From NCBI RefSeq assembly GCF_900182985.1, contig NZ_FXUY01000001.1, positions 1,054,001 through 1,118,000 of the forward strand: a stretch of 64,000 bases of DNA. Direction: 5' to 3'. Under the pieces are notes generated by a model, which searched no databases, was not told where the DNA came from, and was given only the letters and a program-made list of their open reading frames with translations. The position numbers and the translations under genes are program-made. This stretch comes from Pseudomonas helmanticensis (GTDB taxonomy: Bacteria; Pseudomonadota; Gammaproteobacteria; Pseudomonadales; Pseudomonadaceae). Numbering within the stretch: the stretch's first letter is position 1; every line of letters starts with the position of its first letter. This document shows, piece after piece, positions 1 to 64,000 of the stretch.

Positions 1-581
1 TGCACAAACCAGTAGGCGATCGGCAGCATCAGGGTCATGTCGACCCACAGCCCACCGAGGTGATCGGTTTTCAGGTATTTGCGCAGGACGAAGTACAGCG
101 GGTAACCGATGACCACCACCAGTGTCGCCCAGGAAAAACCACCGACCTGATACAACTCGTTCAACACGCCGAGGCTGGCGAAGAACACCGCGACTTTTTG
201 CAGGTACGACAGGCTCTCGCCGTAGGCAATGCGTCCGGTCAGCACCATCGCCAGCGGCAGCAGGAAATAGCCCAACGACACATCGAGGCTGTAGCCGTTG
301 AGCGGCGCCCACATGAACAGCCACAACTGCACACCGAGCAATCCGGCCGAGACGATCAAGCCGGCGATCAGTTTTGGCTTTGCCGCCATCAGCCGAACCA
401 GCTCCAGCACGCGTCGCCATTCGCCGGACACCAGCATGAACACGGTCATGCACGGTACCGTCAGCAGCATCCGCCAGCCGAAAATTTCCACGCCGCTCAA
501 GGGTGTGAGCAGCGAGGTGTAGTAATACATGACGGCAAACAGCACCGAGGCTGAAACCGATAAAGCGATACCTTTAGACAA
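1..581 (-). CDS. rarD: RarD-type EamA family permease (3' part outside window)
   Basis: This is the N-terminal 193 residues of an inner-membrane DMT-superfamily permease; the rest lies beyond the left edge. Reading leftwards from a TTG start at 581, the protein begins MSKGIALSVSASVLFAVMYY and continues through several hydrophobic helices typical of the EamA fold. The start is preceded by a GAGGA ribosome-binding site about six bases away, which is why TTG is preferred over the internal ATG 17 codons later. The match to the RarD subfamily rests on the N-terminal sequence and on motifs such as WAPLNGYSLDVSLGYF. RarD proteins are named for a link to chloramphenicol resistance, but the natural substrate is not established. 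The gene appears monocistronic. Confidence 0.85.
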   Translation of the reverse strand, partial: MSKGIALSVSASVLFAVMYYYTSLLTPLSGVEIFGWRMLLTVPCMTVFMLVSGEWRRVLELVRLMAAKPKLIAGLIVSAGLLGVQLWLFMWAPLNGYSLDVSLGYFLLPLAMVLTGRIAYGESLSYLQKVAVFFASLGVLNELYQVGGFSWATLVVVIGYPLYFVLRKYLKTDHLGGLWVDMTLMLPIAYWFV

Positions 582-687
582 ACTGTCCTCGCGGGTGGGT
601 GATCAAACGGGGCGCGAAGGATACGTGGTTTTTGTGCTGAATATTGGCCGGATGCTCATTATTTCCCACACGTAGATACGCATAATT

Positions 688-764
688 GTAGGAGCTGCCG
701 CAGGCTGCGATCTTTTGATTTTAAAAAAACAGATCAAAAGATCGCAGCCTGCGGCAACTCCTAC
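688..764. repeat. REPIN, family A
   Basis: Two inverted REP arms (GTAGGAGCTGCCGCAGGCTG and its complement) face each other across a short AT-rich loop. This is the commonest repeat of the window. It lies between the divergent rarD start and the convergent aldo/keto reductase stop. Confidence 0.9.
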
Positions 765-773
765 ACGAGGGCG

Positions 774-1787
774 TCAGGCTGAGTGGGTTTTGCGGCCGGA
801 CACAAAATGACTGACATCGTTGAAGCCCGGTGTCGATGCATGCCCCGGTGTCACCAGCGAATCGATGAACGCTTCATCTTCAGCGGTGATCTTCACCGCC
901 TGCGCCTTGGTGTAGGCATCCCACTGCGCTTCGGTACGCGGCCCGACAATTGCCGAGGTCACCGCGCTGTTGTTCAACACCCAGGCAATCGCGAACTCGA
1001 CGATGCCGACGCCACGTTGCTCGGTGTACTGCTGAATCTGCTGGGCAATGCGCAGCGATTCCACGCGCCATTCGGTTTCCAGAATGCGCTTGTCCTGACG
1101 CCCGGCGCGGCTGTTGGCGTCCGGTGTCACGTCCGGCGCGTACTTGCCACTGAGCACGCCACGGGCCAATGGGCTGTAAGGCACCACGCCGAGGCCGTAG
1201 GTTTGCGCGGCGGTAATCTGCTCGGTCTCGGCCTGACGGTTGACGATGTTGTACAACGGCTGGCTGATCACCGGCCGATCGACACCGAGTTTATCGGCGA
1301 TACGAATCACCTCGGCAATCCGCCAGCCGCGATAGTTCGACAAACCCCAATAACGGATCTTGCCCTGACGAATCAGATCGCCAATCGCTGAAATCGTGAC
1401 GTCCAGTGGCGTGTTGTGGTCTTCGCGGTGCAGGTAATAGATGTCGAGGTAGTCGGTGCCCAACCGGGTCAGGCTGGCGTCCAGACCATTGAAGATATGC
1501 TTGCGGCTGAGGCCGCTGCGGTTTGGCACACCGTCCACCGGGCCGAAACCGACCTTGGTCGCCAGCACCCACTCATGCCGATTGCCGGCAATCGCTTCAC
1601 CGACGATCTCTTCCGAACGACCGTTGGTGTAGACGTCGGCGGTGTCGATGAAGTTGATGCCCTGATCCCAGGCCTTGTCGATGATGCGCAACGACTCTTC
1701 GGTGCTGGTCTGCTCGCCGAACATCATTGTGCCGAGGGTGAGGGTAGACACTTGCAACCCCGATTGCCCCAGTGTGCGATAGCTCAT
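774..1787 (-). CDS. Aldo/keto reductase
   Basis: This encodes a cytosolic NAD(P)H-dependent oxidoreductase of the AKR superfamily (337 aa, a usual length). The start at 1787 gives MSYRTLGQSGLQVS, the classic N-terminus, and has an AAGGA ribosome-binding site; a longer frame upstream has no such support. The catalytic tetrad is visible as Asp48 and Tyr53 (FIDTADVY), Lys78 (ATKVG) and His120 (YYLHRED). The sequence resembles the YghZ/Tas-like branch that reduces small aldehydes, but the substrate cannot be read from sequence. It sits alone, flanked by REP repeats on both sides. Confidence 0.9.
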   Translation of the reverse strand: MSYRTLGQSGLQVSTLTLGTMMFGEQTSTEESLRIIDKAWDQGINFIDTADVYTNGRSEEIVGEAIAGNRHEWVLATKVGFGPVDGVPNRSGLSRKHIFNGLDASLTRLGTDYLDIYYLHREDHNTPLDVTISAIGDLIRQGKIRYWGLSNYRGWRIAEVIRIADKLGVDRPVISQPLYNIVNRQAETEQITAAQTYGLGVVPYSPLARGVLSGKYAPDVTPDANSRAGRQDKRILETEWRVESLRIAQQIQQYTEQRGVGIVEFAIAWVLNNSAVTSAIVGPRTEAQWDAYTKAQAVKITAEDEAFIDSLVTPGHASTPGFNDVSHFVSGRKTHSA

Positions 1788-1874
1788 GCCGAAATCCTTT
1801 TGTCGGTGGGAAACCCCAACAAATACCAGATGCGTAACGGGGCGCAAAGTGAATTATTGTGGCGTTTAAACGCA

Positions 1875-1947
1875 AAAAGATCGCAGCCTGCGGCAGCTCC
1901 TACAAGGAACACATTCCAAGGTAGGAGCTGCCGAAGGCTGCGATCTT
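1875..1947. repeat. REP pair in tail-to-tail order
   Basis: Two family A REP arms point outwards here (GATCGC...CTCCTAC then GTAGGAG...GCGATC), the reverse of the usual REPIN arrangement. It separates the aldo/keto reductase start from the MFS stop at 1953. Confidence 0.8.
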
Positions 1948-1952
1948 TGCTA

Positions 1953-3263
1953 TTAAGCGCGCAACGTCCGCGTCATCCGCAACGCCAACAGACTCCCGCC
2001 AACGATCACACCCGCCAGCAGATACAACGCCGCATCCGTCGAGCCAGTACTGTCCTTGACCCAACCAACCAGGTACGGACTAAGGAAACCCGCCATCTGC
2101 CCCATCGAGTTGATCAATGCCAGGCCACCGGCCGCAGCGCCTGCACTCAGCATCGCCGTTGGCACTGGCCAGAACATTGGCAGACCGGTCAGCGCACCCA
2201 TGGTCGCAATGGTCAGGCCGAGAATCGCGATCGCCGGGTTGGCGGCGAAATTCACTGCGATCACCAGACCGATCGCGCCCATCAACATCGGTACCACCAG
2301 ATGCCAGCGACGTTCCTTGCGCAAATCCGCCGAACGACCCACCAGCAGCATGAACACCGCTGCCAGCAGATAAGGGATCGCGCTCAACCAGCCAATCACC
2401 AGGTTGTCGCTGAAGCCGAGGTTCTTGATGATCGACGGCAGCCAGAAGTTGATCGCGTACACGCCACTCTGGATGCAGAAGTAGATCAGGCCGAACGCCC
2501 AGATTGCCGGGTTCTTGAATACCGCCAGCAGCGAGTCGGAAGTGGTTTTCGGTTTGTTCGCCAGGTCCTGTGCCTGATCGGCCTCAAGCACCGCGCGCTC
2601 GTGCGGCGTCAGCCACTTGGCGTTGGCGAAGCTGTCGCTCAGGAGGAAATAGGCGAGGGCGCCGAGGATCACCGTCGGAATGCCCTGCAGCAGGAACATC
2701 CACTGCCAGCCGGCCAGACCGCCCTGGCCTGCGGCGAAGTGATTGAGGATCCAGCCAGAGAACGGGCTGCCGAGCAGACCGGATACCGGGATCGCCGACA
2801 TGAACAGCGCCATGATCCGGCCACGACGGAAGGTCGGGAACCACTGCGAGAGATACAGCACGACGCCCGGGAAGAACCCGGCTTCGGCCGCACCGGTAAA
2901 CAGCCGCAGGGTATAGAACTCAGTCGGTGTGGTGACGAACAACAGGCAGGTCGACAGCGTGCCCCAGGTGATCATCATCACCGCAATCCAGCGCCGTGGA
3001 CCGAACTTGGTCAACGCCAGGTTGCTTGGTACGCCGCACAGCACGTAGCCGATGAAGAAGATCCCGGCACCGAGGCCGTACACGGTTTCGCTGAACTTCA
3101 GTGCGTCGAGCATCTGCAGTTTGGCGAATCCAACGTTGACCCGGTCGAGGTAGTTGAACAAGTAGCAGATGAAGATGAAGGGGATCAAACGCAGGGTGAT
3201 GCGTTTGTAAACGGCATTTTTATCGTCTTCGATGGTCTGGGTAGCTGCGGCGCTCTGCGACAT
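1953..3263 (-). CDS. MFS transporter, anion:cation symporter family
   Basis: This encodes a 436-residue inner-membrane transporter with about 12 hydrophobic segments. The N-terminal motif FNYLDRVNVGFAK is characteristic of the ACS branch of the major facilitator superfamily (glucarate, galactarate, glycerate, phthalate-type carriers). The start at 3263 (MSQSAAATQTIEDD) follows an AGAGAG ribosome-binding site. It is transcribed away from a CdaR-like sugar-diacid regulator, and a glycerate kinase lies just beyond that gene. Import of glycerate, or of a sugar diacid catabolised to glycerate, is therefore a reasonable inference; the exact substrate is unproven. Confidence 0.88.
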   Translation of the reverse strand: MSQSAAATQTIEDDKNAVYKRITLRLIPFIFICYLFNYLDRVNVGFAKLQMLDALKFSETVYGLGAGIFFIGYVLCGVPSNLALTKFGPRRWIAVMMITWGTLSTCLLFVTTPTEFYTLRLFTGAAEAGFFPGVVLYLSQWFPTFRRGRIMALFMSAIPVSGLLGSPFSGWILNHFAAGQGGLAGWQWMFLLQGIPTVILGALAYFLLSDSFANAKWLTPHERAVLEADQAQDLANKPKTTSDSLLAVFKNPAIWAFGLIYFCIQSGVYAINFWLPSIIKNLGFSDNLVIGWLSAIPYLLAAVFMLLVGRSADLRKERRWHLVVPMLMGAIGLVIAVNFAANPAIAILGLTIATMGALTGLPMFWPVPTAMLSAGAAAGGLALINSMGQMAGFLSPYLVGWVKDSTGSTDAALYLLAGVIVGGSLLALRMTRTLRA

Positions 3264-3434
3264 AGCGGCTCTCTCTTTATTATGATTTTTTGCGATCCAC
3301 AGGTTAACGTTGATCGTCCCGAGAGTCTCGGCCACCTTTGGCCGGATTGTCTTTGTGCCTGAGCACAGGGTTTGCCGCCAGACCCTGTGCGGGTGAACAA
3401 CCGTCCGCGCGTGTTTTCAAGGATTTTGCCCTCT

Positions 3435-4550
3435 ATGTTTGAACTCGATCACGACCTCGCCCAGGACATCGTCGACCGCGCCATGGCCATTTTGCCCTAC
3501 AACGTCAACGTCATGGACAGCCAGGGATTGATCCTCGGCAGCGGCGAACCGGAGCGCATCAACACCCGCCACGAAGGCGCGCAACTGGTGCTGGCCAACG
3601 GTCGGGTGGTGGAAATCGACGCACAGACGGCGGTGCATCTGAAAGGCGTGCAGCCGGGAATCAACCTGCCGCTACTGCTCGATCAGCGCCTGATCGGTGT
3701 GCTCGGCATCACCGGCGAGCCTGAGCAATTGCGCACTTACGCCGAACTGGTGCGCATGACCGCCGAAATGCTCGTCGGCCAGCGCAATCAGCAGGCCGAG
3801 CAGCAATGGCGGCGTCAGCGTTGTGATGATCTGCTGGCCTTGCTGTTGAGCGAGGCCGGGGATTCCCCACGTCTGGTCGACGAGGCGCAGCAGCTTGGAC
3901 TTAAACCGCAATTGACGCGGGTGCCGTATCTGTTCGAACTGGGCCTTGAACATGCGCCAGGGCAAACCGTCGAGGCACTGAGCGCCTGGCTGACGTCGCG
4001 CTACCCCGATAGCTGGTGCGTGAGTTCGGCGAAGTCGTCGCTGCTCTGGTGTCGGCCGGCGAGTCAGAACGTCGAGCATGATCGCCTGTTGGAGAAACTC
4101 GATGGCTTGGGTTGGAAGATCCTGCGCATTGCCGTCGGCGGTCAGGCGGACGGGCTGATCGGGTTGCGCCGTTGTTATCGACGGGTCGGCGATCTGCTCG
4201 CCTATGGCCGTGAGGTGTTGCCGCACTCGCGACTGCTGACGCTCAACCGATATCGCCTGCCGGTGATGTTGTGGCGCCATCGCAACGATGACGCGCTGGA
4301 TGAATTGCTCAAGCCGTTGCGCAAAGTGATCGCCAAGGACGGCAACGGTCAGTTGCTGGCGACGTTGCGCAGTTGGTGCGAACACGACGGGCAGAGTCAG
4401 GCGTGCGCGGATGCGTTGGGGATCCATCGCAACAGCCTGCGTTATCGGATGGAGCGGATTGCCGAGCTGAGCGGGGTTGATCCGCTGCGGCTCGATGGGA
4501 TGCTGGCGCTGTATCTTGGCGTGCAACTCCTGCCGCAAACCGAGCCCTGA
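3435..4550 (+). CDS. cdaR: CdaR/SdaR-family sugar diacid regulator
   Basis: This encodes a 371-residue transcriptional regulator. Residues about 5-137 form a putative sugar-diacid recognition domain (ILPYNVNVMDSQGLILGSG is typical of its start). The C-terminal 60 residues carry a PucR/CdaR-type helix-turn-helix (ADALGIHRNSLRYRMERI). The start at 3435 (MFELDHDLAQDIVDRA) matches the family N-terminus and has AAGGA upstream, although the spacing is long. In E. coli CdaR activates glucarate, galactarate and glycerate genes. Here it sits between a divergent ACS-type transporter and a co-directional glycerate kinase, which supports the same role. I saw no obvious operator. Confidence 0.88.
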   Translation: MFELDHDLAQDIVDRAMAILPYNVNVMDSQGLILGSGEPERINTRHEGAQLVLANGRVVEIDAQTAVHLKGVQPGINLPLLLDQRLIGVLGITGEPEQLRTYAELVRMTAEMLVGQRNQQAEQQWRRQRCDDLLALLLSEAGDSPRLVDEAQQLGLKPQLTRVPYLFELGLEHAPGQTVEALSAWLTSRYPDSWCVSSAKSSLLWCRPASQNVEHDRLLEKLDGLGWKILRIAVGGQADGLIGLRRCYRRVGDLLAYGREVLPHSRLLTLNRYRLPVMLWRHRNDDALDELLKPLRKVIAKDGNGQLLATLRSWCEHDGQSQACADALGIHRNSLRYRMERIAELSGVDPLRLDGMLALYLGVQLLPQTEP

Positions 4551-4563
4551 CCTCATCGCCCCT

Positions 4564-4656
4564 GTAGGAGCTGCCGAGTGCAACGAGGCTGCGATCTTTT
4601 GATTTTGTTTTTCAAGATCAAGAGATCGCAGCCTCGTTGCACTCGGCAGCTCCTAC
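4564..4656. repeat. REPIN, family A variant with longer arms
   Basis: Both inverted arms carry the variant GCCGAGTGCAACGAGGCTGC in place of the common GCCGCAGGCTGC, so the two arms match each other but not the standard arm. It lies between the regulator and glycerate kinase. Confidence 0.85.
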
Positions 4657-4803
4657 AGATGGAGTGTGGAGTAGTAAGTGTGTTGTTGGTGCAATCGATT
4701 TTGTGGAAATGAACAATAAACGCCTGCGCCGCTTGTGCAACGGACCGGCGTCAATGCGCATGCCGACTGGCAGCATGAGGAGCATTGGAACTGGAGAATT
4801 CGC

Positions 4804-5943
4804 ATGAAAATCGTCATCGCCCCCGATTCGTTCAAGGACAGCCTGAGTGCCCAAGGCGTTGCCGAAGCCATTGCCCTGGGCCTGGCGCAAGTCTGGCCGC
4901 AGGCCGCTCTGGTCAAATGCCCGATGGCCGATGGTGGCGAAGGCACGGTCGAGTCGATTCTTGCAGCCTGTGAAGGAGAGCTGCGCCGCACCCGAGTGCG
5001 TGGCCCATTGGGCGCGCCGGTCGACGCCGCCTGGGGCTGGTTACCGCACAACCACACCGCGATCATCGAAATGGCCGAGGCCAGCGGCTTGCAACTGGTG
5101 CAGCCGGCGCAACGCGACGCCTGTATCAGCAGCACGTTCGGCACTGGCGAATTGATCCGCGCCGCGCTCGATGCTGGCGCACAACGGGTGATTCTGGCGA
5201 TTGGCGGCAGCGCGACCAACGACGGCGGCGCCGGCGCGATGCAGGCCTTGGGGTTGAAGTTGCTCGATGCGCAGAGTCAGCCGTTAGTGCCGGGTGGCCT
5301 GGCTTTGGCGCAACTCGCGCGTCTGGACTTGAGCGAACTCGACCCGCGTCTGGCGCAGGTGCGTTTTGACATTGCCGCCGATGTGAACAATCCGTTGTGT
5401 GGCCCGCACGGTGCTTCGGCGATTTTCGGCCCGCAGAAAGGCGCGTCGCCAACCCAGGTTCAGCAGCTGGATCAAGCCTTGGGGCATTTCGCCGAACGGT
5501 GCGCGCAGGCATTGCACAAAGACGTTCGCGACGAGCCGGGCAGTGGCGCGGCCGGTGGCTTGGGTTTCGCTGCGAAGGCGTTTCTCGCTGCACAGTTTCA
5601 GGCCGGGGTTGAAGTGGTCGCCGAACTGGTCGGGCTCGCCGAAGCAGTCAAAGGCGCGGATCTGGTGATTACCGGCGAAGGGCGCTTCGATGCCCAGACC
5701 TTGCGTGGCAAAACCCCGTTTGGCGTGGCGCGGATTGCCAAGCAACATGGCGTGCCGGTGATCGTCATTGCCGGGACGCTGGGTGAGGGTTATCAGGCAC
5801 TCTACGAGCATGGCATCGATGCCGCATTCGCCGTGACCAGCGGCCCGATGTCGCTGGAGCAGGCCTGCGCCGAAGCACCACGGCTGCTGCGCGAGCGTGC
5901 GACCGACATCGCCCGCGTCTGGCAACTCGCCGCCAGAGCATGA
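4804..5943 (+). CDS. garK: Glycerate 2-kinase (GarK/GlxK family)
   Basis: This encodes a 379-residue cytosolic kinase of the glycerate kinase type 1 family, which phosphorylates D-glycerate to 2-phosphoglycerate. The N-terminus MKIVIAPDSFKDSLSA is the family signature, followed by CPMADGGEGT (residues about 40-50), the GGSATNDGGAG motif and GSGAAGGLGFAAKAFL. The start at 4804 follows a GGAG ribosome-binding site. It is downstream of the CdaR-like regulator and, with the divergent transporter, forms a plausible glycerate or sugar-diacid utilisation locus. The garK symbol is by family; glxK would be equally defensible. Confidence 0.93.
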   Translation: MKIVIAPDSFKDSLSAQGVAEAIALGLAQVWPQAALVKCPMADGGEGTVESILAACEGELRRTRVRGPLGAPVDAAWGWLPHNHTAIIEMAEASGLQLVQPAQRDACISSTFGTGELIRAALDAGAQRVILAIGGSATNDGGAGAMQALGLKLLDAQSQPLVPGGLALAQLARLDLSELDPRLAQVRFDIAADVNNPLCGPHGASAIFGPQKGASPTQVQQLDQALGHFAERCAQALHKDVRDEPGSGAAGGLGFAAKAFLAAQFQAGVEVVAELVGLAEAVKGADLVITGEGRFDAQTLRGKTPFGVARIAKQHGVPVIVIAGTLGEGYQALYEHGIDAAFAVTSGPMSLEQACAEAPRLLRERATDIARVWQLAARA

Positions 5944-5952
5944 CCCACCCCT

Positions 5953-6035
5953 GTAGGAGCTGCCGCAGGCTGCGATCTTTTGATCCTGTTTTTGTAAAGC
6001 AAGATCAAATGATCGCAGCCTTCGGCAGCTCCTAC
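5953..6035. repeat. REPIN, family A
   Basis: Inverted arms enclose a loop containing GATCCTGTTTTTGT. The left arm reads CCGCAGGC and the right arm CCGAAGGC, so the arms belong to slightly different sub-variants. It follows the glycerate kinase stop. Confidence 0.88.
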
Positions 6036-6094
6036 ATGTGGGGTGAACACTGTTTCATTGTTGTAACAACTTGAAAAATAATTGCACTTGACCC

Positions 6095-6121
6095 GCAATC
6101 TTCCTAAAGCCTGGCCGATAC
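6095..6121 (+). promoter_or_regulatory. Candidate sigma-28 (FliA) promoter
   Basis: GCCGATAC at 6114-6121 is a good match to a flagellar sigma-28 -10 element. The corresponding -35 region (GCAATCTT) matches only about half of the consensus. The position, about 115 bases before a chemoreceptor gene, is what makes it plausible. Confidence 0.25.
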
Positions 6122-6237
6122 AGCTAACAGGCGCGCACAAAACCTTCGCAAAACAGTGACGCCGGACTGAAGCCCAGCCCATGGGCCAGTGATCACGGCA
6201 TGGACGCTCGTAGTTCTTATCATCCGAGAGTCCAACT

Positions 6238-7863
6238 ATGTCCTTGCGTAACCTCAATATCGCGCCGCGTGCTTTCCTCGGTTTTGCCTTTATCGCCTTG
6301 CTGGTGATCGTGCTCGGCGTGTTCGCCGTCAATCGCATGTCGATCATTCGTCAGGCCTCCGTCGACATGGATTCGACGCAACTGCCCAGCGTGACCCAAC
6401 TCAGCGTGGTGACGGAAAACGTCTTGCGTTTGCGCATCCTCTCGTTCCGCGTGCTGGTCAACCGTGAGCCGTCCGGTTTGCAGGAAGCGCAGACCCGCAT
6501 CGCCGCCCTGGTCGACAAGGTCCGCAGCGCCCAGGCCAGTTATGCCGCATTGCCGGCCGGCGCTGAAGAGCGTGCTTTGTACCAGAGCTTCGCCACTACG
6601 CTGGACAACTACCTGCAAGCGCAGAACCAGATGATGGAGCTGTCGCGTCAGGACAAGCTCGATGACATGCGCACCCTGATCAACACGCGGATCAAGGACG
6701 GTACCGACCAGATGGGCGAACAGCTCAACAAACTGATCGCGATCAACGCCGCCGATGCCAAAGCTGCGTCGATTCAGGCTGGTGAACACTACGACAGCGC
6801 TATCACCGGCATCATCATTGTCGCCGTCATTGCCGCACTGGCCACCGTGCTGCTGGCCTGGTTGCTGACCCGCAGCATCGTCACGCCGCTCAACCGTGCA
6901 GTGGCCGCCGCGCGGACCATTGCCGATGGCAACCTGAGCAAAGTCATCGAAGTCGACGGCAACGACGAGCCGGCCCGTCTGCTCGAAGCCTTGGTCGCGA
7001 TGCAGACCAACCTGCGCAAAACCATTGAACAGATCGCCGGTTCCGCCACGCAACTCGGCGCCGCTGCCGAAGAGCTCAGCGCCGTGACCGAAGAGGCTTC
7101 CCGTGGCCTGCAGCAGCAAAACAACGAGATTGAACAAGCCGCGACGGCAGTCAACGAAATGACCGCCGCTGTCGAGGAAGTCGCGCGCAATGCCGTGTCC
7201 ACTTCCGAAGCGTCGAACCAGTCGACCCAGGCCGCGCGTTTAGGTCGCGATCAAGTGGTGAAAACCGTCGACGCGATCCAGACCATGACCCACGACGTGC
7301 AGAACACTGCGCAAATGATCGAAGGCCTGGCCGCGCAGGGGCGTGACATCGGCAAGGTGCTCGACGTGATCCGCGCCATCGCCGAACAGACCAACCTGCT
7401 CGCACTCAACGCCGCCATCGAAGCTGCGCGTGCCGGTGAGGCCGGTCGTGGTTTTGCCGTGGTCGCCGACGAAGTTCGCGCGCTGGCTCATCGCACCGCG
7501 CAGTCGACCCAGGAAATCGAAAAAATGGTCGCTGGCATTCAAAACGGCACCGGTGAAGCCGTTTCGTCGATGCAGCAGAGCAACCAGCGCACCCAGTCCA
7601 CCCTGGAACTGGCCCGTGCGGCCGGCGTTGCGCTGGAGCAGATTACCCAGTCGATCCATCAGATCAACGAGCGCAATCTGGTCATCGCCAGTGCTTCCGA
7701 AGAGCAGGCGCAAGTGTCGCGTGAGGTTGACCGCAACCTGGTCAATATTCGCGATCTGGCCACGCAATCGGCTGCCGGGGCCAACCAGACCAGCGCCGCC
7801 ACCCATGAACTGTCGCGTCTGGCGGTAGATTTGAATGCCATGGTGGCGCGTTTTGTGATTTGA
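6238..7863 (+). CDS. Methyl-accepting chemotaxis protein
   Basis: This encodes a 541-residue inner-membrane chemoreceptor. A first transmembrane helix (residues about 12-32, [19 protein letters not shown]) precedes a periplasmic, helical four-helix-bundle-like sensor region. A second helix follows at about 184-206 ([20 protein letters not shown]), then a HAMP domain and the coiled-coil signalling domain. The conserved hairpin tip is clear: [19 protein letters not shown] followed by [14 protein letters not shown]. It would control CheA kinase in response to a periplasmic ligand that cannot be predicted. The C-terminus lacks a CheR-binding pentapeptide. Transcription may start at the sigma-28-like site about 115 bases upstream. 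Confidence 0.95.
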
Positions 7864-7904
7864 GATAGGGTGAAGGCTGGAGACCGCGCAATCAGGAGAC
7901 GTGC

Positions 7905-9092
7905 ATGCGCTATTCAGCCTTGACCCAACGAATCGCCGGGGACGGAGCCGCAGCCTGGCAGATTCATGACCGAGCGCTGGAGTTGCGCGCTGAGGGTGTC
8001 GATATCCTGCTGCTGAGCGTTGGCGATCCGGATTTCGATACGCCGCTGCCGATTGTTCATGGCGCCATCGACAGCCTGTTGGCTGGCGATACGCATTACT
8101 CCGAAGTGCGCGGTCGCGCGGCGCTGCGCAAGCTGATTGCCGAACGGCATCGGCGCCACAGTGGCCATGCGGTCGATGCCGAGCATGTGATCGTTATGCC
8201 CGGCGCGCAATGCGCGGTGTATTCGGTGGCGCAATGCCTGCTCGATCCGGGCGATGAAGTGATCGTCGCCGAGCCGATGTATGTCACCTACGAAGGCGTG
8301 TTTGGCGCTTGCGGCGCGACGGTGGTGCCAGTGCCGGTGCGGCCGGAAAACGGTTTTCGCGTCGATCCCGCCGACGTCGCCGCGCGGATCACTGCGAAGA
8401 CCCGCGCCATGCTCCTCAACAGTCCGAACAATCCTTGTGGCGCCAGCCTGTCGTTGTTGATCTGGCAGGAACTGGCGGCGCTGTGCGTGCGGCATGATCT
8501 GTGGCTGATCAGCGACGAGGTCTACAGCGAACTCCTCTATGAAGGCCAGCACATCAGCCCGGCGAGTCTGCCGGGCATGGCCGAGCGCACGGCGACGATC
8601 AACAGTCTGTCGAAATCCCACGCCATGACCGGCTGGCGCATCGGCTGGATGATCGGCCCCAAGCCGTTGGCGGAACACTTGGTCAATCTGTCGTTGAGCA
8701 TGCTGTTTGGTCTGCCGGACTTCGTGCAGAAAGCCGCCGAGGTCGCGCTGGCCTCGGATCTGCCGGAAGTCACGCAGATGCGCGAGGAATACCGTTTGCG
8801 TCGGGATCTGGTGTGCGAACGTTTGCGTGGCTGCCCGGGGCTGTACCCGATCCGCCCGGATGGCGGCATGTTTGTCATGGTCGACGTGCGCGAGACCGGG
8901 TTGGGTGCGCAGGCGTTTGCCGAGCAGTTGCTGGAAGGTTACGGGGTTTCGGTGTTGGCCGGCGAGGCCTTCGGGCCGAGTGCGGCGGGGCATATTCGCA
9001 TCGGCCTGGTGGTGGACCGGGTGAAACTGGCGGACGCTTGCGCGCGGATTGCGCTGTGTGCGGCGCAGCTGTTGCAGGCGCGTAGTGCCTGA
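7905..9092 (+). CDS. aruH: Arginine:pyruvate transaminase-like aminotransferase
   Basis: This encodes a 395-residue PLP-dependent class I aminotransferase. The internal aldimine lysine is Lys237 in NSLSKSHAMTGWRIGW. Asn175 (NSPNNPCGA), Asp204 and Tyr207 (ISDEVYSE) are the other cofactor contacts. The N-terminus (MRYSALTQRIAGDGAAAW) and the LLSVGDPDFDTP and THYSEVRG segments closely resemble AruH of P. aeruginosa, which transfers the amino group of L-arginine to pyruvate to give 2-ketoarginine and alanine. The partner aruI (2-ketoarginine decarboxylase) is not adjacent, so the assignment rests on sequence resemblance alone. Its last 22 bases lie inside a tandemly duplicated segment. Confidence 0.82.
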   Translation: MRYSALTQRIAGDGAAAWQIHDRALELRAEGVDILLLSVGDPDFDTPLPIVHGAIDSLLAGDTHYSEVRGRAALRKLIAERHRRHSGHAVDAEHVIVMPGAQCAVYSVAQCLLDPGDEVIVAEPMYVTYEGVFGACGATVVPVPVRPENGFRVDPADVAARITAKTRAMLLNSPNNPCGASLSLLIWQELAALCVRHDLWLISDEVYSELLYEGQHISPASLPGMAERTATINSLSKSHAMTGWRIGWMIGPKPLAEHLVNLSLSMLFGLPDFVQKAAEVALASDLPEVTQMREEYRLRRDLVCERLRGCPGLYPIRPDGGMFVMVDVRETGLGAQAFAEQLLEGYGVSVLAGEAFGPSAAGHIRIGLVVDRVKLADACARIALCAAQLLQARSA

Positions 9093-9118
9093 TAGATGTG
9101 TGTTGTTTTCACCGGCCT

Positions 9119-9185
9119 CTTCGCGAGCAAGCCCGCTCCCACATTTGAAATGCATTCCCATGTGGGAGCGGGCTTGCTCGCGAAG
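9119..9185. repeat. REPIN, family B (first duplicated copy)
   Basis: Inverted arms CTTCGCGAGCAAGCCCGCTC and complement surround a short centre. This is the second repeat family of the window and differs in sequence from family A. Confidence 0.9.
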
Positions 9186-9290
9186 GCGGCCTTAAAAACG
9201 CTACAAAACCTCAGCCCTGCCAAGCCGACGGATTCACCGGATGTTGCAGGTGCGCAGTGCCTGATAGATGTGTGTTGTTTAATTCGGCCT

Positions 9291-9357
9291 CTTCGCGAGC
9301 AAGCCCGCTCCCACATTTGAAATGCATTCCCATGTGGGAGCGGGCTTGCTCGCGAAG
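9291..9357. repeat. REPIN, family B (second duplicated copy)
   Basis: This has the same sequence as the copy 172 bases upstream; it was carried along by the tandem duplication rather than independently inserted. Confidence 0.9.
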
Positions 9358-9382
9358 GCGGCCTTAAAAACGCTACAAAACC

Positions 9383-10360
9383 TCAGCCCTGCCAAGCCGA
9401 CGGATTCACCAGATTCGCCGGCTTCTGCCCAGCCAACGCCGCGAGCAGATTCTCCACCGCACAGCGCGCCATCGCCTCACGCGTTTCATACGTTGCCGAA
9501 CCCATATGCGGCGTCGCCACAACATTATCGAGCTGCAACAACAACGAGTCATGATTCAGCGGTTCACGCTCGAACACATCCAGCCCGGCCGCGCGAATCC
9601 GTTTGTTGCGCAACGCATCGATCATCGCCGCCTCATCGACCACCTTGCCCCGCGAGATATTGATGAAGATGCTTTCCGGGCGCATCAATGCAAACTGCTC
9701 GGCACCGATCAAGCCTTCGGTCTGCACCGTCAGCGGCAAGGTCAGGCAGATGAAGTCGGCCTGCGAGAGCAAGTCCTCAAGACTGCGATATTGCGCAGCG
9801 AATCGCGCCTCGACCGCGGGTTTGCGCGACTGGCTGTGATAGAGCACCGGCATGCCGAAACCGAAATGCCCACGCTGCGCCAGTGCTTCACCGATCCGGC
9901 CCATGCCGATGATCCCCAGGGTCTTGCCGTGCACATCGGTGCCGAAATGTGCCGGGCCGATGTTGCGGCTCCATTGACCGCTACGCACCATGTTCGCCAG
10001 TTCCACGACACGGCGCGCAGTCGCGAGAATCAGCGCGAAACCGGTGTCGGCAGTGGTCTCGGTGAGCACGTCCGGGGTGTTGGTGAGGACGATTTGGCGC
10101 CGGCTCAGATAGTCGATGTCGTAGTTGTCGACGCCTACCGACACACTGGCAATCGCCTGCAGTTGCGGTGCGAGATCCAGCAACGCGGCATCGAGTTTCA
10201 GACTGGCGCCGAGCAAACCGTGGGCGCGGGGCAGGGCGTCACGCAATTGCATCAGGCCGTCGGCGTTTAGGCGTTCGATCAGCGTCACTTCGCACTGGTC
10301 TTGCAGACGCGCCATCAACGCTGGCGAGAGTTTCTTGTACAACACGACGTGTTTTTTCAT
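9383..10360 (-). CDS. kguD: 2-ketogluconate-6-phosphate reductase (D-2-hydroxyacid dehydrogenase family)
   Basis: This encodes a 325-residue cytosolic NAD(P)H-dependent reductase. The Rossmann dinucleotide motif is GIIGMGRIGEALAQRG. The catalytic residues of the family are seen as Arg in NISRGKVVDE, Glu in FEREPL and His in TPHMGSAT. The start at 10360 (MKKHVVLYKKLS) is the last gene-proximal ATG, 13 bases after the kguT stop. Position as the last gene of ptxS-kguE-K-T-D identifies it as the enzyme reducing 2-keto-6-phosphogluconate to 6-phosphogluconate, feeding the Entner-Doudoroff pathway. Outside this context it would be called a glyoxylate/2-ketogluconate reductase. Confidence 0.9.
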   Translation of the reverse strand: MKKHVVLYKKLSPALMARLQDQCEVTLIERLNADGLMQLRDALPRAHGLLGASLKLDAALLDLAPQLQAIASVSVGVDNYDIDYLSRRQIVLTNTPDVLTETTADTGFALILATARRVVELANMVRSGQWSRNIGPAHFGTDVHGKTLGIIGMGRIGEALAQRGHFGFGMPVLYHSQSRKPAVEARFAAQYRSLEDLLSQADFICLTLPLTVQTEGLIGAEQFALMRPESIFINISRGKVVDEAAMIDALRNKRIRAAGLDVFEREPLNHDSLLLQLDNVVATPHMGSATYETREAMARCAVENLLAALAGQKPANLVNPSAWQG

Positions 10361-10373
10361 GGCAAAAGTCTCT

Positions 10374-11672
10374 TCAGGAGTGCGCCGGCACGACACGCGT
10401 GGCAGCGGCTTTGGCCACGACACGATCACTGGCGCCGGGCTTGAGGAAAATCGTCAGCACCACCGAGAGCAGCAGTGCGCCGCTCATCAGCAGATACGAA
10501 GCGCCGGGCGAACCGGTGGAGCTGTTCAGGTAGCCGACCAGATACGAGCCGCCAAACGAACCGAGCGCGCCCATGCTGTTGATCAACGCCATGGCGCCGC
10601 CGGCGACGTTGGCCGGGAGGATCTCCGGGACGATCGCGAAGAACGGCCCGTAAGGTGCGTACATGCAGGCGCCGGCAATCACCAGCAACGTGTATGACCA
10701 CCAGAAGTGTTCTGCACCCAAGGCGTAAGAGCCGTAGAACGCAATGGAGGCGATCAGCAGCGGCGGCCAGACGAAGCGTTTGCGTTTTTGCAGTTTGTCC
10801 GAGCCCCACGACACGCCGAGCATGCCGATCACCGCCGCCAGATACGGCAGCGCCGACAGCCAGCCAGCCTCGATCATGTCCATTTGCGCGCCGGCCTTGA
10901 GAATCGATGGCAGCCACAAGACAAAGCCATAGACGCCGATGCTCCAGCAGAAAAACTGCAGCGCAAGAATGATCACCTTCGGCGACCGGAATGCCTCGGC
11001 ATAGTTCTTCACGGCTTTGATCCCGACCTGCTCGGCAGCCAGGGCACTTTCCAGATCGTGCTTTTCCTCATCGCTCAGCCACTTCGCCTGAGCTGGACGA
11101 TCATCGGCCAGACGCCACCAGATAAACGCCCAGATCACCGCCGGCAAACCTTCGATGATGAACATCCAGCGCCAGCTGAAATGCTGCACCAGATACCCCG
11201 AAACCACCGACATCCACAGCATCGTTACCGGGTTGCCGAGGATCAGGAAGGTATTGGCCCGCGAGCGTTCGGCACGGGTAAACCAGTGGCACAGATACAC
11301 CAGCATCGCTGGCATCACCGCCGCTTCGACCACGCCGAGCATGAAGCGAATGACGATCAGCCAATAGGCGTTGGAGACCACGCCGGTTAACGTCGCGAGC
11401 CCGCCCCAGAGGATCAGACTGACGAAAATCAGCTTTTTCACGCTGTGCTTTTGCGCGTAGATCGCACCGGGTACCTGGAAGAAAAAGTAACCGAGGAAGA
11501 ACAGCGCACCGAGCAGGGACGACAGCCCCGGTGTGATCATCAGGTCGGCAGCCATGCCCGATGCGGCGGCGAAGCCGTAGTTGGCGCGATCGAGATACGC
11601 CAGGCTGTAGGTGATGAACACGATCGGCATGATGTACCACCAGCGACGGCTGGCGAGGGTTGCGGTTTTCAT
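10374..11672 (-). CDS. kguT: 2-ketogluconate MFS transporter
   Basis: This encodes a 432-residue inner-membrane major facilitator protein with about 12 membrane segments. ITYSLAYLDRANYGFAAASG at the N-terminus places it in the anion:cation symporter family. It lies between kguK and kguD in an operon whose order matches P. aeruginosa and P. putida, where the homologue imports 2-ketogluconate formed by periplasmic glucose oxidation. The kguD start follows 13 bases after its stop, implying cotranscription. Confidence 0.92.
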   Translation of the reverse strand: MKTATLASRRWWYIMPIVFITYSLAYLDRANYGFAAASGMAADLMITPGLSSLLGALFFLGYFFFQVPGAIYAQKHSVKKLIFVSLILWGGLATLTGVVSNAYWLIVIRFMLGVVEAAVMPAMLVYLCHWFTRAERSRANTFLILGNPVTMLWMSVVSGYLVQHFSWRWMFIIEGLPAVIWAFIWWRLADDRPAQAKWLSDEEKHDLESALAAEQVGIKAVKNYAEAFRSPKVIILALQFFCWSIGVYGFVLWLPSILKAGAQMDMIEAGWLSALPYLAAVIGMLGVSWGSDKLQKRKRFVWPPLLIASIAFYGSYALGAEHFWWSYTLLVIAGACMYAPYGPFFAIVPEILPANVAGGAMALINSMGALGSFGGSYLVGYLNSSTGSPGASYLLMSGALLLSVVLTIFLKPGASDRVVAKAAATRVVPAHS

Positions 11673-11728
11673 GGTTTTGCTCCTGAGCTTGTTGTTTTTG
11701 TCGCAGCAGGTTCAATTATTTGCGGTGC

Positions 11729-12748
11729 CTAGGCGGAGCTCTTCGCGAACAAACCCGATCCCACATTGAAATGCGATTCAACAGTGGGAGCGGGCTTGCT
11801 CGCGAAGGCGGCCTCAAATTCAACAGATAATTCCAGGCGAGTCGGCAAACCCTCCATATCCCCGCGACTCTGCACCGCGCGACTGCCAATCCAGTTCGCG
11901 CGCTGCACCGCCTCGGCAAAACTCCGATGTTCCAGCAGGGCACTGATCATCCCCACCGCAAAGCCGTCACCGGCACCAACCGTATCGACAACGCTGGCCA
12001 CCGGCACGCCAGCGACAAAACCTTGATCGAGTTGTGTGCGGTAGTAAGCGCCTTGCGGCCCAAGCTTGATCGCCACCGCTTCGGCGCCTTGGTCGAGATA
12101 AAACGCGGCGATGTCTGCCGGGTCGTCGAAACCGGTCAGCAGACGGCCTTCGCTCAAACCCGGCAGCACCCAATGGGCGAGGCCGGCGAGACGGTTGATT
12201 TCAGTGATCATCTCGCGCTCGCTGGCCCACAGGCTCGGGCGCAAGTTGGGATCGAACGACACGCTGCGCCCGGCTTCGCGCATGCGCGTCATCAGCTCGA
12301 ACGACATCTCCCGCGCCGAGGCCGAGAGTGCCGGTGGAATACCCGTGGCGTGCAGATGGCGAGCGCTCAGCAGGCTGGCGCTGATTGATTGCGGCGACAG
12401 ATGACTGGCCGCCGAACCGCGCCGGAAATATTCGACCTGCGGATCGCTGCCATCGTCATTGCGGGATTTGAACTGGAACCCGGTCGGATGTTGTTTATCA
12501 ACATCGACATGGCGGCAATCCAGACCTTCTTTGAGCAACGTCTCGACCACAAAGCGACCCAGCGAATCGTTGCCGACCCGGCTCAACCACGCGACGTTGA
12601 AACCCAGACGCGAAAGGCCGATCGCGACATTGCTGTCCGCCCCGGCAATACGTTTGTGAAATTGCTCGACGCTGGCCAGGTCACCGGTCTGCTCGGCCAC
12701 CAGCATCGCCATGGTTTCGCCGAACGAGAGAATATCGATCTCAGACAT
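11729..12748 (-). CDS. kguK: 2-ketogluconate kinase with REP-derived C-terminus
   Basis: This encodes a 339-residue PfkB/ribokinase-family kinase that would phosphorylate 2-ketogluconate to 2-keto-6-phosphogluconate. The PfkB signatures are visible: [14 protein letters not shown] near residues 36-49 and [13 protein letters not shown] with catalytic base Asp261. The start ATG at 12748 overlaps the kguE stop by eight bases, suggesting translational coupling. The last 25 or so residues ([19 protein letters not shown]...) are translated from a family B REPIN at 11741-11807, so the native C-terminus has been replaced or extended by repeat sequence. Confidence 0.93.
11741..11807. repeat. REPIN, family B, inside the 3' end of kguK
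   Basis: Inverted arms CTTCGCGAACAAACCCGATC (degenerate) and GAGCGGGCTTGCTCGCGAAG (near consensus). It is read through in frame by kguK, which stops a few bases after the far arm. Confidence 0.85.
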
Positions 12749-13523
12749 GAGCAGGCTCCAGACGCGATTGACCCAGGCGGGCGAGGGCGGCGACGTGTTC
12801 GCGCGTCAGTTGCAGCAGGTCATCGCCCTGCAACGGATATTCCGCCGCGCGCATAACGCCTTGGGCCATGTGCCGCAACAGTTGTTCCCACAGATGCAGG
12901 TCACTCACCGCTGGCGGCACCGCGACCAGTTTGCCGTCCTCGCGGCGCGCCACGGCTTTGCAATGCACGTAGCCAACATGTCGACCGAGCAGGCGTGCGG
13001 CGCTGGCGGCGGACTGGTCCTGCCACTGCCAGTTGCCAATGTCGAAGGTCATTTTGATCGGCAGGTTGTGCTGCTCGACTGCCGCGAAAAAGCGCTGAAA
13101 CGGTTCGATGCGTCCGCCGTGCACGGTCTGGTCGTTTTCTACCAGCAACTGCACCGGGCTGAGCTTCAAGCGTTCGGCCAAGGCCTGTAAATCATTGTTG
13201 TCGGTAAAGTACCCGAGAGAGACCTTCAGCCATTTCGAACCAAATGCCTCGGCCTGTTGCAGGGCAGTGATCAACTCGGGATTGGGCCGCGCCTGACCGG
13301 CGAGCCACAGTTCGGTCGGTGACGAATAGATACTTTGCAAGCCGTGGGATTGGCTGGCCTCAGCCAGTTGGGCGGGGTCTTCGCGCGTCAGCAGTTCTTC
13401 GCGCCATTCGATGCGATTCGCCCCGGCGCTCGCCAGGATTTCGATGAAAGAGCCTTGGCCGCGCTGGCGCACCAGGTCGGCGCCGTAGCTGGAAAGGCTG
13501 ATGGAAACGGCGGGTTTATTCAT
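12741..13523 (-). CDS. kguE: KguE, TIM-barrel sugar isomerase/epimerase-like protein
   Basis: This encodes a 260-residue cytosolic protein of the xylose isomerase-like TIM-barrel superfamily (AP endonuclease 2 fold). Conserved features are [12 protein letters not shown] near the N-terminus, LLVENDQT in the middle and [11 protein letters not shown] with the barrel's metal-binding Asp. It is first in the kguEKTD operon. Its biochemical role in 2-ketogluconate use is not well established even in model strains, so it is named by position. The start at 13523 has GAGG upstream. A PtxS-type operator ends 13 bases before the start codon and overlaps the ribosome-binding region. Confidence 0.9.
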
Positions 13524-13536
13524 TGTTATTGACCTC

Positions 13537-13550
13537 TGAAACCGGTTTCA
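13537..13550 (-). promoter_or_regulatory. PtxS operator upstream of kguE
   Basis: TGAAACCGGTTTCA is a perfect 14-bp palindrome identical to the operator described for PtxS in P. aeruginosa and P. putida. It would place kguEKTD under PtxS repression, relieved by 2-ketogluconate. Confidence 0.92.
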
Positions 13551-13600
13551 TTTTTGTTCAAAAAAATATTCGATGTTTCTGCGATGTTCTTGCCGGCCCT

Positions 13601-13665
13601 TTCGCGAGCAGGCTCGCTCCCACAATGGAATGCGATCACCCTGTGGGAGCGAGCCTGCTCGCGAA
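13601..13665. repeat. REPIN, family B variant (GAGCGAGCCTGCTCGCGA)
   Basis: Inverted arms TTCGCGAGCAGGCTCGCTCC and complement flank the centre. It separates the ptxS stop from the kguE control region, which may help uncouple the two transcripts. Confidence 0.88.
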
Positions 13666-13674
13666 GGCGTCAGT

Positions 13675-14700
13675 TCAACCACCGACCCCAAGGGTCGACC
13701 CACGCTCAATCAGCACCGGCGCGAAATCCACCACCTGCGCCACCTCATTATTCCCACGCAAACGCCTGAGCAAACACTCAAACGCCCGCGCGCCAATCTC
13801 TTGCGTCGGCTGCGCCAGCGCGGTAATCCCGCTGCCCACCAACGGATACCAATCCAGATCATCCAGCGCGATCAGCCCGACATCCTCGAACAGCCGGCAG
13901 CCAATCTCGCGCAGCGCCAGAGTGCAGGCCAGCGCTGCCACGCCATTGGCGCAGAACAAGGCTTTCGAGCCCGAATCAGGTGTGTTCAAAAAGGTTTGAA
14001 GATCGTTCGCCAGGTTCGAACCGGTCTCCAGCACCGCCCCACGTATGTCTTCGCGCTGGCCAACCTGCCGCTGAAAACTGCTGACCCGCTCGATCCGCGA
14101 ACTGGTGCCGTCATACGGCTCAGTCACCAACAGCACATCGCGATAGCCGCGTTGTTCAAGGTGCGTCAACGCCATCTCAACGGCTTGCGGGTTGTTCAGC
14201 CCGACCATGTCGCTGTCCAGCCCGTCGACCTTGCGATCCACCAGCACCAGCGGCATTTCCCGCTTCAGCTCATCCAACTCATCCCGGTGATGGCCCAGGG
14301 TGTTCACGATCAGCCCTTCGATGTTGTACGAGCGCAGCAGCGCCAGGTGCTGGCGCTCCTGCTCGTCATCGCGGTCGGTGTTGCACACCACCAGGCTGTA
14401 ACCGTGCGCACGGCAGGCGGTTTCCACTCCGTGCATCACGGCAATCGAATAAGGGTTGCGGATATCGGCCACCAGCATGCCGATCAAGCGCGTGCGGCCG
14501 CGCTTCAGGCCGCGGGCCATCTGATTGGGACGGTAGCCAAGTTCGGCAATCGCCTGCTCGATGCGCCGGGCAATGGCATCGGAAAGCAGGGAGCGGTCAT
14601 CGCCGATGAAGCGCGAGACGCTGGCCTTGGACACGCCGGCGTGTTCAGCGACGTCGAGCATGGTCACGCGGCTGCGCTGGGCGGCGGAAAAATCGTTCAC
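13675..14700 (-). CDS. ptxS: PtxS, LacI-family repressor of 2-ketogluconate genes
   Basis: This encodes a 341-residue LacI/GalR regulator. The N-terminal helix-turn-helix is clear (VTMLDVAEHAGVSKASVSRF, residues 12-31), with the hinge LGYRPNQMARGLKRGRT. A periplasmic-binding-protein-like effector domain fills the rest. In P. aeruginosa PtxS binds 2-ketogluconate, represses the kgu operon and itself, and affects toxA expression. The same palindrome occurs in front of both ptxS and kguE here, supporting identical wiring. Confidence 0.94.
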   Translation of the reverse strand: MNDFSAAQRSRVTMLDVAEHAGVSKASVSRFIGDDRSLLSDAIARRIEQAIAELGYRPNQMARGLKRGRTRLIGMLVADIRNPYSIAVMHGVETACRAHGYSLVVCNTDRDDEQERQHLALLRSYNIEGLIVNTLGHHRDELDELKREMPLVLVDRKVDGLDSDMVGLNNPQAVEMALTHLEQRGYRDVLLVTEPYDGTSSRIERVSSFQRQVGQREDIRGAVLETGSNLANDLQTFLNTPDSGSKALFCANGVAALACTLALREIGCRLFEDVGLIALDDLDWYPLVGSGITALAQPTQEIGARAFECLLRRLRGNNEVAQVVDFAPVLIERGSTLGVGG

Positions 14701-14720
14701 GGTTGGGTCTTCTTATTGTC

Positions 14721-14734
14721 TGAAACCGGTTTCA
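14721..14734 (-). promoter_or_regulatory. PtxS operator upstream of ptxS
   Basis: A second exact copy of TGAAACCGGTTTCA lies 20 bases before the ptxS start, consistent with autoregulation. Confidence 0.92.
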
Positions 14735-14810
14735 GGAAACAGGATAATGACCACTCCCGTCAAGTTGAAAAACTTCTGGACAATGAGTAAATCCGACCGA
14801 CGGTAGCGAT

Positions 14811-14859
14811 ACCTGTCAGATCTGACAGTGGGCGATATTCCTGTATGAGCGCTTAATAA
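14811..14859 (+). promoter_or_regulatory. LuxR-type box and core promoter (left end of island)
   Basis: ACCTGTCAGATCTGACAGTG at 14811-14830 contains the perfect 16-bp palindrome CTGTCAGATCTGACAG with CT-N12-AG, the core shared by las/rhl/lux boxes. A -10-like TTAATA/TAATAA follows at 14853-14859 inside GCGCTTAATAAAC, centred about 35 bases from the dyad centre. This is the geometry expected for a LuxR-type activator overlapping the -35 region. The start codon of the next gene is 43 bases further on. A near-identical module occurs at 21154-21203. Confidence 0.6.
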
Positions 14860-14901
14860 ACTTCTCGTTAAGTTGTATTTCCGTTGTAGAGGCGGCCCTC
14901 A

Positions 14902-15720
14902 ATGTCCGAAAAAAAACCACCGGGTGATGGAAAAACTGTCGTCAGTCCTGCCCCAGCGGACCCCATCTCGACACTGGACTATGCACCTCCCGGTGTCGTG
15001 GAAGTTGATGCGAACTGGGTCATCCTCGATGTTGCCCATCAAAATGGATTGACTGTAATTGTTCCACGATGGGATTCACCTTCCCCGGACGAGTTGCCGA
15101 ATGAACTATATCTGTATTTGAATGGCACGGAGGTTTTTCACGATACTTATATCAGTCCTCTGACTCAGCTAGAGTTCCGTCCGATCATTGATTCAAAGTA
15201 CTTCTCGATCGATGGAACGTATCGACTAACGTATGAAACTGTTACCACCGGTAATCACGCCTATTCCGATCCGCGGGATCTTACTGTCAGGCGTTTGCCC
15301 GTGGTCTTGCTGCCTGAGCCCGTTTATCCGGCCGCTACACTGTGGGGGTATCTGAACTGTTTTACCCAGCCCCCAATTTGGGTGGTCGTGATCGTGCGCG
15401 TTCCGTTACCTACAAAAACAACCTGGCAGGTAGATGATGAACTGCATCTTTTTTGGGCAGGATATGAAACGCTGAATGGATCCGGTACTGCGCTTTTCTC
15501 GCATACGGTGATTAAAACACTGACAGCGCAGGATGTGATTGGTGATTATGAGTTTCGAATAACTGATTTCAAGAACTTTATAGAGCCGCTGGAAAAGGAC
15601 GCCTCAGTCCGCGCGGTATATTCGATTTACCGCAAAGGTGTACTTGTTGCTGAGTCCAGTGCGGGACTAGTGAAGATTGATCGTGCCATCCCCGGGGAAA
15701 GTCATTTCTGTGGACCATGA
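14902..15720 (+). CDS. Hypothetical protein with two Ig-like beta modules
   Basis: I do not recognise a named family for this 272-residue protein. It has no signal peptide or membrane segment. After a Pro-rich start (residues 1-25), two modules of roughly 110-120 residues follow. Each has an aromatic/beta pattern of the kind NELYLYLNGTEVFHDTYI and GTYRLTYETVTTGNHAYSDP, resembling the repeated immunoglobulin-like units of the larger protein encoded next. The gap to that gene is 78 bases, so an operon is likely. A LuxR-type box and -10 element sit just upstream. Codon use is less GC-biased than in neighbouring housekeeping genes. A surface, structural or binding role is possible but is inference only. 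Confidence 0.8.
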   Translation: MSEKKPPGDGKTVVSPAPADPISTLDYAPPGVVEVDANWVILDVAHQNGLTVIVPRWDSPSPDELPNELYLYLNGTEVFHDTYISPLTQLEFRPIIDSKYFSIDGTYRLTYETVTTGNHAYSDPRDLTVRRLPVVLLPEPVYPAATLWGYLNCFTQPPIWVVVIVRVPLPTKTTWQVDDELHLFWAGYETLNGSGTALFSHTVIKTLTAQDVIGDYEFRITDFKNFIEPLEKDASVRAVYSIYRKGVLVAESSAGLVKIDRAIPGESHFCGP

Positions 15721-15798
15721 TCAATGGTGTGTGTGTTCGATGTTGGTTAATGAAATATGTTAGTGCGGGTATCACTACTTGACGAAAGGAACTGTCAC

Positions 15799-17946
15799 AT
15801 GACAATCGATATGAAATTGAATGCGGTTCAACAGGCTGCCGAAAACTCCCGAGTAGCACTCAGGCAAAAAAGTCTGAGTGCAGGCGGAGTACTGGCGGAT
15901 TCACCGAAGCCCGTGATCGTCGGTGTGCCGAATGGGGGCACGGTTCCGGTCGCGTTGTTAAAAAGTACCGCAGCGCAAGCGGGAACCACGACAGCCGCTC
16001 GTCAGCCGGATCTGCCTGTAACATTGAGGGTTTCCGGCTGGGAGTTTCCGAATGACCGGGATATGGTGGTGATCGAGGGCTATCCATTTAAGCAAGGTGT
16101 GGATGATCCCGACAAGCCGGAGGATTGGGTTTGGGAAGTACTCCATACTGAACCGGCGCCTCCCGTTGCGGGCCGCCCGACCGAGTGGAACGTCACGATA
16201 CCTGCAGGCAAATTGACGGACCTTCCAGCGACGGGATCAGTTTCGCCCACGCACTGGAAAATCCAGAGCTCCGGAGCCTTGGATGGCAACCCGCAATACT
16301 CTGAAATCGCGGATTATTTCGTCGATATTTTTGCTCCCTTTCACAACAAGGGCGATGTACGACTCGCCCCTCCAACTCGTCTCGACTTTCCGTTACCCCT
16401 CGGCGCCAAAATTGATACCGCTTATCTGGGAACCATCGCAACCACCGGGATGGAATTCACGCTCCCGGTCACTGACGCCAAGTGGGTCTACAAGGCGACG
16501 GATAAGGCCTTCATTTATCTGAGTTCGAACTTGCGGCCGTCACGCCAGCTTGTACCCACGCTGATTGTTGACCCGGTGCCTGCGGACGGAAAAGTCTCAA
16601 TACCTGCTTCAGAGATCGGCAAACTGCAAAACGGAACCTGTTGGCTGATCATGGCCTATGAGGATGAAACCGGTAACCGCAGCCTCGATATGCTCGCCAA
16701 CAGCCGAATCGTCGAGTTTGTGCCCCTGCCTGTGCCGGCGCCTCCTGTGGTTGATGCCGCTAGCCAGGCCGGAGATAACACGATCGATATCAAGGATGCC
16801 GAGGATGCCGAGCCAACCGGTATCACCGTCAGGGTCTTTCGACCGCTCAATACTCAAGATACGGATCAGGCTACGGTCTTCGTAGAAGGCTATGAAACTC
16901 TTGAGCTTGTTCCGCCGGTGGACGCATTTGGAACCAACAATGAGTTGGTGTTCAGAATGAAGTACACAGATCTCAAATTGATCTATGCCACTGAAACGGG
17001 CGGAGACCCGGATGCCCGGGAAATTCCTCTGAGTTTCAAATGGACCTGGGTACGAGGTATCCAGACCAAAGACTCCCCGCCCGCTACGCCGGATCTGGAT
17101 TTGTCCTATCCAGGTGAGAATCCGGATGAACCCAGCTTGATCAACCGCAATTTCGCCAAGGTACAACTGCGTGGTGTCGACAATCTACTCAATATCCTTG
17201 GGCCTGGTGACCTGGTTACAGATCCGAAGGTCATCATCCCCATGCCGACCGGCAGCGCCAAATTACCTGCCAACGTTGTTTGTACCTGGTATTACAACGG
17301 GAAGCCGATCGCCGAATTTTCACCTGATGGATTGACTCAATTTGAAGGTGAGCTACCAGCTGCAGAGGTCGTCATCGGTGGTCCGGGGGAAAAGCTTACT
17401 TACTGGAGTTGTTCGTTTATCGGTGGCATCAATCCGCAACGCTCACTCGATGAAACGGTGACCGTGACAACGGTCAGGAAAACCGTACCCATTCCTGCGA
17501 TTGATAGATTGTATCTCACCACAACGATCAACTGCCCGACCGTTGGATTTGTCAGGGGAAACAAACCTCCACTCCCTTCTCTCACATTCACGACAGCAGC
17601 AGACCCGGTTCTGGCAGGCTTGAGAAGCATCACTGCGCATTGGGTCGGAACAACTAACGCTGACGGGACGGGGCCCATCTCCGGCACGGACGAGGATGTT
17701 GACATTCCAGTGACGGGTAATGAAACCACGACGGGGATCGTTGGGTCGATTGCGGAGTATCTGACTAAAATCGTGCCTATCCAGACACGGCCGGAGCCTT
17801 TCCCTGCGCCCCCTCCACCCATTACTTATGCATCACTCAAGTATTCGGTGGAATGGACAGACGGTACTAAAGCCACTTCGGACGCCACCGTGAAAATGGT
17901 TTCAATTGTTAACGGCAATCGTGAGTTCTGTCACGAGGTGAGGTGA
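15799..17946 (+). CDS. Large modular hypothetical protein with Ig-like repeats
   Basis: This encodes a 715-residue protein of unknown function. The start at 15799 (MTIDMKLNAVQQAAENSRVA) has AAAGGA nine bases upstream, so the earlier in-frame ATG at 15757 is not preferred. From about residue 55 the sequence consists of about five modules of 120-140 residues. Each is rich in beta strands and ends in a phrase like YEDETGNRSLDMLANSRIV or YADYFVDIF-like segments, linked by Pro-rich joints (PLPVPAPPVVDAA, PFPAPPPPITYAS). No signal peptide, membrane helix or cell-wall anchor is seen. It shares module style with the preceding gene and probably an operon. A hairpin lies 25 bases after its stop. Confidence 0.8.
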   Translation: MTIDMKLNAVQQAAENSRVALRQKSLSAGGVLADSPKPVIVGVPNGGTVPVALLKSTAAQAGTTTAARQPDLPVTLRVSGWEFPNDRDMVVIEGYPFKQGVDDPDKPEDWVWEVLHTEPAPPVAGRPTEWNVTIPAGKLTDLPATGSVSPTHWKIQSSGALDGNPQYSEIADYFVDIFAPFHNKGDVRLAPPTRLDFPLPLGAKIDTAYLGTIATTGMEFTLPVTDAKWVYKATDKAFIYLSSNLRPSRQLVPTLIVDPVPADGKVSIPASEIGKLQNGTCWLIMAYEDETGNRSLDMLANSRIVEFVPLPVPAPPVVDAASQAGDNTIDIKDAEDAEPTGITVRVFRPLNTQDTDQATVFVEGYETLELVPPVDAFGTNNELVFRMKYTDLKLIYATETGGDPDAREIPLSFKWTWVRGIQTKDSPPATPDLDLSYPGENPDEPSLINRNFAKVQLRGVDNLLNILGPGDLVTDPKVIIPMPTGSAKLPANVVCTWYYNGKPIAEFSPDGLTQFEGELPAAEVVIGGPGEKLTYWSCSFIGGINPQRSLDETVTVTTVRKTVPIPAIDRLYLTTTINCPTVGFVRGNKPPLPSLTFTTAADPVLAGLRSITAHWVGTTNADGTGPISGTDEDVDIPVTGNETTTGIVGSIAEYLTKIVPIQTRPEPFPAPPPPITYASLKYSVEWTDGTKATSDATVKMVSIVNGNREFCHEVR

Positions 17947-17970
17947 CGCGTACGGAGTTCCATGAATGAC

Positions 17971-17994
17971 AAGGAGGCATGAAAGTGCCTCCTT
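17971..17994 (+). terminator. Hairpin after the hypothetical operon
   Basis: AAGGAGGCA and TGCCTCCTT form a nine-base-pair stem around a six-base loop, 25 bases after the stop. The following sequence is not T-rich, so it may be a weak terminator or an RNA-stabilising hairpin. Confidence 0.45.
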
Positions 17995-18040
17995 GCGTTA
18001 TCTGTTACCGGATAGATCCGGACTTACCCTCCATGACTTG

Positions 18041-18065
18041 AGGATTAATCCTACATAAATGTAGG
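18041..18065. promoter_or_regulatory. Overlapping palindromes before the autotransporter
   Basis: AGGATTAATCCT overlaps CCTACATAAATGTAGG by three bases. Both are perfect palindromes, about 100 bases before the autotransporter start. They could be operator sites or a hairpin; no family assignment is possible. A -10-like TATGAT is at 18137-18142. Confidence 0.25.
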
Positions 18066-18162
18066 CGACTGGTCTGTAGTCTGGCGTGCGCTTTCGGGTC
18101 GGACTGCTCTGATGAGTGAGTCATCCTGGTCAACATTATGATACCTCCGAGTGGTTATTCTT

Positions 18163-20571
18163 ATGGCTTCGCACATTGGTTCGACAGACGTACCTGTTTC
18201 TTGCAAAGATAAGTTGTGCCTTGTTGCATTTTCCCTTCTGGTTACATCTTTTGCCGAGGCTCGCCCCATTATTGTTGACGAGACTATCAACAACGGAGCG
18301 CTTGTTGAGGATTTCATTGTTGGTCAAGGTGCGACGTTAACGGTTAATGACGCCACCACTCTTAATATTTCTACGAATGCGGCAAAGTTGGTGGTCAATA
18401 CTGGCACGTTGCAGGATATCAGAGCTAATAACGGTTCCACTGTCACGCTTGACAAAGCGACCGTCATTGCTCGAGCAAATCAGCCAGGGGTCACAATCAC
18501 CAACTCGATGGCAACGATCAACAACAGCACCATCACAAGTGATGGTACTGGGCTACAAGTTGCTCGCGTGCCCAGTTCTCCGCTTACGACGGTGGTCTCG
18601 TTGTCCGGTAGCACTGTAATGGGGGGGGCAAGTGGAGCCGTGGTCAGCGCACAAACTACACTCAATATGAGTAACTCAGACCTGCTGTCTCAGAGCTCTA
18701 CGGGCTACGGATTGCGTCTCGCGAGTGGAGATGTCTTCGCTAGAGGGGGGCGAATGGAAGGCGGGCTTAACGGCATACTTCTGAGTGGCGATAACTTTAT
18801 CAGTCGGGCCAATACACTTGTACTGGATGGCACTAAGGTAATAGGGGGAAGTGGCGCGGCTATCTCCGTGGACCCCAGCGGACGCCCAATTGCGACCAAT
18901 ATCCATATACTCAATGGCGCGAGTTTGACCGGCGGTAATGGCAATTTTCTGGAAGTCGGTAACAGAGGAACAGTAAATCTTATTGCTGACAATGCCGTTC
19001 TGAAAGGCGATGTGGTCGTGACAGGCGGAGCAACTACCAATATTTCTTTGCAAAACGCAAGTTCGTTGACCGGCAATCTGAATAACGTAGCAGTGATCAG
19101 CTTGAATAATCAAAGCTCTCTCAAAGGGAATGTGGGCGGCGGCGTGGCCGGCGGTTCCTCAGTGCTGATCGATAATGGCTCTACAATAGACGGGAATATT
19201 GTTGATTCTTCGCGTGTAGATATCAGCAATGGCTCTCGGTGGACCATGGCAGATAATAACCAGCTCAATAGGTTGCACCTCAATGGCGGTAATGTTGTTC
19301 TGGGGAGTGGTGGCGATTTCAAAAAACTGGATATTGTCAACCTGTCTGGTAATGGTCTGTTTGATATAAGAGCCAATTTTGCTGCTGACAAGAGCGACGT
19401 CTTCAATGTGACCGGTACGGCGACAGGTAATCATCAACTGCGGGTAGCCGCGAGCGGAACTGAATTTGCAACAGGCAACGCGATAAAAGTCGGTAGCGTT
19501 AACACGGGAGACGCCGCATTCAGCCTGTATAACGGGCGACCGGTAGATGCAGGCGCTTTCACCTACAAACTATTGAGCGAAAATGGCGGGGTGTACCTGG
19601 CGCCAGACAAGGAAGTCGTCAGTACCGGTACCAATGCAGCTCTGGCGATTGCCGGCACCGCGCCGACTATCCTGTACTCGGAAATGACCACGTTGAATAG
19701 TCGTCTTGGTGACCGACGGTTGAGTGGTAGCGAGCCCAATACCTTGACGCGGGCCACTGGCGAATCCCCCTCCGGTGTATGGATCCGCAGCTATGAGAAC
19801 CAGTACAACGTGGCTAACGCCTATGGTGACGGTTTCTCACAAAAACAGCGTGGGATATCAGTGGGAGCCGACACGCCATTTCCGTTTGGTGACGGACAGT
19901 GGCTTATAGGTGGATTCGGCGGCTACAGCAAGACTGATATGGATCTGAAGTGGGGGAGCACTGCTGCAATCGACAGTTACTATGCTGGTGGTTATTTGAC
20001 TTGGTACGATCGTCAAAGTGGTTATTACGTCGACACGGTGAGCAAGATCAACCAGTTTGATAACAGTGCCAAAATCACCCTGAGCGACGGAACTCGCACC
20101 CAGGGACACTATAAAAACCTTGCTGTAAGCGGCTCTGTTGAAGTGGGTAAATATGTTGCGTTTGATAACGGAATTTTTATCGAACCTTTTACCCAGATTG
20201 CCGCTGCCGTTGCGCAGGGCAAGGACTACACGCTCGATAATGGCATGCGAGTTAGCACTGACCACGCACGCTCACTCGTAGGTAAGGTAGGGACATCGGT
20301 CGGGAGTCAAATTCGTCTGGATCGCGGCGGAGAACTGCAGCCTCGGCTAAAGGTAGCACTGGCGCATGAGTTTATAAAAAATAACGAGGTCAGTGTAAAT
20401 GGCGCCGACTTTACTAATGATCTTTCGTCCACCAGCGTGGAGTTGGGCGCGGGCATTAACTGGGTGCCAGCGCGGAAAAGCTGGCAGGTATACTCCGAAG
20501 TCAGTACCAGCAAGGGGAAGACGGTCAACCAGGAATGGGGCGCAGGTGTAGGGTTGAGTTACAATTTCTAG
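18163..20571 (+). CDS. Autotransporter (pertactin-like passenger, type Va secretion)
   Basis: This encodes an 802-residue outer-membrane autotransporter. The N-terminus has a hydrophobic signal sequence ending near FSLLVTSFAEA, directing Sec export. Residues about 35-500 are a beta-helix passenger full of short repeats in which Asn, Gly, Ser and Thr alternate with hydrophobics (for example GATLTVNDATTLNIS and LNNQSSLKGNVGGG). Residues about 540-802 are the translocation barrel, opening with GVWIRSYENQYNV and ending in the expected terminal aromatic (LSYNF). The ATG at 18163 is preferred because the in-frame GTG at 18151 is too close to the likely promoter; neither has a strong ribosome-binding site. 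The passenger suggests adhesion or aggregation; no protease motif is evident. A strong terminator follows. Confidence 0.9.
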   Translation: MASHIGSTDVPVSCKDKLCLVAFSLLVTSFAEARPIIVDETINNGALVEDFIVGQGATLTVNDATTLNISTNAAKLVVNTGTLQDIRANNGSTVTLDKATVIARANQPGVTITNSMATINNSTITSDGTGLQVARVPSSPLTTVVSLSGSTVMGGASGAVVSAQTTLNMSNSDLLSQSSTGYGLRLASGDVFARGGRMEGGLNGILLSGDNFISRANTLVLDGTKVIGGSGAAISVDPSGRPIATNIHILNGASLTGGNGNFLEVGNRGTVNLIADNAVLKGDVVVTGGATTNISLQNASSLTGNLNNVAVISLNNQSSLKGNVGGGVAGGSSVLIDNGSTIDGNIVDSSRVDISNGSRWTMADNNQLNRLHLNGGNVVLGSGGDFKKLDIVNLSGNGLFDIRANFAADKSDVFNVTGTATGNHQLRVAASGTEFATGNAIKVGSVNTGDAAFSLYNGRPVDAGAFTYKLLSENGGVYLAPDKEVVSTGTNAALAIAGTAPTILYSEMTTLNSRLGDRRLSGSEPNTLTRATGESPSGVWIRSYENQYNVANAYGDGFSQKQRGISVGADTPFPFGDGQWLIGGFGGYSKTDMDLKWGSTAAIDSYYAGGYLTWYDRQSGYYVDTVSKINQFDNSAKITLSDGTRTQGHYKNLAVSGSVEVGKYVAFDNGIFIEPFTQIAAAVAQGKDYTLDNGMRVSTDHARSLVGKVGTSVGSQIRLDRGGELQPRLKVALAHEFIKNNEVSVNGADFTNDLSSTSVELGAGINWVPARKSWQVYSEVSTSKGKTVNQEWGAGVGLSYNF

Positions 20572-20573
20572 AA

Positions 20574-20604
20574 TAAAAAAAGGAAGCGATTGCTTCCTTT
20601 TTTG
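20574..20604. terminator. Bidirectional rho-independent terminator
   Basis: AAAAAAGGAAGC and GCTTCCTTTTTT form a stem with a GATT loop, with A and T tracts on both sides. It lies between the convergent autotransporter and 155-residue gene and would serve both. Confidence 0.9.
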
Positions 20605-20620
20605 TTTTCAATGAAACGGG

Positions 20621-21088
20621 TCAAATGACTGATGTACTGTAAGCCAGATCCCCGGAGATCATGAATGACTGTCCATTCGTATCACTTACTGTGACGTCCA
20701 ACTTGCCTGTTATGGTGCTCAGTTCATCTCTTTTATAGCCGAGCGTCAATATCACCGTGCCTTTCGTCGCGGTATGAATATACGGCTCTGGGTCGGAGGT
20801 GTCGGTATAGTCCATGTACAGTCCCTTCGGCTCGTCCGGAATAAAAAACTGGCCCGATTTTGATTCTTCTGGAAGGGCAAGGGTAATGGTTTTCTTGTCG
20901 ACTCGATTCTCATCTACTTTTACGGTGTATTCGGCAGAAAACACCCAATAGTTTCCGCCCAGGTCCGGTAGATCTTTAAGCTCAAGAGTGAAATATTTCG
21001 CGTTGAAATCTTCCGTGTCTCCATTGCGAAGTACTTTTGCAGTGAATGAGTTGACGAGTCTGATTTGTGGTTTGACTAGCGCATTCAT
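20621..21088 (-). CDS. Small hypothetical beta-rich protein
   Basis: I do not recognise this 155-residue protein. It is soluble-looking with no signal peptide, no Cys, alternating beta-type sequence (FTLELKDLPDLGGNYWVFSA) and a C-terminal half containing GTVILTLGYKRDEL and KLDVTVSDTNGQSFMI. The start at 21088 has GGAG eight bases upstream. It is convergent with the autotransporter and shares its terminator. About 65 bases upstream lies a promoter whose 20-bp LuxR-type box is 17/20 identical to that of the first gene of the island, so the two ends of the island are probably co-regulated. Confidence 0.78.
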   Translation of the reverse strand: MNALVKPQIRLVNSFTAKVLRNGDTEDFNAKYFTLELKDLPDLGGNYWVFSAEYTVKVDENRVDKKTITLALPEESKSGQFFIPDEPKGLYMDYTDTSDPEPYIHTATKGTVILTLGYKRDELSTITGKLDVTVSDTNGQSFMISGDLAYSTSVI

Positions 21089-21153
21089 GAATGTTTCTCC
21101 AGAGTTAAGGGGGAGCTAATCCATAAGCCGGATCCAGCTTAAAGCATGGATGA

Positions 21154-21203
21154 ACTATATAAGCGCGAGTGCTTTACTTTGTATACTGTCAGAGTTGACA
21201 GGT
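21154..21203 (-). promoter_or_regulatory. LuxR-type box and core promoter (right end of island)
   Basis: On the minus strand, ACCTGTCAACTCTGACAGTA (21203 to 21184) matches the left-end box at 17 of 20 positions in the same orientation relative to its gene. The core GCGCTTATATAGT follows with a -10-like TATATA at 21161-21156, again centred 35 bases from the dyad. Confidence 0.6.
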
Positions 21204-21312
21204 AGGCAGATGCAGGAAAGTGTGGATTGGTTTTTATACGTTCCCGCTATATCAAAAAGTAATTTTTGTGGCAGATTGGATGTGCGCCATCGACTGTGGA
21301 AGACAACTTTCA

Positions 21313-21954
21313 TCAGCCGAACAAGCCAGCAGCAATATTAATTGAGAACCCCAGAATCGCCGTATTGAAAACAAACCCGATCAACGACTGCGCCAGCACG
21401 ATCTTGCGCATCTCCCGCGTTGCCACGCCAACATCCGCCGTCTGCACCGCCACGCCGATGGTGAACGAGAAGTACAGAAAGTCCCAGTAATTGGGCGTTG
21501 TCAGGCCTTCGGCAAAGCGCAGCGCCGGTTCCTTGCCGTCCCAGGTGTAAAACAGCCTGGCGTAGTGGACGCAGAAAATCACCCCGATCAGCAGCCATGA
21601 GCCGATGACCGTCAGTGCGGTGAAGCCGTAGTGCATGAGTTTGCGGCTGGTCTCCAGATCCTTGCTGCCGGCCAGTTCCAGGGTGATGGTGGCCAGACTG
21701 GCCAGTGCGGCGATGCACACCACAAACAGCACCAGCCCGGCATTTTCATCTTCGACTTCGGCGATGCGTTTGACGTCTGGAGCCTTGGCGCGCACGGTCA
21801 GCCAGAACATCAGGACCAAATAAGTCCAGACGCCGGCGTTCCAGCCGATGAGGATTTTGCTGACGATCGAGTCAGCGGGAGCGAGCAGCCCGGTGGCGAG
21901 ACCGACCAGCGCGGCGGCGGAGAGGCGAGGGTGGGTACGGGCGAGAAAGCGCAT
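21313..21954 (-). CDS. DUF1345 integral membrane protein
   Basis: This encodes a 213-residue protein with about five or six hydrophobic segments (for example [58 protein letters not shown] and the C-terminal [20 protein letters not shown]). The motif [20 protein letters not shown] is diagnostic of DUF1345, a bacterial inner-membrane family of unknown function whose C-terminal half recalls two-helix potassium channels. The start at 21954 encodes [12 protein letters not shown]. It appears monocistronic. Confidence 0.9.
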
Positions 21955-22008
21955 GGGGACTCACTTGGTGAACTGTCCCAGCACCATAGCTCACACACCC
22001 TTGCTTTT

Positions 22009-22083
22009 GTAGGAGCTGCCGCAGGCTGCGATCTTTTGATTTGTTTTGAAGATCAAAAGATCGCAGCCTGCGGCAGCTCCTAC
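22009..22083. repeat. REPIN, family A
   Basis: Standard inverted arms surround a loop with TTGATTTGTTTTGAAGATC. It sits eight bases beyond the stop codon of the RND pump gene. Confidence 0.9.
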
Positions 22084-22090
22084 TTTTGCA

Positions 22091-25000
22091 TCAGTGCCTG
22101 GTGAATCGTTGTACGAGCTTCATGACGACGACGAAGAAGACCGGGACGAAGATCACCGCCAGCGTCGCGGTGATCATTCCGCCGATCACGCCGGTGCCGA
22201 TGGCTTGTTGGCTCGCGGAACTGGCGCCAGTGGCGATGGCCAGTGGCACTACGCCGAGAATGAACGCCAGTGACGTCATCACGATCGGACGCAGACGCAG
22301 ACGCGCGGCCTGCAACGTCGCATCGATCAGGTCATGCCCTTCGTCATACAAGCTCTTGGCGAACTCGATGATCAGGATCGCGTTCTTCGCCGACAGACCA
22401 ATGATGGTGATCAGGCCAACCTTGAAGAACACATCATTGGGCATCCCGCGCAGTGTCACCGCGAGTACCGCGCCGAGCACGCCCAATGGCACCACCAGCA
22501 ACACCGAAGTTGGGATCGACCAACTCTCATACAGTGCCGCCAGGCAGAGAAATACGATCAGCAGCGACAACCCGAGCAGGATCGGCGCCTGACTGCCGGA
22601 CAGGCGTTCCTGCAACGACAACCCGGTCCATTCCTGGCCCAGGCCTTTCGGGCCTTGGGCAACCAGACGTTCAATCTCGGCCATGGCTTCGCCCGTGCTG
22701 TGCCCCGGTGCCGGCTCGCCGGAAATGGCAATCGCCGGATAACCGTTGTAACGGGTCAACTGTGCCGGGCCCTGAATCCATTTGGCCTGCACAAATGCCG
22801 ACAGCGGTACCATTTTTCCGTTGTTGTTGCGTACGTGCATCTTCAGCAGGTCATCGACCTGACTGCGCTGGCTGCCTTCGGCCTGTACGACCACGCGCTG
22901 CATCCGTCCCTGATTGGGGAAGTCATTGATGTAGCTCGAGCCGACGGCGGTGGACAGCACGCTGCCGATATCGGCAAACGACACGCCCAACGCATTGGCC
23001 TGTTTGCGGTCCACTTCGAGTTGCACTTGCGGTGCTTCGGCCAGTGCGCTTTCACGCACGTTCATCAGCACCGGGCTTTTCTCGGCGGCGGCTAGCAGTT
23101 CGGTGCGCGCCTGCATCAATGTTGCGTGGCCGAGGCCGCCGCGATCCTGCAAACGGAACTCGAAACCACTCGATGTGCCCAGGCCATCGACCGGCGGTGG
23201 CAGCACGGCGAAGGCCATGGCGTCCTTGATCTGGCTCAGGGCGATATTCGCGCGATCAGCAATCGAGCTTGCCGAGTCGTCGCTGCCGCGCTGCGACCAG
23301 TCCTTCAGTGTGCTGAACGCCAAGGCTGCGTTCTGCCCGCTGCCGGAGAAGCTGAAACCGAGAATCACCACGCTGTCGCTGATCCCCGGTTCGCCAGCGT
23401 TATGCGCCTCGAACTGTTCGGCCACCTGCACCGTACGGTTCTTGGTCGCGCCGGGTGGCAGCTGAATATCGGTGATGGTGTAACCCTGGTCTTCGACCGG
23501 CAGGAACGAGGAGGGCAGGCGCGCAAAAAGCAGACCCAGGCCGACCAGCAACACGCCGTAGATCAGCAGATAGCGACCGGTACGTTTCAGCGCATAACCG
23601 ACCCAGCCCTGATAACGATCGGTCAGTTGCTCGAAGCGGCGGTTGAACCAGCCGAAGAACCCGCGTTTTTCGTGGTGTTCGCCTTTGGCGATCGGTTTGA
23701 GCAGCGTTGCGCACAGCGCCGGGGTCAAGGTCAGGGCGAGAAACGCCGAGAACAGAATCGAGGTGGCCATCGACAGCGAGAACTGCTGGTAGATCACCCC
23801 GACCGAGCCTTGCATGAACGCCATCGGAATGAACACCGCCACCAGCACCAGCGTGATGCCGATGATAGCGCCAGTGATCTGCGTCATCGCCTTGCGTGTG
23901 GCTTCCTTGGGCGACAAACCCTCGGTGGCCATGATCCGCTCGACGTTCTCGACCACGACAATCGCGTCGTCCACCAGAATGCCAATGGCCAGAACCATGC
24001 CGAACATGGTCAGCACGTTGATCGAGAAACCCAGCGCCAGCATGGTCGCGAACGTGCCCATCAATGCCACAGGCACCACCAGTGTCGGGATCAGCGTGTA
24101 ACGCACGTTCTGCAGAAACAGGAACATCACCGCAAACACCAGCAACATCGCTTCGCCCAAGGTGTAGACCACTTTGGTAATCGAGACTTTGACGAACGGT
24201 GAAGTGTCGTACGGGATCTTGTATTCCACGCCCGCCGGGAAATAGCGCGCCAGCTCATCCATCTTCGCCCGCACCAGCGTCGCGGTGTTCAGCGCGTTGG
24301 CACCCGGCGACAGCTGCACGCCGACGGCGGTCGACGGTTTGCCGTTGAGGCGTGTACCGAACTGATATTCCTGACTGCCAACCTCGACCCGGGCGACGTC
24401 ACCGATGCGCACGGTCGAACCGTCGGGATTGGCCTTGAGCACGATGTCGGCAAATTCTTCCGGCGTCGACAACTGGCCCTTGACCAGAATCGTCGCGGTG
24501 ATTTCCTGGCTGGACGGGTTGGGCAAATCGCCAATGCTACCGGCGGAAACCTGGGCGTTCTGCGCGACGATGGCGGCGTTGACGTCAGCCGGCGTCAGGT
24601 TGAAACCGATGAGTTTCTGCGGATCGATCCAGATGCGCATCGCTCGCTCGGCGCCATACAGCTGCGCCTTGCCGACGCCATCCAGACGCTTGATCTCGTT
24701 CATCACGTTGCGCGCCAGATAATCGCTGAGCGCGACGTCATCGAGCTTGCCGTCACTGGACGTCAGGGTGATCAACAAAAGGAAACCGGAAGAGACCTTC
24801 TCCACCTGCAAGCCTTGCTGATTGACCGCTTGCGGCAGGCGTGACTCGACCACTTTCAGACGGTTTTGCACGTCAACCTGCGCCAGTTCCGGATTGGTGC
24901 CGGGCTGGAAGGTCGCTTTGATGGTCGCGCTGCCAAGGCTGCTCTGCGATTCGAAGTACAACAGGTGATCGGCGCCGTTGAGCTCTTCCTCGATCAGGCT

Positions 25001-25186
25001 GACCACGCTTTCATCGACGGTCTGCGCCGAGGCGCCCGGGTACACGGCATAGATTTCGATCTGCGGCGGCGCGACGTCGGGGTATTGCGCCACCGGCAAT
25101 TGCGGGATGGCCAGCGCACCGGCCAACAGGATGAACAGCGCGACGACCCAGGCAAACACCGGGCGGTCGATAAAGAACTGCGGCAT
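22091..25186 (-). CDS. RND efflux pump inner-membrane subunit (HAE1 family)
   Basis: This encodes a 1031-residue proton-driven multidrug exporter of the AcrB/MexB/MexD type. It has the canonical layout: a first helix at residues about 10-30 (FAWVVALFILLAGALAIPQL), a large periplasmic porter loop, six helices including the proton-relay Asp pair in GILVDDAIVVVENVER, a second periplasmic loop, and final helices with the relay Lys in SAKNAILIIEFAK. The N-terminus PQFFIDRPVFAWV and overall sequence recall MexD more than MexF. It is preceded by its membrane fusion protein, but no outer-membrane factor gene follows, so it must borrow an OprM/TolC-like channel. Substrates cannot be predicted. Confidence 0.95.
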   Translation of the reverse strand: MPQFFIDRPVFAWVVALFILLAGALAIPQLPVAQYPDVAPPQIEIYAVYPGASAQTVDESVVSLIEEELNGADHLLYFESQSSLGSATIKATFQPGTNPELAQVDVQNRLKVVESRLPQAVNQQGLQVEKVSSGFLLLITLTSSDGKLDDVALSDYLARNVMNEIKRLDGVGKAQLYGAERAMRIWIDPQKLIGFNLTPADVNAAIVAQNAQVSAGSIGDLPNPSSQEITATILVKGQLSTPEEFADIVLKANPDGSTVRIGDVARVEVGSQEYQFGTRLNGKPSTAVGVQLSPGANALNTATLVRAKMDELARYFPAGVEYKIPYDTSPFVKVSITKVVYTLGEAMLLVFAVMFLFLQNVRYTLIPTLVVPVALMGTFATMLALGFSINVLTMFGMVLAIGILVDDAIVVVENVERIMATEGLSPKEATRKAMTQITGAIIGITLVLVAVFIPMAFMQGSVGVIYQQFSLSMATSILFSAFLALTLTPALCATLLKPIAKGEHHEKRGFFGWFNRRFEQLTDRYQGWVGYALKRTGRYLLIYGVLLVGLGLLFARLPSSFLPVEDQGYTITDIQLPPGATKNRTVQVAEQFEAHNAGEPGISDSVVILGFSFSGSGQNAALAFSTLKDWSQRGSDDSASSIADRANIALSQIKDAMAFAVLPPPVDGLGTSSGFEFRLQDRGGLGHATLMQARTELLAAAEKSPVLMNVRESALAEAPQVQLEVDRKQANALGVSFADIGSVLSTAVGSSYINDFPNQGRMQRVVVQAEGSQRSQVDDLLKMHVRNNNGKMVPLSAFVQAKWIQGPAQLTRYNGYPAIAISGEPAPGHSTGEAMAEIERLVAQGPKGLGQEWTGLSLQERLSGSQAPILLGLSLLIVFLCLAALYESWSIPTSVLLVVPLGVLGAVLAVTLRGMPNDVFFKVGLITIIGLSAKNAILIIEFAKSLYDEGHDLIDATLQAARLRLRPIVMTSLAFILGVVPLAIATGASSASQQAIGTGVIGGMITATLAVIFVPVFFVVVMKLVQRFTRH

Positions 25187-25201
25187 AGAAAAGCGTCCTG
25201 C

Positions 25202-26359
25202 TTACTGACCAGAAGTCTGGGCAAGTGGAAGAGGGGTGTCGTCGATCTGCACTTTTTCGCCGGCACGGGCGTGCTGCAGGCCTTCAATGACAATGCGGTC
25301 GCCGGGCTTGAGTCCGCCGGTGACGATCCAGCGATCGTTTTGCACCGCGCCCAGTTGCACCGGTTGCTGCGCCACACGCATTTGCGCGTCGACGGTCAGT
25401 ACTTGCGCGATGCCGGCGCTGTCACGTTGAACGGCGCGTTGCGGCACGGTAATACCGTTCTGGATTTTCGCCTGTTCGATGCGCACACGGATGAAACTGC
25501 CCGGCAGCAGGTCGAGATCGGGGTTTGGAAATTCGCTGCGCAGGATGATCTGGCCGGTGCCCGGATCAACCGTGATATCGCTGAACAGCAGTTTGCCGGG
25601 CAACGCATAGAGACTGCCGTCATCCTGAATCAGCGTGACCTTGACCTGATCCTGACCGACCTCCTGCAACTGCCCGGAGCGGAACGCGCGACGCAGTTCG
25701 TTGAGCTCGCGGGTCGATTGCGTGACGTCGGCGTGAATCGGGTTCAGCTGTTGAATCAACGCCAGCGGCGTGGTTTCGTTCTGCCCGACCAGCGCGCCTT
25801 CGGTGACCAGTGCGCGACCGACACGCCCGGAAATCGGCGCGACGACGGTGGCGTAGCCGAGATTGAGTTTCGCCCGTTCGACGGCGGCTTTGTTCGCCGC
25901 GACATCGGCGGCGGTTTGCCGGGCATTGGCGCGCGCGTTGTCGTAGTCCTGAGCACTGATGGCTTTGTCGTCGATCAATTGCGCGTAGCGTTGTTCCTGC
26001 AATTTCGCCTGGAAGGCATTGGCTTCGGCTTTGCGCAGCGCGGCTTCGGCGCTGTCGAGGTCAGCCTTGAATGGCGCCGGATCGATGCGAAACAACACGT
26101 CGCCCTTTTTCACGTCGCTGCCTTCGCGAAAGGTCCGTTGCAGCACCACGCCGGCAACCCGTGCGCGCACTTCGGCAATGCGCGGCGCCGCGACGCGGCC
26201 GCTGAGTTCGCTGCTGATCGACAGGGGATGGGCCTCGATGGTTTCGATGCGCACGGTGGCCGGTGGCGCCTGTTCCTCGGCTTTCGAGGACGAGTCACAG
26301 GCACTCAGCGTCAGCGCCATTGCGATCAGGCCGAGCCCGGCCAACAGTTTGTTCGACAT
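25202..26359 (-). CDS. RND efflux membrane fusion protein (lipoprotein)
   Basis: This encodes a 385-residue periplasmic adaptor anchored by a lipid. The signal sequence ends in a lipobox LSAC with Cys21 as lipidation site. It then has the barrel-sandwich/lipoyl halves (VRARVAGVVLQRTFREGSDVK and VVAPISGRVGRALVTEG) separated by an alpha-helical hairpin, then beta-barrel and membrane-proximal domains. The start at 26359 has a GGGGGTGG ribosome-binding site. It is 15 bases upstream of the pump gene and divergent from a two-component system that may control it. Confidence 0.94.
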   Translation of the reverse strand: MSNKLLAGLGLIAMALTLSACDSSSKAEEQAPPATVRIETIEAHPLSISSELSGRVAAPRIAEVRARVAGVVLQRTFREGSDVKKGDVLFRIDPAPFKADLDSAEAALRKAEANAFQAKLQEQRYAQLIDDKAISAQDYDNARANARQTAADVAANKAAVERAKLNLGYATVVAPISGRVGRALVTEGALVGQNETTPLALIQQLNPIHADVTQSTRELNELRRAFRSGQLQEVGQDQVKVTLIQDDGSLYALPGKLLFSDITVDPGTGQIILRSEFPNPDLDLLPGSFIRVRIEQAKIQNGITVPQRAVQRDSAGIAQVLTVDAQMRVAQQPVQLGAVQNDRWIVTGGLKPGDRIVIEGLQHARAGEKVQIDDTPLPLAQTSGQ

Positions 26360-26520
26360 TTACCACCCCCAATATTGATGCGCGCATCCTACGGCCAGTC
26401 GCGCAGAGTAGCGGTGAAGCTTTGTAGGCGCTGTGTGAAATTGTGTAAGGGTTTTACTCAGGGACGGGTGAGGGCGTATATCCTTTAGCCCTTGAAATTT
26501 ATTGCGACAGTTGCATCGCC

Positions 26521-26612
26521 ATCGCGGGCAAGCCCGCTCCCACAGGGATCGGTTGTGGACACAAATCATGTGAACACCCGAAAACACTGTGGGAGCGGGC
26601 TTGCCCGCGATG
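26521..26612. repeat. REPIN, family B variant (GCGGGCAAGCCCGC arms)
   Basis: Arms ATCGCGGGCAAGCCCGCTCC and complement are separated by about 50 bases, longer than in other copies. It occupies the divergent promoter region between the RND adaptor and the response regulator, an unusual place because most copies lie behind genes. Confidence 0.85.
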
Positions 26613-26652
26613 AGGCCTTCAATGTCGCCACCGCACTTTCTGGAACACCTCC

Positions 26653-27354
26653 ATGCCCAACATCCTCCTGGTCGAAGACGACACCGCGCTCGCCGAACTG
26701 ATTTCCAGCTATCTGGAGCGCAATGGCTATTCCGTCAGCGTCATCGGCCGTGGCGATCACGTACGGGAGCGGGCGCGAGTCAATCCGCCGGATCTGGTGA
26801 TTCTCGACCTGATGCTGCCGGGCCTCGACGGCTTGCAGGTGTGCCGCTTGCTGCGTGCCGACTCGGCGACGTTGCCGATCCTGATGCTCACCGCCCGCGA
26901 TGACAGCCACGATCAGGTTCTGGGCCTGGAAATGGGCGCTGACGATTACGTCACCAAGCCTTGCGAGCCGCGTGTTTTGCTCGCGCGGGTGCGTACCTTG
27001 TTGCGCCGCAGCAGCCTCGGCGAGCCGTTGACGGTCAACGATCGCATCGTCATGGGCAACCTGTGCATTGATCTGTCCGAGCGCACCGTGACCTGGCGCG
27101 AGCAGTTGGTCGAACTGTCCAGCGGCGAGTACAACTTGCTGGTCGTGCTGGCCCGGCATGCCGGCGAAGTGCTGAGCCGTGACCAGATTCTGCAACGTTT
27201 GCGCGGCATTGAATTCAACGGCACCGACCGTTCGGTAGACGTCGCGATCTCCAAGCTGCGGCGCAAGTTCGACGACCACGCCGGCGAGGCACGCAAGATC
27301 AAGACCGTGTGGGGCAAGGGTTATCTGTTCAGCCGTTCCGAGTGGGAATGCTGA
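26653..27354 (+). CDS. OmpR-family response regulator (RstA-like)
   Basis: This encodes a 233-residue two-component response regulator. The receiver domain (residues 1-115) has the acidic pair Glu8/Asp9, the phosphoacceptor Asp52 in LVILDLMLPG, Thr80 and Lys102 (YVTKPCEP). A winged-helix DNA-binding domain (about 130-230) ends in VWGKGYLFSRSEWEC. The kinase gene starts four bases after its stop, so the two are cotranscribed. Sequence style is that of RstA, and divergence from the RND operon suggests, but does not prove, control of efflux. Confidence 0.92.
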   Translation: MPNILLVEDDTALAELISSYLERNGYSVSVIGRGDHVRERARVNPPDLVILDLMLPGLDGLQVCRLLRADSATLPILMLTARDDSHDQVLGLEMGADDYVTKPCEPRVLLARVRTLLRRSSLGEPLTVNDRIVMGNLCIDLSERTVTWREQLVELSSGEYNLLVVLARHAGEVLSRDQILQRLRGIEFNGTDRSVDVAISKLRRKFDDHAGEARKIKTVWGKGYLFSRSEWEC

Positions 27355-27358
27355 GCTG

Positions 27359-28657
27359 ATGTTTCGCATCCTGTTTCGCCTGTATCTGGTGACGATTATC
27401 TCGTACAGCGCGGCGATCTATCTGGTACCGGACCTGGTGGTCATGGCCTTTCGTGATCGCTTCGTCACCTACAATCTCGATTATTCGCGCGGCCTGCAAT
27501 CGCTGATCACCAAGCAGTTCCATGCTGCGCCGCACGATCAGTGGCCGGCGATTGCGGCGTCGATGGACAAGGATTTCCAGCCGTTGCATATCGTCCTCGC
27601 GCGTATCGACGACGCCGACTTCACCGCGATCGAGCAGCAACGGCTACGTCGTGGCGAGAACGTGGTGCGCATCGGTGACTGGGGCTGGCGCACGTTGGCG
27701 GTGACGCCGCTGAATGACGACATGGCGGTGCAAATGGTCGTGCCGCCGGACCCGATGGACGTCAATCTGTTGTACTGGAGCATCAACGTGCTGATCGGCG
27801 CGAGCCTGTTGGCGTGCCTGCTGCTGTGGTTGCGCCCGCACTGGCGCGATCTCGAACGCCTCAAGGGCACCGCCGAACGCTTCGGTAAAGGCCATTTGAG
27901 CGAACGCACAAAAATCGCCCAGAGTTCCAACATCGGCAGTCTGGCCAACGTCTTCGATACCATGGCCGGCGACATCGAAAACCTCCTGAATCAGCAGCGC
28001 GACCTTCTTAACGCTGTCTCCCATGAGCTGCGTACACCGCTGACGCGTCTCGATTTCGGCCTCGCGCTGGCGCTGTCTGACGACTTGCCGACCGCCAGCC
28101 GCGAGCGCTTGCAGGGTCTGGTCGCGCACATTCGTGAACTCGATGAGCTGGTGCTTGAGCTGCTGTCCTACAGCCGCTTGCAGAACCCGGCGCAATTGCC
28201 TGAGCAGGTTGAAGTCTCGCTGGACGAATTCATCGACAGCATTCTCGGCAGCGTCGATGAGGAACTGGAGTCGCCGGAAATCGTCATTGACGTGTTGCTG
28301 CATGGCCAGCTCGAACGCTTCTCGCTGGACCCGCGCCTGACCGCCCGCGCCATCCAGAACCTGCTGCGCAATGCCATGCGTTATTGTGAAAAACGCATCC
28401 AGATTGGCGTGCAGGTGAATGGCGAAGGGTGTGAGATCTGGGTCGACGACGACGGGATCGGCATCCCGGATGATGAGCGCGAACGGATTTTCGAGCCGTT
28501 CTACCGCCTGGACCGCAGCCGTGACCGAGCCACCGGTGGGTTTGGCCTGGGGCTGGCCATCAGCCGCCGGGCACTGGAAGCGCAGGGCGGCACGTTGACC
28601 GTTGAATCCTCCCCATTGGGCGGCGCCCGCTTCCGGCTATGGCTACCCACCCCCTGA
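27359..28657 (+). CDS. Sensor histidine kinase (RstB-like)
   Basis: This encodes a 432-residue membrane sensor kinase. Transmembrane helices lie at residues about 5-30 and 138-158, enclosing a periplasmic sensor of roughly 105 residues. A HAMP region follows, then the H-box LLNAVSHELRTPLTR with phospho-accepting His222. The ATPase domain has the N-box NLLRNAMRYCEK, the G1 box DDDGIGIPDDE and the G2 box GGFGLGLAISRR. It pairs with the response regulator immediately upstream. The stimulus is unknown. Confidence 0.92.
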   Translation: MFRILFRLYLVTIISYSAAIYLVPDLVVMAFRDRFVTYNLDYSRGLQSLITKQFHAAPHDQWPAIAASMDKDFQPLHIVLARIDDADFTAIEQQRLRRGENVVRIGDWGWRTLAVTPLNDDMAVQMVVPPDPMDVNLLYWSINVLIGASLLACLLLWLRPHWRDLERLKGTAERFGKGHLSERTKIAQSSNIGSLANVFDTMAGDIENLLNQQRDLLNAVSHELRTPLTRLDFGLALALSDDLPTASRERLQGLVAHIRELDELVLELLSYSRLQNPAQLPEQVEVSLDEFIDSILGSVDEELESPEIVIDVLLHGQLERFSLDPRLTARAIQNLLRNAMRYCEKRIQIGVQVNGEGCEIWVDDDGIGIPDDERERIFEPFYRLDRSRDRATGGFGLGLAISRRALEAQGGTLTVESSPLGGARFRLWLPTP

Positions 28658-28664
28658 AGCCCCT

Positions 28665-28740
28665 GTAGGAGCTGCCGCAGGCTGCGATCCGTTGATGTTG
28701 TTTTTAAGATCAAAGGATCGCAGCCTGCGGCAGCTCCTAC
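28665..28740. repeat. REPIN, family A
   Basis: Standard inverted arms. It lies between the kinase stop and the convergent nicotinamidase stop, six bases from the latter. Confidence 0.9.
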
Positions 28741-28745
28741 ATGGG

Positions 28746-29372
28746 TTAGATGAGGTCGCTTGACTGGATCAGGCCGACCCCGGCCAGTTGCATGCGCTCG
28801 GTCGCGGCTGCCAGCGAGCCCTGCAGATCGATCGCCCGACAGGCATCCAGCACGACAAATGCGTTGAAGCCCGCCGTGCGTGCATCCAGCGCGGAAAACA
28901 TCACGCAGAAATCCAGCGCCAGTCCGACCATATAGACCGTGTCGATGCCACGCTCCTTGAGATAGCCGGCGAGCCCGGTGACCGTGGTGCGGTCGGCTTC
29001 GAGAAACGCCGAATAACTGTCGATGTCCGGGTTGCAGCCTTTGCGAATTACCAGTTGCGCGTGGGGCAGATCGAGTTCTGGGTGGAACTCGGCGCCGGGT
29101 GTTGCCCGTACGCAATGATCCGGCCATAGCGTCTGCGGGCCGTAGGGCAACTCAATCACATCGTAAGGCTTGCGCCCGGGATGGCTCGAGGCGAACGAAG
29201 CATGCCCGGCAGGGTGCCAGTCCTGCGCAATGATGACCTGCTTGAAAAGGCCGGCGAGACGGTTGATCAGCGGGACGATCTGATCGCCTTCAGGTACGGC
29301 CAACTGCCCGCCGGGGGTGAAGTCGTTCTGCACGTCGATGACCAGCAGCGCGCTGCGCGGGGAAATCTGCAT
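28746..29372 (-). CDS. pncA: Nicotinamidase
   Basis: This encodes a 208-residue cytosolic cysteine hydrolase that converts nicotinamide to nicotinate in NAD salvage. The catalytic triad is visible as Asp13 (LLVIDVQNDFTPGG), Lys111 (VIRKGCNPDIDSYSAF) and Cys156 (GLALDFCVMFSA). The metal-binding Asp51 and His53 are in AQDWHPAGHASF. Length and motif spacing fit PncA throughout. Confidence 0.94.
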   Translation of the reverse strand: MQISPRSALLVIDVQNDFTPGGQLAVPEGDQIVPLINRLAGLFKQVIIAQDWHPAGHASFASSHPGRKPYDVIELPYGPQTLWPDHCVRATPGAEFHPELDLPHAQLVIRKGCNPDIDSYSAFLEADRTTVTGLAGYLKERGIDTVYMVGLALDFCVMFSALDARTAGFNAFVVLDACRAIDLQGSLAAATERMQLAGVGLIQSSDLI

Positions 29373-29422
29373 CGGTATGTCCTCCTTGGATAATCACCCG
29401 CACAGAATAGTGGCAGCGGCCG

Positions 29423-30181
29423 TCATGCGCTCAGTCGTTCGATCAAATGCCTGGCCAGAACCTCTAGCTCCGGCGCCGGGTTATGCCCGATCAACATCCA
29501 CGCGTGCTCGCGTTCGGTCCAGTACACCACGTTCATGGCGTGCCGGCGTTCGTGAGCCAGCGGCTGACTGCCGCTGTTGGAACGGGTGACGCATAAGGCC
29601 ATGGGGCCATGCCTGGCATCGAGATAGGTTATTTGCGCGATCGGCACGCCATCGTATTCGAGCATTTGCGCGCGCTTGAACTCGGCGCCGGGCAGCCTCA
29701 GCGTGGCCGGTGCGAGGCTCAGGCCCAGTCGTGCGTCCACCGTACGCAACTGCGCGCGCTGACTCGCCTCGTCTGCCGGCAGATGATCAAGCGTCTGCGG
29801 GACATAAAGCGCCATGTAGTCGCCGACCAGTTCACGCCAGTTGTGGTCTTGCTGCGCTTGCCAGCCGAGCAACAGTCGATCGGCCAACACGCCGCCAGCC
29901 ACCAGGGTGGCGGCCGCCGCGCCGATAAACCAGCGTCGGCTCAGCCCCGGATGTTCCGGTGACGCAATGCCGTCGAGCCGAGCCTGCAGGCGTTCCAGAG
30001 GCGCTTGCTGCGCCAGTTCATCGTAGGCCGCTTTGTACGGCAGACTGCTGCGGCTGAGCCATTGCACACGCAGGCTGAGCAGCGGATCGTCGGCGATCGC
30101 ACTGTCGAGCTGGCTGCGCTGTTCGCGGTCGAGTTCATTGTCCAGGTAAGCGACCAGTTGTTCATCCGAAGGTGTGTTCAT
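29423..30181 (-). CDS. Anti-sigma factor, membrane-anchored
   Basis: This encodes a 252-residue anti-sigma factor for the ECF sigma factor encoded just upstream; the start ATG overlaps the sigma stop (ATGA), implying coupled translation. The N-terminal region (DEQLVAYLDNELDREQRSQL) is the typical helical sigma-binding start, but the zinc-binding HxxxCxxC motif is missing. One membrane segment with an RR motif (SRRWFIGAAAATLVAGGVL, residues about 82-100) divides it from a periplasmic C-terminal domain. It would release sigma after an envelope signal. Confidence 0.88.
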   Translation of the reverse strand: MNTPSDEQLVAYLDNELDREQRSQLDSAIADDPLLSLRVQWLSRSSLPYKAAYDELAQQAPLERLQARLDGIASPEHPGLSRRWFIGAAAATLVAGGVLADRLLLGWQAQQDHNWRELVGDYMALYVPQTLDHLPADEASQRAQLRTVDARLGLSLAPATLRLPGAEFKRAQMLEYDGVPIAQITYLDARHGPMALCVTRSNSGSQPLAHERRHAMNVVYWTEREHAWMLIGHNPAPELEVLARHLIERLSA

Positions 30182-30654
30182 GACCGGTCTCCTTCGGTGG
30201 TTTTCGGCACCGCTTGCAGCGGCGGGTATTCGGCGAGTTTCAGGCGTGCGGTGGCCAGGCGGCTCATCACCGTGCCGATCGGCACTTGCAGGACATCGGC
30301 GACTTCGCGGTAGGACAAGCCTTCGACATAAGCCAGGTACACGGTTTCACGCTGGGTCTCGGGCAGGGCATCGACGCGGCGTATCACTTGCGCGGCCAGC
30401 ACATGGGTTTGCGCGGCATATTCGCCATCGAACGCCAACTGGCCGTCGGCATCGACTTGGCCCGCGCCCTGACGCAAACGCCGCGCGCGTACTTCATTGA
30501 GCCAGATCGAATGCAGAATGCTTAGCAGCCAGCGGTCCATGCGCGTGCCGGCGATGTATTGAGCAGAACGTTCCAGCGCGCGCACACAGGTCGCCTGCAC
30601 CAGATCCTCGGCGACATGCCGATTGCGCGACAGCAGCAAGCCGTAGCGCCACAA
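30178..30654 (-). CDS. ECF RNA polymerase sigma factor (start uncertain)
   Basis: This encodes a sigma-70 family ECF factor. Region 2 (SRNRHVAEDLVQATCVRALE, ...RMDRWLLSILHSIWLNEVRA) and region 4 (LPETQRETVYLAYVEGLSYR, PIGTVMSRLATARLKL) are both clear. The only canonical start in the open stretch is TTG at 30654, giving 158 residues, but conserved-looking region 2.1 sequence (QAFRAELGQHLARL) continues in frame upstream to about 30708. A GCGGAGG ribosome-binding site sits at 30712-30718, in front of ATC ATC GTC codons. Translation may therefore start at a non-canonical codon. It is part of a minus-strand run with cytochrome b561, a TPR protein and its anti-sigma factor. Confidence 0.85.
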   Translation of the reverse strand: MWRYGLLLSRNRHVAEDLVQATCVRALERSAQYIAGTRMDRWLLSILHSIWLNEVRARRLRQGAGQVDADGQLAFDGEYAAQTHVLAAQVIRRVDALPETQRETVYLAYVEGLSYREVADVLQVPIGTVMSRLATARLKLAEYPPLQAVPKTTEGDRS

Positions 30655-30725
30655 TCGCGCCAGATGCTGTCCGAGTTCCGCTCTGAATGCCTGATCGCTG
30701 ACGATGATGGCCTCCGCTATTGATG

Positions 30726-31259
30726 TCAGGTTTTCGATGAGTCGTTAATGGCTTGCGCCAGGTCCTGGTATTCCTCGCACGCCGTGCCGCAGATCGACCG
30801 GATCTGCTGCAACTGTTCTTGCGCGAGGTCGACGCGGCCTTTGATCACGTAGGCTTCGCCGAGGTATTCGCGCACTTGCGCGTACTGCGGATCGAGTTTT
30901 ACCGATTGCAGGTAATAGCTGATGCCTTCGTCGGTACGCCCGAGTTTGCGCGTGGCGTAGCCGCGATAATTCAGCGCCTTGGCGGTGTTCGGCTGTTTCA
31001 GCGTGTCGAGCAACGCCAGTGCTTCCTCGTAGCGGCCAGCCTTGGCCAGACGATAGGCGTAATCGGTGCGGTCGGCATCGGGCAACAGGCTGCTGGTCTG
31101 CAAGACGCATTTTTGCGTTTTACTGTCCCAGACCTGGCCTTTCGGGCATTCAGGCTTCTGCACCGGCTCGTCGTCGTCACCATTGGCGAAGGCCAAATGA
31201 CTGGACATGGCAGCCGCCAGTAGCAGCGGGGCGGCGAACATAACGGAACGGATAGTCAT
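30726..31259 (-). CDS. Exported TPR-repeat protein
   Basis: This encodes a 177-residue protein with a Sec signal peptide (MTIRSVMFAAPLLLAAAMSS, cleaved near SHLAFA). A short mature N-terminus has a Cys pair (CPKGQVWDSKTQKC), followed by tetratricopeptide-like helices (AYRLAKAGRYEEALALLDTL, NYRGYATRKLGRTDEGISYY) and another Cys pair near the end (SICGTACEEY). The start at 31259 is chosen because upstream codons do not encode an export signal. It lies between cytochrome b561 and the sigma factor, 29 bases after the former. Its role is unknown; a periplasmic scaffold or sensor for the sigma system is possible. Confidence 0.85.
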   Translation of the reverse strand: MTIRSVMFAAPLLLAAAMSSHLAFANGDDDEPVQKPECPKGQVWDSKTQKCVLQTSSLLPDADRTDYAYRLAKAGRYEEALALLDTLKQPNTAKALNYRGYATRKLGRTDEGISYYLQSVKLDPQYAQVREYLGEAYVIKGRVDLAQEQLQQIRSICGTACEEYQDLAQAINDSSKT

Positions 31260-31288
31260 GGGCAAGGCTCCAGAGTGAAAGTGTCGTT

Positions 31289-31849
31289 TCAGTTGGAAAC
31301 ACGTCCCGGCAACATGCGCCGCAAGGTGTTGTCGCGCAGGCCGTAGTGATGCACCAGCGCGACGATCGCGTGCAAAGACGCGAGGATAATGATGGCCCAC
31401 GCTACTTGTTCATGCAGGCCGCCAAACACCGACTTCATGCTTTTGTCGAAGGCAATCAGGGTTGGGACATCAAACAGCCCGAAGAAGTTGAAAGGTTCGG
31501 CCTGAGCCCAGCGCAAGAAAAACCCCAGCACGATCTGACTCAACAGCAGCGCGTACAGCGCCAGGTGTGCGGTTTTCGCCAGAATGTTCAGTGCGCCCTT
31601 GTTCGTCGGCGGCAAGCGCCGCCCCTTGAACAAACGCCAGAGCACCCGGCCGACAACAATGACGGCCAGCAAGATGCCAAAGGAGATGTGCAATGCCTGC
31701 AGCTCTTTGCGCAGCGGCGTGCCTTTGGGCAATTGCTCCCAAATCTGCGCGCAGGCAAACAGGCCGATCACCAGCGCGGCAGTCAGCCAGTGCAGAGTCA
31801 TGGTCAGTCGGTCGTAACGGACGGGCATATCAGTGGTCGTAACGCTCAT
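31289..31849 (-). CDS. Cytochrome b561
   Basis: This encodes a 186-residue diheme inner-membrane cytochrome of the b561 family with four helices. Haem-ligand candidates are His20 (MTLHWLTAALV), His54 (LHISFGILLAVIV) and the His residues of the last two helices (FGGLHEQVAWAIIILASLHA). It would pass electrons from ubiquinol to an acceptor in the periplasm. It is first in the run b561-TPR-ECF sigma-anti-sigma, an arrangement that suggests an envelope redox or oxidative stress response. Confidence 0.9.
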   Translation of the reverse strand: MSVTTTDMPVRYDRLTMTLHWLTAALVIGLFACAQIWEQLPKGTPLRKELQALHISFGILLAVIVVGRVLWRLFKGRRLPPTNKGALNILAKTAHLALYALLLSQIVLGFFLRWAQAEPFNFFGLFDVPTLIAFDKSMKSVFGGLHEQVAWAIIILASLHAIVALVHHYGLRDNTLRRMLPGRVSN

Positions 31850-32002
31850 GGGTCATCCTCGTGGGCAATGTACGGTTAACACCCGAGGGTGAATTTTTAT
31901 TCATTGCATTGTCAGTGACTGTTCAAGGTCGCGGTAAATTCAAGCGCTATGCTCGTGAACATCCGCCGTCGATCCGATGCTTCGCCATAAGGGGAAACTG
32001 CC

Positions 32003-32773
32003 ATGAACGAACAGCTCCATCACTCCGCCGCCGGCTACAAGACCGCTGCCGACACTTATGTCAAAGGACGGCCGGATTATCCGCCGCAGGTCGCCGACTG
32101 GCTGACCGCGACGTTGGGGCTGGATGCTCACAAGACCGTGATTGATCTCGGCGCGGGCACCGGCAAATTCACCGGCCGACTCGTGGCGACGGGCGCGCAG
32201 GTGATTGCTGTCGAACCGGTGCCGCAGATGCTTGAGAAACTCTCCGAGGCATGGCCCGATGTGCTGGCCGTCAGCGGTACTGCGACGGATCTGCCCTTGC
32301 CGGACGCGTCGGTCGATGTGGTGGTTTGCGCTCAGGCGTTTCACTGGTTTGCCAGTCAGGCGGCGTTGACCGAGATCGCCCGGGTGCTCAAGCCCGGTGG
32401 CAAGCTTGGACTGATCTGGAACCTGCGTGATACGCAGGTGAGCTGGGTGCCGAAACTCGATGCCATCGTCAATGCGCTGGAGGGTGATACGCCGCGTTAT
32501 TACACCGGCGAATGGCGCAAGGCGTTCCCCCATCCGCGCTTCGGCCCGTTGCAATTGCAGCAGTTCCACAACGGCCATACCGGCTCACCGGAGGACGTGA
32601 TTTTCAATCGAGTGCGTTCGACCAGTTTCATTGCCGCACTGCCGGACGCACAACGGGCGAAGGTTGATGAGCAGATTCGCGCGTTGATCGCGTCCGAGCC
32701 GCAGCTGCGCGGCAGGGATGTGGTGACGGTGCCCTACGAAACCGCCGCCTTCGTCACGCAAAAACCCCTGTAG
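32003..32773 (+). CDS. Class I SAM-dependent methyltransferase
   Basis: This encodes a 256-residue cytosolic methyltransferase. The SAM-binding motif I is VIDLGAGTGKFTGRL (residues 46-60) with acidic residue Glu70 in VIAVEPVPQML. ATDLPLPDASVDVVVCAQAF is the motif II region and LKPGGKLGLIWN follows. The substrate is not predictable. The start at 32003 has AGGGG upstream. The stop TAG is formed by the outer edge of a family A REPIN (CCCCTGTAG), so the protein ends KPL. Confidence 0.88.
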   Translation: MNEQLHHSAAGYKTAADTYVKGRPDYPPQVADWLTATLGLDAHKTVIDLGAGTGKFTGRLVATGAQVIAVEPVPQMLEKLSEAWPDVLAVSGTATDLPLPDASVDVVVCAQAFHWFASQAALTEIARVLKPGGKLGLIWNLRDTQVSWVPKLDAIVNALEGDTPRYYTGEWRKAFPHPRFGPLQLQQFHNGHTGSPEDVIFNRVRSTSFIAALPDAQRAKVDEQIRALIASEPQLRGRDVVTVPYETAAFVTQKPL

Positions 32774-32853
32774 GAGCTGCCGCAGGCTGCGATCTTTTGA
32801 TTGTGATTCTTAAAAGACCAGATCAAAAGATCGCAGCCTGCGGCAGCTCCTAC
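32770..32853. repeat. REPIN, family A, supplying a stop codon
   Basis: Standard inverted arms. The first bases of the left arm (GTAG) overlap the methyltransferase TAG stop at 32771-32773. Confidence 0.9.
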
Positions 32854-32950
32854 AGGGGGCGGTGTGATAGTCCCGCATTTGGCTGAACCGCCACTGTGAT
32901 GCCTTGTTATAGTTCGGGCCTCATTTTCAGCCCGGTAAAGGATCACTGCC

Positions 32951-33763
32951 ATGACTCAATACTCCGCCTTCAGCGTCGAACTGGCCGATAACATCGCCCA
33001 TGTGCAGATTAATCGCCCGGAAAAGATCAACTCGATGAACGCGGCGTTCTGGAGCGAGATCGTCGAGATTTTCCAGTGGATCGACGACACCGACGAAGTG
33101 CGTGTGGTGGTGCTCAGCGGCAACGGCAAACATTTCTCCTCGGGCATCGACCTGATGATGCTCGCCGGCGTCGCCAATGAACTGGGCAAGGACGTCGGCC
33201 GCAACGCGCGCCTGCTGCGCCGCAAGATTCTCACCCTGCAAGCCTCGTTCAACGCCGTCGACAACTGCCGCAAACCGGTGCTCGCGGCGATTCAGGGTTA
33301 CTGCCTGGGCGGTGCGATCGATCTGATCGCGGCCTGCGACATGCGTTACGCCGCCGAAGACGCCCAATTCTCGATCAAGGAAATCGATATCGGCATGGCC
33401 GCCGATGTTGGCACTTTGCAACGGTTGCCACGGATCATCGGGGACGGCATGCTGCGTGAACTGGCTTACACCGGTCGCACCTTTGGCGCTGACGAAGCGC
33501 GCAGCATCGGCCTGGTCAATCGCGTCTACAGCGACAAGGACGCGTTGCTCGAAGGCGTGATCGACATCGCTCGCGAGATCGCTTCGAAGTCGCCGATCGC
33601 GATTACCGGCACCAAGGAAATGATCAGCTACATGCGCGACCATCGCATCGACGACGGCCTCGAATACGTTGCCACCTGGAACGCCGCCATGCTGCAATCC
33701 ACCGATTTGCGCGTGGCCATGGCCGCCCACATGAGCAAACAGAAACCCGAATTTCTGGACTGA
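32951..33763 (+). CDS. Delta(3,5)-Delta(2,4)-dienoyl-CoA isomerase (crotonase family)
   Basis: This encodes a 270-residue crotonase-fold enzyme. The oxyanion-hole segments are HFSSGIDL and GYCLGGAIDL. Asp124, Glu144 and Asp152, in GGAIDL, SIKEIDIG and AADVGTLQRLP, match the three acidic residues of mammalian ECH1. This makes dienoyl-CoA isomerase the best call rather than a generic hydratase. It shifts double bonds so that odd-position unsaturated fatty acids can enter beta-oxidation. The nudC gene follows six bases after its stop, so the two may be cotranscribed. Confidence 0.88.
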   Translation: MTQYSAFSVELADNIAHVQINRPEKINSMNAAFWSEIVEIFQWIDDTDEVRVVVLSGNGKHFSSGIDLMMLAGVANELGKDVGRNARLLRRKILTLQASFNAVDNCRKPVLAAIQGYCLGGAIDLIAACDMRYAAEDAQFSIKEIDIGMAADVGTLQRLPRIIGDGMLRELAYTGRTFGADEARSIGLVNRVYSDKDALLEGVIDIAREIASKSPIAITGTKEMISYMRDHRIDDGLEYVATWNAAMLQSTDLRVAMAAHMSKQKPEFLD

Positions 33764-33769
33764 GAAACC

Positions 33770-34600
33770 ATGACAGCTCGCTGGACCACTGCAGTACTCG
33801 ACACCGATCAACCGGGCGGCTGGGCCGTGGCACGCAGCCCGGAAGGCTTTCTGTTTGATGACAACGGCGCGCTGTTCCCGCGCGAATGGCTTAAGCGTCA
33901 GGACTTGTCAGTCCTCGCCGAGCATGGCATTGGCCATCTCGATGGCGAGCCGGTGTACCTGCTGGAGTTGCGCAGTGCCAGCGAGGTACCGGGTTGCAGC
34001 TGGAAAGGCCTGCGGGCGTTCATGCTCGATGGCGATCAGACGATCTACAAAGTCCTCGGTTACGCCGCGCAGATCGGCACCTGGGCGCGTGAGCATCGTT
34101 TCTGCGGCAATTGCGGTCAGGCGATGACGCAAGTGCCGCGTGAGCGGGCGATGTATTGCCAGCCATGTGATTTGCGCAGTTATCCGCGGATTTCGCCGAG
34201 CATGATCGTGCTGATTACCCGTGGCGACGAGATCCTGTTGGCGCGCTCACCGCGTTTCGTCACCGGGGTCTACAGCACGCTGGCCGGATTCGCCGAACCT
34301 GGCGAGTCGGCCGAGGATTGCCTGATTCGCGAAGTGCGCGAGGAAGTGCAGATCGAGGTGCAGAACATTCAGTATCTGGGCAGCCAGTGCTGGCCTTTCC
34401 CGCATTCGATGATGCTCGGCTTCCATGCCGAGTACGCCGGTGGCGAGATTGTCTGTCAGGAAGACGAGATCGAAGACGCCCAGTGGTTCAACGTGCACGA
34501 CCTGCCGCCGTTGCCGGCGTCCAAATCGATTGCCCGTTATCTGATCGACGTCTACGTGGCGCGGCGCTTAGGCCACGCTGAACCAGTGCTGCCAGGCTAG
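33770..34600 (+). CDS. nudC: NAD(H) pyrophosphatase NudC
   Basis: This encodes a 276-residue Nudix hydrolase that cleaves NADH and can remove NAD caps from RNA. The zinc ribbon CGNCGQ...CQPC (Cys112, 115, 130, 133) precedes the Nudix box [20 protein letters not shown]. The family-specific motif downstream is SQCWPFPHS, whereas the usual form is SQPWPFPxS, so the proline is replaced by Cys here. The last 33 bases overlap the end of the convergent TSUP gene. Confidence 0.93.
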
Positions 34601-35347
34601 GCGCACGGTCAAACCCAGCACCACGGTGATGAACACCGGGCGAATGAACTTGGCGCCACCGCTGATCGCGGTGCGCGCGCCAAAGAACGCGCCGACCATC
34701 ACCGACAGGCCCATGCTCAGGCCGATGATCCAGTCCACCTGCCCGGAAAACACGAACACCGACAGCGCCGCAATGTTGCTGACGAAGTTCATGCTGCGCG
34801 CCACGCCGCTGGCCTTGACCAGATCGATCGGGTAGAGCAGAAGGCTGCTCACTGTCCAGAACGCGCCGGTGCCGGGGCCGGCCACACCGTCATAGAAACC
34901 GAGGCTGAAGCCTTGGGTCGATTGCCATTTCTTCTTGATCGGTGCGTCGCTGTCCAGCGGCGCTTTTGGCGTACCGCCGAACAGCAAGTACAAACCGCAG
35001 GCGAAGACGATTACCGGGAGCATCTTGTTCAGCCATTCCGCCGGCAGGTAATGGGCGACGATGGCGCCGGTCAATGCCCCGACCAGCGTGCCGACAATCG
35101 CGTGCACCCACTGGCGTGGATGGAACAGCTTGCGTTTGTAGAAGGTGAAACTGGCGGTGGCCGAGCCGAACGTCGAGCTGAGTTTATTGGTGCCCAGCAC
35201 CAGGTGCGGTGGCAGGCCGGCGGTCAGCAGCGCAGGCGTGGTCAACAGACCGCCACCGCCGGCGATGGCATCGATGAAACCGGCAATGAAAGCGACGATA
35301 GCCAGAATGGCCAGGGTGGTGAGGTCAACGCTGAGTTCGAAAGGCAT
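34568..35347 (-). CDS. TSUP (TauE/SafE) family permease
   Basis: This encodes a 259-residue inner-membrane protein of the sulfite exporter TauE/SafE family (formerly DUF81) with about eight helices in two related halves. Signature segments are [22 protein letters not shown] with [14 protein letters not shown] in the first half and [15 protein letters not shown] in the second. Substrates in the family include sulfite, sulfoacetate and related anions. The neighbouring sulfone monooxygenase gene hints at sulfur metabolism, but the genes are divergent. The 3' end overlaps nudC. Confidence 0.9.
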
Positions 35348-35440
35348 GGAATCGGCTTATTCGGCAGGGCGCAGGTTTGGCTGCGGGGAGGGCGGTCATG
35401 TTACTCATTTCCAGCTGTTGCGGCGACCCGTAAGGCCCAA

Positions 35441-35503
35441 TCGCGAGCAGGCTCACTCCTACAGGGGAGCGCATTTCAAATGTAGGAGTGAGCCTGCTCG
35501 CGA
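35441..35503. repeat. REPIN, family B variant (ACTCCTAC arms)
   Basis: Arms TCGCGAGCAGGCTCACTCCT and complement. The inner ends (CTCCTAC, GTAGGAG) match family A while the outer ends match family B, making it a hybrid. It lies between the divergent TSUP and sfnG genes. Confidence 0.85.
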
Positions 35504-35623
35504 TGACGCCAGTCCGGCCACCCCATCAATCTACTGTTGCCCACCCGACACCCAGCCAACAAATCCCCCCTCATAAGACACCCCCTCAATGCCAAAACCC
35601 GCCAAAATCGGGCATTTCAAGCC

Positions 35624-35639
35624 TGGCACGCTTGCTGCT
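35624..35639 (+). promoter_or_regulatory. Sigma-54 promoter of sfnG
   Basis: TGGCACGCTTGCTGCT has the invariant GG and GC of the -24/-12 elements at the exact required spacing, with a perfect TGGCACG half. The start codon is 42 bases further on. In P. putida, sfnG is activated by the sigma-54-dependent regulator SfnR, which fits. Confidence 0.8.
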
Positions 35640-35680
35640 CTATCACTCCCATCTCCCCCAAATGTCCCGAGGACACGCCA

Positions 35681-36763
35681 ATGAGTCAGCAAGCCGTGAA
35701 ATTTGCCTACTGGGTGCCGAACGTCAGCGGTGGGCTGGTGGTCAGCAAGATTGAACAGCGCACCGACTGGGGCATCGACTACAACCGCAAACTCGCGCAG
35801 ATCGCCGAAGCCGCCGGGTTCGAATACGCGCTGACGCAGATCCGCTTCACCGCCGGTTACGGCGCCGAGTTCCAGCACGAGTCGGTAGCGTTCAGCCATG
35901 CCCTGCTGGTCGCAACGAGCAAACTCAAAGTGATCGCGGCGATTCTGCCCGGGCCGTGGCAACCGGCGCTGGCGGCGAAACAATTGGCGACCATCGATCA
36001 ACTCACCCACGGGCGCATCGCGGTAAACATCGTCAGCGGCTGGTTCAAAGGTGAGTTCCAGGCCATCGGCGAACACTGGCTGGAGCACGACGAGCGCTAC
36101 CGCCGTTCCGAGGAGTTCATTCGCTCGTTGCGCGGTGTCTGGAGTCAGGACAACTTCACCTTTCGTGGCGACTTCTACCGTTTCGACAATTACACCCTCA
36201 AGCCAAAACCACTGGGCCGTCCGGAAATCTTTCAGGGCGGCAGCTCGCGTGCGGCGCGGGACATGGCCGCAAGGGTTTCGGACTGGTATTTCACCAACGG
36301 CAATAGCGTTGAAGGGATCAAGGCGCAGGTTGACGATATTCGTGGCAAAGCGGCGGCGAATAACCATTCGGTGAAGATCGGCGTCAACGCGTTCGTCATT
36401 GCTCGCGACACCGAGGAAGAGGCGCGGGCAGTGCTGGCGCAGATCATCGATCAGGCCGATCCTGAAGCGGTGAATGCCTTTGGCGACGCAGCGAAACAGG
36501 CGGGCAGGGCGTCACCGGAGGGAGAGGGTAACTGGGCGAAATCGACGTTCGAGGATCTGGTGCAGTACAACGATGGTTTCAAGACCAACCTCATCGGTAC
36601 ACCGTTGCAGATTGCCGAGCGGATTGTCGCGCTGAAAGCAGTGGGGGTGGATCTGGTGTTGGCGGGCTTTCTGCATTTTCAGGAAGAGGTGGAATACTTC
36701 GGCCAGCGCGTGTTGCCACTGGTGCGCGAGCTTGAATCGGAAAAAACCGCAGCAGTAGCCTGA
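35681..36763 (+). CDS. sfnG: FMNH2-dependent dimethylsulfone monooxygenase
   Basis: This encodes a 360-residue bacterial luciferase-fold flavin monooxygenase. SfnG converts dimethylsulfone to methanesulfinate during sulfur starvation, using reduced FMN from a separate reductase. The start at 35681 (MSQQAVKFAYWVPNVSGGLV) has GAGGA eight bases upstream. Characteristic segments are QIRFTAGYGAEFQHESVAFS, GPWQPALAAKQLATIDQLT and RIAVNIVSGWFKGEF. The upstream -24/-12 element supports SfnR-type control. No sfnR, sfnF or msu genes are adjacent, so the gene is isolated from the rest of its pathway. Confidence 0.92.
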   Translation: MSQQAVKFAYWVPNVSGGLVVSKIEQRTDWGIDYNRKLAQIAEAAGFEYALTQIRFTAGYGAEFQHESVAFSHALLVATSKLKVIAAILPGPWQPALAAKQLATIDQLTHGRIAVNIVSGWFKGEFQAIGEHWLEHDERYRRSEEFIRSLRGVWSQDNFTFRGDFYRFDNYTLKPKPLGRPEIFQGGSSRAARDMAARVSDWYFTNGNSVEGIKAQVDDIRGKAAANNHSVKIGVNAFVIARDTEEEARAVLAQIIDQADPEAVNAFGDAAKQAGRASPEGEGNWAKSTFEDLVQYNDGFKTNLIGTPLQIAERIVALKAVGVDLVLAGFLHFQEEVEYFGQRVLPLVRELESEKTAAVA

Positions 36764-36779
36764 TCGCAACACATCCCCT

Positions 36780-36855
36780 GTAGGAGCTGCCGAAGGCTGC
36801 GATCTTTTGATCTTGAAAACAACATCAAAAGATCGCAGCCTTCGGCAGCTCCTAC
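36780..36855. repeat. REPIN, family A (GAAGGC sub-variant)
   Basis: Both arms read CCGAAGGCTGCGATC. It lies between the convergent sfnG and DUF1348 stops. Confidence 0.9.
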
Positions 36856-36866
36856 AGGGGGTGAGG

Positions 36867-37346
36867 TCATAGGCCTAGGTCGGACAGGCCCGGGTGATCA
36901 TCCGGGCGGCGGCCCAGTGGCCAGCGGAACTTGCGTTCGCTCTCTTTGATCGGCAGGTCGTTGATGCAGGCATAGCGCTGGAACATCAGGCCTTGCTCAT
37001 CGAATTCCCAGTTTTCGTTGCCATAGGAACGGTACCAATTGCCCGAATCGTCGTGCCATTCATAGGCGTAGCGCACGGCGATTCGCGTGTCCGAATACGC
37101 CCAAAGCTCCTTGATCAAACGGTAATCCAGCTCTTTTGCCCATTTGCGCGTCAGGAAAGCCTTGGCTTCTTCGCGGTTGTTGGCGAACTCGGCGCGGTTG
37201 CGCCATTTTGTGTCGAGGGTGTAAGCCAGCGATACCTTTTCCGGATCGCGGGAGTTCCAGCCATCCTCGGCCAAACGAACTTTGTCGATGGCCGATTCAC
37301 GGTTGAAGGGCGGCAATGGCGGACGTACCTGGGCTGCAGTAGACAT
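36867..37346 (-). CDS. DUF1348 / NTF2-like protein
   Basis: This encodes a 159-residue protein of the DUF1348 (NTF2-like fold) family. The body [39 protein letters not shown] and [20 protein letters not shown] is characteristic and strongly conserved in bacteria. No catalytic function is established. The start at 37346 has GGAG seven bases upstream. It is downstream of, and probably controlled by, the TetR-family gene on the same strand. Confidence 0.9.
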
Positions 37347-37401
37347 GTCAGATCTCCCGATAAAATTTTCGATTCAACAACAAGTCCGGCTTATTCAGGC
37401 G

Positions 37402-37965
37402 TTACAGGTCCAATAACTTACGCGCCATGCATTGCGCATTATCGGCGGCACTGTGATCACCCATGACAAGCGCGACGGTAATGGCCCCGTCAATCAGAAT
37501 CAGCAACTGTCTGGCTAACTGTTGCGGATCTTCGGCGCCATGTTCGGTACACAACTCGCACACGTAGTCGAGCAGCTTCTGTTTGTGTTCTTTGGCGACC
37601 CGCCGTACCGGGTTCTGTGGATCACCGGTCTCGCCGCTGGTGTTGATGAACGCGCAGCCACGGAAGCCTTCCGAGGCGAACCAGCTCTTGAGTACGGTAA
37701 ACAGGTTGAGCAGGCGCCCGGCCGGGGTTTCGGCCTGATCGACAGCGTTTCTGTACCAGTGCATCCAGCGCTCGTCGCGGCGTTGCAGGGCGGCGACGGT
37801 CAGCGCGTCCTTGTCGGCGAAGTAGCGGTAAATGCTTTTTCTCGAGACGCCGGCGGTTTTCACCAGGAGATCCATGCTGGTGGCAGCGATGCCACTTTTG
37901 TAGATCAACTTTTCGGTGACGTCGAGGATGATGTCGCGGGTTTCTGTGTTGGTTGATTTGTTCAT
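37402..37965 (-). CDS. TetR-family transcriptional regulator
   Basis: This encodes a 187-residue repressor-like protein. The N-terminal helix-turn-helix is IAATSMDLLVKTAGVSRKSI followed by YRYFADKDAL (residues about 25-55); the rest is a helical ligand-binding domain with FRGCAFINTSGE. The ATG at 37965 is preferred to an upstream TTG at 38001. Its start lies close to an outward-facing REP pair that separates it from the divergent pssA. It likely controls the DUF1348 gene 55 bases downstream. Confidence 0.88.
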   Translation of the reverse strand: MNKSTNTETRDIILDVTEKLIYKSGIAATSMDLLVKTAGVSRKSIYRYFADKDALTVAALQRRDERWMHWYRNAVDQAETPAGRLLNLFTVLKSWFASEGFRGCAFINTSGETGDPQNPVRRVAKEHKQKLLDYVCELCTEHGAEDPQQLARQLLILIDGAITVALVMGDHSAADNAQCMARKLLDL

Positions 37966-38012
37966 GCGCTCAACAGTAGAACGAGTGTTCTTCTTTGGCA
38001 ATGGTTTTTTAC

Positions 38013-38088
38013 GATCAAAGGATCGCAGCCTTCGGCAGCTCCTGCATTGGCCGGTGTAGGAGCTGCCGAAGGCTGCGATCTTTTGATC
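38013..38088. repeat. REP pair in tail-to-tail order
   Basis: Arms point outwards (GATCAAAGGATCGCAGCC...CTCCTGC then GTAGGAGC...GATC), the second such arrangement in the window. It occupies the divergent promoter region between tetR and pssA. Confidence 0.85.
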
Positions 38089-38169
38089 TGTTTACGGGCA
38101 CTAACAAGACCCGAAGGATGTGATGGTGTAAGCTCTCGGGTTCTTCGGATTCGACCCATTGCGAGCCCT

Positions 38170-39513
38170 ATGCCGTTGCTTTTCAAACGTTCCTTGCTGC
38201 CCAAACTGCGCAGCTTTCCGCTGACCGCCGAGGCCGTGACCATTCTGTCCGGCGCCGCCGAGTTTCGTCGTTGCCTGCTGGAGAAAATCGCCACGGCGAC
38301 CCAGCGCATCTACATCGTCGCGCTGTATCTGCAGCAAGACGAAGCCGGTCAGGAAATCCTCGATGCCCTGCACGCTGCCAAGCTCAAGCGCCCCGAGCTG
38401 GAAATCGCCGTGGTCGTCGATTGGCTGCGCGCCCAGCGCGGCTTGATCGGTGCGGGCAAACAGCCGGGTAACGCGGCGTGGTATCAAGAGATTACCCGCA
38501 CGCACCAGAGCGAAGTGCCGGTCTACGGCGTCCCGGTGCAAACCCGCGAACTGTTTGGCGTCCTGCACCTGAAAGGCTTCGTGATCGACGATTGTGTGGT
38601 CTACAGCGGTGCGAGCCTGAACAACGTCTACCTGCACAAGTTCGACAAGTATCGCTTCGACCGTTATCACCTTCTGCAAAGCCACGAGCTGGCGGACTCG
38701 ATGCATCATCTGGTCAAGCATGGCCTGATCGAATCGAAAGCTGTGCATCGTCTCGACCTGCCGAACCTGCCGACCACGCGCAGCCTGCGCAATGACATCG
38801 GTGATCTGCGCAGTCGCCTCAAATACGCGACCTACGACACGGCCACTGGCAGCACCGCCAGAGATGGCTTGTCGGTTACGCCGTTGCTGGGTGTCGGCAA
38901 GAACAACCCGCTGAACCGCGCGATTATCGAACTGATCGCCAGCGCGCAAAAGCAGCTGACCATCTGCACGCCATATTTCAACCTGCCGTTGGGGGTGATC
39001 CGCGAGATCAACCGCGCGCTGGCTCGTGGCGTGAAGATCGACATCGTGGTCGGCGACAAGACCGCCAACGACTTCTACATCCCGCCAAGCGAGCCGTTCA
39101 AGGTGATCGCGGCGTTGCCGTATCTCTACGAAATCAGCCTGCGCCGGTTTGCCAAGCGGCATCAGCGCACGATCGACAGCGGGCAGTTGAACCTGCACCT
39201 GTGGCGTGATGGCGACAACACCTATCACCTCAAAGGCATGTGGATCGACCAGCGTTATACCCTGCTGACCGGCAACAACCTCAATCCCCGGGCGTTCCGT
39301 CTCGATCTGGAAAATGCCTTGCTGATCGATGATCCGAAAGGAGAATGGCTGGCGCCACGGGCGAAGGAGCTGGAAGAGATTTTCCGCCATACCACGCGGA
39401 TCGACAGCTTTCAGAATCTGGAGACGCTGCCGGAGTACCCAGGCGCGGTGGCCAAGTTTCTCAAGCGCGTGAGCCGGGTGCGGATCGAGCGGTTGCTTTA
39501 CCGGATTCTCTAA
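38170..39513 (+). CDS. pssA: CDP-diacylglycerol-serine O-phosphatidyltransferase (PLD type)
   Basis: This encodes a 447-residue phospholipase D superfamily enzyme making phosphatidylserine, the precursor of phosphatidylethanolamine. Two HKD catalytic motifs are visible: LHLKGFVIDD (His and Lys at about 132 and 134) and YHLKGMWIDQ, followed by LLTGNNLNPRAF. Like E. coli PssA it has no transmembrane helix and would associate peripherally with the membrane or ribosomes. The start at 38170 (MPLLFKRSLLPKLRSFPLTA) is preferred over upstream in-frame codons because those read through REP sequence. It is monocistronic. Confidence 0.93.
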   Translation: MPLLFKRSLLPKLRSFPLTAEAVTILSGAAEFRRCLLEKIATATQRIYIVALYLQQDEAGQEILDALHAAKLKRPELEIAVVVDWLRAQRGLIGAGKQPGNAAWYQEITRTHQSEVPVYGVPVQTRELFGVLHLKGFVIDDCVVYSGASLNNVYLHKFDKYRFDRYHLLQSHELADSMHHLVKHGLIESKAVHRLDLPNLPTTRSLRNDIGDLRSRLKYATYDTATGSTARDGLSVTPLLGVGKNNPLNRAIIELIASAQKQLTICTPYFNLPLGVIREINRALARGVKIDIVVGDKTANDFYIPPSEPFKVIAALPYLYEISLRRFAKRHQRTIDSGQLNLHLWRDGDNTYHLKGMWIDQRYTLLTGNNLNPRAFRLDLENALLIDDPKGEWLAPRAKELEEIFRHTTRIDSFQNLETLPEYPGAVAKFLKRVSRVRIERLLYRIL

Positions 39514-39544
39514 AATCAAAATGATCTAGTGCGGCTGATAAAGC

Positions 39545-39611
39545 CTTCGCGAGCAAGCCCGCTCCCACAGTTGGAATGCATTCCCATGTGGGAGCGGGCT
39601 TGCTCGCGAAG
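39545..39611. repeat. REPIN, family B
   Basis: Arms CCTTCGCGAGCAAGCCCGCT and complement. It lies between the convergent pssA and efeM stops. Confidence 0.9.
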
Positions 39612-39636
39612 GGGCCAGACCAGGCGCTACAAAACG

Positions 39637-40461
39637 TTAATTCAGACCCAACTTCCCACGCAACGTGGACAGATCTTCCGCCAACGTATTCACCGGCCCA
39701 ACCAGCGCTTTACGATCGTTATCCTTCACCTTGTCATACGTCTCGAACCCGCCATCCTTGGTCTTGTACTTGGCCAGAATCTTGTCGACGGTGGCAAAGT
39801 TCTTGTCGACCTTCGCTACGAAAGCCTTGTCCTGTTTTTCGATTTGCGGACGGAACAGATCGACGATTTTCTTCGCACCGTCGATGTTGCCCTGGAAGTC
39901 ATACAGGTCAGTGTGGCTGTAGCGGTCTTCTTCACCGGAGATCTTGGTCGCGGCGACTTCTTCCAGCAGCGCAGCTGCGCCACCGACGACTTTCTCAGGC
40001 GGGAAAGTCAGGCCGGCGACGCGGGTCTGCAGGTCCTTGACGTCGCTGTTGAGCTTGTCCGCCAGCTCGTTCAGACCTTGAGTGCTTTTTTCCGAAAACA
40101 GGGTGTACTCGATGCGGTGGAAACCGGTGAAGTCGTCGGCCTTCACGCCTTTCTCGTGGTCGTCGACGCGGGAGTCGATGGACGCATCGAGGTCACTGAA
40201 CAGCTCGGCAATCGGCTCGATCGACTCGTAGTAAACGCGGGTCGGTGCGTAGAGCTTTTGCGCGGTGGCCAGGTCGCCTTTCTTAACTGCGTCGGTGAAC
40301 TGCTGGGTGTGGCTGCCCAGTTCATCGAGTTGTTCGGTGACGTAGATCTTGTAGTCCGAAACCGGCCCGACCAGATCCAGCGGTGCTGTGGCAGCGAATG
40401 CCGACAGCGGGGTGTTGAGCAAACCAAGGGTCAGCAATAACGCGAGTGGCGTCTTTTTCAT
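39637..40461 (-). CDS. efeM: EfeM-type M75 (imelysin) iron-uptake lipoprotein-like protein
   Basis: This encodes a 274-residue periplasmic protein with a Sec signal ([20 protein letters not shown], cleavage after AFA). The M75 domain has the metal motif HRIE in [12 protein letters not shown] and [12 protein letters not shown]. It lacks the cupredoxin domain present in EfeO, which makes it an EfeM-type protein. It is the last gene of an efeU-efeO-efeB-efeM run, 29 bases after efeB. It would bind iron in the periplasm for EfeU. Confidence 0.9.
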
Positions 40462-40490
40462 GGGGGCGGCTCCAGTGTTGAATGTTGTTT

Positions 40491-41789
40491 TTATGCAGCG
40501 GTTTTCGGTTGTGTGGCGTTGAGCAGCGAGCGACCGATGAAATCCTTGTCGCCCGTGATACCCGGAAGGGTGAAGAAGTAGCCGCCGCCGACCGGTTTGA
40601 GGTATTCCTCAAGCGGTTCGCCGTTGAGGCGGGTCTGCACGGTGATGAAGCCTTTTTCCAGATCGGCCTGATAACAGATGAACAGCAGGCCCATGTCGAG
40701 TTGGCCGTTCTTGTTCACGCCATTCGAATAGTTGAACGGACGACGCAGGATCAGGTTGGCCTGGCTCGCGGCAGTGCGCGGGTTGGCCAGACGAATGTGC
40801 GCGTCGAGTCTGGTCAGCTTGCCTTCTGGATCTTTGTGGTAATCCGGGACCTCGGTTTCATGCTGGGCACCCATCGGCGCGCCGCTGGTTTTGACCCGGC
40901 CGATGATGCTTTCCTGTTCCTGCAACGGCGTGCGGTCCCAGCGTTCGACGAAGTTGCGGATGATCCGCACCGCTTGGTAACTGCCGTGAGCAGCCCAGGC
41001 CGGTTCATCGCTGCCCGGTTGCACCCAGACGATGCTGTCCATGGCTTTCGCGTCGTTGGAGTTCGGGTTGGCCGAGCCGTCGCGAAAACCGAGGAAGTTA
41101 CGCGCCGATTGTGCCGGCACACCCGGTTTCGCCGGGGCTTGCGGCGGCACGCTGCCTTCCTGTTTCCAGCGCACCAGCAGCAGGTCAGGGAGGTTTTTGA
41201 CGATGTCGCGCAGGGCGTGAATGTTGGTGTCGGTGGTGTTCGAGCAGAACTGCAAACTCAGGTCGCCATGGCAGCAATCGGCTTCCAGCGCATCGTTGGG
41301 GAAACCGACCATGCGGATCAGGCGCTTGGGCTTGGCGTCGGCCAGACCGAAACGCTCGTCGAACAGTGATTCGCCGACGGAAACGGTGATGGTCAGGTTG
41401 TCCGGCGTCACGTTCGGGCCGAGGATGCCGGAGTCCGGCGGCGGCAGTTTCGGGTCGATCTGCGCAACCGGGCCGCCCTTCATCAGGAAGGCGATGCGTT
41501 CGTTGAGGGTGCGGAACAGCCGCTCGAGGTCTTCGCGATCACTGGCCAGCACGTCGAATGAAACCAGCATGCCCGAGGCCGGACGCGGGGTGACGATGCC
41601 GGTCTGGTGCGTGCCGTGGAAGTCGTGGCGATCTTCGGTCTTGTCGCTGCTCGGTGCTTCAGTGACTTGTGCGGGCGCGGCGGCCATCGCCGGGCAGCTC
41701 AGCGCTGAACCTGCGAGGGCGACACCGGCGGCGCCCATGCCCATCAGGACACGGCGACGTTGCAGGTTGAGTGGTTCTGAATCGTTCAT
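40491..41789 (-). CDS. efeB: EfeB, Dyp-type heme peroxidase/deferrochelatase
   Basis: This encodes a 432-residue dye-decolourising peroxidase exported by the Tat system: the N-terminus has [18 protein letters not shown]. The family motif GFRDG with catalytic Asp237 ([12 protein letters not shown]) is present, and [10 protein letters not shown] lies in the haem-contacting C-terminal half. In the Efe system EfeB oxidises ferrous iron or extracts iron from haem in the periplasm. It lies between efeO and efeM, 17 bases after efeO. Confidence 0.93.
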
Positions 41790-41806
41790 CGGTACTCGTC
41801 TTCTGC

Positions 41807-43006
41807 TTACAGGCCGGAGAGGCCGAGGGCGGGATCAATGCCATCAAGTGCGTCGGCCAGAGCCTGGGCCTTATCGGCGATCTGCTTGCGTTGTTCGCCG
41901 CTGACGGAGTCGTAGCTGGCGTAGCCGTCCTTGATCTTGTAGCTGTTGAGTTCTGTGTCGAAGTCCGCCAGTGCCTGATCGATTTTTGGCAGCAGCTCGG
42001 CGGCTGATTTGGTCAGCATCGGCCGCAGCAGATCGACGACTTTGTGCGCGGTTTGCGCGTTGCCGGCGAATCCGTTGAGATCGCTGTGGCTGTAGCGTTC
42101 TTCTTCACCGCTGGCGGCGCGCACGTCGGCCAGCGTGTTGAGGTTGCGCACGACGATATTGACCAGTTGCTCTGGCGGCAGGGTCTGGGCGAGCAATTGC
42201 TGCTTGAGTGTGGTGACGTCGCCCAGCAGGCGCTGGGAAACGGCGGCCAGGTCATCGAGTTTGCGTTGCTGGAACAACGCATATTCGATGCGGTGGAAAC
42301 CGACAAAGGCCGGATCCTGCTCGCGCTTTTCGAAGTAATCGGCGCGGGCGTTGATATTGTTGTCCAGCTCGGCGAGACGTTGCGCCGCCGGAGCCAGACG
42401 CTGATAAGCCGCACGGGCTGGCAGGTAAAGGGCCTGCGCCTGGCTCAGGTCGCCGCTGGCAATTGCCTGATCGAGTGCGGTCACGGCTTTGATCAGTGCG
42501 CTGCTCTGGCTGGCCAGGTACACGCGAAATTCCGACAGCGGGCCGACGAAAGCGACCATCGACGGTTTGGCTTTGGCGGCGGCATCAGACGCCGCCGTCG
42601 CTGTGACGTGCAGAGTGCCGCGCGGGTTGCTGAGCAAGCCACAGGTGATTGCATAGTCGCCGGGCTGCAGGTTGGCGTTGATCACCTGGCTCAGGCCGGG
42701 GGCGATGTTTTCGCGTTCTTCGACGACCAGCACGCCGTCGAGGATTTCCCATTCCACCGCGCGCTCGGAGCGGTTGACGATGCGGAAACTGGCGCGACCG
42801 GCCGGCACCGTCAGCGCATTCGGCTCGCAACTGCCCGGATGGATATTCACCACAACTTCATCGTGATTGTGCTGACGCTTGGCCGCAGCCATTTTCGAGG
42901 CGTACCAGAACAGGCCTCCGGCGGCGATCATGATGACCACCGAACCGGCCACCGCCCAGCGCAAGGCGCGGGGAGGGGAGGCCTGAGGAGTATTAGGCTT
43001 TGACAT
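41807..43006 (-). CDS. efeO: EfeO, periplasmic iron-uptake protein (cupredoxin + M75)
   Basis: This encodes a 399-residue protein. A membrane-spanning N-terminus ([20 protein letters not shown]) exports or anchors it. Residues about 45-135 form a cupredoxin-like domain with the conserved Cys/Glu pair in [15 protein letters not shown]. The M75 domain follows with HRIE in [11 protein letters not shown] and [12 protein letters not shown]. The start at 43006 lies eight bases after the efeU stop; longer upstream frames simply overlap efeU. It would bind and present iron to EfeU. Confidence 0.93.
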
Positions 43007-43014
43007 GGAGGCCC

Positions 43015-43878
43015 TTATTGGCTGGAAGCTGAAGACGATTTGGCGGCGGCTTTGGTATTTGGGAGCGGAGCAGCCGGCGCGGCGGGATAGAAAAACATCA
43101 CCAGCGCCACCACCAGATAGAGCAGATACGCGCCGAGGGTGCTGACGGTCGGCGTGTCCTGGTAACCGAACATGCCGGCCAACACCGAACCCAACGGGCC
43201 GTCCATCGGCAGCGTCGCGCTGAAATCGAAGAGTACGGTTTGCAGGTGATTCCACAGCCCGGCTTCATGCAGCGCCTGCACCGAGTTGGCGAGAATCCCC
43301 GCAGCCACCACCAGAATGAACAGCCCGGTCCACTTGAAGAAGGCGGAAAGATTGAGGCGCATGCTGCCGCTGTAGATCAGGAAACCGACGATGATTGCCA
43401 GAATCAGGCCGAGCAGGGCACCGATCGGCGCGCCCGGGCCTTCGCTTTGCTGGAACACCGCGAGCAGGAAGAACACCGTTTCCAGGCCTTCGCGGGCGAC
43501 AGCGAAGAAGACCATGGCGATCAGCGCGATGACCTGATGTTTTGAAGAAGTCAGCGCGTGATCCAGCGAGGCTTGCAGCGAGTGTTTGATCGAACGCGCG
43601 ACTTTGCGCATCCAGAACACCATGGAACTGAGAATGCCCACGGCCACCAGCCCGACCACGCCTTCGAACAGCTCCTGCTGCTTCTGCGGAAATTCGGCGC
43701 TGACCAGTTCCAGGCCACCGCCGACCAACAGCGCCAGGGCAGCCGCAAGGAATACGCCAATCCACACGGCAGGCATCCACTGGCCACGGCCGGTTTGCTG
43801 GAGGTAGCTGGCGATGATGCCAACGATCAGCGCGGCTTCGATGCCTTCGCGCAGCATGATCAGAAAAGGAACGAGCAT
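43015..43878 (-). CDS. efeU: EfeU, FTR1-family ferrous iron permease
   Basis: This encodes a 287-residue inner-membrane iron channel/permease with seven helices. The two iron-binding REGxE motifs are present: REGIE at residues 10-14 and REGLE at 129-133. It begins the efeUOBM operon, with intergenic distances of 8, 17 and 29 bases between successive genes. Fur-like boxes lie 42-60 and 104-122 bases upstream of its start codon. The C-terminal tail is Ser/Ala-rich. Confidence 0.94.
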   Translation of the reverse strand: MLVPFLIMLREGIEAALIVGIIASYLQQTGRGQWMPAVWIGVFLAAALALLVGGGLELVSAEFPQKQQELFEGVVGLVAVGILSSMVFWMRKVARSIKHSLQASLDHALTSSKHQVIALIAMVFFAVAREGLETVFFLLAVFQQSEGPGAPIGALLGLILAIIVGFLIYSGSMRLNLSAFFKWTGLFILVVAAGILANSVQALHEAGLWNHLQTVLFDFSATLPMDGPLGSVLAGMFGYQDTPTVSTLGAYLLYLVVALVMFFYPAAPAAPLPNTKAAAKSSSASSQ

Positions 43879-43919
43879 TCGGTGTCCAGTAAGTCATTCG
43901 TAGAGGTTACAAGTTGTAA

Positions 43920-43938
43920 CATAATGACAACCATTCTC
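43920..43938 (-). promoter_or_regulatory. Fur box upstream of efeU
   Basis: On the minus strand GAGAATGGTTGTCATTATG matches 14 of 19 positions of the Fur consensus (GATAATGATAATCATTATC). Its location before a ferrous iron operon makes a role in iron repression likely. Confidence 0.7.
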
Positions 43939-43981
43939 ACATGACATTCATTGATATGAACCTGAACGAAAGCTGAACAAG

Positions 43982-44000
43982 TTGAAGAACAACCATTCTC
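43982..44000 (-). promoter_or_regulatory. Second Fur-like half-site upstream of efeU
   Basis: The minus-strand GAGAATGGTTGTTC repeats the left part of the first box 62 bases away. It matches only about 10 of 19 consensus positions, so it is a weak or half site. Confidence 0.35.
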
Positions 44001-44022
44001 ATACAGGTGACACCGGAACTTT

Positions 44023-44099
44023 GTAGGAGCTGCCGAAGGCTGCGATCTTTTGATCTTGGTTTTTAAAATCAAAAGATCGCAGCCTTCGGCAGCTCCTAC
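44023..44099. repeat. REPIN, family A (GAAGGC sub-variant)
   Basis: Both arms read CCGAAGGCTGCGATC. It lies between the divergent efeU control region and the AraC-type gene. Confidence 0.9.
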
Positions 44100-44164
44100 A
44101 CGGGTTTTGCGTTGGATGCGGTAAGATGCGGGCCACTCAAAAACAACAAGGTTCACCGCGTTCC

Positions 44165-45181
44165 ATGTCGGAAAAAGACACCATCGCCGTTCAACTGGTG
44201 CGTGAAGCGCTGCTGCAAAGTTGTGCCCCGGGCGTGGCCACGGACGAAGTCCTGAACAAGATCGGGATCGATCCGGCGCTGCTGCAAACCGACAACGGTC
44301 GGGTGCCGGCCTCGCAGTACGCCAAGCTCTGGCGTTTGCTCGCGCGGCGTGGCGATGACGAGTTTTTCGGCATGGATCCGCGCCAGCTCAAGTCTGGAAG
44401 TCTGGAATTCCTCTGCCGCAGTGCGATGGCGCAACCGACGCTGGCAGCGGGTTTGAGCATGGGTTTGAGTTTTCTCTCGCTGATGCTGGAGCGCATGCCG
44501 GCGCAGTTGGTGCATCAGCAAAGCCTCGCGGAGATTGTTCTGCACGAGGATGACAACGATCCGCGTCGCGCCTTCACCTATTTCACCTATTGGATGATCG
44601 TCCACGGCGTCGCCTGCTGGCTGGCGGGGCGGCGGATTCCGATTCTGGCGATTGAACTGCGTTGCCCCGAGCCGGCGTTCACCGATGACTATCGGGTGAT
44701 GTTTTCCGAGAACCTGCGTTTTGATCGACCGCGCACGCGGATGATCTTCTCTGCTGATTGCCTCGATCTGCCGATCAAGCGGTCTGCCGAAGAGCTGAAA
44801 CGCTTTCTGGCCCATGCGCCGGCCAACATTCTGGTCAAGTACCGCGACCCGCAAAGTCTGGCCAGTCGGATCAAGCAGGATCTGCGGCAGTTGCCGGCTG
44901 AGCAGTGGCCGGAAACCGAGGCCCTGGCGCAGCAACTGTGCATGTCGGCTTCGACCTTGCGCCGACGTCTGGCGGAGGAAGGGCAGACCTATCAAGGCCT
45001 CAAGGACAGTGTGCGCAAGGAATTGGCGATTGTCTGGCTGGCGGAGCCTTCGATCAGTTTTGTCGAGATCGCCAGCCGTTTGGGTTTTGCCGATGCCAGT
45101 TCGTTTTACAAGGCGTTTCGCAAGTGGTCGGGATCGAATCCGGGCCACTACCGGACGCTGATTCTGAATGAGGTTGTCTGA
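44165..45181 (+). CDS. AraC-family transcriptional regulator (PF12625 type)
   Basis: This encodes a 338-residue regulator. The N-terminal two thirds resemble the arabinose-binding-like domain of OruR/ArgR-type AraC proteins (GIDPALLQTDNGRVPASQYA, LWRLLARRGDDEFFG). The C-terminal AraC DNA-binding domain is clear: LAQQLCMSASTLRRRLAEEG and IASRLGFADASSFYKAFRKW. The start at 44165 (MSEKDTIAVQLVREALLQ) is chosen over a longer frame on family similarity. It precedes, on the same strand, an acyl-CoA degradation cluster that it probably activates; the gap is 277 bases and filled by repeats. Confidence 0.9.
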   Translation: MSEKDTIAVQLVREALLQSCAPGVATDEVLNKIGIDPALLQTDNGRVPASQYAKLWRLLARRGDDEFFGMDPRQLKSGSLEFLCRSAMAQPTLAAGLSMGLSFLSLMLERMPAQLVHQQSLAEIVLHEDDNDPRRAFTYFTYWMIVHGVACWLAGRRIPILAIELRCPEPAFTDDYRVMFSENLRFDRPRTRMIFSADCLDLPIKRSAEELKRFLAHAPANILVKYRDPQSLASRIKQDLRQLPAEQWPETEALAQQLCMSASTLRRRLAEEGQTYQGLKDSVRKELAIVWLAEPSISFVEIASRLGFADASSFYKAFRKWSGSNPGHYRTLILNEVV

Positions 45182-45191
45182 CCCGGCCCTA

Positions 45192-45316
45192 TCGCGAGCA
45201 GGCTCACTCCTACATTTGGAAGGCATTCCTCTGTAGGAGCTGCCGAAGGCTCCGATCTTTTGATCTTGTTTTAAAAAGGTCAACGTCAAAAGATCGCAGC
45301 CTTCGGCAGCTCCTAC
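45192..45316. repeat. Single REP arm (family B/hybrid) plus family A REPIN
   Basis: A lone arm TCGCGAGCAGGCTCACTCCT at 45192-45214 is followed at 45233-45316 by a complete family A REPIN. The solitary arm has lost, or never had, its partner. Confidence 0.85.
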
Positions 45317-45458
45317 AGGGGGGCGATGTTGAGCTGTCTTGGCCAAACCAGTCAGCCACTTTGATGGCTTTGACCATTGCTCCAAGCCCCGTACAGCGCG
45401 ACTATCCCTCTGTTGTTTACGCTTCCCAGCCTAATAAAAACACAGAGGGATTCTGGCA

Positions 45459-47123
45459 ATGCGCGATTACTTGTCTGCCACCACACAGTTCAACTATCAG
45501 CACACCGTGGAAGCCGCGCTCAGCGGTTCGCTTGAGGCACTCAACGCCTGCGTCGAATGCTGTGACCGTCACGCGTTGCCGGGGCGTATCGCGTTGTTCT
45601 GGGAAGGCCGCGACAGCGCCAGTGCGACATACACCTTCAGCGACCTGCAGGACAAAGCCGCGCGTTTCGCCAACTTCCTCCTCGCCCAAGGCGTGCAGAA
45701 GGGTGACAAGGTCGCCGGCCTGCTGCCGCGCAACATCGAATTGCTCATCACCGTGCTCGCCACCTGGCGCATCGGCGCGGTCTATCAGCCTCTGTTCACC
45801 GCATTCGGCCCCAAGGCTCTTGAACATCGGCTGAACAGCTCCGGCGCCAAAGTCGTGGTCACCGATGCGGTCAACCGGCCGAAACTCGCCGACGTCGCCG
45901 ATTGCCCGACCCTCGTCACCGTCGGCGGCGCCAAAGGCCAGGGCATCGTCCGTGGCGATTTCAGTTTCTGGGCCGAACTGGCCAATTATTCCAACGTCTG
46001 CGAACCGGTGCTGCTGACCGGCGAAGACCCGTTCCTGCTGATGTTCACATCGGGCACTACCGGCCCGTCGAAAGCGCTGTCGGTACCGCTGAAAGCCATC
46101 GTCGCCTTTCAGAGCTACACCCGCGATGCCGTCGATCTGCGCCCGGAAGATGCGTTCTGGAACGTCGCCGATCCGGGTTGGGCTTATGGCATTTATTTCG
46201 GCGTTACCGGTCCGTTGTCGATGGGCCACCCGATCACCTTCTACGATGGCCCGTTCACCCTCGAAAGCACCTGCCGGGTGATCAACAAGTACGGCATCAC
46301 CAACCTCACCGGTTCGCCGACGGCTTATCGCCTGCTGATCGCTGGCGGTGATGAGTTTGCCAAGGCAATCAAGGGCAAGCTGCGCATTGTCAGCAGCGCC
46401 GGCGAACCGTTGAACCCGGAAGTGATCCGCTGGTTCGCCGACAACCTCGGCGTGGTCATTCATGATCACTACGGCCAGACCGAACTGGGCATGGTGCTGT
46501 GCAACCACCACGGCCTCGAACACCCGGTACACATCGGTGCCGCCGGTTTCACCTCGCCGGGCCATCGCATTGTTGTGCTCGATGAGCATTACAACGAACT
46601 CGGCGTCGGCCAGCCGGGCATCCTCGCCATCGACCGCGCGCAATCGCCCATGTGCTGGTTCGGCGGCTACCAAGGCGCGCCAACCAAAGCCTTCGTCGGC
46701 GATTACTACTTGAGCGGCGACACCGTGGAATGGAACCCGGACGGCAGCATCAGCTTCGTCGGTCGCAGCGATGACGTGATCACCACTTCCGGCTACCGGG
46801 TCGGCCCGTTCGACGTGGAAAGCGCGCTGATCGAACACCCGGCGGTAGTCGAAGCGGCGGTCGTCGGCAAACCGGACCCGGAGCGCACGGAACTGGTCAA
46901 AGCCTTTGTCGTGCTCAGTGCGCAATACCGCGCGGCGCCGGAGCTGGCCGAAGAACTTCGTCAATACGTGCGCAAGCGTCTGGCCGCGCATTCGTACCCG
47001 CGTGAAATCGAATTTGTCAGCGAATTGCCCAAAACCCCGAGTGGCAAATTGCAGCGCTTTATCTTGCGCAACCAGGAAATCGCCAAGGCTCAAGAGGCCG
47101 CGGCGCATAACGTTTCAGCTTGA
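45459..47123 (+). CDS. Acyl-CoA synthetase (AMP-forming)
   Basis: This encodes a 554-residue ANL-superfamily ligase activating a carboxylic acid with ATP and CoA. The P-loop motif [11 protein letters not shown], the YGQTELG motif, [19 protein letters not shown] and the C-terminal catalytic Lys in [10 protein letters not shown] are all present. Sequence style is that of acetyl/propionyl/medium-chain ligases. It heads a plus-strand operon with SDR dehydrogenase, thiolase, acyl-CoA dehydrogenase and enoyl-CoA hydratase, an order resembling the fadDx-fadB2x-fadAx-fadB1x cluster of P. putida. A short or branched acyl substrate is inferred from the neighbours. The start at 45459 has GAGGG upstream. 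Confidence 0.9.
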
Positions 47124-47139
47124 ATCAGGAATTACAGTC

Positions 47140-47901
47140 ATGCAGATCGAGAACAAGGTTTTTATCGTCACCGGCGGCGCCTCCGGCCTCGGTGCCGCCA
47201 CCGCTGAATTGCTGGTGAATGCTGGCGCCAAAGTCATGCTGGTGGACATGAACGCCGAAGCCGTCGCCGGGCAGGCTCAGCGTCTCGGCGCGCACAGCGT
47301 GGTGGCCGACATCAGTAACGAAGCCGCTGCCGAAGCCGCCGTGCAGGCAACGGTTTCAGCGTTTGGCAGCCTCAATGGCCTGGTCAACTGCGCCGGCATC
47401 GTCCGTGGCGAGAAAATCCTCGGCAAGAACGGCCCGCATGCGCTGAGCAGTTTTGCCCAGGTGATCAACGTCAATCTGATCGGCAGCTTCAACATGCTGC
47501 GTCTGGCTGCTGCAGCGATTGCCGAGTCCGAAGCCAATGCTGATGGCGAGCGCGGCGTGATCATCAACACCGCTTCGGTGGCGGCGTTCGACGGCCAGAT
47601 CGGTCAGGCGGCTTACGCTGCCTCCAAAGGCGCCATCGCCAGCCTGACCTTGCCCGCCGCGCGCGAACTGGCGCGCTTCGGTATCCGTGTGATGACCATC
47701 GCCCCGGGCATTTTCGAAACCCCGATGATGGCGGGCATGACCCCGGAAGTGCGCGACTCGCTGGCGGCCGGCGTGCCGTTCCCGCCGCGCTTGGGCAAGC
47801 CTGCCGAGTACGCTGCACTGGTTCGGCATATCATCGAAAACAGCATGCTCAACGGCGAGGTGATCCGTCTCGACGGTGCCTTGCGCATGGCCGCCAAGTA
47901 A
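47140..47901 (+). CDS. SDR 3-hydroxyacyl-CoA dehydrogenase (HSD17B10-like)
   Basis: This encodes a 253-residue short-chain dehydrogenase. The NAD motif TGGASGLG is at residues 11-18, and the catalytic Ser146, Tyr159 and Lys163 are in [23 protein letters not shown]. The sequence is close in style to type 2 3-hydroxyacyl-CoA dehydrogenases that oxidise 2-methyl-3-hydroxybutyryl-CoA in isoleucine breakdown. It starts 16 bases after the ligase stop with an AGGA site and ends 12 bases before the thiolase. Confidence 0.93.
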
Positions 47902-47913
47902 GGAGGATTTGTC

Positions 47914-49107
47914 ATGACTATTTCCAACGATCCGATTGTTATCGTCAGCGCCGTGCGCACGCCAATGGGCGGTTTTCAGGGCGAACTGAAAAGCCTCAGC
48001 GCACCGCAACTCGGTGCTGCCGCGATCAAGGCTGCGGTGGAACGCGCCGGTGTTGCCAGCGACGCGGTTGATGAAGTGTTGTTCGGTTGCGTGTTGCCGG
48101 CGGGGCTCGGTCAGGCACCGGCGCGTCAGGCTGCATTGGGCGCCGGGCTGGATAAATCGACCCGTTGCACCACCGTCAACAAGATGTGTGGTTCGGGCAT
48201 GGAAACCACGATTCTCGCTCATGACATGTTGATCGCTGGCAGTGCCGATGTGGTGATTGCCGGCGGCATGGAAAGCATGTCCAACTCGCCGTATCTGCTC
48301 GATCGCGCCCGCGCCGGTTACCGCATGGGCCACGGCCGGGTGCTCGATTCGATGTTCCTCGATGGCCTCGAAGACGCCTACGACAAGGGCCGCTTGATGG
48401 GCACCTTCGCTGAGGATTGTGCCGAGACCAATCATTTCAGCCGCGAAGCTCAGGATGCCTTCGCCATCGCCTCGACCACCCGCGCGCAGCAGGCGATCAA
48501 GGACGGTAGCTTCAAGGACGAAATCGTCCCGCTGACCGTAACCGTTGGCAAAGAGCAGGTGCTGATCAGCCACGACGAGCAGCCGCCGAAAGCCAAGCTG
48601 GACAAGATTGCCTCGCTGAAACCAGCATTCCGCGAAGGCGGCACGGTGACGGCAGCGAACTCCAGTTCGATTTCTGACGGGGCGGCGGCGTTGGTGCTGA
48701 TGCGTCAGTCGCAGGCACAGAAACTGGGGTTGAAACCGTTGGCTGTTATTCATGGCCATGCGGCGTTCGCTGATACCCCGGGCCTGTTTCCGGTGGCGCC
48801 GATTGGTGCGATCAAGAAGCTGATCAAGAAAACCGGTTGGTCGCTGGGTGACGTCGATCTGTTCGAGGTCAATGAAGCGTTCGCTGTGGTCGGCATGGCC
48901 GCGATGACCCATCTGGAAATCCCCCACGACAAGCTCAATGTGCATGGTGGCGCTTGTGCGCTGGGCCATCCGATCGGTGCTTCCGGTGCGCGGATTCTGG
49001 TGACGTTGCTTTCGGCGCTGCGCCAGCGCCAGCTCAAACGCGGCATCGCCGCGATCTGCATCGGCGGCGGCGAAGCCACGGCCATGGCCGTGGAATGCCT
49101 CTACTAA
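47914..49107 (+). CDS. Thiolase (acetyl-CoA C-acyltransferase)
   Basis: This encodes a 397-residue thiolase that cleaves 3-ketoacyl-CoA with CoA. The nucleophilic Cys92 lies in VNKMCGSGMET; His352 (GHPIGASGAR) and Cys382 (CIGGGEA) complete the active site. Context with the HSD17B10-like dehydrogenase suggests 2-methylacetoacetyl-CoA or a short-chain ketoacyl-CoA as substrate. A GGAGG site precedes the start at 47914. Two tandem REPINs separate it from the next gene. Confidence 0.94.
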   Translation: MTISNDPIVIVSAVRTPMGGFQGELKSLSAPQLGAAAIKAAVERAGVASDAVDEVLFGCVLPAGLGQAPARQAALGAGLDKSTRCTTVNKMCGSGMETTILAHDMLIAGSADVVIAGGMESMSNSPYLLDRARAGYRMGHGRVLDSMFLDGLEDAYDKGRLMGTFAEDCAETNHFSREAQDAFAIASTTRAQQAIKDGSFKDEIVPLTVTVGKEQVLISHDEQPPKAKLDKIASLKPAFREGGTVTAANSSSISDGAAALVLMRQSQAQKLGLKPLAVIHGHAAFADTPGLFPVAPIGAIKKLIKKTGWSLGDVDLFEVNEAFAVVGMAAMTHLEIPHDKLNVHGGACALGHPIGASGARILVTLLSALRQRQLKRGIAAICIGGGEATAMAVECLY

Positions 49108-49120
49108 ACACACCACCCCT

Positions 49121-49205
49121 GTAGGAGCTGCCGCAGGCTGCGATCCTTTGACTTTGCTTTTTAAGATCAAAAGATCGCAGCCTCGTTGCACTCGGCAGCT
49201 CCTAC
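49121..49205. repeat. REPIN, family A, asymmetric arms (first of tandem pair)
   Basis: The left arm is the standard CCGCAGGCTGC type but the right arm is the GCAGCCTCGTTGCACTCGGC variant. The two arms are therefore of different sub-types. Confidence 0.88.
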
Positions 49206-49219
49206 ATGAGTTGACTTCT

Positions 49220-49317
49220 GTAGGAGCTGCCGCAGGCTGCGATCTTTTGACTTTGTTTTTTAGAAATCAAAAGCAAGATCAAAAGATCGCAGCCTCGTTG
49301 CACTCGGCAGCTCCTAC
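49220..49317. repeat. REPIN, family A, asymmetric arms (second of tandem pair)
   Basis: Same asymmetric arm combination as the copy just upstream, with a slightly longer centre. The pair looks like a local duplication. Confidence 0.88.
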
Positions 49318-49352
49318 AGGGGATTGTGGTAAACCGGATTTAAGGACTCAGC

Positions 49353-50480
49353 ATGATTCCCAACGAAGACCAAACCCAGATCCGTGACATGGCCCGGCAG
49401 TTCGCCGAGGAGCGCCTCAAACCGTTCGCCGCCGAGTGGGATCGCGAGCACCGTTTTCCCAAGGAAGCCATCGGAGAGATGGCCGAGCTGGGCTTCTTCG
49501 GCATGCTCGTGCCGGAACAGTGGGGCGGTTGCGACACCGGCTATCTGGCTTACGCCATGGCCCTGGAAGAAATCGCCGCTGGCGATGGCGCCTGCTCGAC
49601 GATCATGAGCGTGCACAACTCGGTCGGCTGCGTGCCGATCCTCAAGTTCGGCAACGACGACCAGCGTGAACGCTTCCTCAAACCGCTGGCCAGCGGCGCC
49701 ATGCTCGGTGCGTTTGCACTGACTGAACCGCAAGCCGGCTCCGACGCCAGCAGCCTGAAAACCCGCGCACGCCTCGAAGGCGATCACTACGTGTTGAACG
49801 GCTGCAAACAGTTCATCACCTCCGGGCAAAACGCCGGGATTGTCATCGTCTTTGCGGTAACCGATCCCGGTGCCGGCAAGCGCGGCATCACGGCATTCAT
49901 CGTGCCGACCGACTCACCGGGCTACAAAGTCGCACGGGTCGAAGACAAGCTCGGCCAGCACGCCTCCGATACCTGCCAGATCCTCTTCGAAGATGTGCAA
50001 GTGCCGGTGGCCAACCGTTTGGGCGAGGAGGGTGAGGGCTACAAGATCGCCTTGGCCAACCTTGAAGGCGGTCGCGTCGGCATCGCTTCGCAATCGGTGG
50101 GCATGGCCCGCGCCGCGTTCGAAGCCGCGCGTGATTATGCCCGTGAGCGCGACACCTTCGGCAAACCGATCATCGAGCATCAGGCCGTGGCCTTCCGTCT
50201 CGCCGACATGGCCACGCAGATTGCCGTTGCCCGGCAAATGGTCCACTACGCCGCAGCGCTGCGTGACAGCGGCCAACCGGCGCTGGTCGAGGCGTCGATG
50301 GCCAAGCTGTTCGCCTCTGAGATGGCTGAGAAGGTCTGTTCGATGGCGTTGCAAACCCTCGGCGGTTACGGTTACCTCAACGACTTCCCGCTGGAACGTA
50401 TCTACCGCGACGTGCGCGTCTGCCAGATCTACGAAGGCACCAGCGACATTCAGCGCATGGTCATCTCCCGCAACCTGTAA
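49353..50480 (+). CDS. Acyl-CoA dehydrogenase
   Basis: This encodes a 375-residue FAD-dependent acyl-CoA dehydrogenase. The signatures [19 protein letters not shown] and [10 protein letters not shown] lie in the middle domain. The catalytic Glu361 is in [12 protein letters not shown] near the C-terminus, the position used by short- and branched-chain members. Electrons would pass to ETF. The start at 49353 has AAGGA upstream. It belongs to the ligase-SDR-thiolase-ACAD-hydratase set, with REPINs on both sides that may set different transcript levels. Confidence 0.94.
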
Positions 50481-50491
50481 ACCCAACCCCC

Positions 50492-50576
50492 GTAGGAGCT
50501 GCCGCAGGCTGCGATCTGTTGACTTTGATTTTTTTGAAAGAAAGATCAACTGATCGCAGCCTGCGGCAGCTCCTAC
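50492..50576. repeat. REPIN, family A
   Basis: Standard inverted arms with a T-rich centre (GACTTTGATTTTTTTG). It lies between the acyl-CoA dehydrogenase and hydratase genes. Confidence 0.9.
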
Positions 50577-50600
50577 ACGGGGCGAATTGAGGAGTTATGT

Positions 50601-51374
50601 ATGAGTTATGAAACGATTCTGCTGGAAAACCATGGCCGTGTTGGCCTGATTACCCTGAACCGCCCACAGGCTCTGAACGCCCTGAACGCGCAACTGGTCA
50701 GCGAAGTGAACCAGGCGCTCGATGCGCTGGAAGCGGACGCCAACATCGGCTGCATCGTCATCACCGGATCGAAAAAAGCCTTCGCCGCCGGCGCCGATAT
50801 CAAGGAAATGGCCGAGCTGACCTATCCGCAGATCTACATGGATGATCTGTTCAGCGACAGCGATCGCGTTGCCAACCGGCGCAAGCCGATCATCGCTGCG
50901 GTCAACGGTTTCGCCCTCGGCGGTGGCTGTGAACTGGCGCTGATGTGCGACTTCATTCTGGCCGGCGACAATGCCAGATTCGGTCAACCGGAAATCAATC
51001 TCGGCGTGTTGCCGGGCATGGGCGGCACCCAGCGTCTGACCCGCGCGGTGGGCAAGGCCAAGGCCATGGAAATGTGCCTGAGCGGGCGTTTGATTGATGC
51101 AGTTGAGGCTGAACGTTGCGGGATTGTCGCGCGCATTGTGCCGAGTGATGAGCTGCTCGATGAAGCGCTGAAAGTAGCAGCAGTGATTGCCAGCAAATCG
51201 TTGCCGATTGCGATGATGGTCAAGGAAAGCGTCAATCGTGCCTTCGAAGTGAACCTTACGGAAGGCGTGCGTTTTGAGCGCCGGGTATTCCATGCGGCGT
51301 TTGCCACCCAGGACCAGAAGGAGGGGATGGCGGCGTTTATTGCCAAGCGTGAGGCTGTGTTCCAAGGCAAGTAA
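50601..51374 (+). CDS. Enoyl-CoA hydratase
   Basis: This encodes a 257-residue crotonase that hydrates 2-enoyl-CoA to 3-hydroxyacyl-CoA. Both catalytic glutamates are present: Glu111 ([14 protein letters not shown]) and Glu131 ([16 protein letters not shown]). Length and motifs match short-chain enoyl-CoA hydratases. A GAGGAG ribosome-binding site precedes the start. It is the last plus-strand gene of the acyl-CoA cluster and is convergent with the next two genes. Confidence 0.94.
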
Positions 51375-51392
51375 GGCGTCTAGAGCGAAAAG

Positions 51393-51720
51393 CCCCTCAC
51401 CCTAACCCTCTCCCGGAGGGAGAGGGGACTGATTGGGGGATATTGATGATCTGCGCCGACCTGAAAGAGCTTTACTGAATCCCTGATCGACCTGGTTTAT
51501 CCAATCGATAATCGACTCGGTCTTTCAGGTCGATGTATAACGCCAGACACCTCGGTCAACCCCTCCGGTGGGAGAGGGGCTGATTGGGGAATGCTTCGCA
51601 GATACGCCGACCTGAACCTGATATAGCGAATCCATAATCGACCCGGTCTTTCAGGTCGATATATGACGCCAGACACCTCGGTCGGCCCCCTCTCCCTCTG
51701 GGAGAGGGCTGGGGTGAGGG
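51393..51720. repeat. Inverted-repeat-bounded repeat element with internal tandem units
   Basis: The 362-base gap between convergent genes is filled by this element. Its left end (51393-51427, CCCTCACCCTAACCCTCTCC) is the complement of its right end (51687-51720, ending GGCTGGGGTGAGGG). Inside, a segment TAATCGACTCGGTCTTTCAG near 51507 recurs near 51633 with few changes (offset 126), each continuing through GCCAGACACCTCGGTC; a third partial end copy is at 51559-51579. It has no coding capacity and is unlike REP families A and B. Confidence 0.8.
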
Positions 51721-51736
51721 AAAGGGGCCAACACCA

Positions 51737-52888
51737 TTACATCTGGTAGTTCTTCAAGTCGCGGGCAATCACCATCCGCTGAATCTCGCTCGAGCCTTCA
51801 TAGATCTGGGTAATCCGCGCATCGCGGTAATACTTCTCGACCGGATAATCTTCCAGATAGCCATAGCCGCCATGAATCTGGATCGCCGATGAGCAGACCT
51901 TCTCGGCCATTTCCGACGCAAACAACTTGGCCTGCGAAGCCTCCGATAAACACGGTTTACCCGCCGAACGCAGCCGCGCCGCATGCAGGATCATCAAGCG
52001 CGCCGCGTTGATCTGCATGTGCATATCGGCCAACAGGTTGGCGATGCTCTGGTGTTCGTTGATCGGTTTGCCGAACTGAATACGGTCGCGCGAATAAGCC
52101 AGCGCCGCTTCAAACGCCGCACGGGCAATGCCCAATGCTTGCGCGGCGATGCCGATGCGTCCGCCCTCGAGATTGGACAAGGCAATCGCCAGACCTTTGC
52201 CGCGCTCGCCAAGCAGATTGGCTTCGGGAATGCTGCAATTGTTCAACGTCACCGCGCAGGTGTCCGACGCACGAATACCCATCTTGTGTTCGGTACGATC
52301 AACGATAAAACCGGCGGTATCGGTTGGCACCAGAAACGCCGAAAGGCCTTTCTTGCCGAGATCCGGATCGGTCACGGCAAACACGATCGCCAGTTTCGCC
52401 CGTTTGCCGTTGCTGACGAATTGCTTGGCGCCGTTGATCACCCATTGGCCATCGCGCAGTTCGGCGCGGGTGCGCAGGTTGTGCGCTTCGGAGCCGGCCT
52501 GCGGTTCGGTCAGGCAGAAGCAACCGATGGCTTGGCCGCTGGCGAGATCTGCCAGCCAGGTCTGTTTCTGCGCTTCGCTGCCGTAATTGAGCACCGGGCC
52601 GCAGCCGACCGAGTTGTGAATACTCATGAACGCGCCAGTCGCGCCGTCGCCAGCGGAGATCTCCTCGACCGCCAAGGCATAGGCCACGTAGTCGACGTAG
52701 GTACCGCCCCATTCCTCGGGCACGACCATGCCGAGCAAACCCAGCTCGCCCATCTTCGCGACCAGCGCGTCGTCGATCCAGCCAGCCTTTTCCCAGGCCT
52801 GCGCATGGGGCGCGATTTCGCCTCGGGCAAAGTCCCGGGCCATGTCGCGGATCATCACTTGTTCTTCAGTCAGTTCGAGATCGTGCAT
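51737..52888 (-). CDS. Acyl-CoA dehydrogenase (isobutyryl-CoA type inferred)
   Basis: This encodes a 383-residue FAD-dependent dehydrogenase with [34 protein letters not shown] and catalytic Glu364 in [12 protein letters not shown]. It follows the 3-hydroxyisobutyryl-CoA hydrolase gene by three bases on the same strand, so the two are cotranscribed. That pairing points to valine degradation with isobutyryl-CoA as substrate; this is contextual inference. It is convergent with the main cluster. Confidence 0.92.
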
Positions 52889-52891
52889 GGC

Positions 52892-53998
52892 TCAGCTCCC
52901 GCTCTCTGCAAAACCGTGGAAGAAACTCGCGACATGCGCAGCGTCCAGCGCGGCGAGGGTCGGCGGGTTCCAGCGAGGTGTCTTGTCTTTGTCGATCAGC
53001 AGGGCGCGCACGCCTTCGATCAGGTCACCGCGCGCGAACCACTGGCGATCCAGATGCAGTTCCAGCGCGAAGCAATGTTCCAGGCTCAGGTGCCGGCCGC
53101 GACGGAGCATTTCCAGGGTCACGGCCATGGCCAGCGGCGAACGGGTTTCCAGCAAATCAGCGGTGGTGGTTGCCCACTCATGGCTGTCGGCAACGGTCAC
53201 CGCGCGCAATTGCTCGACCATGCTCGGTACGTCGGGCAGGGCGAAGAAGTGGTCGATGGCCGGGCGCAACGCTTCAAGCGGCGCATCGGGCAGGGTTTGC
53301 ACGGCGTGTTTGGCCAACAGGTTCTGCAAGGTCTTGAGCGGCGTGTCCTGCCATTCCATCGTGTCGAGTTTTTCATCGAGCAGCGCCAGTTTGCTGCTGT
53401 CCAGATACCAGTCGGCCAGCCCGCAATACAGCGCGTCCGCCGCGCGGATCTGCACGCCGCTGACGCCCAGGTAAATCCCCAGTTCGCCGGGGATCCGTGG
53501 CAGGAAATAGCTGCCACCGACATCCGGGAAGTAACCGATGGCCACTTCCGGCATCGCCAGACGGCTCTTTTCGGTAACCACGCGCAGATCCGCGCCTTGC
53601 ACCAAGCCCATGCCGCCGCCAAGGACAAAACCGTCCATCAGCGCCAGCACCGGTTTGCGGTAGTGATGAATCGTCAGGTCGAGGGCATATTCCTCAACGA
53701 AGAAATCTTCGTGCAGCGTGTCGCCGCTTTTGAAGCTGTCGTACAGGGAACGAATATCGCCACCGGCGCAGAAGGCTTTTTCACCGGCACCGCGCAGCAC
53801 CACGGCCTGCACATCGGCGTCAGTCGCCCAGGCATCGAGCTGCTGTTGCAGCAGGCGCACCATGTCGAGGGTTATGGCATTGAGACCGGCGGGGCGGTTA
53901 AGGGTCAGGTGACCGATGTGATTGCGAACCTCGGCCAGCACTTCGTTTTGCATGGCATCCATGGACGGTGTCCGCGGGGATGAAGCCTGAGCTGTCAT
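52892..53998 (-). CDS. 3-hydroxyisobutyryl-CoA hydrolase (HIBCH-like)
   Basis: This encodes a 368-residue crotonase-superfamily protein, about 100 residues longer than a hydratase, as expected for HIBCH. The active-site residues are Glu151 (AMPEVAIGYFPDVGG) and Asp159, with oxyanion-hole segments FCAGGDIRSL and GFVLGGGMGL. HIBCH releases 3-hydroxyisobutyrate from its CoA ester in valine breakdown. GGGAG precedes the start at 53998. It is the first gene of a two-gene operon with an acyl-CoA dehydrogenase. Confidence 0.9.
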   Translation of the reverse strand: MTAQASSPRTPSMDAMQNEVLAEVRNHIGHLTLNRPAGLNAITLDMVRLLQQQLDAWATDADVQAVVLRGAGEKAFCAGGDIRSLYDSFKSGDTLHEDFFVEEYALDLTIHHYRKPVLALMDGFVLGGGMGLVQGADLRVVTEKSRLAMPEVAIGYFPDVGGSYFLPRIPGELGIYLGVSGVQIRAADALYCGLADWYLDSSKLALLDEKLDTMEWQDTPLKTLQNLLAKHAVQTLPDAPLEALRPAIDHFFALPDVPSMVEQLRAVTVADSHEWATTTADLLETRSPLAMAVTLEMLRRGRHLSLEHCFALELHLDRQWFARGDLIEGVRALLIDKDKTPRWNPPTLAALDAAHVASFFHGFAESGS

Positions 53999-54147
53999 CA
54001 GTAACTCCCTGCTTTTATTGTCTTTATTCGAGAAGCTCGCGCGCGAGCGTTACCGGATCGTAACAGTGCAAATTTGCCTTGTACAACGGGGATATCTGCA
54101 GGGCCTGTCTGCGTTTTTACCTTACCCAAAAATACACGCGGACTCAT

Positions 54148-54235
54148 GTAGGAGCTGCCGCAGGCTGCGATCTTTTGACTTTGATTTTTAGAAATCAAAA
54201 GCAAGATCAAGATCGCAGCCTGCGGCAGCTCCTGC
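54148..54235. repeat. REPIN, family A
   Basis: Standard arms; the right arm ends CTCCTGC rather than CTCCTAC. It lies beside the HPP protein stop. Confidence 0.88.
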
Positions 54236-54243
54236 ATAAGGGG

Positions 54244-54930
54244 TCAGGTGAAGGTGGCGGTAATGCTGCGGCGTTTGGCGTGCAGTTCGCTGGCGTGGAT
54301 CAGTTGTTCGAGGTCTTCGGGGGTGATGTCGATGAAGGCTTGCATGTCCGCCAAGGCGAGTTTGAGGTCTTCGGCGGTGATCGCCTGAGTGTCGACGGGC
54401 GCCACCAGCGGCGCCGGTTCGGCCGGGCGTTTCGGGTAACGGATGCGCGTCAGGTTGTTGTAGGCGAGGGCACTGAGCAGCATGCACGCGGCGCCGAGCA
54501 TCACCGGTGCCATGGCTTTCCAGTCGAGGGCGATGGTCGCGGGGTCGGCCAGCACCAGCGTCAGTGCCAACGCGCCAGCGGGTGGGTGCAGGCAACGCAG
54601 CCAGCACATCAGGATCAGCGCCATGCCCGCCGCCAGGCAAGCGCTGCCCAAGGTTCGGCCGAGTACGTGGGCCACGAGCAAGGCGACGACACCGGCAGAC
54701 AAATAACCGCCGAGAATCGACCACGGCTGGGCGAGGGCGCCAGACGACACGGCAAACAGCAACACCGCCGAGGCGCCCAGCGGACCGATCAGGTGATAGG
54801 CGACTTCATGCCCGAACACCTGCGCGCAGAACCACACGCTGAACAGCGTGCCCAACGCCATGCCGATGGCGGCGCGGCTCCATTCGGAGGGGCGGGTATT
54901 GATGGCGGCGGGCAACCAGCGTGCGAGCAT
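54244..54930 (-). CDS. HPP-family membrane protein
   Basis: This encodes a 228-residue inner-membrane protein. The family motif HPPAGALALTLVL is present, preceded by GPLGASAVLLFAV; four to five hydrophobic helices occupy residues about 20-165. A soluble tail of about 60 residues follows (DLKLALADMQAFIDITPEDL). Some HPP proteins move nitrite or other anions, but most are uncharacterised. The ATG at 54930 (MLARWLPAAINTRPSEW) with AAGGA upstream is preferred over a TTG 54 bases earlier. Confidence 0.87.
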   Translation of the reverse strand: MLARWLPAAINTRPSEWSRAAIGMALGTLFSVWFCAQVFGHEVAYHLIGPLGASAVLLFAVSSGALAQPWSILGGYLSAGVVALLVAHVLGRTLGSACLAAGMALILMCWLRCLHPPAGALALTLVLADPATIALDWKAMAPVMLGAACMLLSALAYNNLTRIRYPKRPAEPAPLVAPVDTQAITAEDLKLALADMQAFIDITPEDLEQLIHASELHAKRRSITATFT

Positions 54931-55086
54931 GTGAATCCAGTCCTTGCAACAAATTCGGGGCAAAAAAAAGGACTTGTCCGGCAATCCGGAAAGCCCTCGA
55001 AGTGTTCCAACATTGGGGGAGGAACACGCACAGTTTGCCGATCTATCTCGATGCTGACAAATTCATATTAATGCAGCTTCAGTGCA

Positions 55087-56265
55087 TTATTTTTGCATTG
55101 AGGCGGCTCTTCGGCAGCTGACGAAGCACAAATACCCGCCCAATGCCGCCAATGCGCTCAAGGCATAGAACATGCTCGGTGCCGGTGTGTGCATCAACAG
55201 AAAGCCGCACATCACCGGGCTCACCGCGCCACCCAGTGCTGCCAGATTCTGCGCGCCGTAGTAGCTGCCGCGCAGTTCCTCCGGGGCTAGCGTGTCGACA
55301 AACAGAAAGTCTGCCGGGTAAATGATCATCTCGCCCAAGGTGAAAATGAACATCGCCACGCACCAGCCAACCAGGCTGTCGGCGACGCTGAAACCGATCA
55401 GCCCGCCGATGAACAGCGCGGTGCCGCCGGCAATCCAGTGGCGCAGATGTTCGCGCGTGAGGAAACGGCCGATCTGGTATTGCAACAGGATCACCGTGAT
55501 CGCATTGCAGGCGAGCAGGGCGGCCATGGTGTCGAGCGTCTGTTGCTGGGTGTGGGTCACCAGCAGGTATTGCGACAGGTACAGGGTGAAGCGTCCGTGC
55601 ACCAGCGTGCTGAGCAGGCAACCGAGGGTAAACAGGATCATCGTGCGGTCATTCTTGAGGATGACCAGGGTCTTCAGAAAGCTTTGCGGCTGACCAGGCG
55701 GCGCAATCGGCTTGGCGTCTTTGCCGGCCCCGAGCAGGAGAAAAATGCTGCCAATGGCAATCGCCCCGGCGACGATAAACGGCGCTGACGGCTGGATACC
55801 GGCAATCACCACGCCGATCATCGGGCCGACGGCATAGCCGATATTGGTCAGCGTGTAGTTCAGCGAAAACGCCTTGACCCGTTGGCCGACCGGTAGGTTT
55901 TCACTGAGGATCGCCTTGGAGCAGATCATGAACAGCGCCGAGGCGGTTTCGCTGATGATCAGCACCAGCGTCACCAGGTACAGGTTTTGCGCGAAGGTCA
56001 GCAGGATCAGGCCGATACCGCTGGAGAGCATGGTCAGGATTAGCAACTGGCGCTTGTCCAGCCGATCGATGATGTAGCCGCCGTACAGCGACAACAGCGT
56101 GGCGCTGAAGACCGCGATGCCCAGCAGCAGGCCGACGTCTTGCGGGTTTAGGTCGAGTTTGTTGCTGAGGAACAGGGTCAGCAGCGGGCCGATCAGGGCG
56201 CGGCTGACGACGACGGTCAGCGAGCTGATCATCAACCGGCGGATGAAGCGTGAGTAGGTGGCCAC
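55087..56265 (-). CDS. MFS transporter (MdtH-like)
   Basis: This encodes a 392-residue inner-membrane major facilitator with about 12 helices. Motif A appears as GGYIIDRLDKRQLL between helices 2 and 3, and ALSENLPVGQR-like and LNYTLTNIGYAVGPMIG segments recall the MdtH/YceL drug-efflux branch. No regulator adjoins it and the substrate is unknown. The end of the frame is Ala/Ser/Lys-rich. Confidence 0.88.
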   Translation of the reverse strand: MATYSRFIRRLMISSLTVVVSRALIGPLLTLFLSNKLDLNPQDVGLLLGIAVFSATLLSLYGGYIIDRLDKRQLLILTMLSSGIGLILLTFAQNLYLVTLVLIISETASALFMICSKAILSENLPVGQRVKAFSLNYTLTNIGYAVGPMIGVVIAGIQPSAPFIVAGAIAIGSIFLLLGAGKDAKPIAPPGQPQSFLKTLVILKNDRTMILFTLGCLLSTLVHGRFTLYLSQYLLVTHTQQQTLDTMAALLACNAITVILLQYQIGRFLTREHLRHWIAGGTALFIGGLIGFSVADSLVGWCVAMFIFTLGEMIIYPADFLFVDTLAPEELRGSYYGAQNLAALGGAVSPVMCGFLLMHTPAPSMFYALSALAALGGYLCFVSCRRAASMQK

Positions 56266-56350
56266 GAAGGGTCAATGTCCTTATTTGAAAATGCCTGGCG
56301 GGCGTACGCCATCCTCACCGCGCAGCCATTCCCGGTCAAACACAATCCGG

Positions 56351-56468
56351 TTGGCGCTGCTGCAGGCTGCGATCTTTTGATTTCGGAACGCGGAGCGTCC
56401 CCCGGCAGCATTCCCACGCCGAGCGTGGGAACGATCAGTCAAAAGATCACAGCCTGCGGCAGCGCCTA
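56351..56468. repeat. Composite repeat: REP arms enclosing a second palindrome
   Basis: Outer REP-like arms (GGCGCTGCTGCAGGCTGCGA and complement) enclose an unrelated inverted repeat, CATTCCCACGC...GCGTGGGAACG, at 56402-56436 with a GGAGCGTCCCCC segment. The right outer arm overlaps the GNAT stop codon. Confidence 0.85.
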
Positions 56469-56990
56469 AAGGGGATTGGTGGGCAGGTGCATGGCGCAGC
56501 GGCGTTCTGCGGGAAAGTGGTGGGCGATTTCAGACTGTAGTGCGTCCTGTAGATGGCCAAAGGTGTGTGCGGGCGGCAACTCGATAAAACCCATGCGTTG
56601 ATAGAACGGCGCATTCCACGGCAGGTCGCGAAACGTGGTCAATGTCACTGCCTGCAATTGTTGCTGGCGGGCCTTCTCAATGGCTGCCGTCACCAGTGCA
56701 CGACCGATGCCCTGGCCCTGAAAGCCCTGACTGACGGACAGTTCTTCAATATGCAATTGTCCATCGATTTGCACCGCGCGAAGAAACCCGGCCAGTTGCC
56801 CCTCGGTGTTTTCAGCCACCCACACGTGTTTGTGCTGGATCGCCAATAAGTGCTGCGCGACATCCGGCACCTCGGCGTCAGCCAGCCAGGCCAGTGAGGG
56901 ATCACGACGAAACAGTTCGGCAGCCGAACGTTCGATGGCGGGGAGGGCAACCGCGTCAGCGGGCCGTGCAAGACGAATGAGCATATTCAT
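56466..56990 (-). CDS. GNAT-family N-acetyltransferase
   Basis: This encodes a 174-residue acetyltransferase using acetyl-CoA. Motif A is GFQGQGIGRALVTAAIEKA; further GNAT landmarks are LHIEELSVSQ (motif D/A strand) and APFYQRMGFIEL (motif B). Two ATGs six bases apart (56990, 56984) are possible starts; neither has a recognisable ribosome-binding site because a composite REP ends one base before the first ATG. The stop TAG at the other end overlaps a second composite REP. The substrate is unknown. Confidence 0.88.
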   Translation of the reverse strand: MNMLIRLARPADAVALPAIERSAAELFRRDPSLAWLADAEVPDVAQHLLAIQHKHVWVAENTEGQLAGFLRAVQIDGQLHIEELSVSQGFQGQGIGRALVTAAIEKARQQQLQAVTLTTFRDLPWNAPFYQRMGFIELPPAHTFGHLQDALQSEIAHHFPAERRCAMHLPTNPL

Positions 56991-57113
56991 GTAGGCGCTG
57001 CCGCAGGCTGCGATCTTTTGATTTCGGGACCCGAAGCGTCCCCCGGCTGCATTCCCACGCCGCGCGTGGGAACGATCAAGGATCAAAAGATCGCAGCCTT
57101 CGGCAGCGCCTAC
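56991..57113. repeat. Composite repeat: REP arms enclosing a second palindrome
   Basis: This has the same architecture as the copy at 56351-56468: arms GTAGGCGCTGCCGCAGGCTG and complement around CATTCCCACGC/GCGTGGGAACG. It abuts the GNAT start on one side and overlaps the stop codon of the glycosyltransferase gene on the other. Confidence 0.88.
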
Positions 57114-58732
57114 AAGGGTTTCAGGTGCAGGAGGACGTAATCGTTTTTGTCGAAACGGCCGCTGAGCACCGGTTGCAGCTGTTCCAGCGGCGTGCCCTTG
57201 AGCGATTGCAAATCGCCGCGATCCATCATCAGCCACGCCGGCGCCTTGAGCGCTTCCAGTTGTTGCACCGATTCAGTGAACTGCGGTTGCAGGTCCTGCT
57301 CAAGATTGACCATGAACTTGATCGCCTTGGCGTCTTTGCCCATGCCGTGCAGTACCAGCGGCGCCGGTGCCTGCTCTACCTGCGCGAACACTGCGCGACT
57401 GAACGCCTGCGTGTCATACAGCCGCCGTTCCACCGGTTCGAACACGGCCGCATACACCGTCCACACTGCCAACACGGCACACAGCGCGAGCACTTCTGCA
57501 CGCCAGCGCGGGATCAACAGACGCGAGAGTGCCGCCAGTTGCAACACACCCAGCGCGATCGCAACCAAGGTGATCTCACTCAATTGCTCGGGAAACCTGC
57601 GCCGCGCAATCAGCAGCGTGACCAGCAACAATCCCGGCGTCAGCAGCCACAGACCCAGGAGCAAACCGCGCAACCAGCGGAACACCCGCCCATGCATCAC
57701 CTGAAACGGATACGCCGCGATGATCGCCGCCATGGGCAACATCGGCAGCAGATAGCGCGCCTTTTTCGCCTGCGGAATCGACAAGCCGAGCATCACGATC
57801 AAGCCGGCCGCCGCGCAATACTGCACCAGGCGCAATGCCGGGCCGCGCTGCTGTGGTTTGCTCAGCCAGGTCGCCGCCAACGCGAGCAATGCCAGCGGGT
57901 ACGCCAGCGCATAGTTGCCCAGCGAGCTGGTGAAGTAATACAGCGAACCGCTGACGCCTTCGCTGCCGTCCATGCGTCCCATGAACTGCATGCGGATCAC
58001 GTCCTGCACGAATGCCGGCCCGCCGCTGACCTGCGCCAGCCACAACAACAGGCCAATACAGGCGGCCAGCAACACCGAGGCGAGCACACCAAACACCAGC
58101 AACCGTGACCACTCTCGGTTGAGCAGGTAATAACTGCACAGCATGCCGGTCGGCACCACCAGGCCGATCGGCCCGCGAACACCGAAACCCAGCAACAGCA
58201 AAGCGAAAATCAACGGCCAGCGCCGCCCGCCGGCAAAATGCTCATGGGCATAACCCAGATAAAACACCGCAAGTGCCACTGCGGCGAGCATCAAGTCCTG
58301 CGACACCGCGCGCACTTCAGTGACAAAAGTGCTGGTGAGCAACAACAGCGCAATGCTGATCAACGCCCAGCGCCGCGAATAGGGTGCCAACAGCCGATAC
58401 ATCAACGTCACGATCACCGCGCCGGCAATTGCACTCGGCGCCCACGCGGCAAAGGCGTTGACCGTGCCGAAGGGCAACGACAACACCCAGATGAATACCG
58501 TCGACAGCGCTGAATAGTCAGCGTACGGCTGGCCATACGTTGTCGGAAACCAGGTCGGTCCATGACGCAGCATTTCTTGCGCGAACAACACAAAGCGCGA
58601 ATCGAAACCGATCGGAGCCTGCCCGTAGACCCCGGCCATGAACAATAAAAACGCCAGCAGCCCGAGGATCAGCGACTGCCGGCGAATGTCAGGCGACAAG
58701 GTGATCAAGCGACGTCGGACGCATGCGGCCAT
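57110..58732 (-). CDS. ArnT-like membrane glycosyltransferase
   Basis: This encodes a 540-residue polytopic protein of the GT83/PMT-like superfamily with about 12 helices and a C-terminal periplasmic domain. QAPIGFDSRFVLFAQEMLRH near the N-terminus is the counterpart of the catalytic DET loop in ArnT. It overlaps the ugd stop by 28 bases (or by four if a TTG at 58708 is used) and is the last gene of the arn run. It may transfer another lipid-linked sugar to lipid A or another glycan. The stop TAG comes from the adjoining composite REP, giving the end LKPL. Confidence 0.87.
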   Translation of the reverse strand: MAACVRRRLITLSPDIRRQSLILGLLAFLLFMAGVYGQAPIGFDSRFVLFAQEMLRHGPTWFPTTYGQPYADYSALSTVFIWVLSLPFGTVNAFAAWAPSAIAGAVIVTLMYRLLAPYSRRWALISIALLLLTSTFVTEVRAVSQDLMLAAVALAVFYLGYAHEHFAGGRRWPLIFALLLLGFGVRGPIGLVVPTGMLCSYYLLNREWSRLLVFGVLASVLLAACIGLLLWLAQVSGGPAFVQDVIRMQFMGRMDGSEGVSGSLYYFTSSLGNYALAYPLALLALAATWLSKPQQRGPALRLVQYCAAAGLIVMLGLSIPQAKKARYLLPMLPMAAIIAAYPFQVMHGRVFRWLRGLLLGLWLLTPGLLLVTLLIARRRFPEQLSEITLVAIALGVLQLAALSRLLIPRWRAEVLALCAVLAVWTVYAAVFEPVERRLYDTQAFSRAVFAQVEQAPAPLVLHGMGKDAKAIKFMVNLEQDLQPQFTESVQQLEALKAPAWLMMDRGDLQSLKGTPLEQLQPVLSGRFDKNDYVLLHLKPL

Positions 58733-60084
58733 TGTTGCAGCGGAATCGGCAGCTTGCGCGATTCGCCACGGCCCATCGGGAAGTAATGGAAGCCGTTACG
58801 CGCCAGGCGCTCGGCGTCGTAGAGGTTACGACCGTCGAAGATTACCGGGGTATTCAGGCGTTGCTTGATCAGCTCGAAATCCGGTGCCTTGAACTGCTGC
58901 CATTCGGTGCAGATGATCAATGCGTCGGCGCCGGGCAGTACCGATTCCGGGGTGCCCATCAGCATCAGTTTCGATTCGTCCGGGTAGAGGTTTTGCGTTT
59001 CCTGCATGGCCTCCGGGTCGAACGCGCGCACGCTAGCGCCGGCGGCCCACAACTCTTCCAGCAGGACGCGGCTTGGCGCGTCGCGCATGTCATCGGTGTT
59101 TGGCTTGAACGCCAGGCCCCAGAGGGCGAAGGTCTTGCCGCGCAGATCGCCTTTGTAGAACGCGTTGATACGCTCGAACAGCTTGTGTTTCTGCCGCTGA
59201 TTGATCGCCTCGACCGCTTGCAGCAAGTCGCTGGAGCAATGCGCTTCTTCGGCACTGTGAATCAGTGCACGCATGTCTTTCGGGAAGCACGAGCCGCCGT
59301 AACCACAGCCCGGATAGATGAAGTGATAACCGATGCGCGTGTCGGCACCGATGCCCTGACGCACCGATTCGATATCGGCGCCGAGGTGTTCGGCCAGCTC
59401 GGCGATCTGGTTGATGAAGCTGATCTTGGTCGCCAGCATGCAGTTGGCGGCGTACTTGGTCAGCTCGGCGCTGCGCAGGTCCATGAACATGATGCGGTCG
59501 TGGTTGCGGTTGAACGGCGAATACAGATCACGCATCACGTCGCGCACCTCGTCACCTTCGCAGCCAATGACGATGCGGTCCGGACGCCGGCAGTCGGCAA
59601 CCGCCGAACCTTCCTTGAGAAATTCCGGGTTGGAGACGATGTCGAACTGCAGCAAGCGACCGACCTTGATCAGGGCTTTTTCGATGTGCGTGCGCAAGGT
59701 ATCGCCGGTGCCGACCGGCACGGTGGATTTCTCCACCAGAATCAGCGGCTGCTCACGATGGCGAGCGATGGCATCACCGACCGACAGCACGTAGCGCAAA
59801 TCTGCCGAGCCGTCTTCACGCGATGGCGTCCCCACTGCAATAAAGGCCACGCGACCGTGCTGCACGGCGAGTTTTTCATCGGTGGTAAACAACAGACGTT
59901 TCGAATCGAGGCCTTCGCGCACCAGGCTGGCCAGCCCCGGTTCGAAGATGCTGACGTGACCCTGGCGCAACAGGTCGACCTTCTTCTGGTCGACGTCCAT
60001 GCACACGACGTCATGACCGACCTCGGCCAATACGGCCGCTTGCACCAGACCGACGTAACCGCTGCCAAATACTGTGATTTTCAT
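58705..60084 (-). CDS. ugd: UDP-glucose 6-dehydrogenase
   Basis: This encodes a 459-residue cytosolic enzyme that oxidises UDP-glucose twice to UDP-glucuronate, the precursor of UDP-L-Ara4N. The NAD motif [20 protein letters not shown] begins at residue 7, and the catalytic Cys266 is in [16 protein letters not shown]. The start ATG overlaps the arnF stop by four bases. Placement in the arn operon makes a role in lipid A modification clear, though it may also feed other polysaccharides. Confidence 0.95.
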
Positions 60085-60485
60085 GGAGCACTCCTGAATT
60101 CGGGCGCACGAGCCGGACGAGTGTTAATGGTGATGACCCCGAGCATGACCAGCGCCACGCCCAGTGATTTAGTGAAACTGAAGGATTCGTTGAACAGCGG
60201 CAGACTGGCCGCCAACAGGTACACCAGCGCGTAGCTGATGCTCAGCAGTGAATAGGCGCGGCCCAACGGCAGGTCGCGCAGGGCGGCGAGCCAGCAGAGC
60301 ATTGACAGGGCGTAGGCGAAAATCGCCGCAACCACCACGGCCAAGGCGCGCAGATCGAGGCTGTCGATGGCCAGCCATTGTTCCGGCGCGGGCAGGCGCG
60401 TCATGCTCCAGCGCATGCCCAGTTGCGCAGCACTGACCAACAACACGCTGCCCAAAGCGAAGGTGATGCCACGACGCTGATTCAT
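60081..60485 (-). CDS. arnF: ArnF, subunit of L-Ara4N-phosphoundecaprenol flippase
   Basis: This encodes a 134-residue small multidrug resistance-like membrane protein with four helices ([40 protein letters not shown] and two more). With ArnE it forms the heterodimer thought to move undecaprenyl-phosphate-L-Ara4N to the periplasmic face. The start at 60485 overlaps the arnE stop by four bases. Confidence 0.92.
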
Positions 60486-60826
60486 GATTGTTGCCCCAAC
60501 AACACCACGCCGCCGATCACCAACGCCACGCCGAGCCAATGCTGGCGATCGATGGGTTCGCGGAAGACGAAGCGGGCGATCAGCGTGATCAGGACGAAAT
60601 TGAGGCTGAGCATCGGGTAGGCGATGCCGACTTCGAGGCGCTGCAACACCAGCAGCCAGACCAGCAGACCGGAGCCGAGAGCGAGCAGCGCCAGCCATAA
60701 CCATGGCGAACGCAGTTTGTCGGCCCAGCCCGACACGACGCCGCGCCAACTTTCCACGGCGTATTTTTGTGCAACCTGGCCGAGACAGGTCAGCAGGCAC
60801 GCGGCCAACAGCAGCAACAGGCTCAT
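60482..60826 (-). CDS. arnE: ArnE, subunit of L-Ara4N-phosphoundecaprenol flippase
   Basis: This encodes a 114-residue four-helix SMR-like protein: [55 protein letters not shown] and [14 protein letters not shown]. It overlaps arnT by four bases at its start and arnF by four at its end. Partner of ArnF. Confidence 0.92.
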
Positions 60827-62475
60827 GACGCCTCCTTGGGCAGAATCATGATCACCAGGTTGCCCTGCTCATAACGGATGCCGTCCTTTGGCAGTCGGTC
60901 GATTTCGTCCAGTTCGTCCTGCCCCTTTACGCGCATCACCACGCCGACCGAACCGCTGCGGCGCGCCTCGCGCATCCACTGTTGCACTTGATCGGGATCG
61001 ACCCGTTGCTGAATGCCGTCAGGATAGGCAAGGCCATATTTCAATTCGCCTATCGTGTTGTACAACGCCACTTGCGGGCGTTTGACCCGCCAGGCCAGGG
61101 CGGCGGCAGCGCCGAGATCGTTGCTCAACAGGTGTTCGGTCTGCGCCAGTTCGGTGATGTGATGCTTGATGAACTGATCAGGCATCTTGTTGGCGACCAC
61201 CGATTTCGGCAGCGCCGCCGGTAGCACGGCAATCAGCAGCAGACTGCCGAACGCCGGGGCGGCCCAGCATTGCAGGGGCAGTAAGGCTTGCAGCAGGTTG
61301 GCGATGATCCAGCCGATCAGGGCAATGAACACCAGCACCATGCTGTGCAGCTCATGGTCATACACCGGTTTGGTCAATTGCAGGTACACCAACGCGATCA
61401 GCGTGACGATGCCCAGCGCCAGGTTGAGCAGACCGTTGACGCTCAGTGCCCGGCCTTGTTCCAGGTGCAGGCGGTCGGCCAGCGCGTTACCCAGCAGCAA
61501 CGCCATCGGCAGCAGGCACGGGAGGATGTAAGTCGGCAGCTTGCCGTTGCTCAGGCTGAAAAACGCCAGTGGCATCAGCAGCCACAGCAACAGGAACAGC
61601 ACTTTCGGTTGAGCACGGCTTTGCCAGGCCTGCTTGAAAGCGGTCGGCAGCAAACCGACCCACGGCAGACTGAACGCCACCAGCAGCGGCAGGTAAAACC
61701 ACCACGGCGCGTTGTGTTGGGCATCGTCACCGGCGAAGCGGCGAATGTGCTCGTGCCAGAAGAAGAACCGCCAGTAGTCCGCTTCCTGCGCATGCACCGA
61801 CAGCACCCACGGCAGGCTGACGATGATCGCCACGGCAATCGCCACCGGGCCGTATGTCAGCAGTTCACGCCAGCGCTTTTGCCAGAGCATCCACGGCAGG
61901 GCGATCAGCACCGGCAGCAGCCAGGCGAGAAAACCCTTGGTCATGAAACCCATGCCGCACGCCAGCCCGAGCAGCGCCCACGCGGCCATGCGCTTGCCGC
62001 TGGCGTGACTGTCGACGGCAAACCACAGCGCCACCAGACTCAGGTTGACCCAAAAGGTGAATTGCGGATCCAGGTTGGCGTAACCAGCCTGACCGGCAAC
62101 AATCGTGAAGCTCATGTAGAGCAGGGCGCAGGCAAAGCTTTTGCGCGGCTGATTCCACAAACGCCGGGCCACCAGGTAGCACAGCAACACGCTCAACCCG
62201 GTGCTCAGTGCCGAGGCAAAGCGCACGCCGAACAGGTTCTGCCCGAACAATTCCTGACCCAGCGCAATCATCCAGTAGCCGGCAATCGGCTTCTCGAAAT
62301 AGCGCAGGCTCATGAAATGCGGCGACACCCAGTTACCGCTCAGCAGCATGTCCTGGCTGATCTGCGCGTAGCGAGTTTCATCGGGAATCCACAAACCATG
62401 ACTGCCCAACGGCAGCAGATAAGCCAGCAGGCAGATTCCCAATAACAAGAGCGGCAATGCCCAGCGTTTAGTCAT
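60823..62475 (-). CDS. arnT: ArnT, undecaprenyl phosphate-L-Ara4N transferase
   Basis: This encodes a 550-residue inner-membrane transferase that adds 4-amino-4-deoxy-L-arabinose to lipid A, lowering affinity for polymyxin and cationic peptides. The catalytic first periplasmic loop carries [17 protein letters not shown], followed by [13 protein letters not shown]. About 12 helices and a C-terminal periplasmic domain complete the family layout. It overlaps arnD and arnE by four bases each. Confidence 0.95.
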
Positions 62476-63356
62476 GCGCCTTGCACTCCCAGCCAGCCTT
62501 CACGGCCGTCGAGGGCGCCGCGTTGTACGCGACCCACGGGCAAGGTGTTGAAGAATTCAGGCAACAAGTCGCCCAGCGGTGCGAAGTCGATGTTGCGCAG
62601 GCGCGCATCGGCCAGCAATTGACGAAAATCCTCAGCCATCAGAATCCCTTCTACCTCGGCATGAATGGTGTAGACGTTGAGCTGTTGCGGGCGAAAGTGA
62701 TCAAGGATGAAACCGTTGAAATCCCGCGCTGCGACGATCGGGCCGACCACTTCATCGAAGGTCGGCAGGTCCACCGGGATCTGCGGCGTCCCCGGTGTGC
62801 CATCGGCGAGCAATGGACGAAACAGGCGCTGCCCCCGGCAATCGCTGTTGTAGCGAAAGCCGAAAGCCTGCTTGGCTTCGATCACGCGCTCGTCCGCGCG
62901 CCAGCCGGCGGCGGCTGAACAGGTGATCTTCTCGCCGAGAATGTCGCTCAAGGTGTCGACGCCCTGGCGGATCTGCTCGATCAGCTGTTCGTTGCTCCAG
63001 CGCCCGGCATTGGCTTGCCAGCCGTGGTGATCCCAGGCGTGCAAACCGACTTCATGACCGGCATCGCGGGCCTGACGCATCAGGTGCCCGAGGTCACGGC
63101 CAATCGGTTTGCCCGGCCAGGCAGTCCCGGCCAGCAGAATGTCCCAGCCATACAGGCCGGCCGCGTTGGAACGAAGCATCTTCCAGAGGAACTGCGGGCG
63201 GATCAGGCGCCACAGATGCCGGCCCATATTGTCGGGGCCGACACTGAAGAAAAACGTCGCCTTGATCTGCGCCTCGTCGAGTATTTCCAGCAAACGCGGC
63301 ACACCTTCACGGGTGCCGCGAAAGGTGTCGACGTCGATGCGTAGACCCGCCTGCAT
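62472..63356 (-). CDS. arnD: ArnD, 4-deoxy-4-formamido-L-arabinose-phosphoundecaprenol deformylase
   Basis: This encodes a 294-residue polysaccharide-deacetylase (NodB) fold enzyme. It removes the formyl group from the lipid-linked sugar before flipping. The N-terminus [20 protein letters not shown] holds the catalytic Asp region and [15 protein letters not shown] the metal-binding His residues. Its ATG overlaps the arnA stop (TAATG). Confidence 0.94.
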
Positions 63357-64000
63357 TAGCGCTTGTCCGCTTGTTCGAGCATGGCTTCACGCAAAAAGAA
63401 GTCGAGCGTGTTGCCGATGGTCTCGCGCATTTCCACGGTTGGCGTCCAGTCGAGCAGGCGCTTGGCGTTGTCGATGCTTGGCTTGCGGTGCTCGACGTCC
63501 TGATAACCGGCGCCGTAGAACGCCTTGCTTTCAACGTCGCGGAAACCGGCGAACGGCGGGAAGTTGCTGCGCAGCGGATGCGCTTCGAACTGGCGCAGCA
63601 GCTCTTCGCCCAACTGACGGATGCTCGCCTCGTTGTCCGGGTTGCCGATGTTGATGATCTGGCCGTTGCAGACGTCGTTGTCGTTATCGATGATCCGCGC
63701 CAGTGCCTCGACGCCGTCAGCGATGTCGGTGAAGCAGCGTTTCTGCTCGCCGCCGTCGAACAGACGGATCGGTGTGCCCTCGACCAGGTTGAGGATCAAC
63801 TGGGTGATGGCGCGGGAGCTGCCGATACGTGCCGAGTCCAGGCGATCGAGACGCGGGCCCATCCAGTTGAAAGGACGGAACAGGGTGAAATTCAGGCCTT
63901 TGGCGCCGTACGCCCAGATCACCCGGTCGAGCAGTTGCTTGGAGACGGAGTAGATCCAGCGCTGCTTGTTGATCGGGCCAACCACCAGGTTGGACGAGTC
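63356..64000 (-). CDS. arnA: ArnA, bifunctional UDP-L-Ara4N formyltransferase/decarboxylase (5' part outside window)
   Basis: These are the C-terminal 214 residues of the SDR-type UDP-glucuronate decarboxylase domain; the formyltransferase half lies beyond the right edge. The YxxxK catalytic pair is visible in [19 protein letters not shown], followed by [33 protein letters not shown] and [15 protein letters not shown]. The first visible codon at 64000 is in frame. arnB and arnC presumably lie further upstream. Confidence 0.95.

Follow-up and report, generated by a model that had tools for sequence, protein, structure and literature searches.

Inward-facing LuxR-type boxes in Pseudomonas helmanticensis as probable operators of a dispersed regulon of a subgroup A LuxR solo

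Two LuxR-type boxes face each other in the window, the whole 64-kb stretch of Pseudomonas helmanticensis DNA analyzed here. Judging from sequence, we think it quite probable that both are operators of a regulon dispersed over the genome, and that the most likely regulator is a 237-aa LuxR solo encoded outside the window. The approximately 26 box sites in this genome probably answer to one communication-type regulator. The solo's binding to these sites, its activation of the promoters, and the nature of any signal are what we infer.

Specifically, the window holds two sites within three or fewer mismatches of ACCTGTCANNTCTGACAGTR, and they are box 1 and box 2 (Table 1), the pair that an earlier note on this DNA had picked out by coordinates and strand. 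In 100 dinucleotide shuffles of the window, the mean number of matches was 0.07 and the maximum was 1. The same note centered a -10-like element 35 bases from the dyad, which is right because both hexamers, CTTAAT and TTATAT, begin at +32 from their own dyad centers. The motif GCGCTTA, common to both promoters, overlaps the -10 region. Promoter 1 also carries a copy of GACGAAYGGT, an element enriched at fixed positions in a set of 56 promoters; at promoter 2, no copy with two or fewer mismatches was found. Both boxes face inward. Box 1 points to two consecutive genes, box 2 points to a 155-codon gene, and a pertactin/autotransporter gene lies between, which confirms the gene layout proposed earlier.

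Table 1. Positions of the promoter elements and genes in the window, and of the candidate regulator elsewhere in the genome
Feature	Position	Strand	Remark
Upstream element GACCGACGGT, promoter 1	14795-14804	+	2 mismatches vs GACGAAYGGT; -26 from box center
Box 1, LuxR-type dyad ACCTGTCAGATCTGACAGTG	14811-14830	+	predicted center about -43.5
-10 hexamer CTTAAT, promoter 1	14852-14857	+	putative start site about 14864
272-aa protein	14902-15720	+	leaderless-looking, two beta-sandwiches; belongs to the largest family of targets (20 of the 78 proteins)
715-aa hypothetical protein	15799-17946	+	likely second gene of the 272-aa transcript; co-transcription predicted
Pertactin/autotransporter gene	18163-20571	+	between the two promoters; without own box
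155-aa hypothetical protein	20621-21088	-	behind promoter 2
-10 hexamer TTATAT, promoter 2	21162-21157	-	putative start site about 21150
Box 2, LuxR-type dyad ACCTGTCAACTCTGACAGTA	21203-21184	-	kept in G055
237-aa LuxR solo	G000:C2:119467-120177		between fpr and rlmG; subgroup A (PpoR locus)

The 272-aa protein is one of the Ig-fold targets described below. The start of the 715-aa protein was picked by a Shine-Dalgarno-like sequence (the longer reading gives 729 aa), and the protein weakly resembles a single other target (E 2e-4). Searches of Pfam and of NCBIfam with the 272-aa protein, the 729-aa reading, and the 155-aa protein returned no match. The 155-aa gene is present in 2 of 149 genomes, and in the second holder it likewise lies behind a box. 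Conservation of the box above this gene, which the earlier note had offered as a check, is visible in one relative only because two holders exist; in that relative, the box is kept. The G+C content of positions 14760-21260 is 50.9% versus 59.5% for the whole window, and when 6.5-kb stretches were stepped every 500 bases across the window, the one with the lowest G+C started at about 15000. Low G+C together with fast divergence fits an accessory stretch.

The boxes are not particular to one island. That earlier view of the twin pair was too narrow, as the boxes form a genome-wide and genus-wide set. The whole-genome motif search that had been suggested returned about 26 core boxes in P. helmanticensis versus 2 matches of the reversed pattern. 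The core, CTGTCA-N4-TGACAG, sits in an imperfect dyad of about 20 bp that carries CT-N12-AG, as do lux boxes at class II promoters. Among the genes preceded by a box are those for Ig-fold proteins, for a terpene synthase, and for a RocA-like response regulator, as well as Tc-like genes and an acyl-carrier-like cluster; small beta-rich proteins and biosynthetic enzymes are also among the products of box-linked genes. A -10 at the fixed +32 position scores z 4.1 in the source genome (n = 26). It is present in 42 of 56 promoters. In the compilations of sites and targets, each site was given its orientation from the asymmetry of the box and the ORF that follows it, to some extent by visual judgment; two of these compilations disagree on the orientation of L143, L161, and L165, and one omits L148. 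A -10 at +32 places the box center at about -43.5 from the predicted start site; a LuxR-type activator would sit at this position, near the -42.5 of class II promoters.

The source genome encodes a single protein that matches PF03472, the autoinducer-binding model, and this protein is the solo. It combines an autoinducer-binding domain with a GerE domain, and no luxI exists among its neighboring ORFs, as expected of a subgroup A solo. Its gene has fpr on one side and a 23S rRNA methyltransferase gene on the other, in keeping with the definition of subgroup A (PMC8546723). A LuxI-family search of the genome found none, and the same search was also silent in its 14 control genomes. No good box was found at the solo's own gene. 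The notion is that the solo would bind the dyad CTGTCA-N4-TGACAG as a dimer via its GerE HTH. Centered at about -43.5, it would recruit RNA polymerase to the -10 beginning 32 bp from the dyad center, and its targets would be lineage-specific accessory genes. A LuxR-type box in class II position and a LuxR solo as regulator, the latter already raised as one option in the earlier note, are supported at the level of sequence and co-occurrence.

The co-occurrence comes from 149 Pseudomonas genomes, one per species, with correlations computed without phylogenetic correction. All 71 genomes with a strong solo match, defined by a 155-bit cut picked after seeing the data, have at least 2 box hits (range 2-41). 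Where no version of the solo was found, 37 of 38 genomes are box-free, the exception being G145 with 1 box hit. Twelve of the 27 genomes with a weaker match are without boxes, and 11 of the 13 with a short solo gene have at least 1 box hit (G050 and G026 have none). Solo score and box count are correlated (Spearman 0.835), and shared ancestry confounds this correlation. Interrupted solo copies exist in G074, G088, and G086, yet boxes are kept (33, 7, and 6 hits, respectively).

Ten genomes lack a full-length solo match at 1e-30 yet have 2 or more box hits, and in every one of them the gene at the fpr-rlmG locus is short: nine are cut to the HTH and one is shortened. The HTH-only genes are missing the autoinducer-binding domain. 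Some related species thus seem to keep the boxes with only the DNA-binding end of the regulator, and the -10 at fixed +32 is also found in HTH-only genomes (z 4.1, n = 29). The shrunken gene together with retained boxes suggests signal-independent control in those species. Ten syntenic orthologs possess the recognition helix SQSTV, and their genomes have 0-3 box hits. The box center TTTC occurs at 22 of 41 sites in three genomes of one HTH type versus 0 of 71 sites in 11 others; both box center and HTH vary between clades. We lean, if only slightly, toward a broader history: the solo would be an activator of fast-changing accessory genes throughout the genus that, in one set of species, lost its sensing domain, kept its regulon, and became signal-blind. 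HTH and box would have diverged together between clades; the P. putida branch, in which this solo has been studied, has another HTH and at most a few boxes.

The regulator could instead be the RocA/BvgA-like response regulator (C1:2145932-2146555), also a GerE protein, acting as a box-binding, self-regulating activator, in which case the set would answer to a two-component system. A box precedes its gene in the source genome and, as judged from coordinates, in several others (e.g., G047, G062, G103, G122, and G123). Its match score follows box count nearly as closely as the solo's does (Spearman 0.78), and at a threshold of at least 2 box hits its AUC of 0.944 is above the solo's 0.914. At higher box counts, the solo leads: 0.919 versus 0.886 for at least 5 boxes and 0.938 versus 0.868 for at least 8. 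Furthermore, RocA-like matches occur in 128 of the 149 genomes, box-free genomes among them. The box-rich genomes G006, G070, G078, and G138 (10-28 hits) have RocA-like matches of only 46-48%, as in box-free genomes, and the short-gene genomes with boxes have matches of 45-47%. This regulator also leaves the HTH-only genes at fpr-rlmG unexplained, and we consider it an unlikely candidate.

Somewhat less likely still is a different activator of the same lineage that binds the box, with the LuxR locus tracking it via shared ancestry alone. Such a protein could have escaped notice in that two candidates, the solo and the RocA-like regulator, were followed across the genus, with statistics that ignore kinship; it would, however, turn two things into coincidences: that the dyad is of LuxR type and that all 10 exceptions carry short HTH-only genes at the fpr-rlmG locus. 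Very improbable is the reading of the dyad as a LexA-like operator (LexA operators have the form CTGT-N8-ACAG, with which CTGTCA-N4-TGACAG is compatible) or as a dispersed repeat without regulatory meaning: no SOS genes were recognized among the 26 targets, the box occupies the -35 place with a fixed -10, and it is not a copied repeat because its flanking sequences vary from site to site. Targets and spacing thus set a LexA operator aside, and a CRP/FNR-type site was set aside on the half-site spacing usual for such sites.

The preferred regulator, the LuxR solo, invites comparison with known systems. The lux, las, rhl, and cep boxes are 20-bp dyads with CT-N12-AG in class II position, as are the boxes here. 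The half-sites of AHL quorum-sensing boxes are CTGTA or CTGCCA, whereas the core here is CTGTCA-N4-TGACAG; ACCTGT and ACAGGT are shared with the lux box. Unlike those systems, the one described here has tens of candidate targets scattered over a single genome and no LuxI that could be found by the search that was silent in the controls. Box strings searched in the literature gave nothing or unrelated-looking matches; the match in PMC11543582 is a primer.

Earlier work on subgroup A solos concerns PpoR and Ppu16R of P. putida and PplR of P. plecoglossicida, encoded between the ferredoxin-NADP+ reductase gene and rlmG (PMC8546723, PMC10134790). The solo here shares that locus and the PF03472 and GerE domains. 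Almost all fluorescent pseudomonads analyzed are reported to have such a solo, and Ppu16R affected neither its own promoter nor those of the flanking genes (PMC8546723). For PpoR and PplR, array and RNA-seq work has produced lists in which the targets may be direct or indirect; in the portions of PMC8546723 and PMC10134790 drawn on here, we found no direct target or box for these solos. Proteins labeled P. putida (n = 4) and P. plecoglossicida (n = 1) have SQSTV, not SERTV, in the recognition helix. For a subgroup A solo, this analysis supplies a candidate box, the geometry of its promoters, and approximately 26 candidate targets in one genome; therefore, the questions of target and ligand reduce to a reporter assay. 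Our findings also provide a possible reason why the P. putida flanking-gene test of Ppu16R gave nothing. In the HTH-only genes, nature has in effect carried out a domain deletion, and many uncharacterized accessory genes are tied together by the box as one candidate co-regulated set.

With respect to signals, a link to the pvf/mgo diazeniumdiolate signal is an idea only, considered because that signal controls virulence and biosynthetic genes; the portion of PMC10194917 drawn on here leaves its receptor open. Finally, the OryR/PipR-type plant-responsive solos (subgroup C) are likewise solo LuxR regulators of plant-associated bacteria, according to the portion of PMC8546723 used. Those solos regulate the adjoining pip gene, whereas the solo here adjoins fpr and rlmG and would act on genes scattered over the genome.

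The two LuxR-type boxes described in the earlier note stand where it placed them and are the window's sole matches at up to three mismatches; a shuffled window gives 0.07. The -10-like hexamer reported for each promoter is likewise present at both boxes; it begins 32 bases away from the centre of the dyad. Between the boxes lies the window's G+C minimum (50.9% versus 59.5% for the window), which holds genes of 272 and 715 codons, an autotransporter gene and, on the opposite strand, a gene of 155 codons.

The boxes had been read as an inward-facing pair. The dyad recurs in a whole-genome search, but the set is larger than that pair. Specifically, when up to three mismatches are allowed, the pattern gives 37 strand matches, corresponding to 31 distinct sites, in this 6.53-Mb genome (G000), and the reversed control pattern has two. 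In 25 of the 31, the core CTGTCA-N4-TGACAG is intact or carries a single mismatch. These 25 and one core site from a retrieved neighbourhood make up a 26-site set, with six other sites excluded. With sites oriented by the downstream gene and start codons chosen by script, without a random control, the start codon lies 39-127 bp from the box centre in 25 of 26 sites and at 273 in the remaining one. From these sequence features, the box is likely the operator of a regulon-like dispersed set.

Targets in G000 include Ig-like and RCC1-repeat proteins, a thioredoxin-like protein, and a methyltransferase. One target is probably a RocA/BvgA-like response regulator, and one target ORF precedes an ORF that is probably acyl-carrier-like. 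At locus L042, a box precedes each of the VRP1/SpvB-domain (Tc-type) genes and a large Ig-repeat protein. At L036, a box lies upstream of a fusion of a NUDIX (isomerase-like) domain and a family 2 terpene synthase. At L065, two BvgS/RocS-like sensor kinases, two RocA-like regulators, and two EAL response regulators are adjacent, around an autotransporter, and a box lies upstream of one RocA-like gene.

Coordinates of the features discussed
Feature	Reference	Position	Strand
Box 1	window	14811-14830	+
Box 2	window	21203-21184	-
ACCRTTCGTC copy, two mismatches, promoter 1	window	14795-14804	
Autotransporter gene	window	18163-20571	
LuxR solo gene	G000:C2	119467-120177	
L042	G000:C2	1060000-1079000	
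NUDIX-terpene synthase fusion	L036 (G000:C1:2220964)	3100-4647	
L065	G000:C1	2140000-2159500	
luxR gene of L027	L027	7468-8181	

A PF03472 search of G000 returns one protein, among 19 GerE matches: a 237-residue LuxR, here called the solo. LuxI was not found in the search of this genome, for which the control was weak. The solo gene is flanked by genes for ferredoxin-NADP+ reductase (fpr) and an rRNA methyltransferase (rlmG), flanks that define subgroup A in Bez et al. 2021 (PMC8546723); for the subgroup A member tested there, the authors report that a direct gene target was not found. Among named LuxR proteins, the one from Pseudomonas sp. DTU12.3 is the closest (98%). At L027 and its counterparts in L088-L127, LuxR has diverged very fast, to 30-50% identity in many genomes, and the slow neighbours fpr and rlmG keep about 77-94%.

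Box matches, defined as CCTGTCANNTCTGACAGT with at most one mismatch, were counted in 149 genomes of the genus; because both strands were summed, a palindromic site may count twice. At least one match occurs in 98 genomes and none in 51; the control pattern gives no more than one match per strand in the genome rows. The solo was sought in the same 149 genomes at 1e-30 for full length and 1e-16 for the HTH. Using a 155-bit cut chosen after data inspection, the 71 genomes with a solo match of at least 155 bits have 2 to 41 box matches each, and the 27 with a weaker match have 0 to 8 (zero in 12). Thirteen genomes carry a short version of the gene, 11 of them with at least one box match. Neither version was found, at the thresholds used, in 38 genomes; 37 have zero boxes and G145 has one.

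A RocA-like response regulator of G000, an alternative box-binding candidate, served as a control. Across the 149 genomes, the solo correlates with box counts at a Spearman coefficient of 0.835 and the control at 0.78; the control has the higher AUC for at least two box matches (0.944 versus 0.914) and the lower for at least five or at least eight. Because the control nearly equals the solo, the plain correlation is largely a product of common descent. Two further observations count against the solo as regulator: a good box was not found at its own gene, and boxes are kept where the solo is interrupted, in G074 (L133; stop at about residue 125; 33 matches), G088 (L134; stop at the HTH start; 7 matches), and G086 (L135; two frames; 6 matches). 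These interruptions may be recent events or assembly errors.

Two patterns, in counts that ignore kinship, go further than plain correlation: HTH-only genes at the solo's locus, and the pairing of recognition helix with box. Ten genomes have at least two box matches and lack a full-length solo (G018, G020, G022, G056, G066, G068, G083, G113, G124, and G146). Nine have, between fpr and rlmG, a GerE gene that spans only 85 to 131 codons from stop to stop and aligns with the solo's HTH end; the gene of G124 is longer than the other nine, yet shortened. Further short genes occur at this locus in G092, G050, and G026, with 1, 0, and 0 box matches. Regarding the helix, the solo has SERTV, whereas ten syntenic orthologues, in genomes with 0 to 3 box matches, have SQSTV. 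SQSTV is found in proteins named P. putida (four examined) and P. plecoglossicida (one), and in 84 of 120 listed relatives of one of these proteins. The box centre is TTTC in 22 of 41 exact sites of G044, G070, and G138, which have one common HTH type, versus 0 of 71 in the other eleven genomes of that search, and TTTC also predominates in the short-gene genomes. The HTH and the specificity seem to shift together, in a comparison that ignores kinship.

A sigma-70 -10 matrix, set in advance, was slid along the 26 G000 promoters and, separately, 29 from HTH-only genomes. Both sets peak at +32 (z 4.1 each), which places the box at about -43.5. With one G055 promoter added, a good hexamer lies at +31 to +33 in 42 of 56, versus 2 to 13 in windows off the peak. 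A second element, ACCRTTCGTC, lies upstream of the box, mostly at -34 in one orientation and -26 in the other. Allowing one mismatch, it occurs in 8 of 56 promoters, where shuffles predict 0.2; allowing two, it occurs in 20, where they predict 2.75. It is enriched before Ig-like family genes (6/14 versus 2/42, p 0.002). In the window, promoter 1 has a copy; none was found at promoter 2 at up to two mismatches.

We infer that a LuxR-family dimer would bind the box in place of the -35 element and would activate transcription, and that a ligand may gate activation in species with the full-length protein. According to PMC2703642 and PMC11543582, PpoR and PplR bind AHLs; unlike the solo, both fall in the SQSTV branch. 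In species with only the HTH, regulation would not depend on a signal. The regulator and promoter are of a known kind; the box is new, the regulon newly proposed, and the sensor-less relative unusual. Judged by listings and selected passages, motif and solo searches of the open PMC literature found no description of the box or regulon.

Targets elsewhere come from 60 loci with a box in 24 further genomes; these are the sites that came with a locus (30 of 40 sites in one set, 30 of 112 in another). The script assigned a downstream ORF at 52 and none at 8. Together with the 26 of G000, these make 78 targets, 20 of which form one single-linkage family (E < 1e-3) that includes the 272-residue window protein. 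The model of this protein, with a mean pLDDT of 88.5 and a pTM of 0.64, predicts a beta-sandwich type; Foldseek places Ig, FnIII, and bacterial adhesin domains first, at low TM-scores, and a profile search with the protein found no PDB sequence.

The 155-residue gene is present in 2 of 149 genomes, the second being G055. The earlier note had looked to conservation upstream of orthologues, and in this single relative the box is kept. The right flank is also shared with G055: its DUF1345 and RND genes are 95-97% identical, against 53% for the 155-residue protein; thus, the box stayed and the gene behind it changed fast. The autotransporter finds its G055 match only from residue 255 onward (65%), and its outer part has therefore diverged or been replaced.
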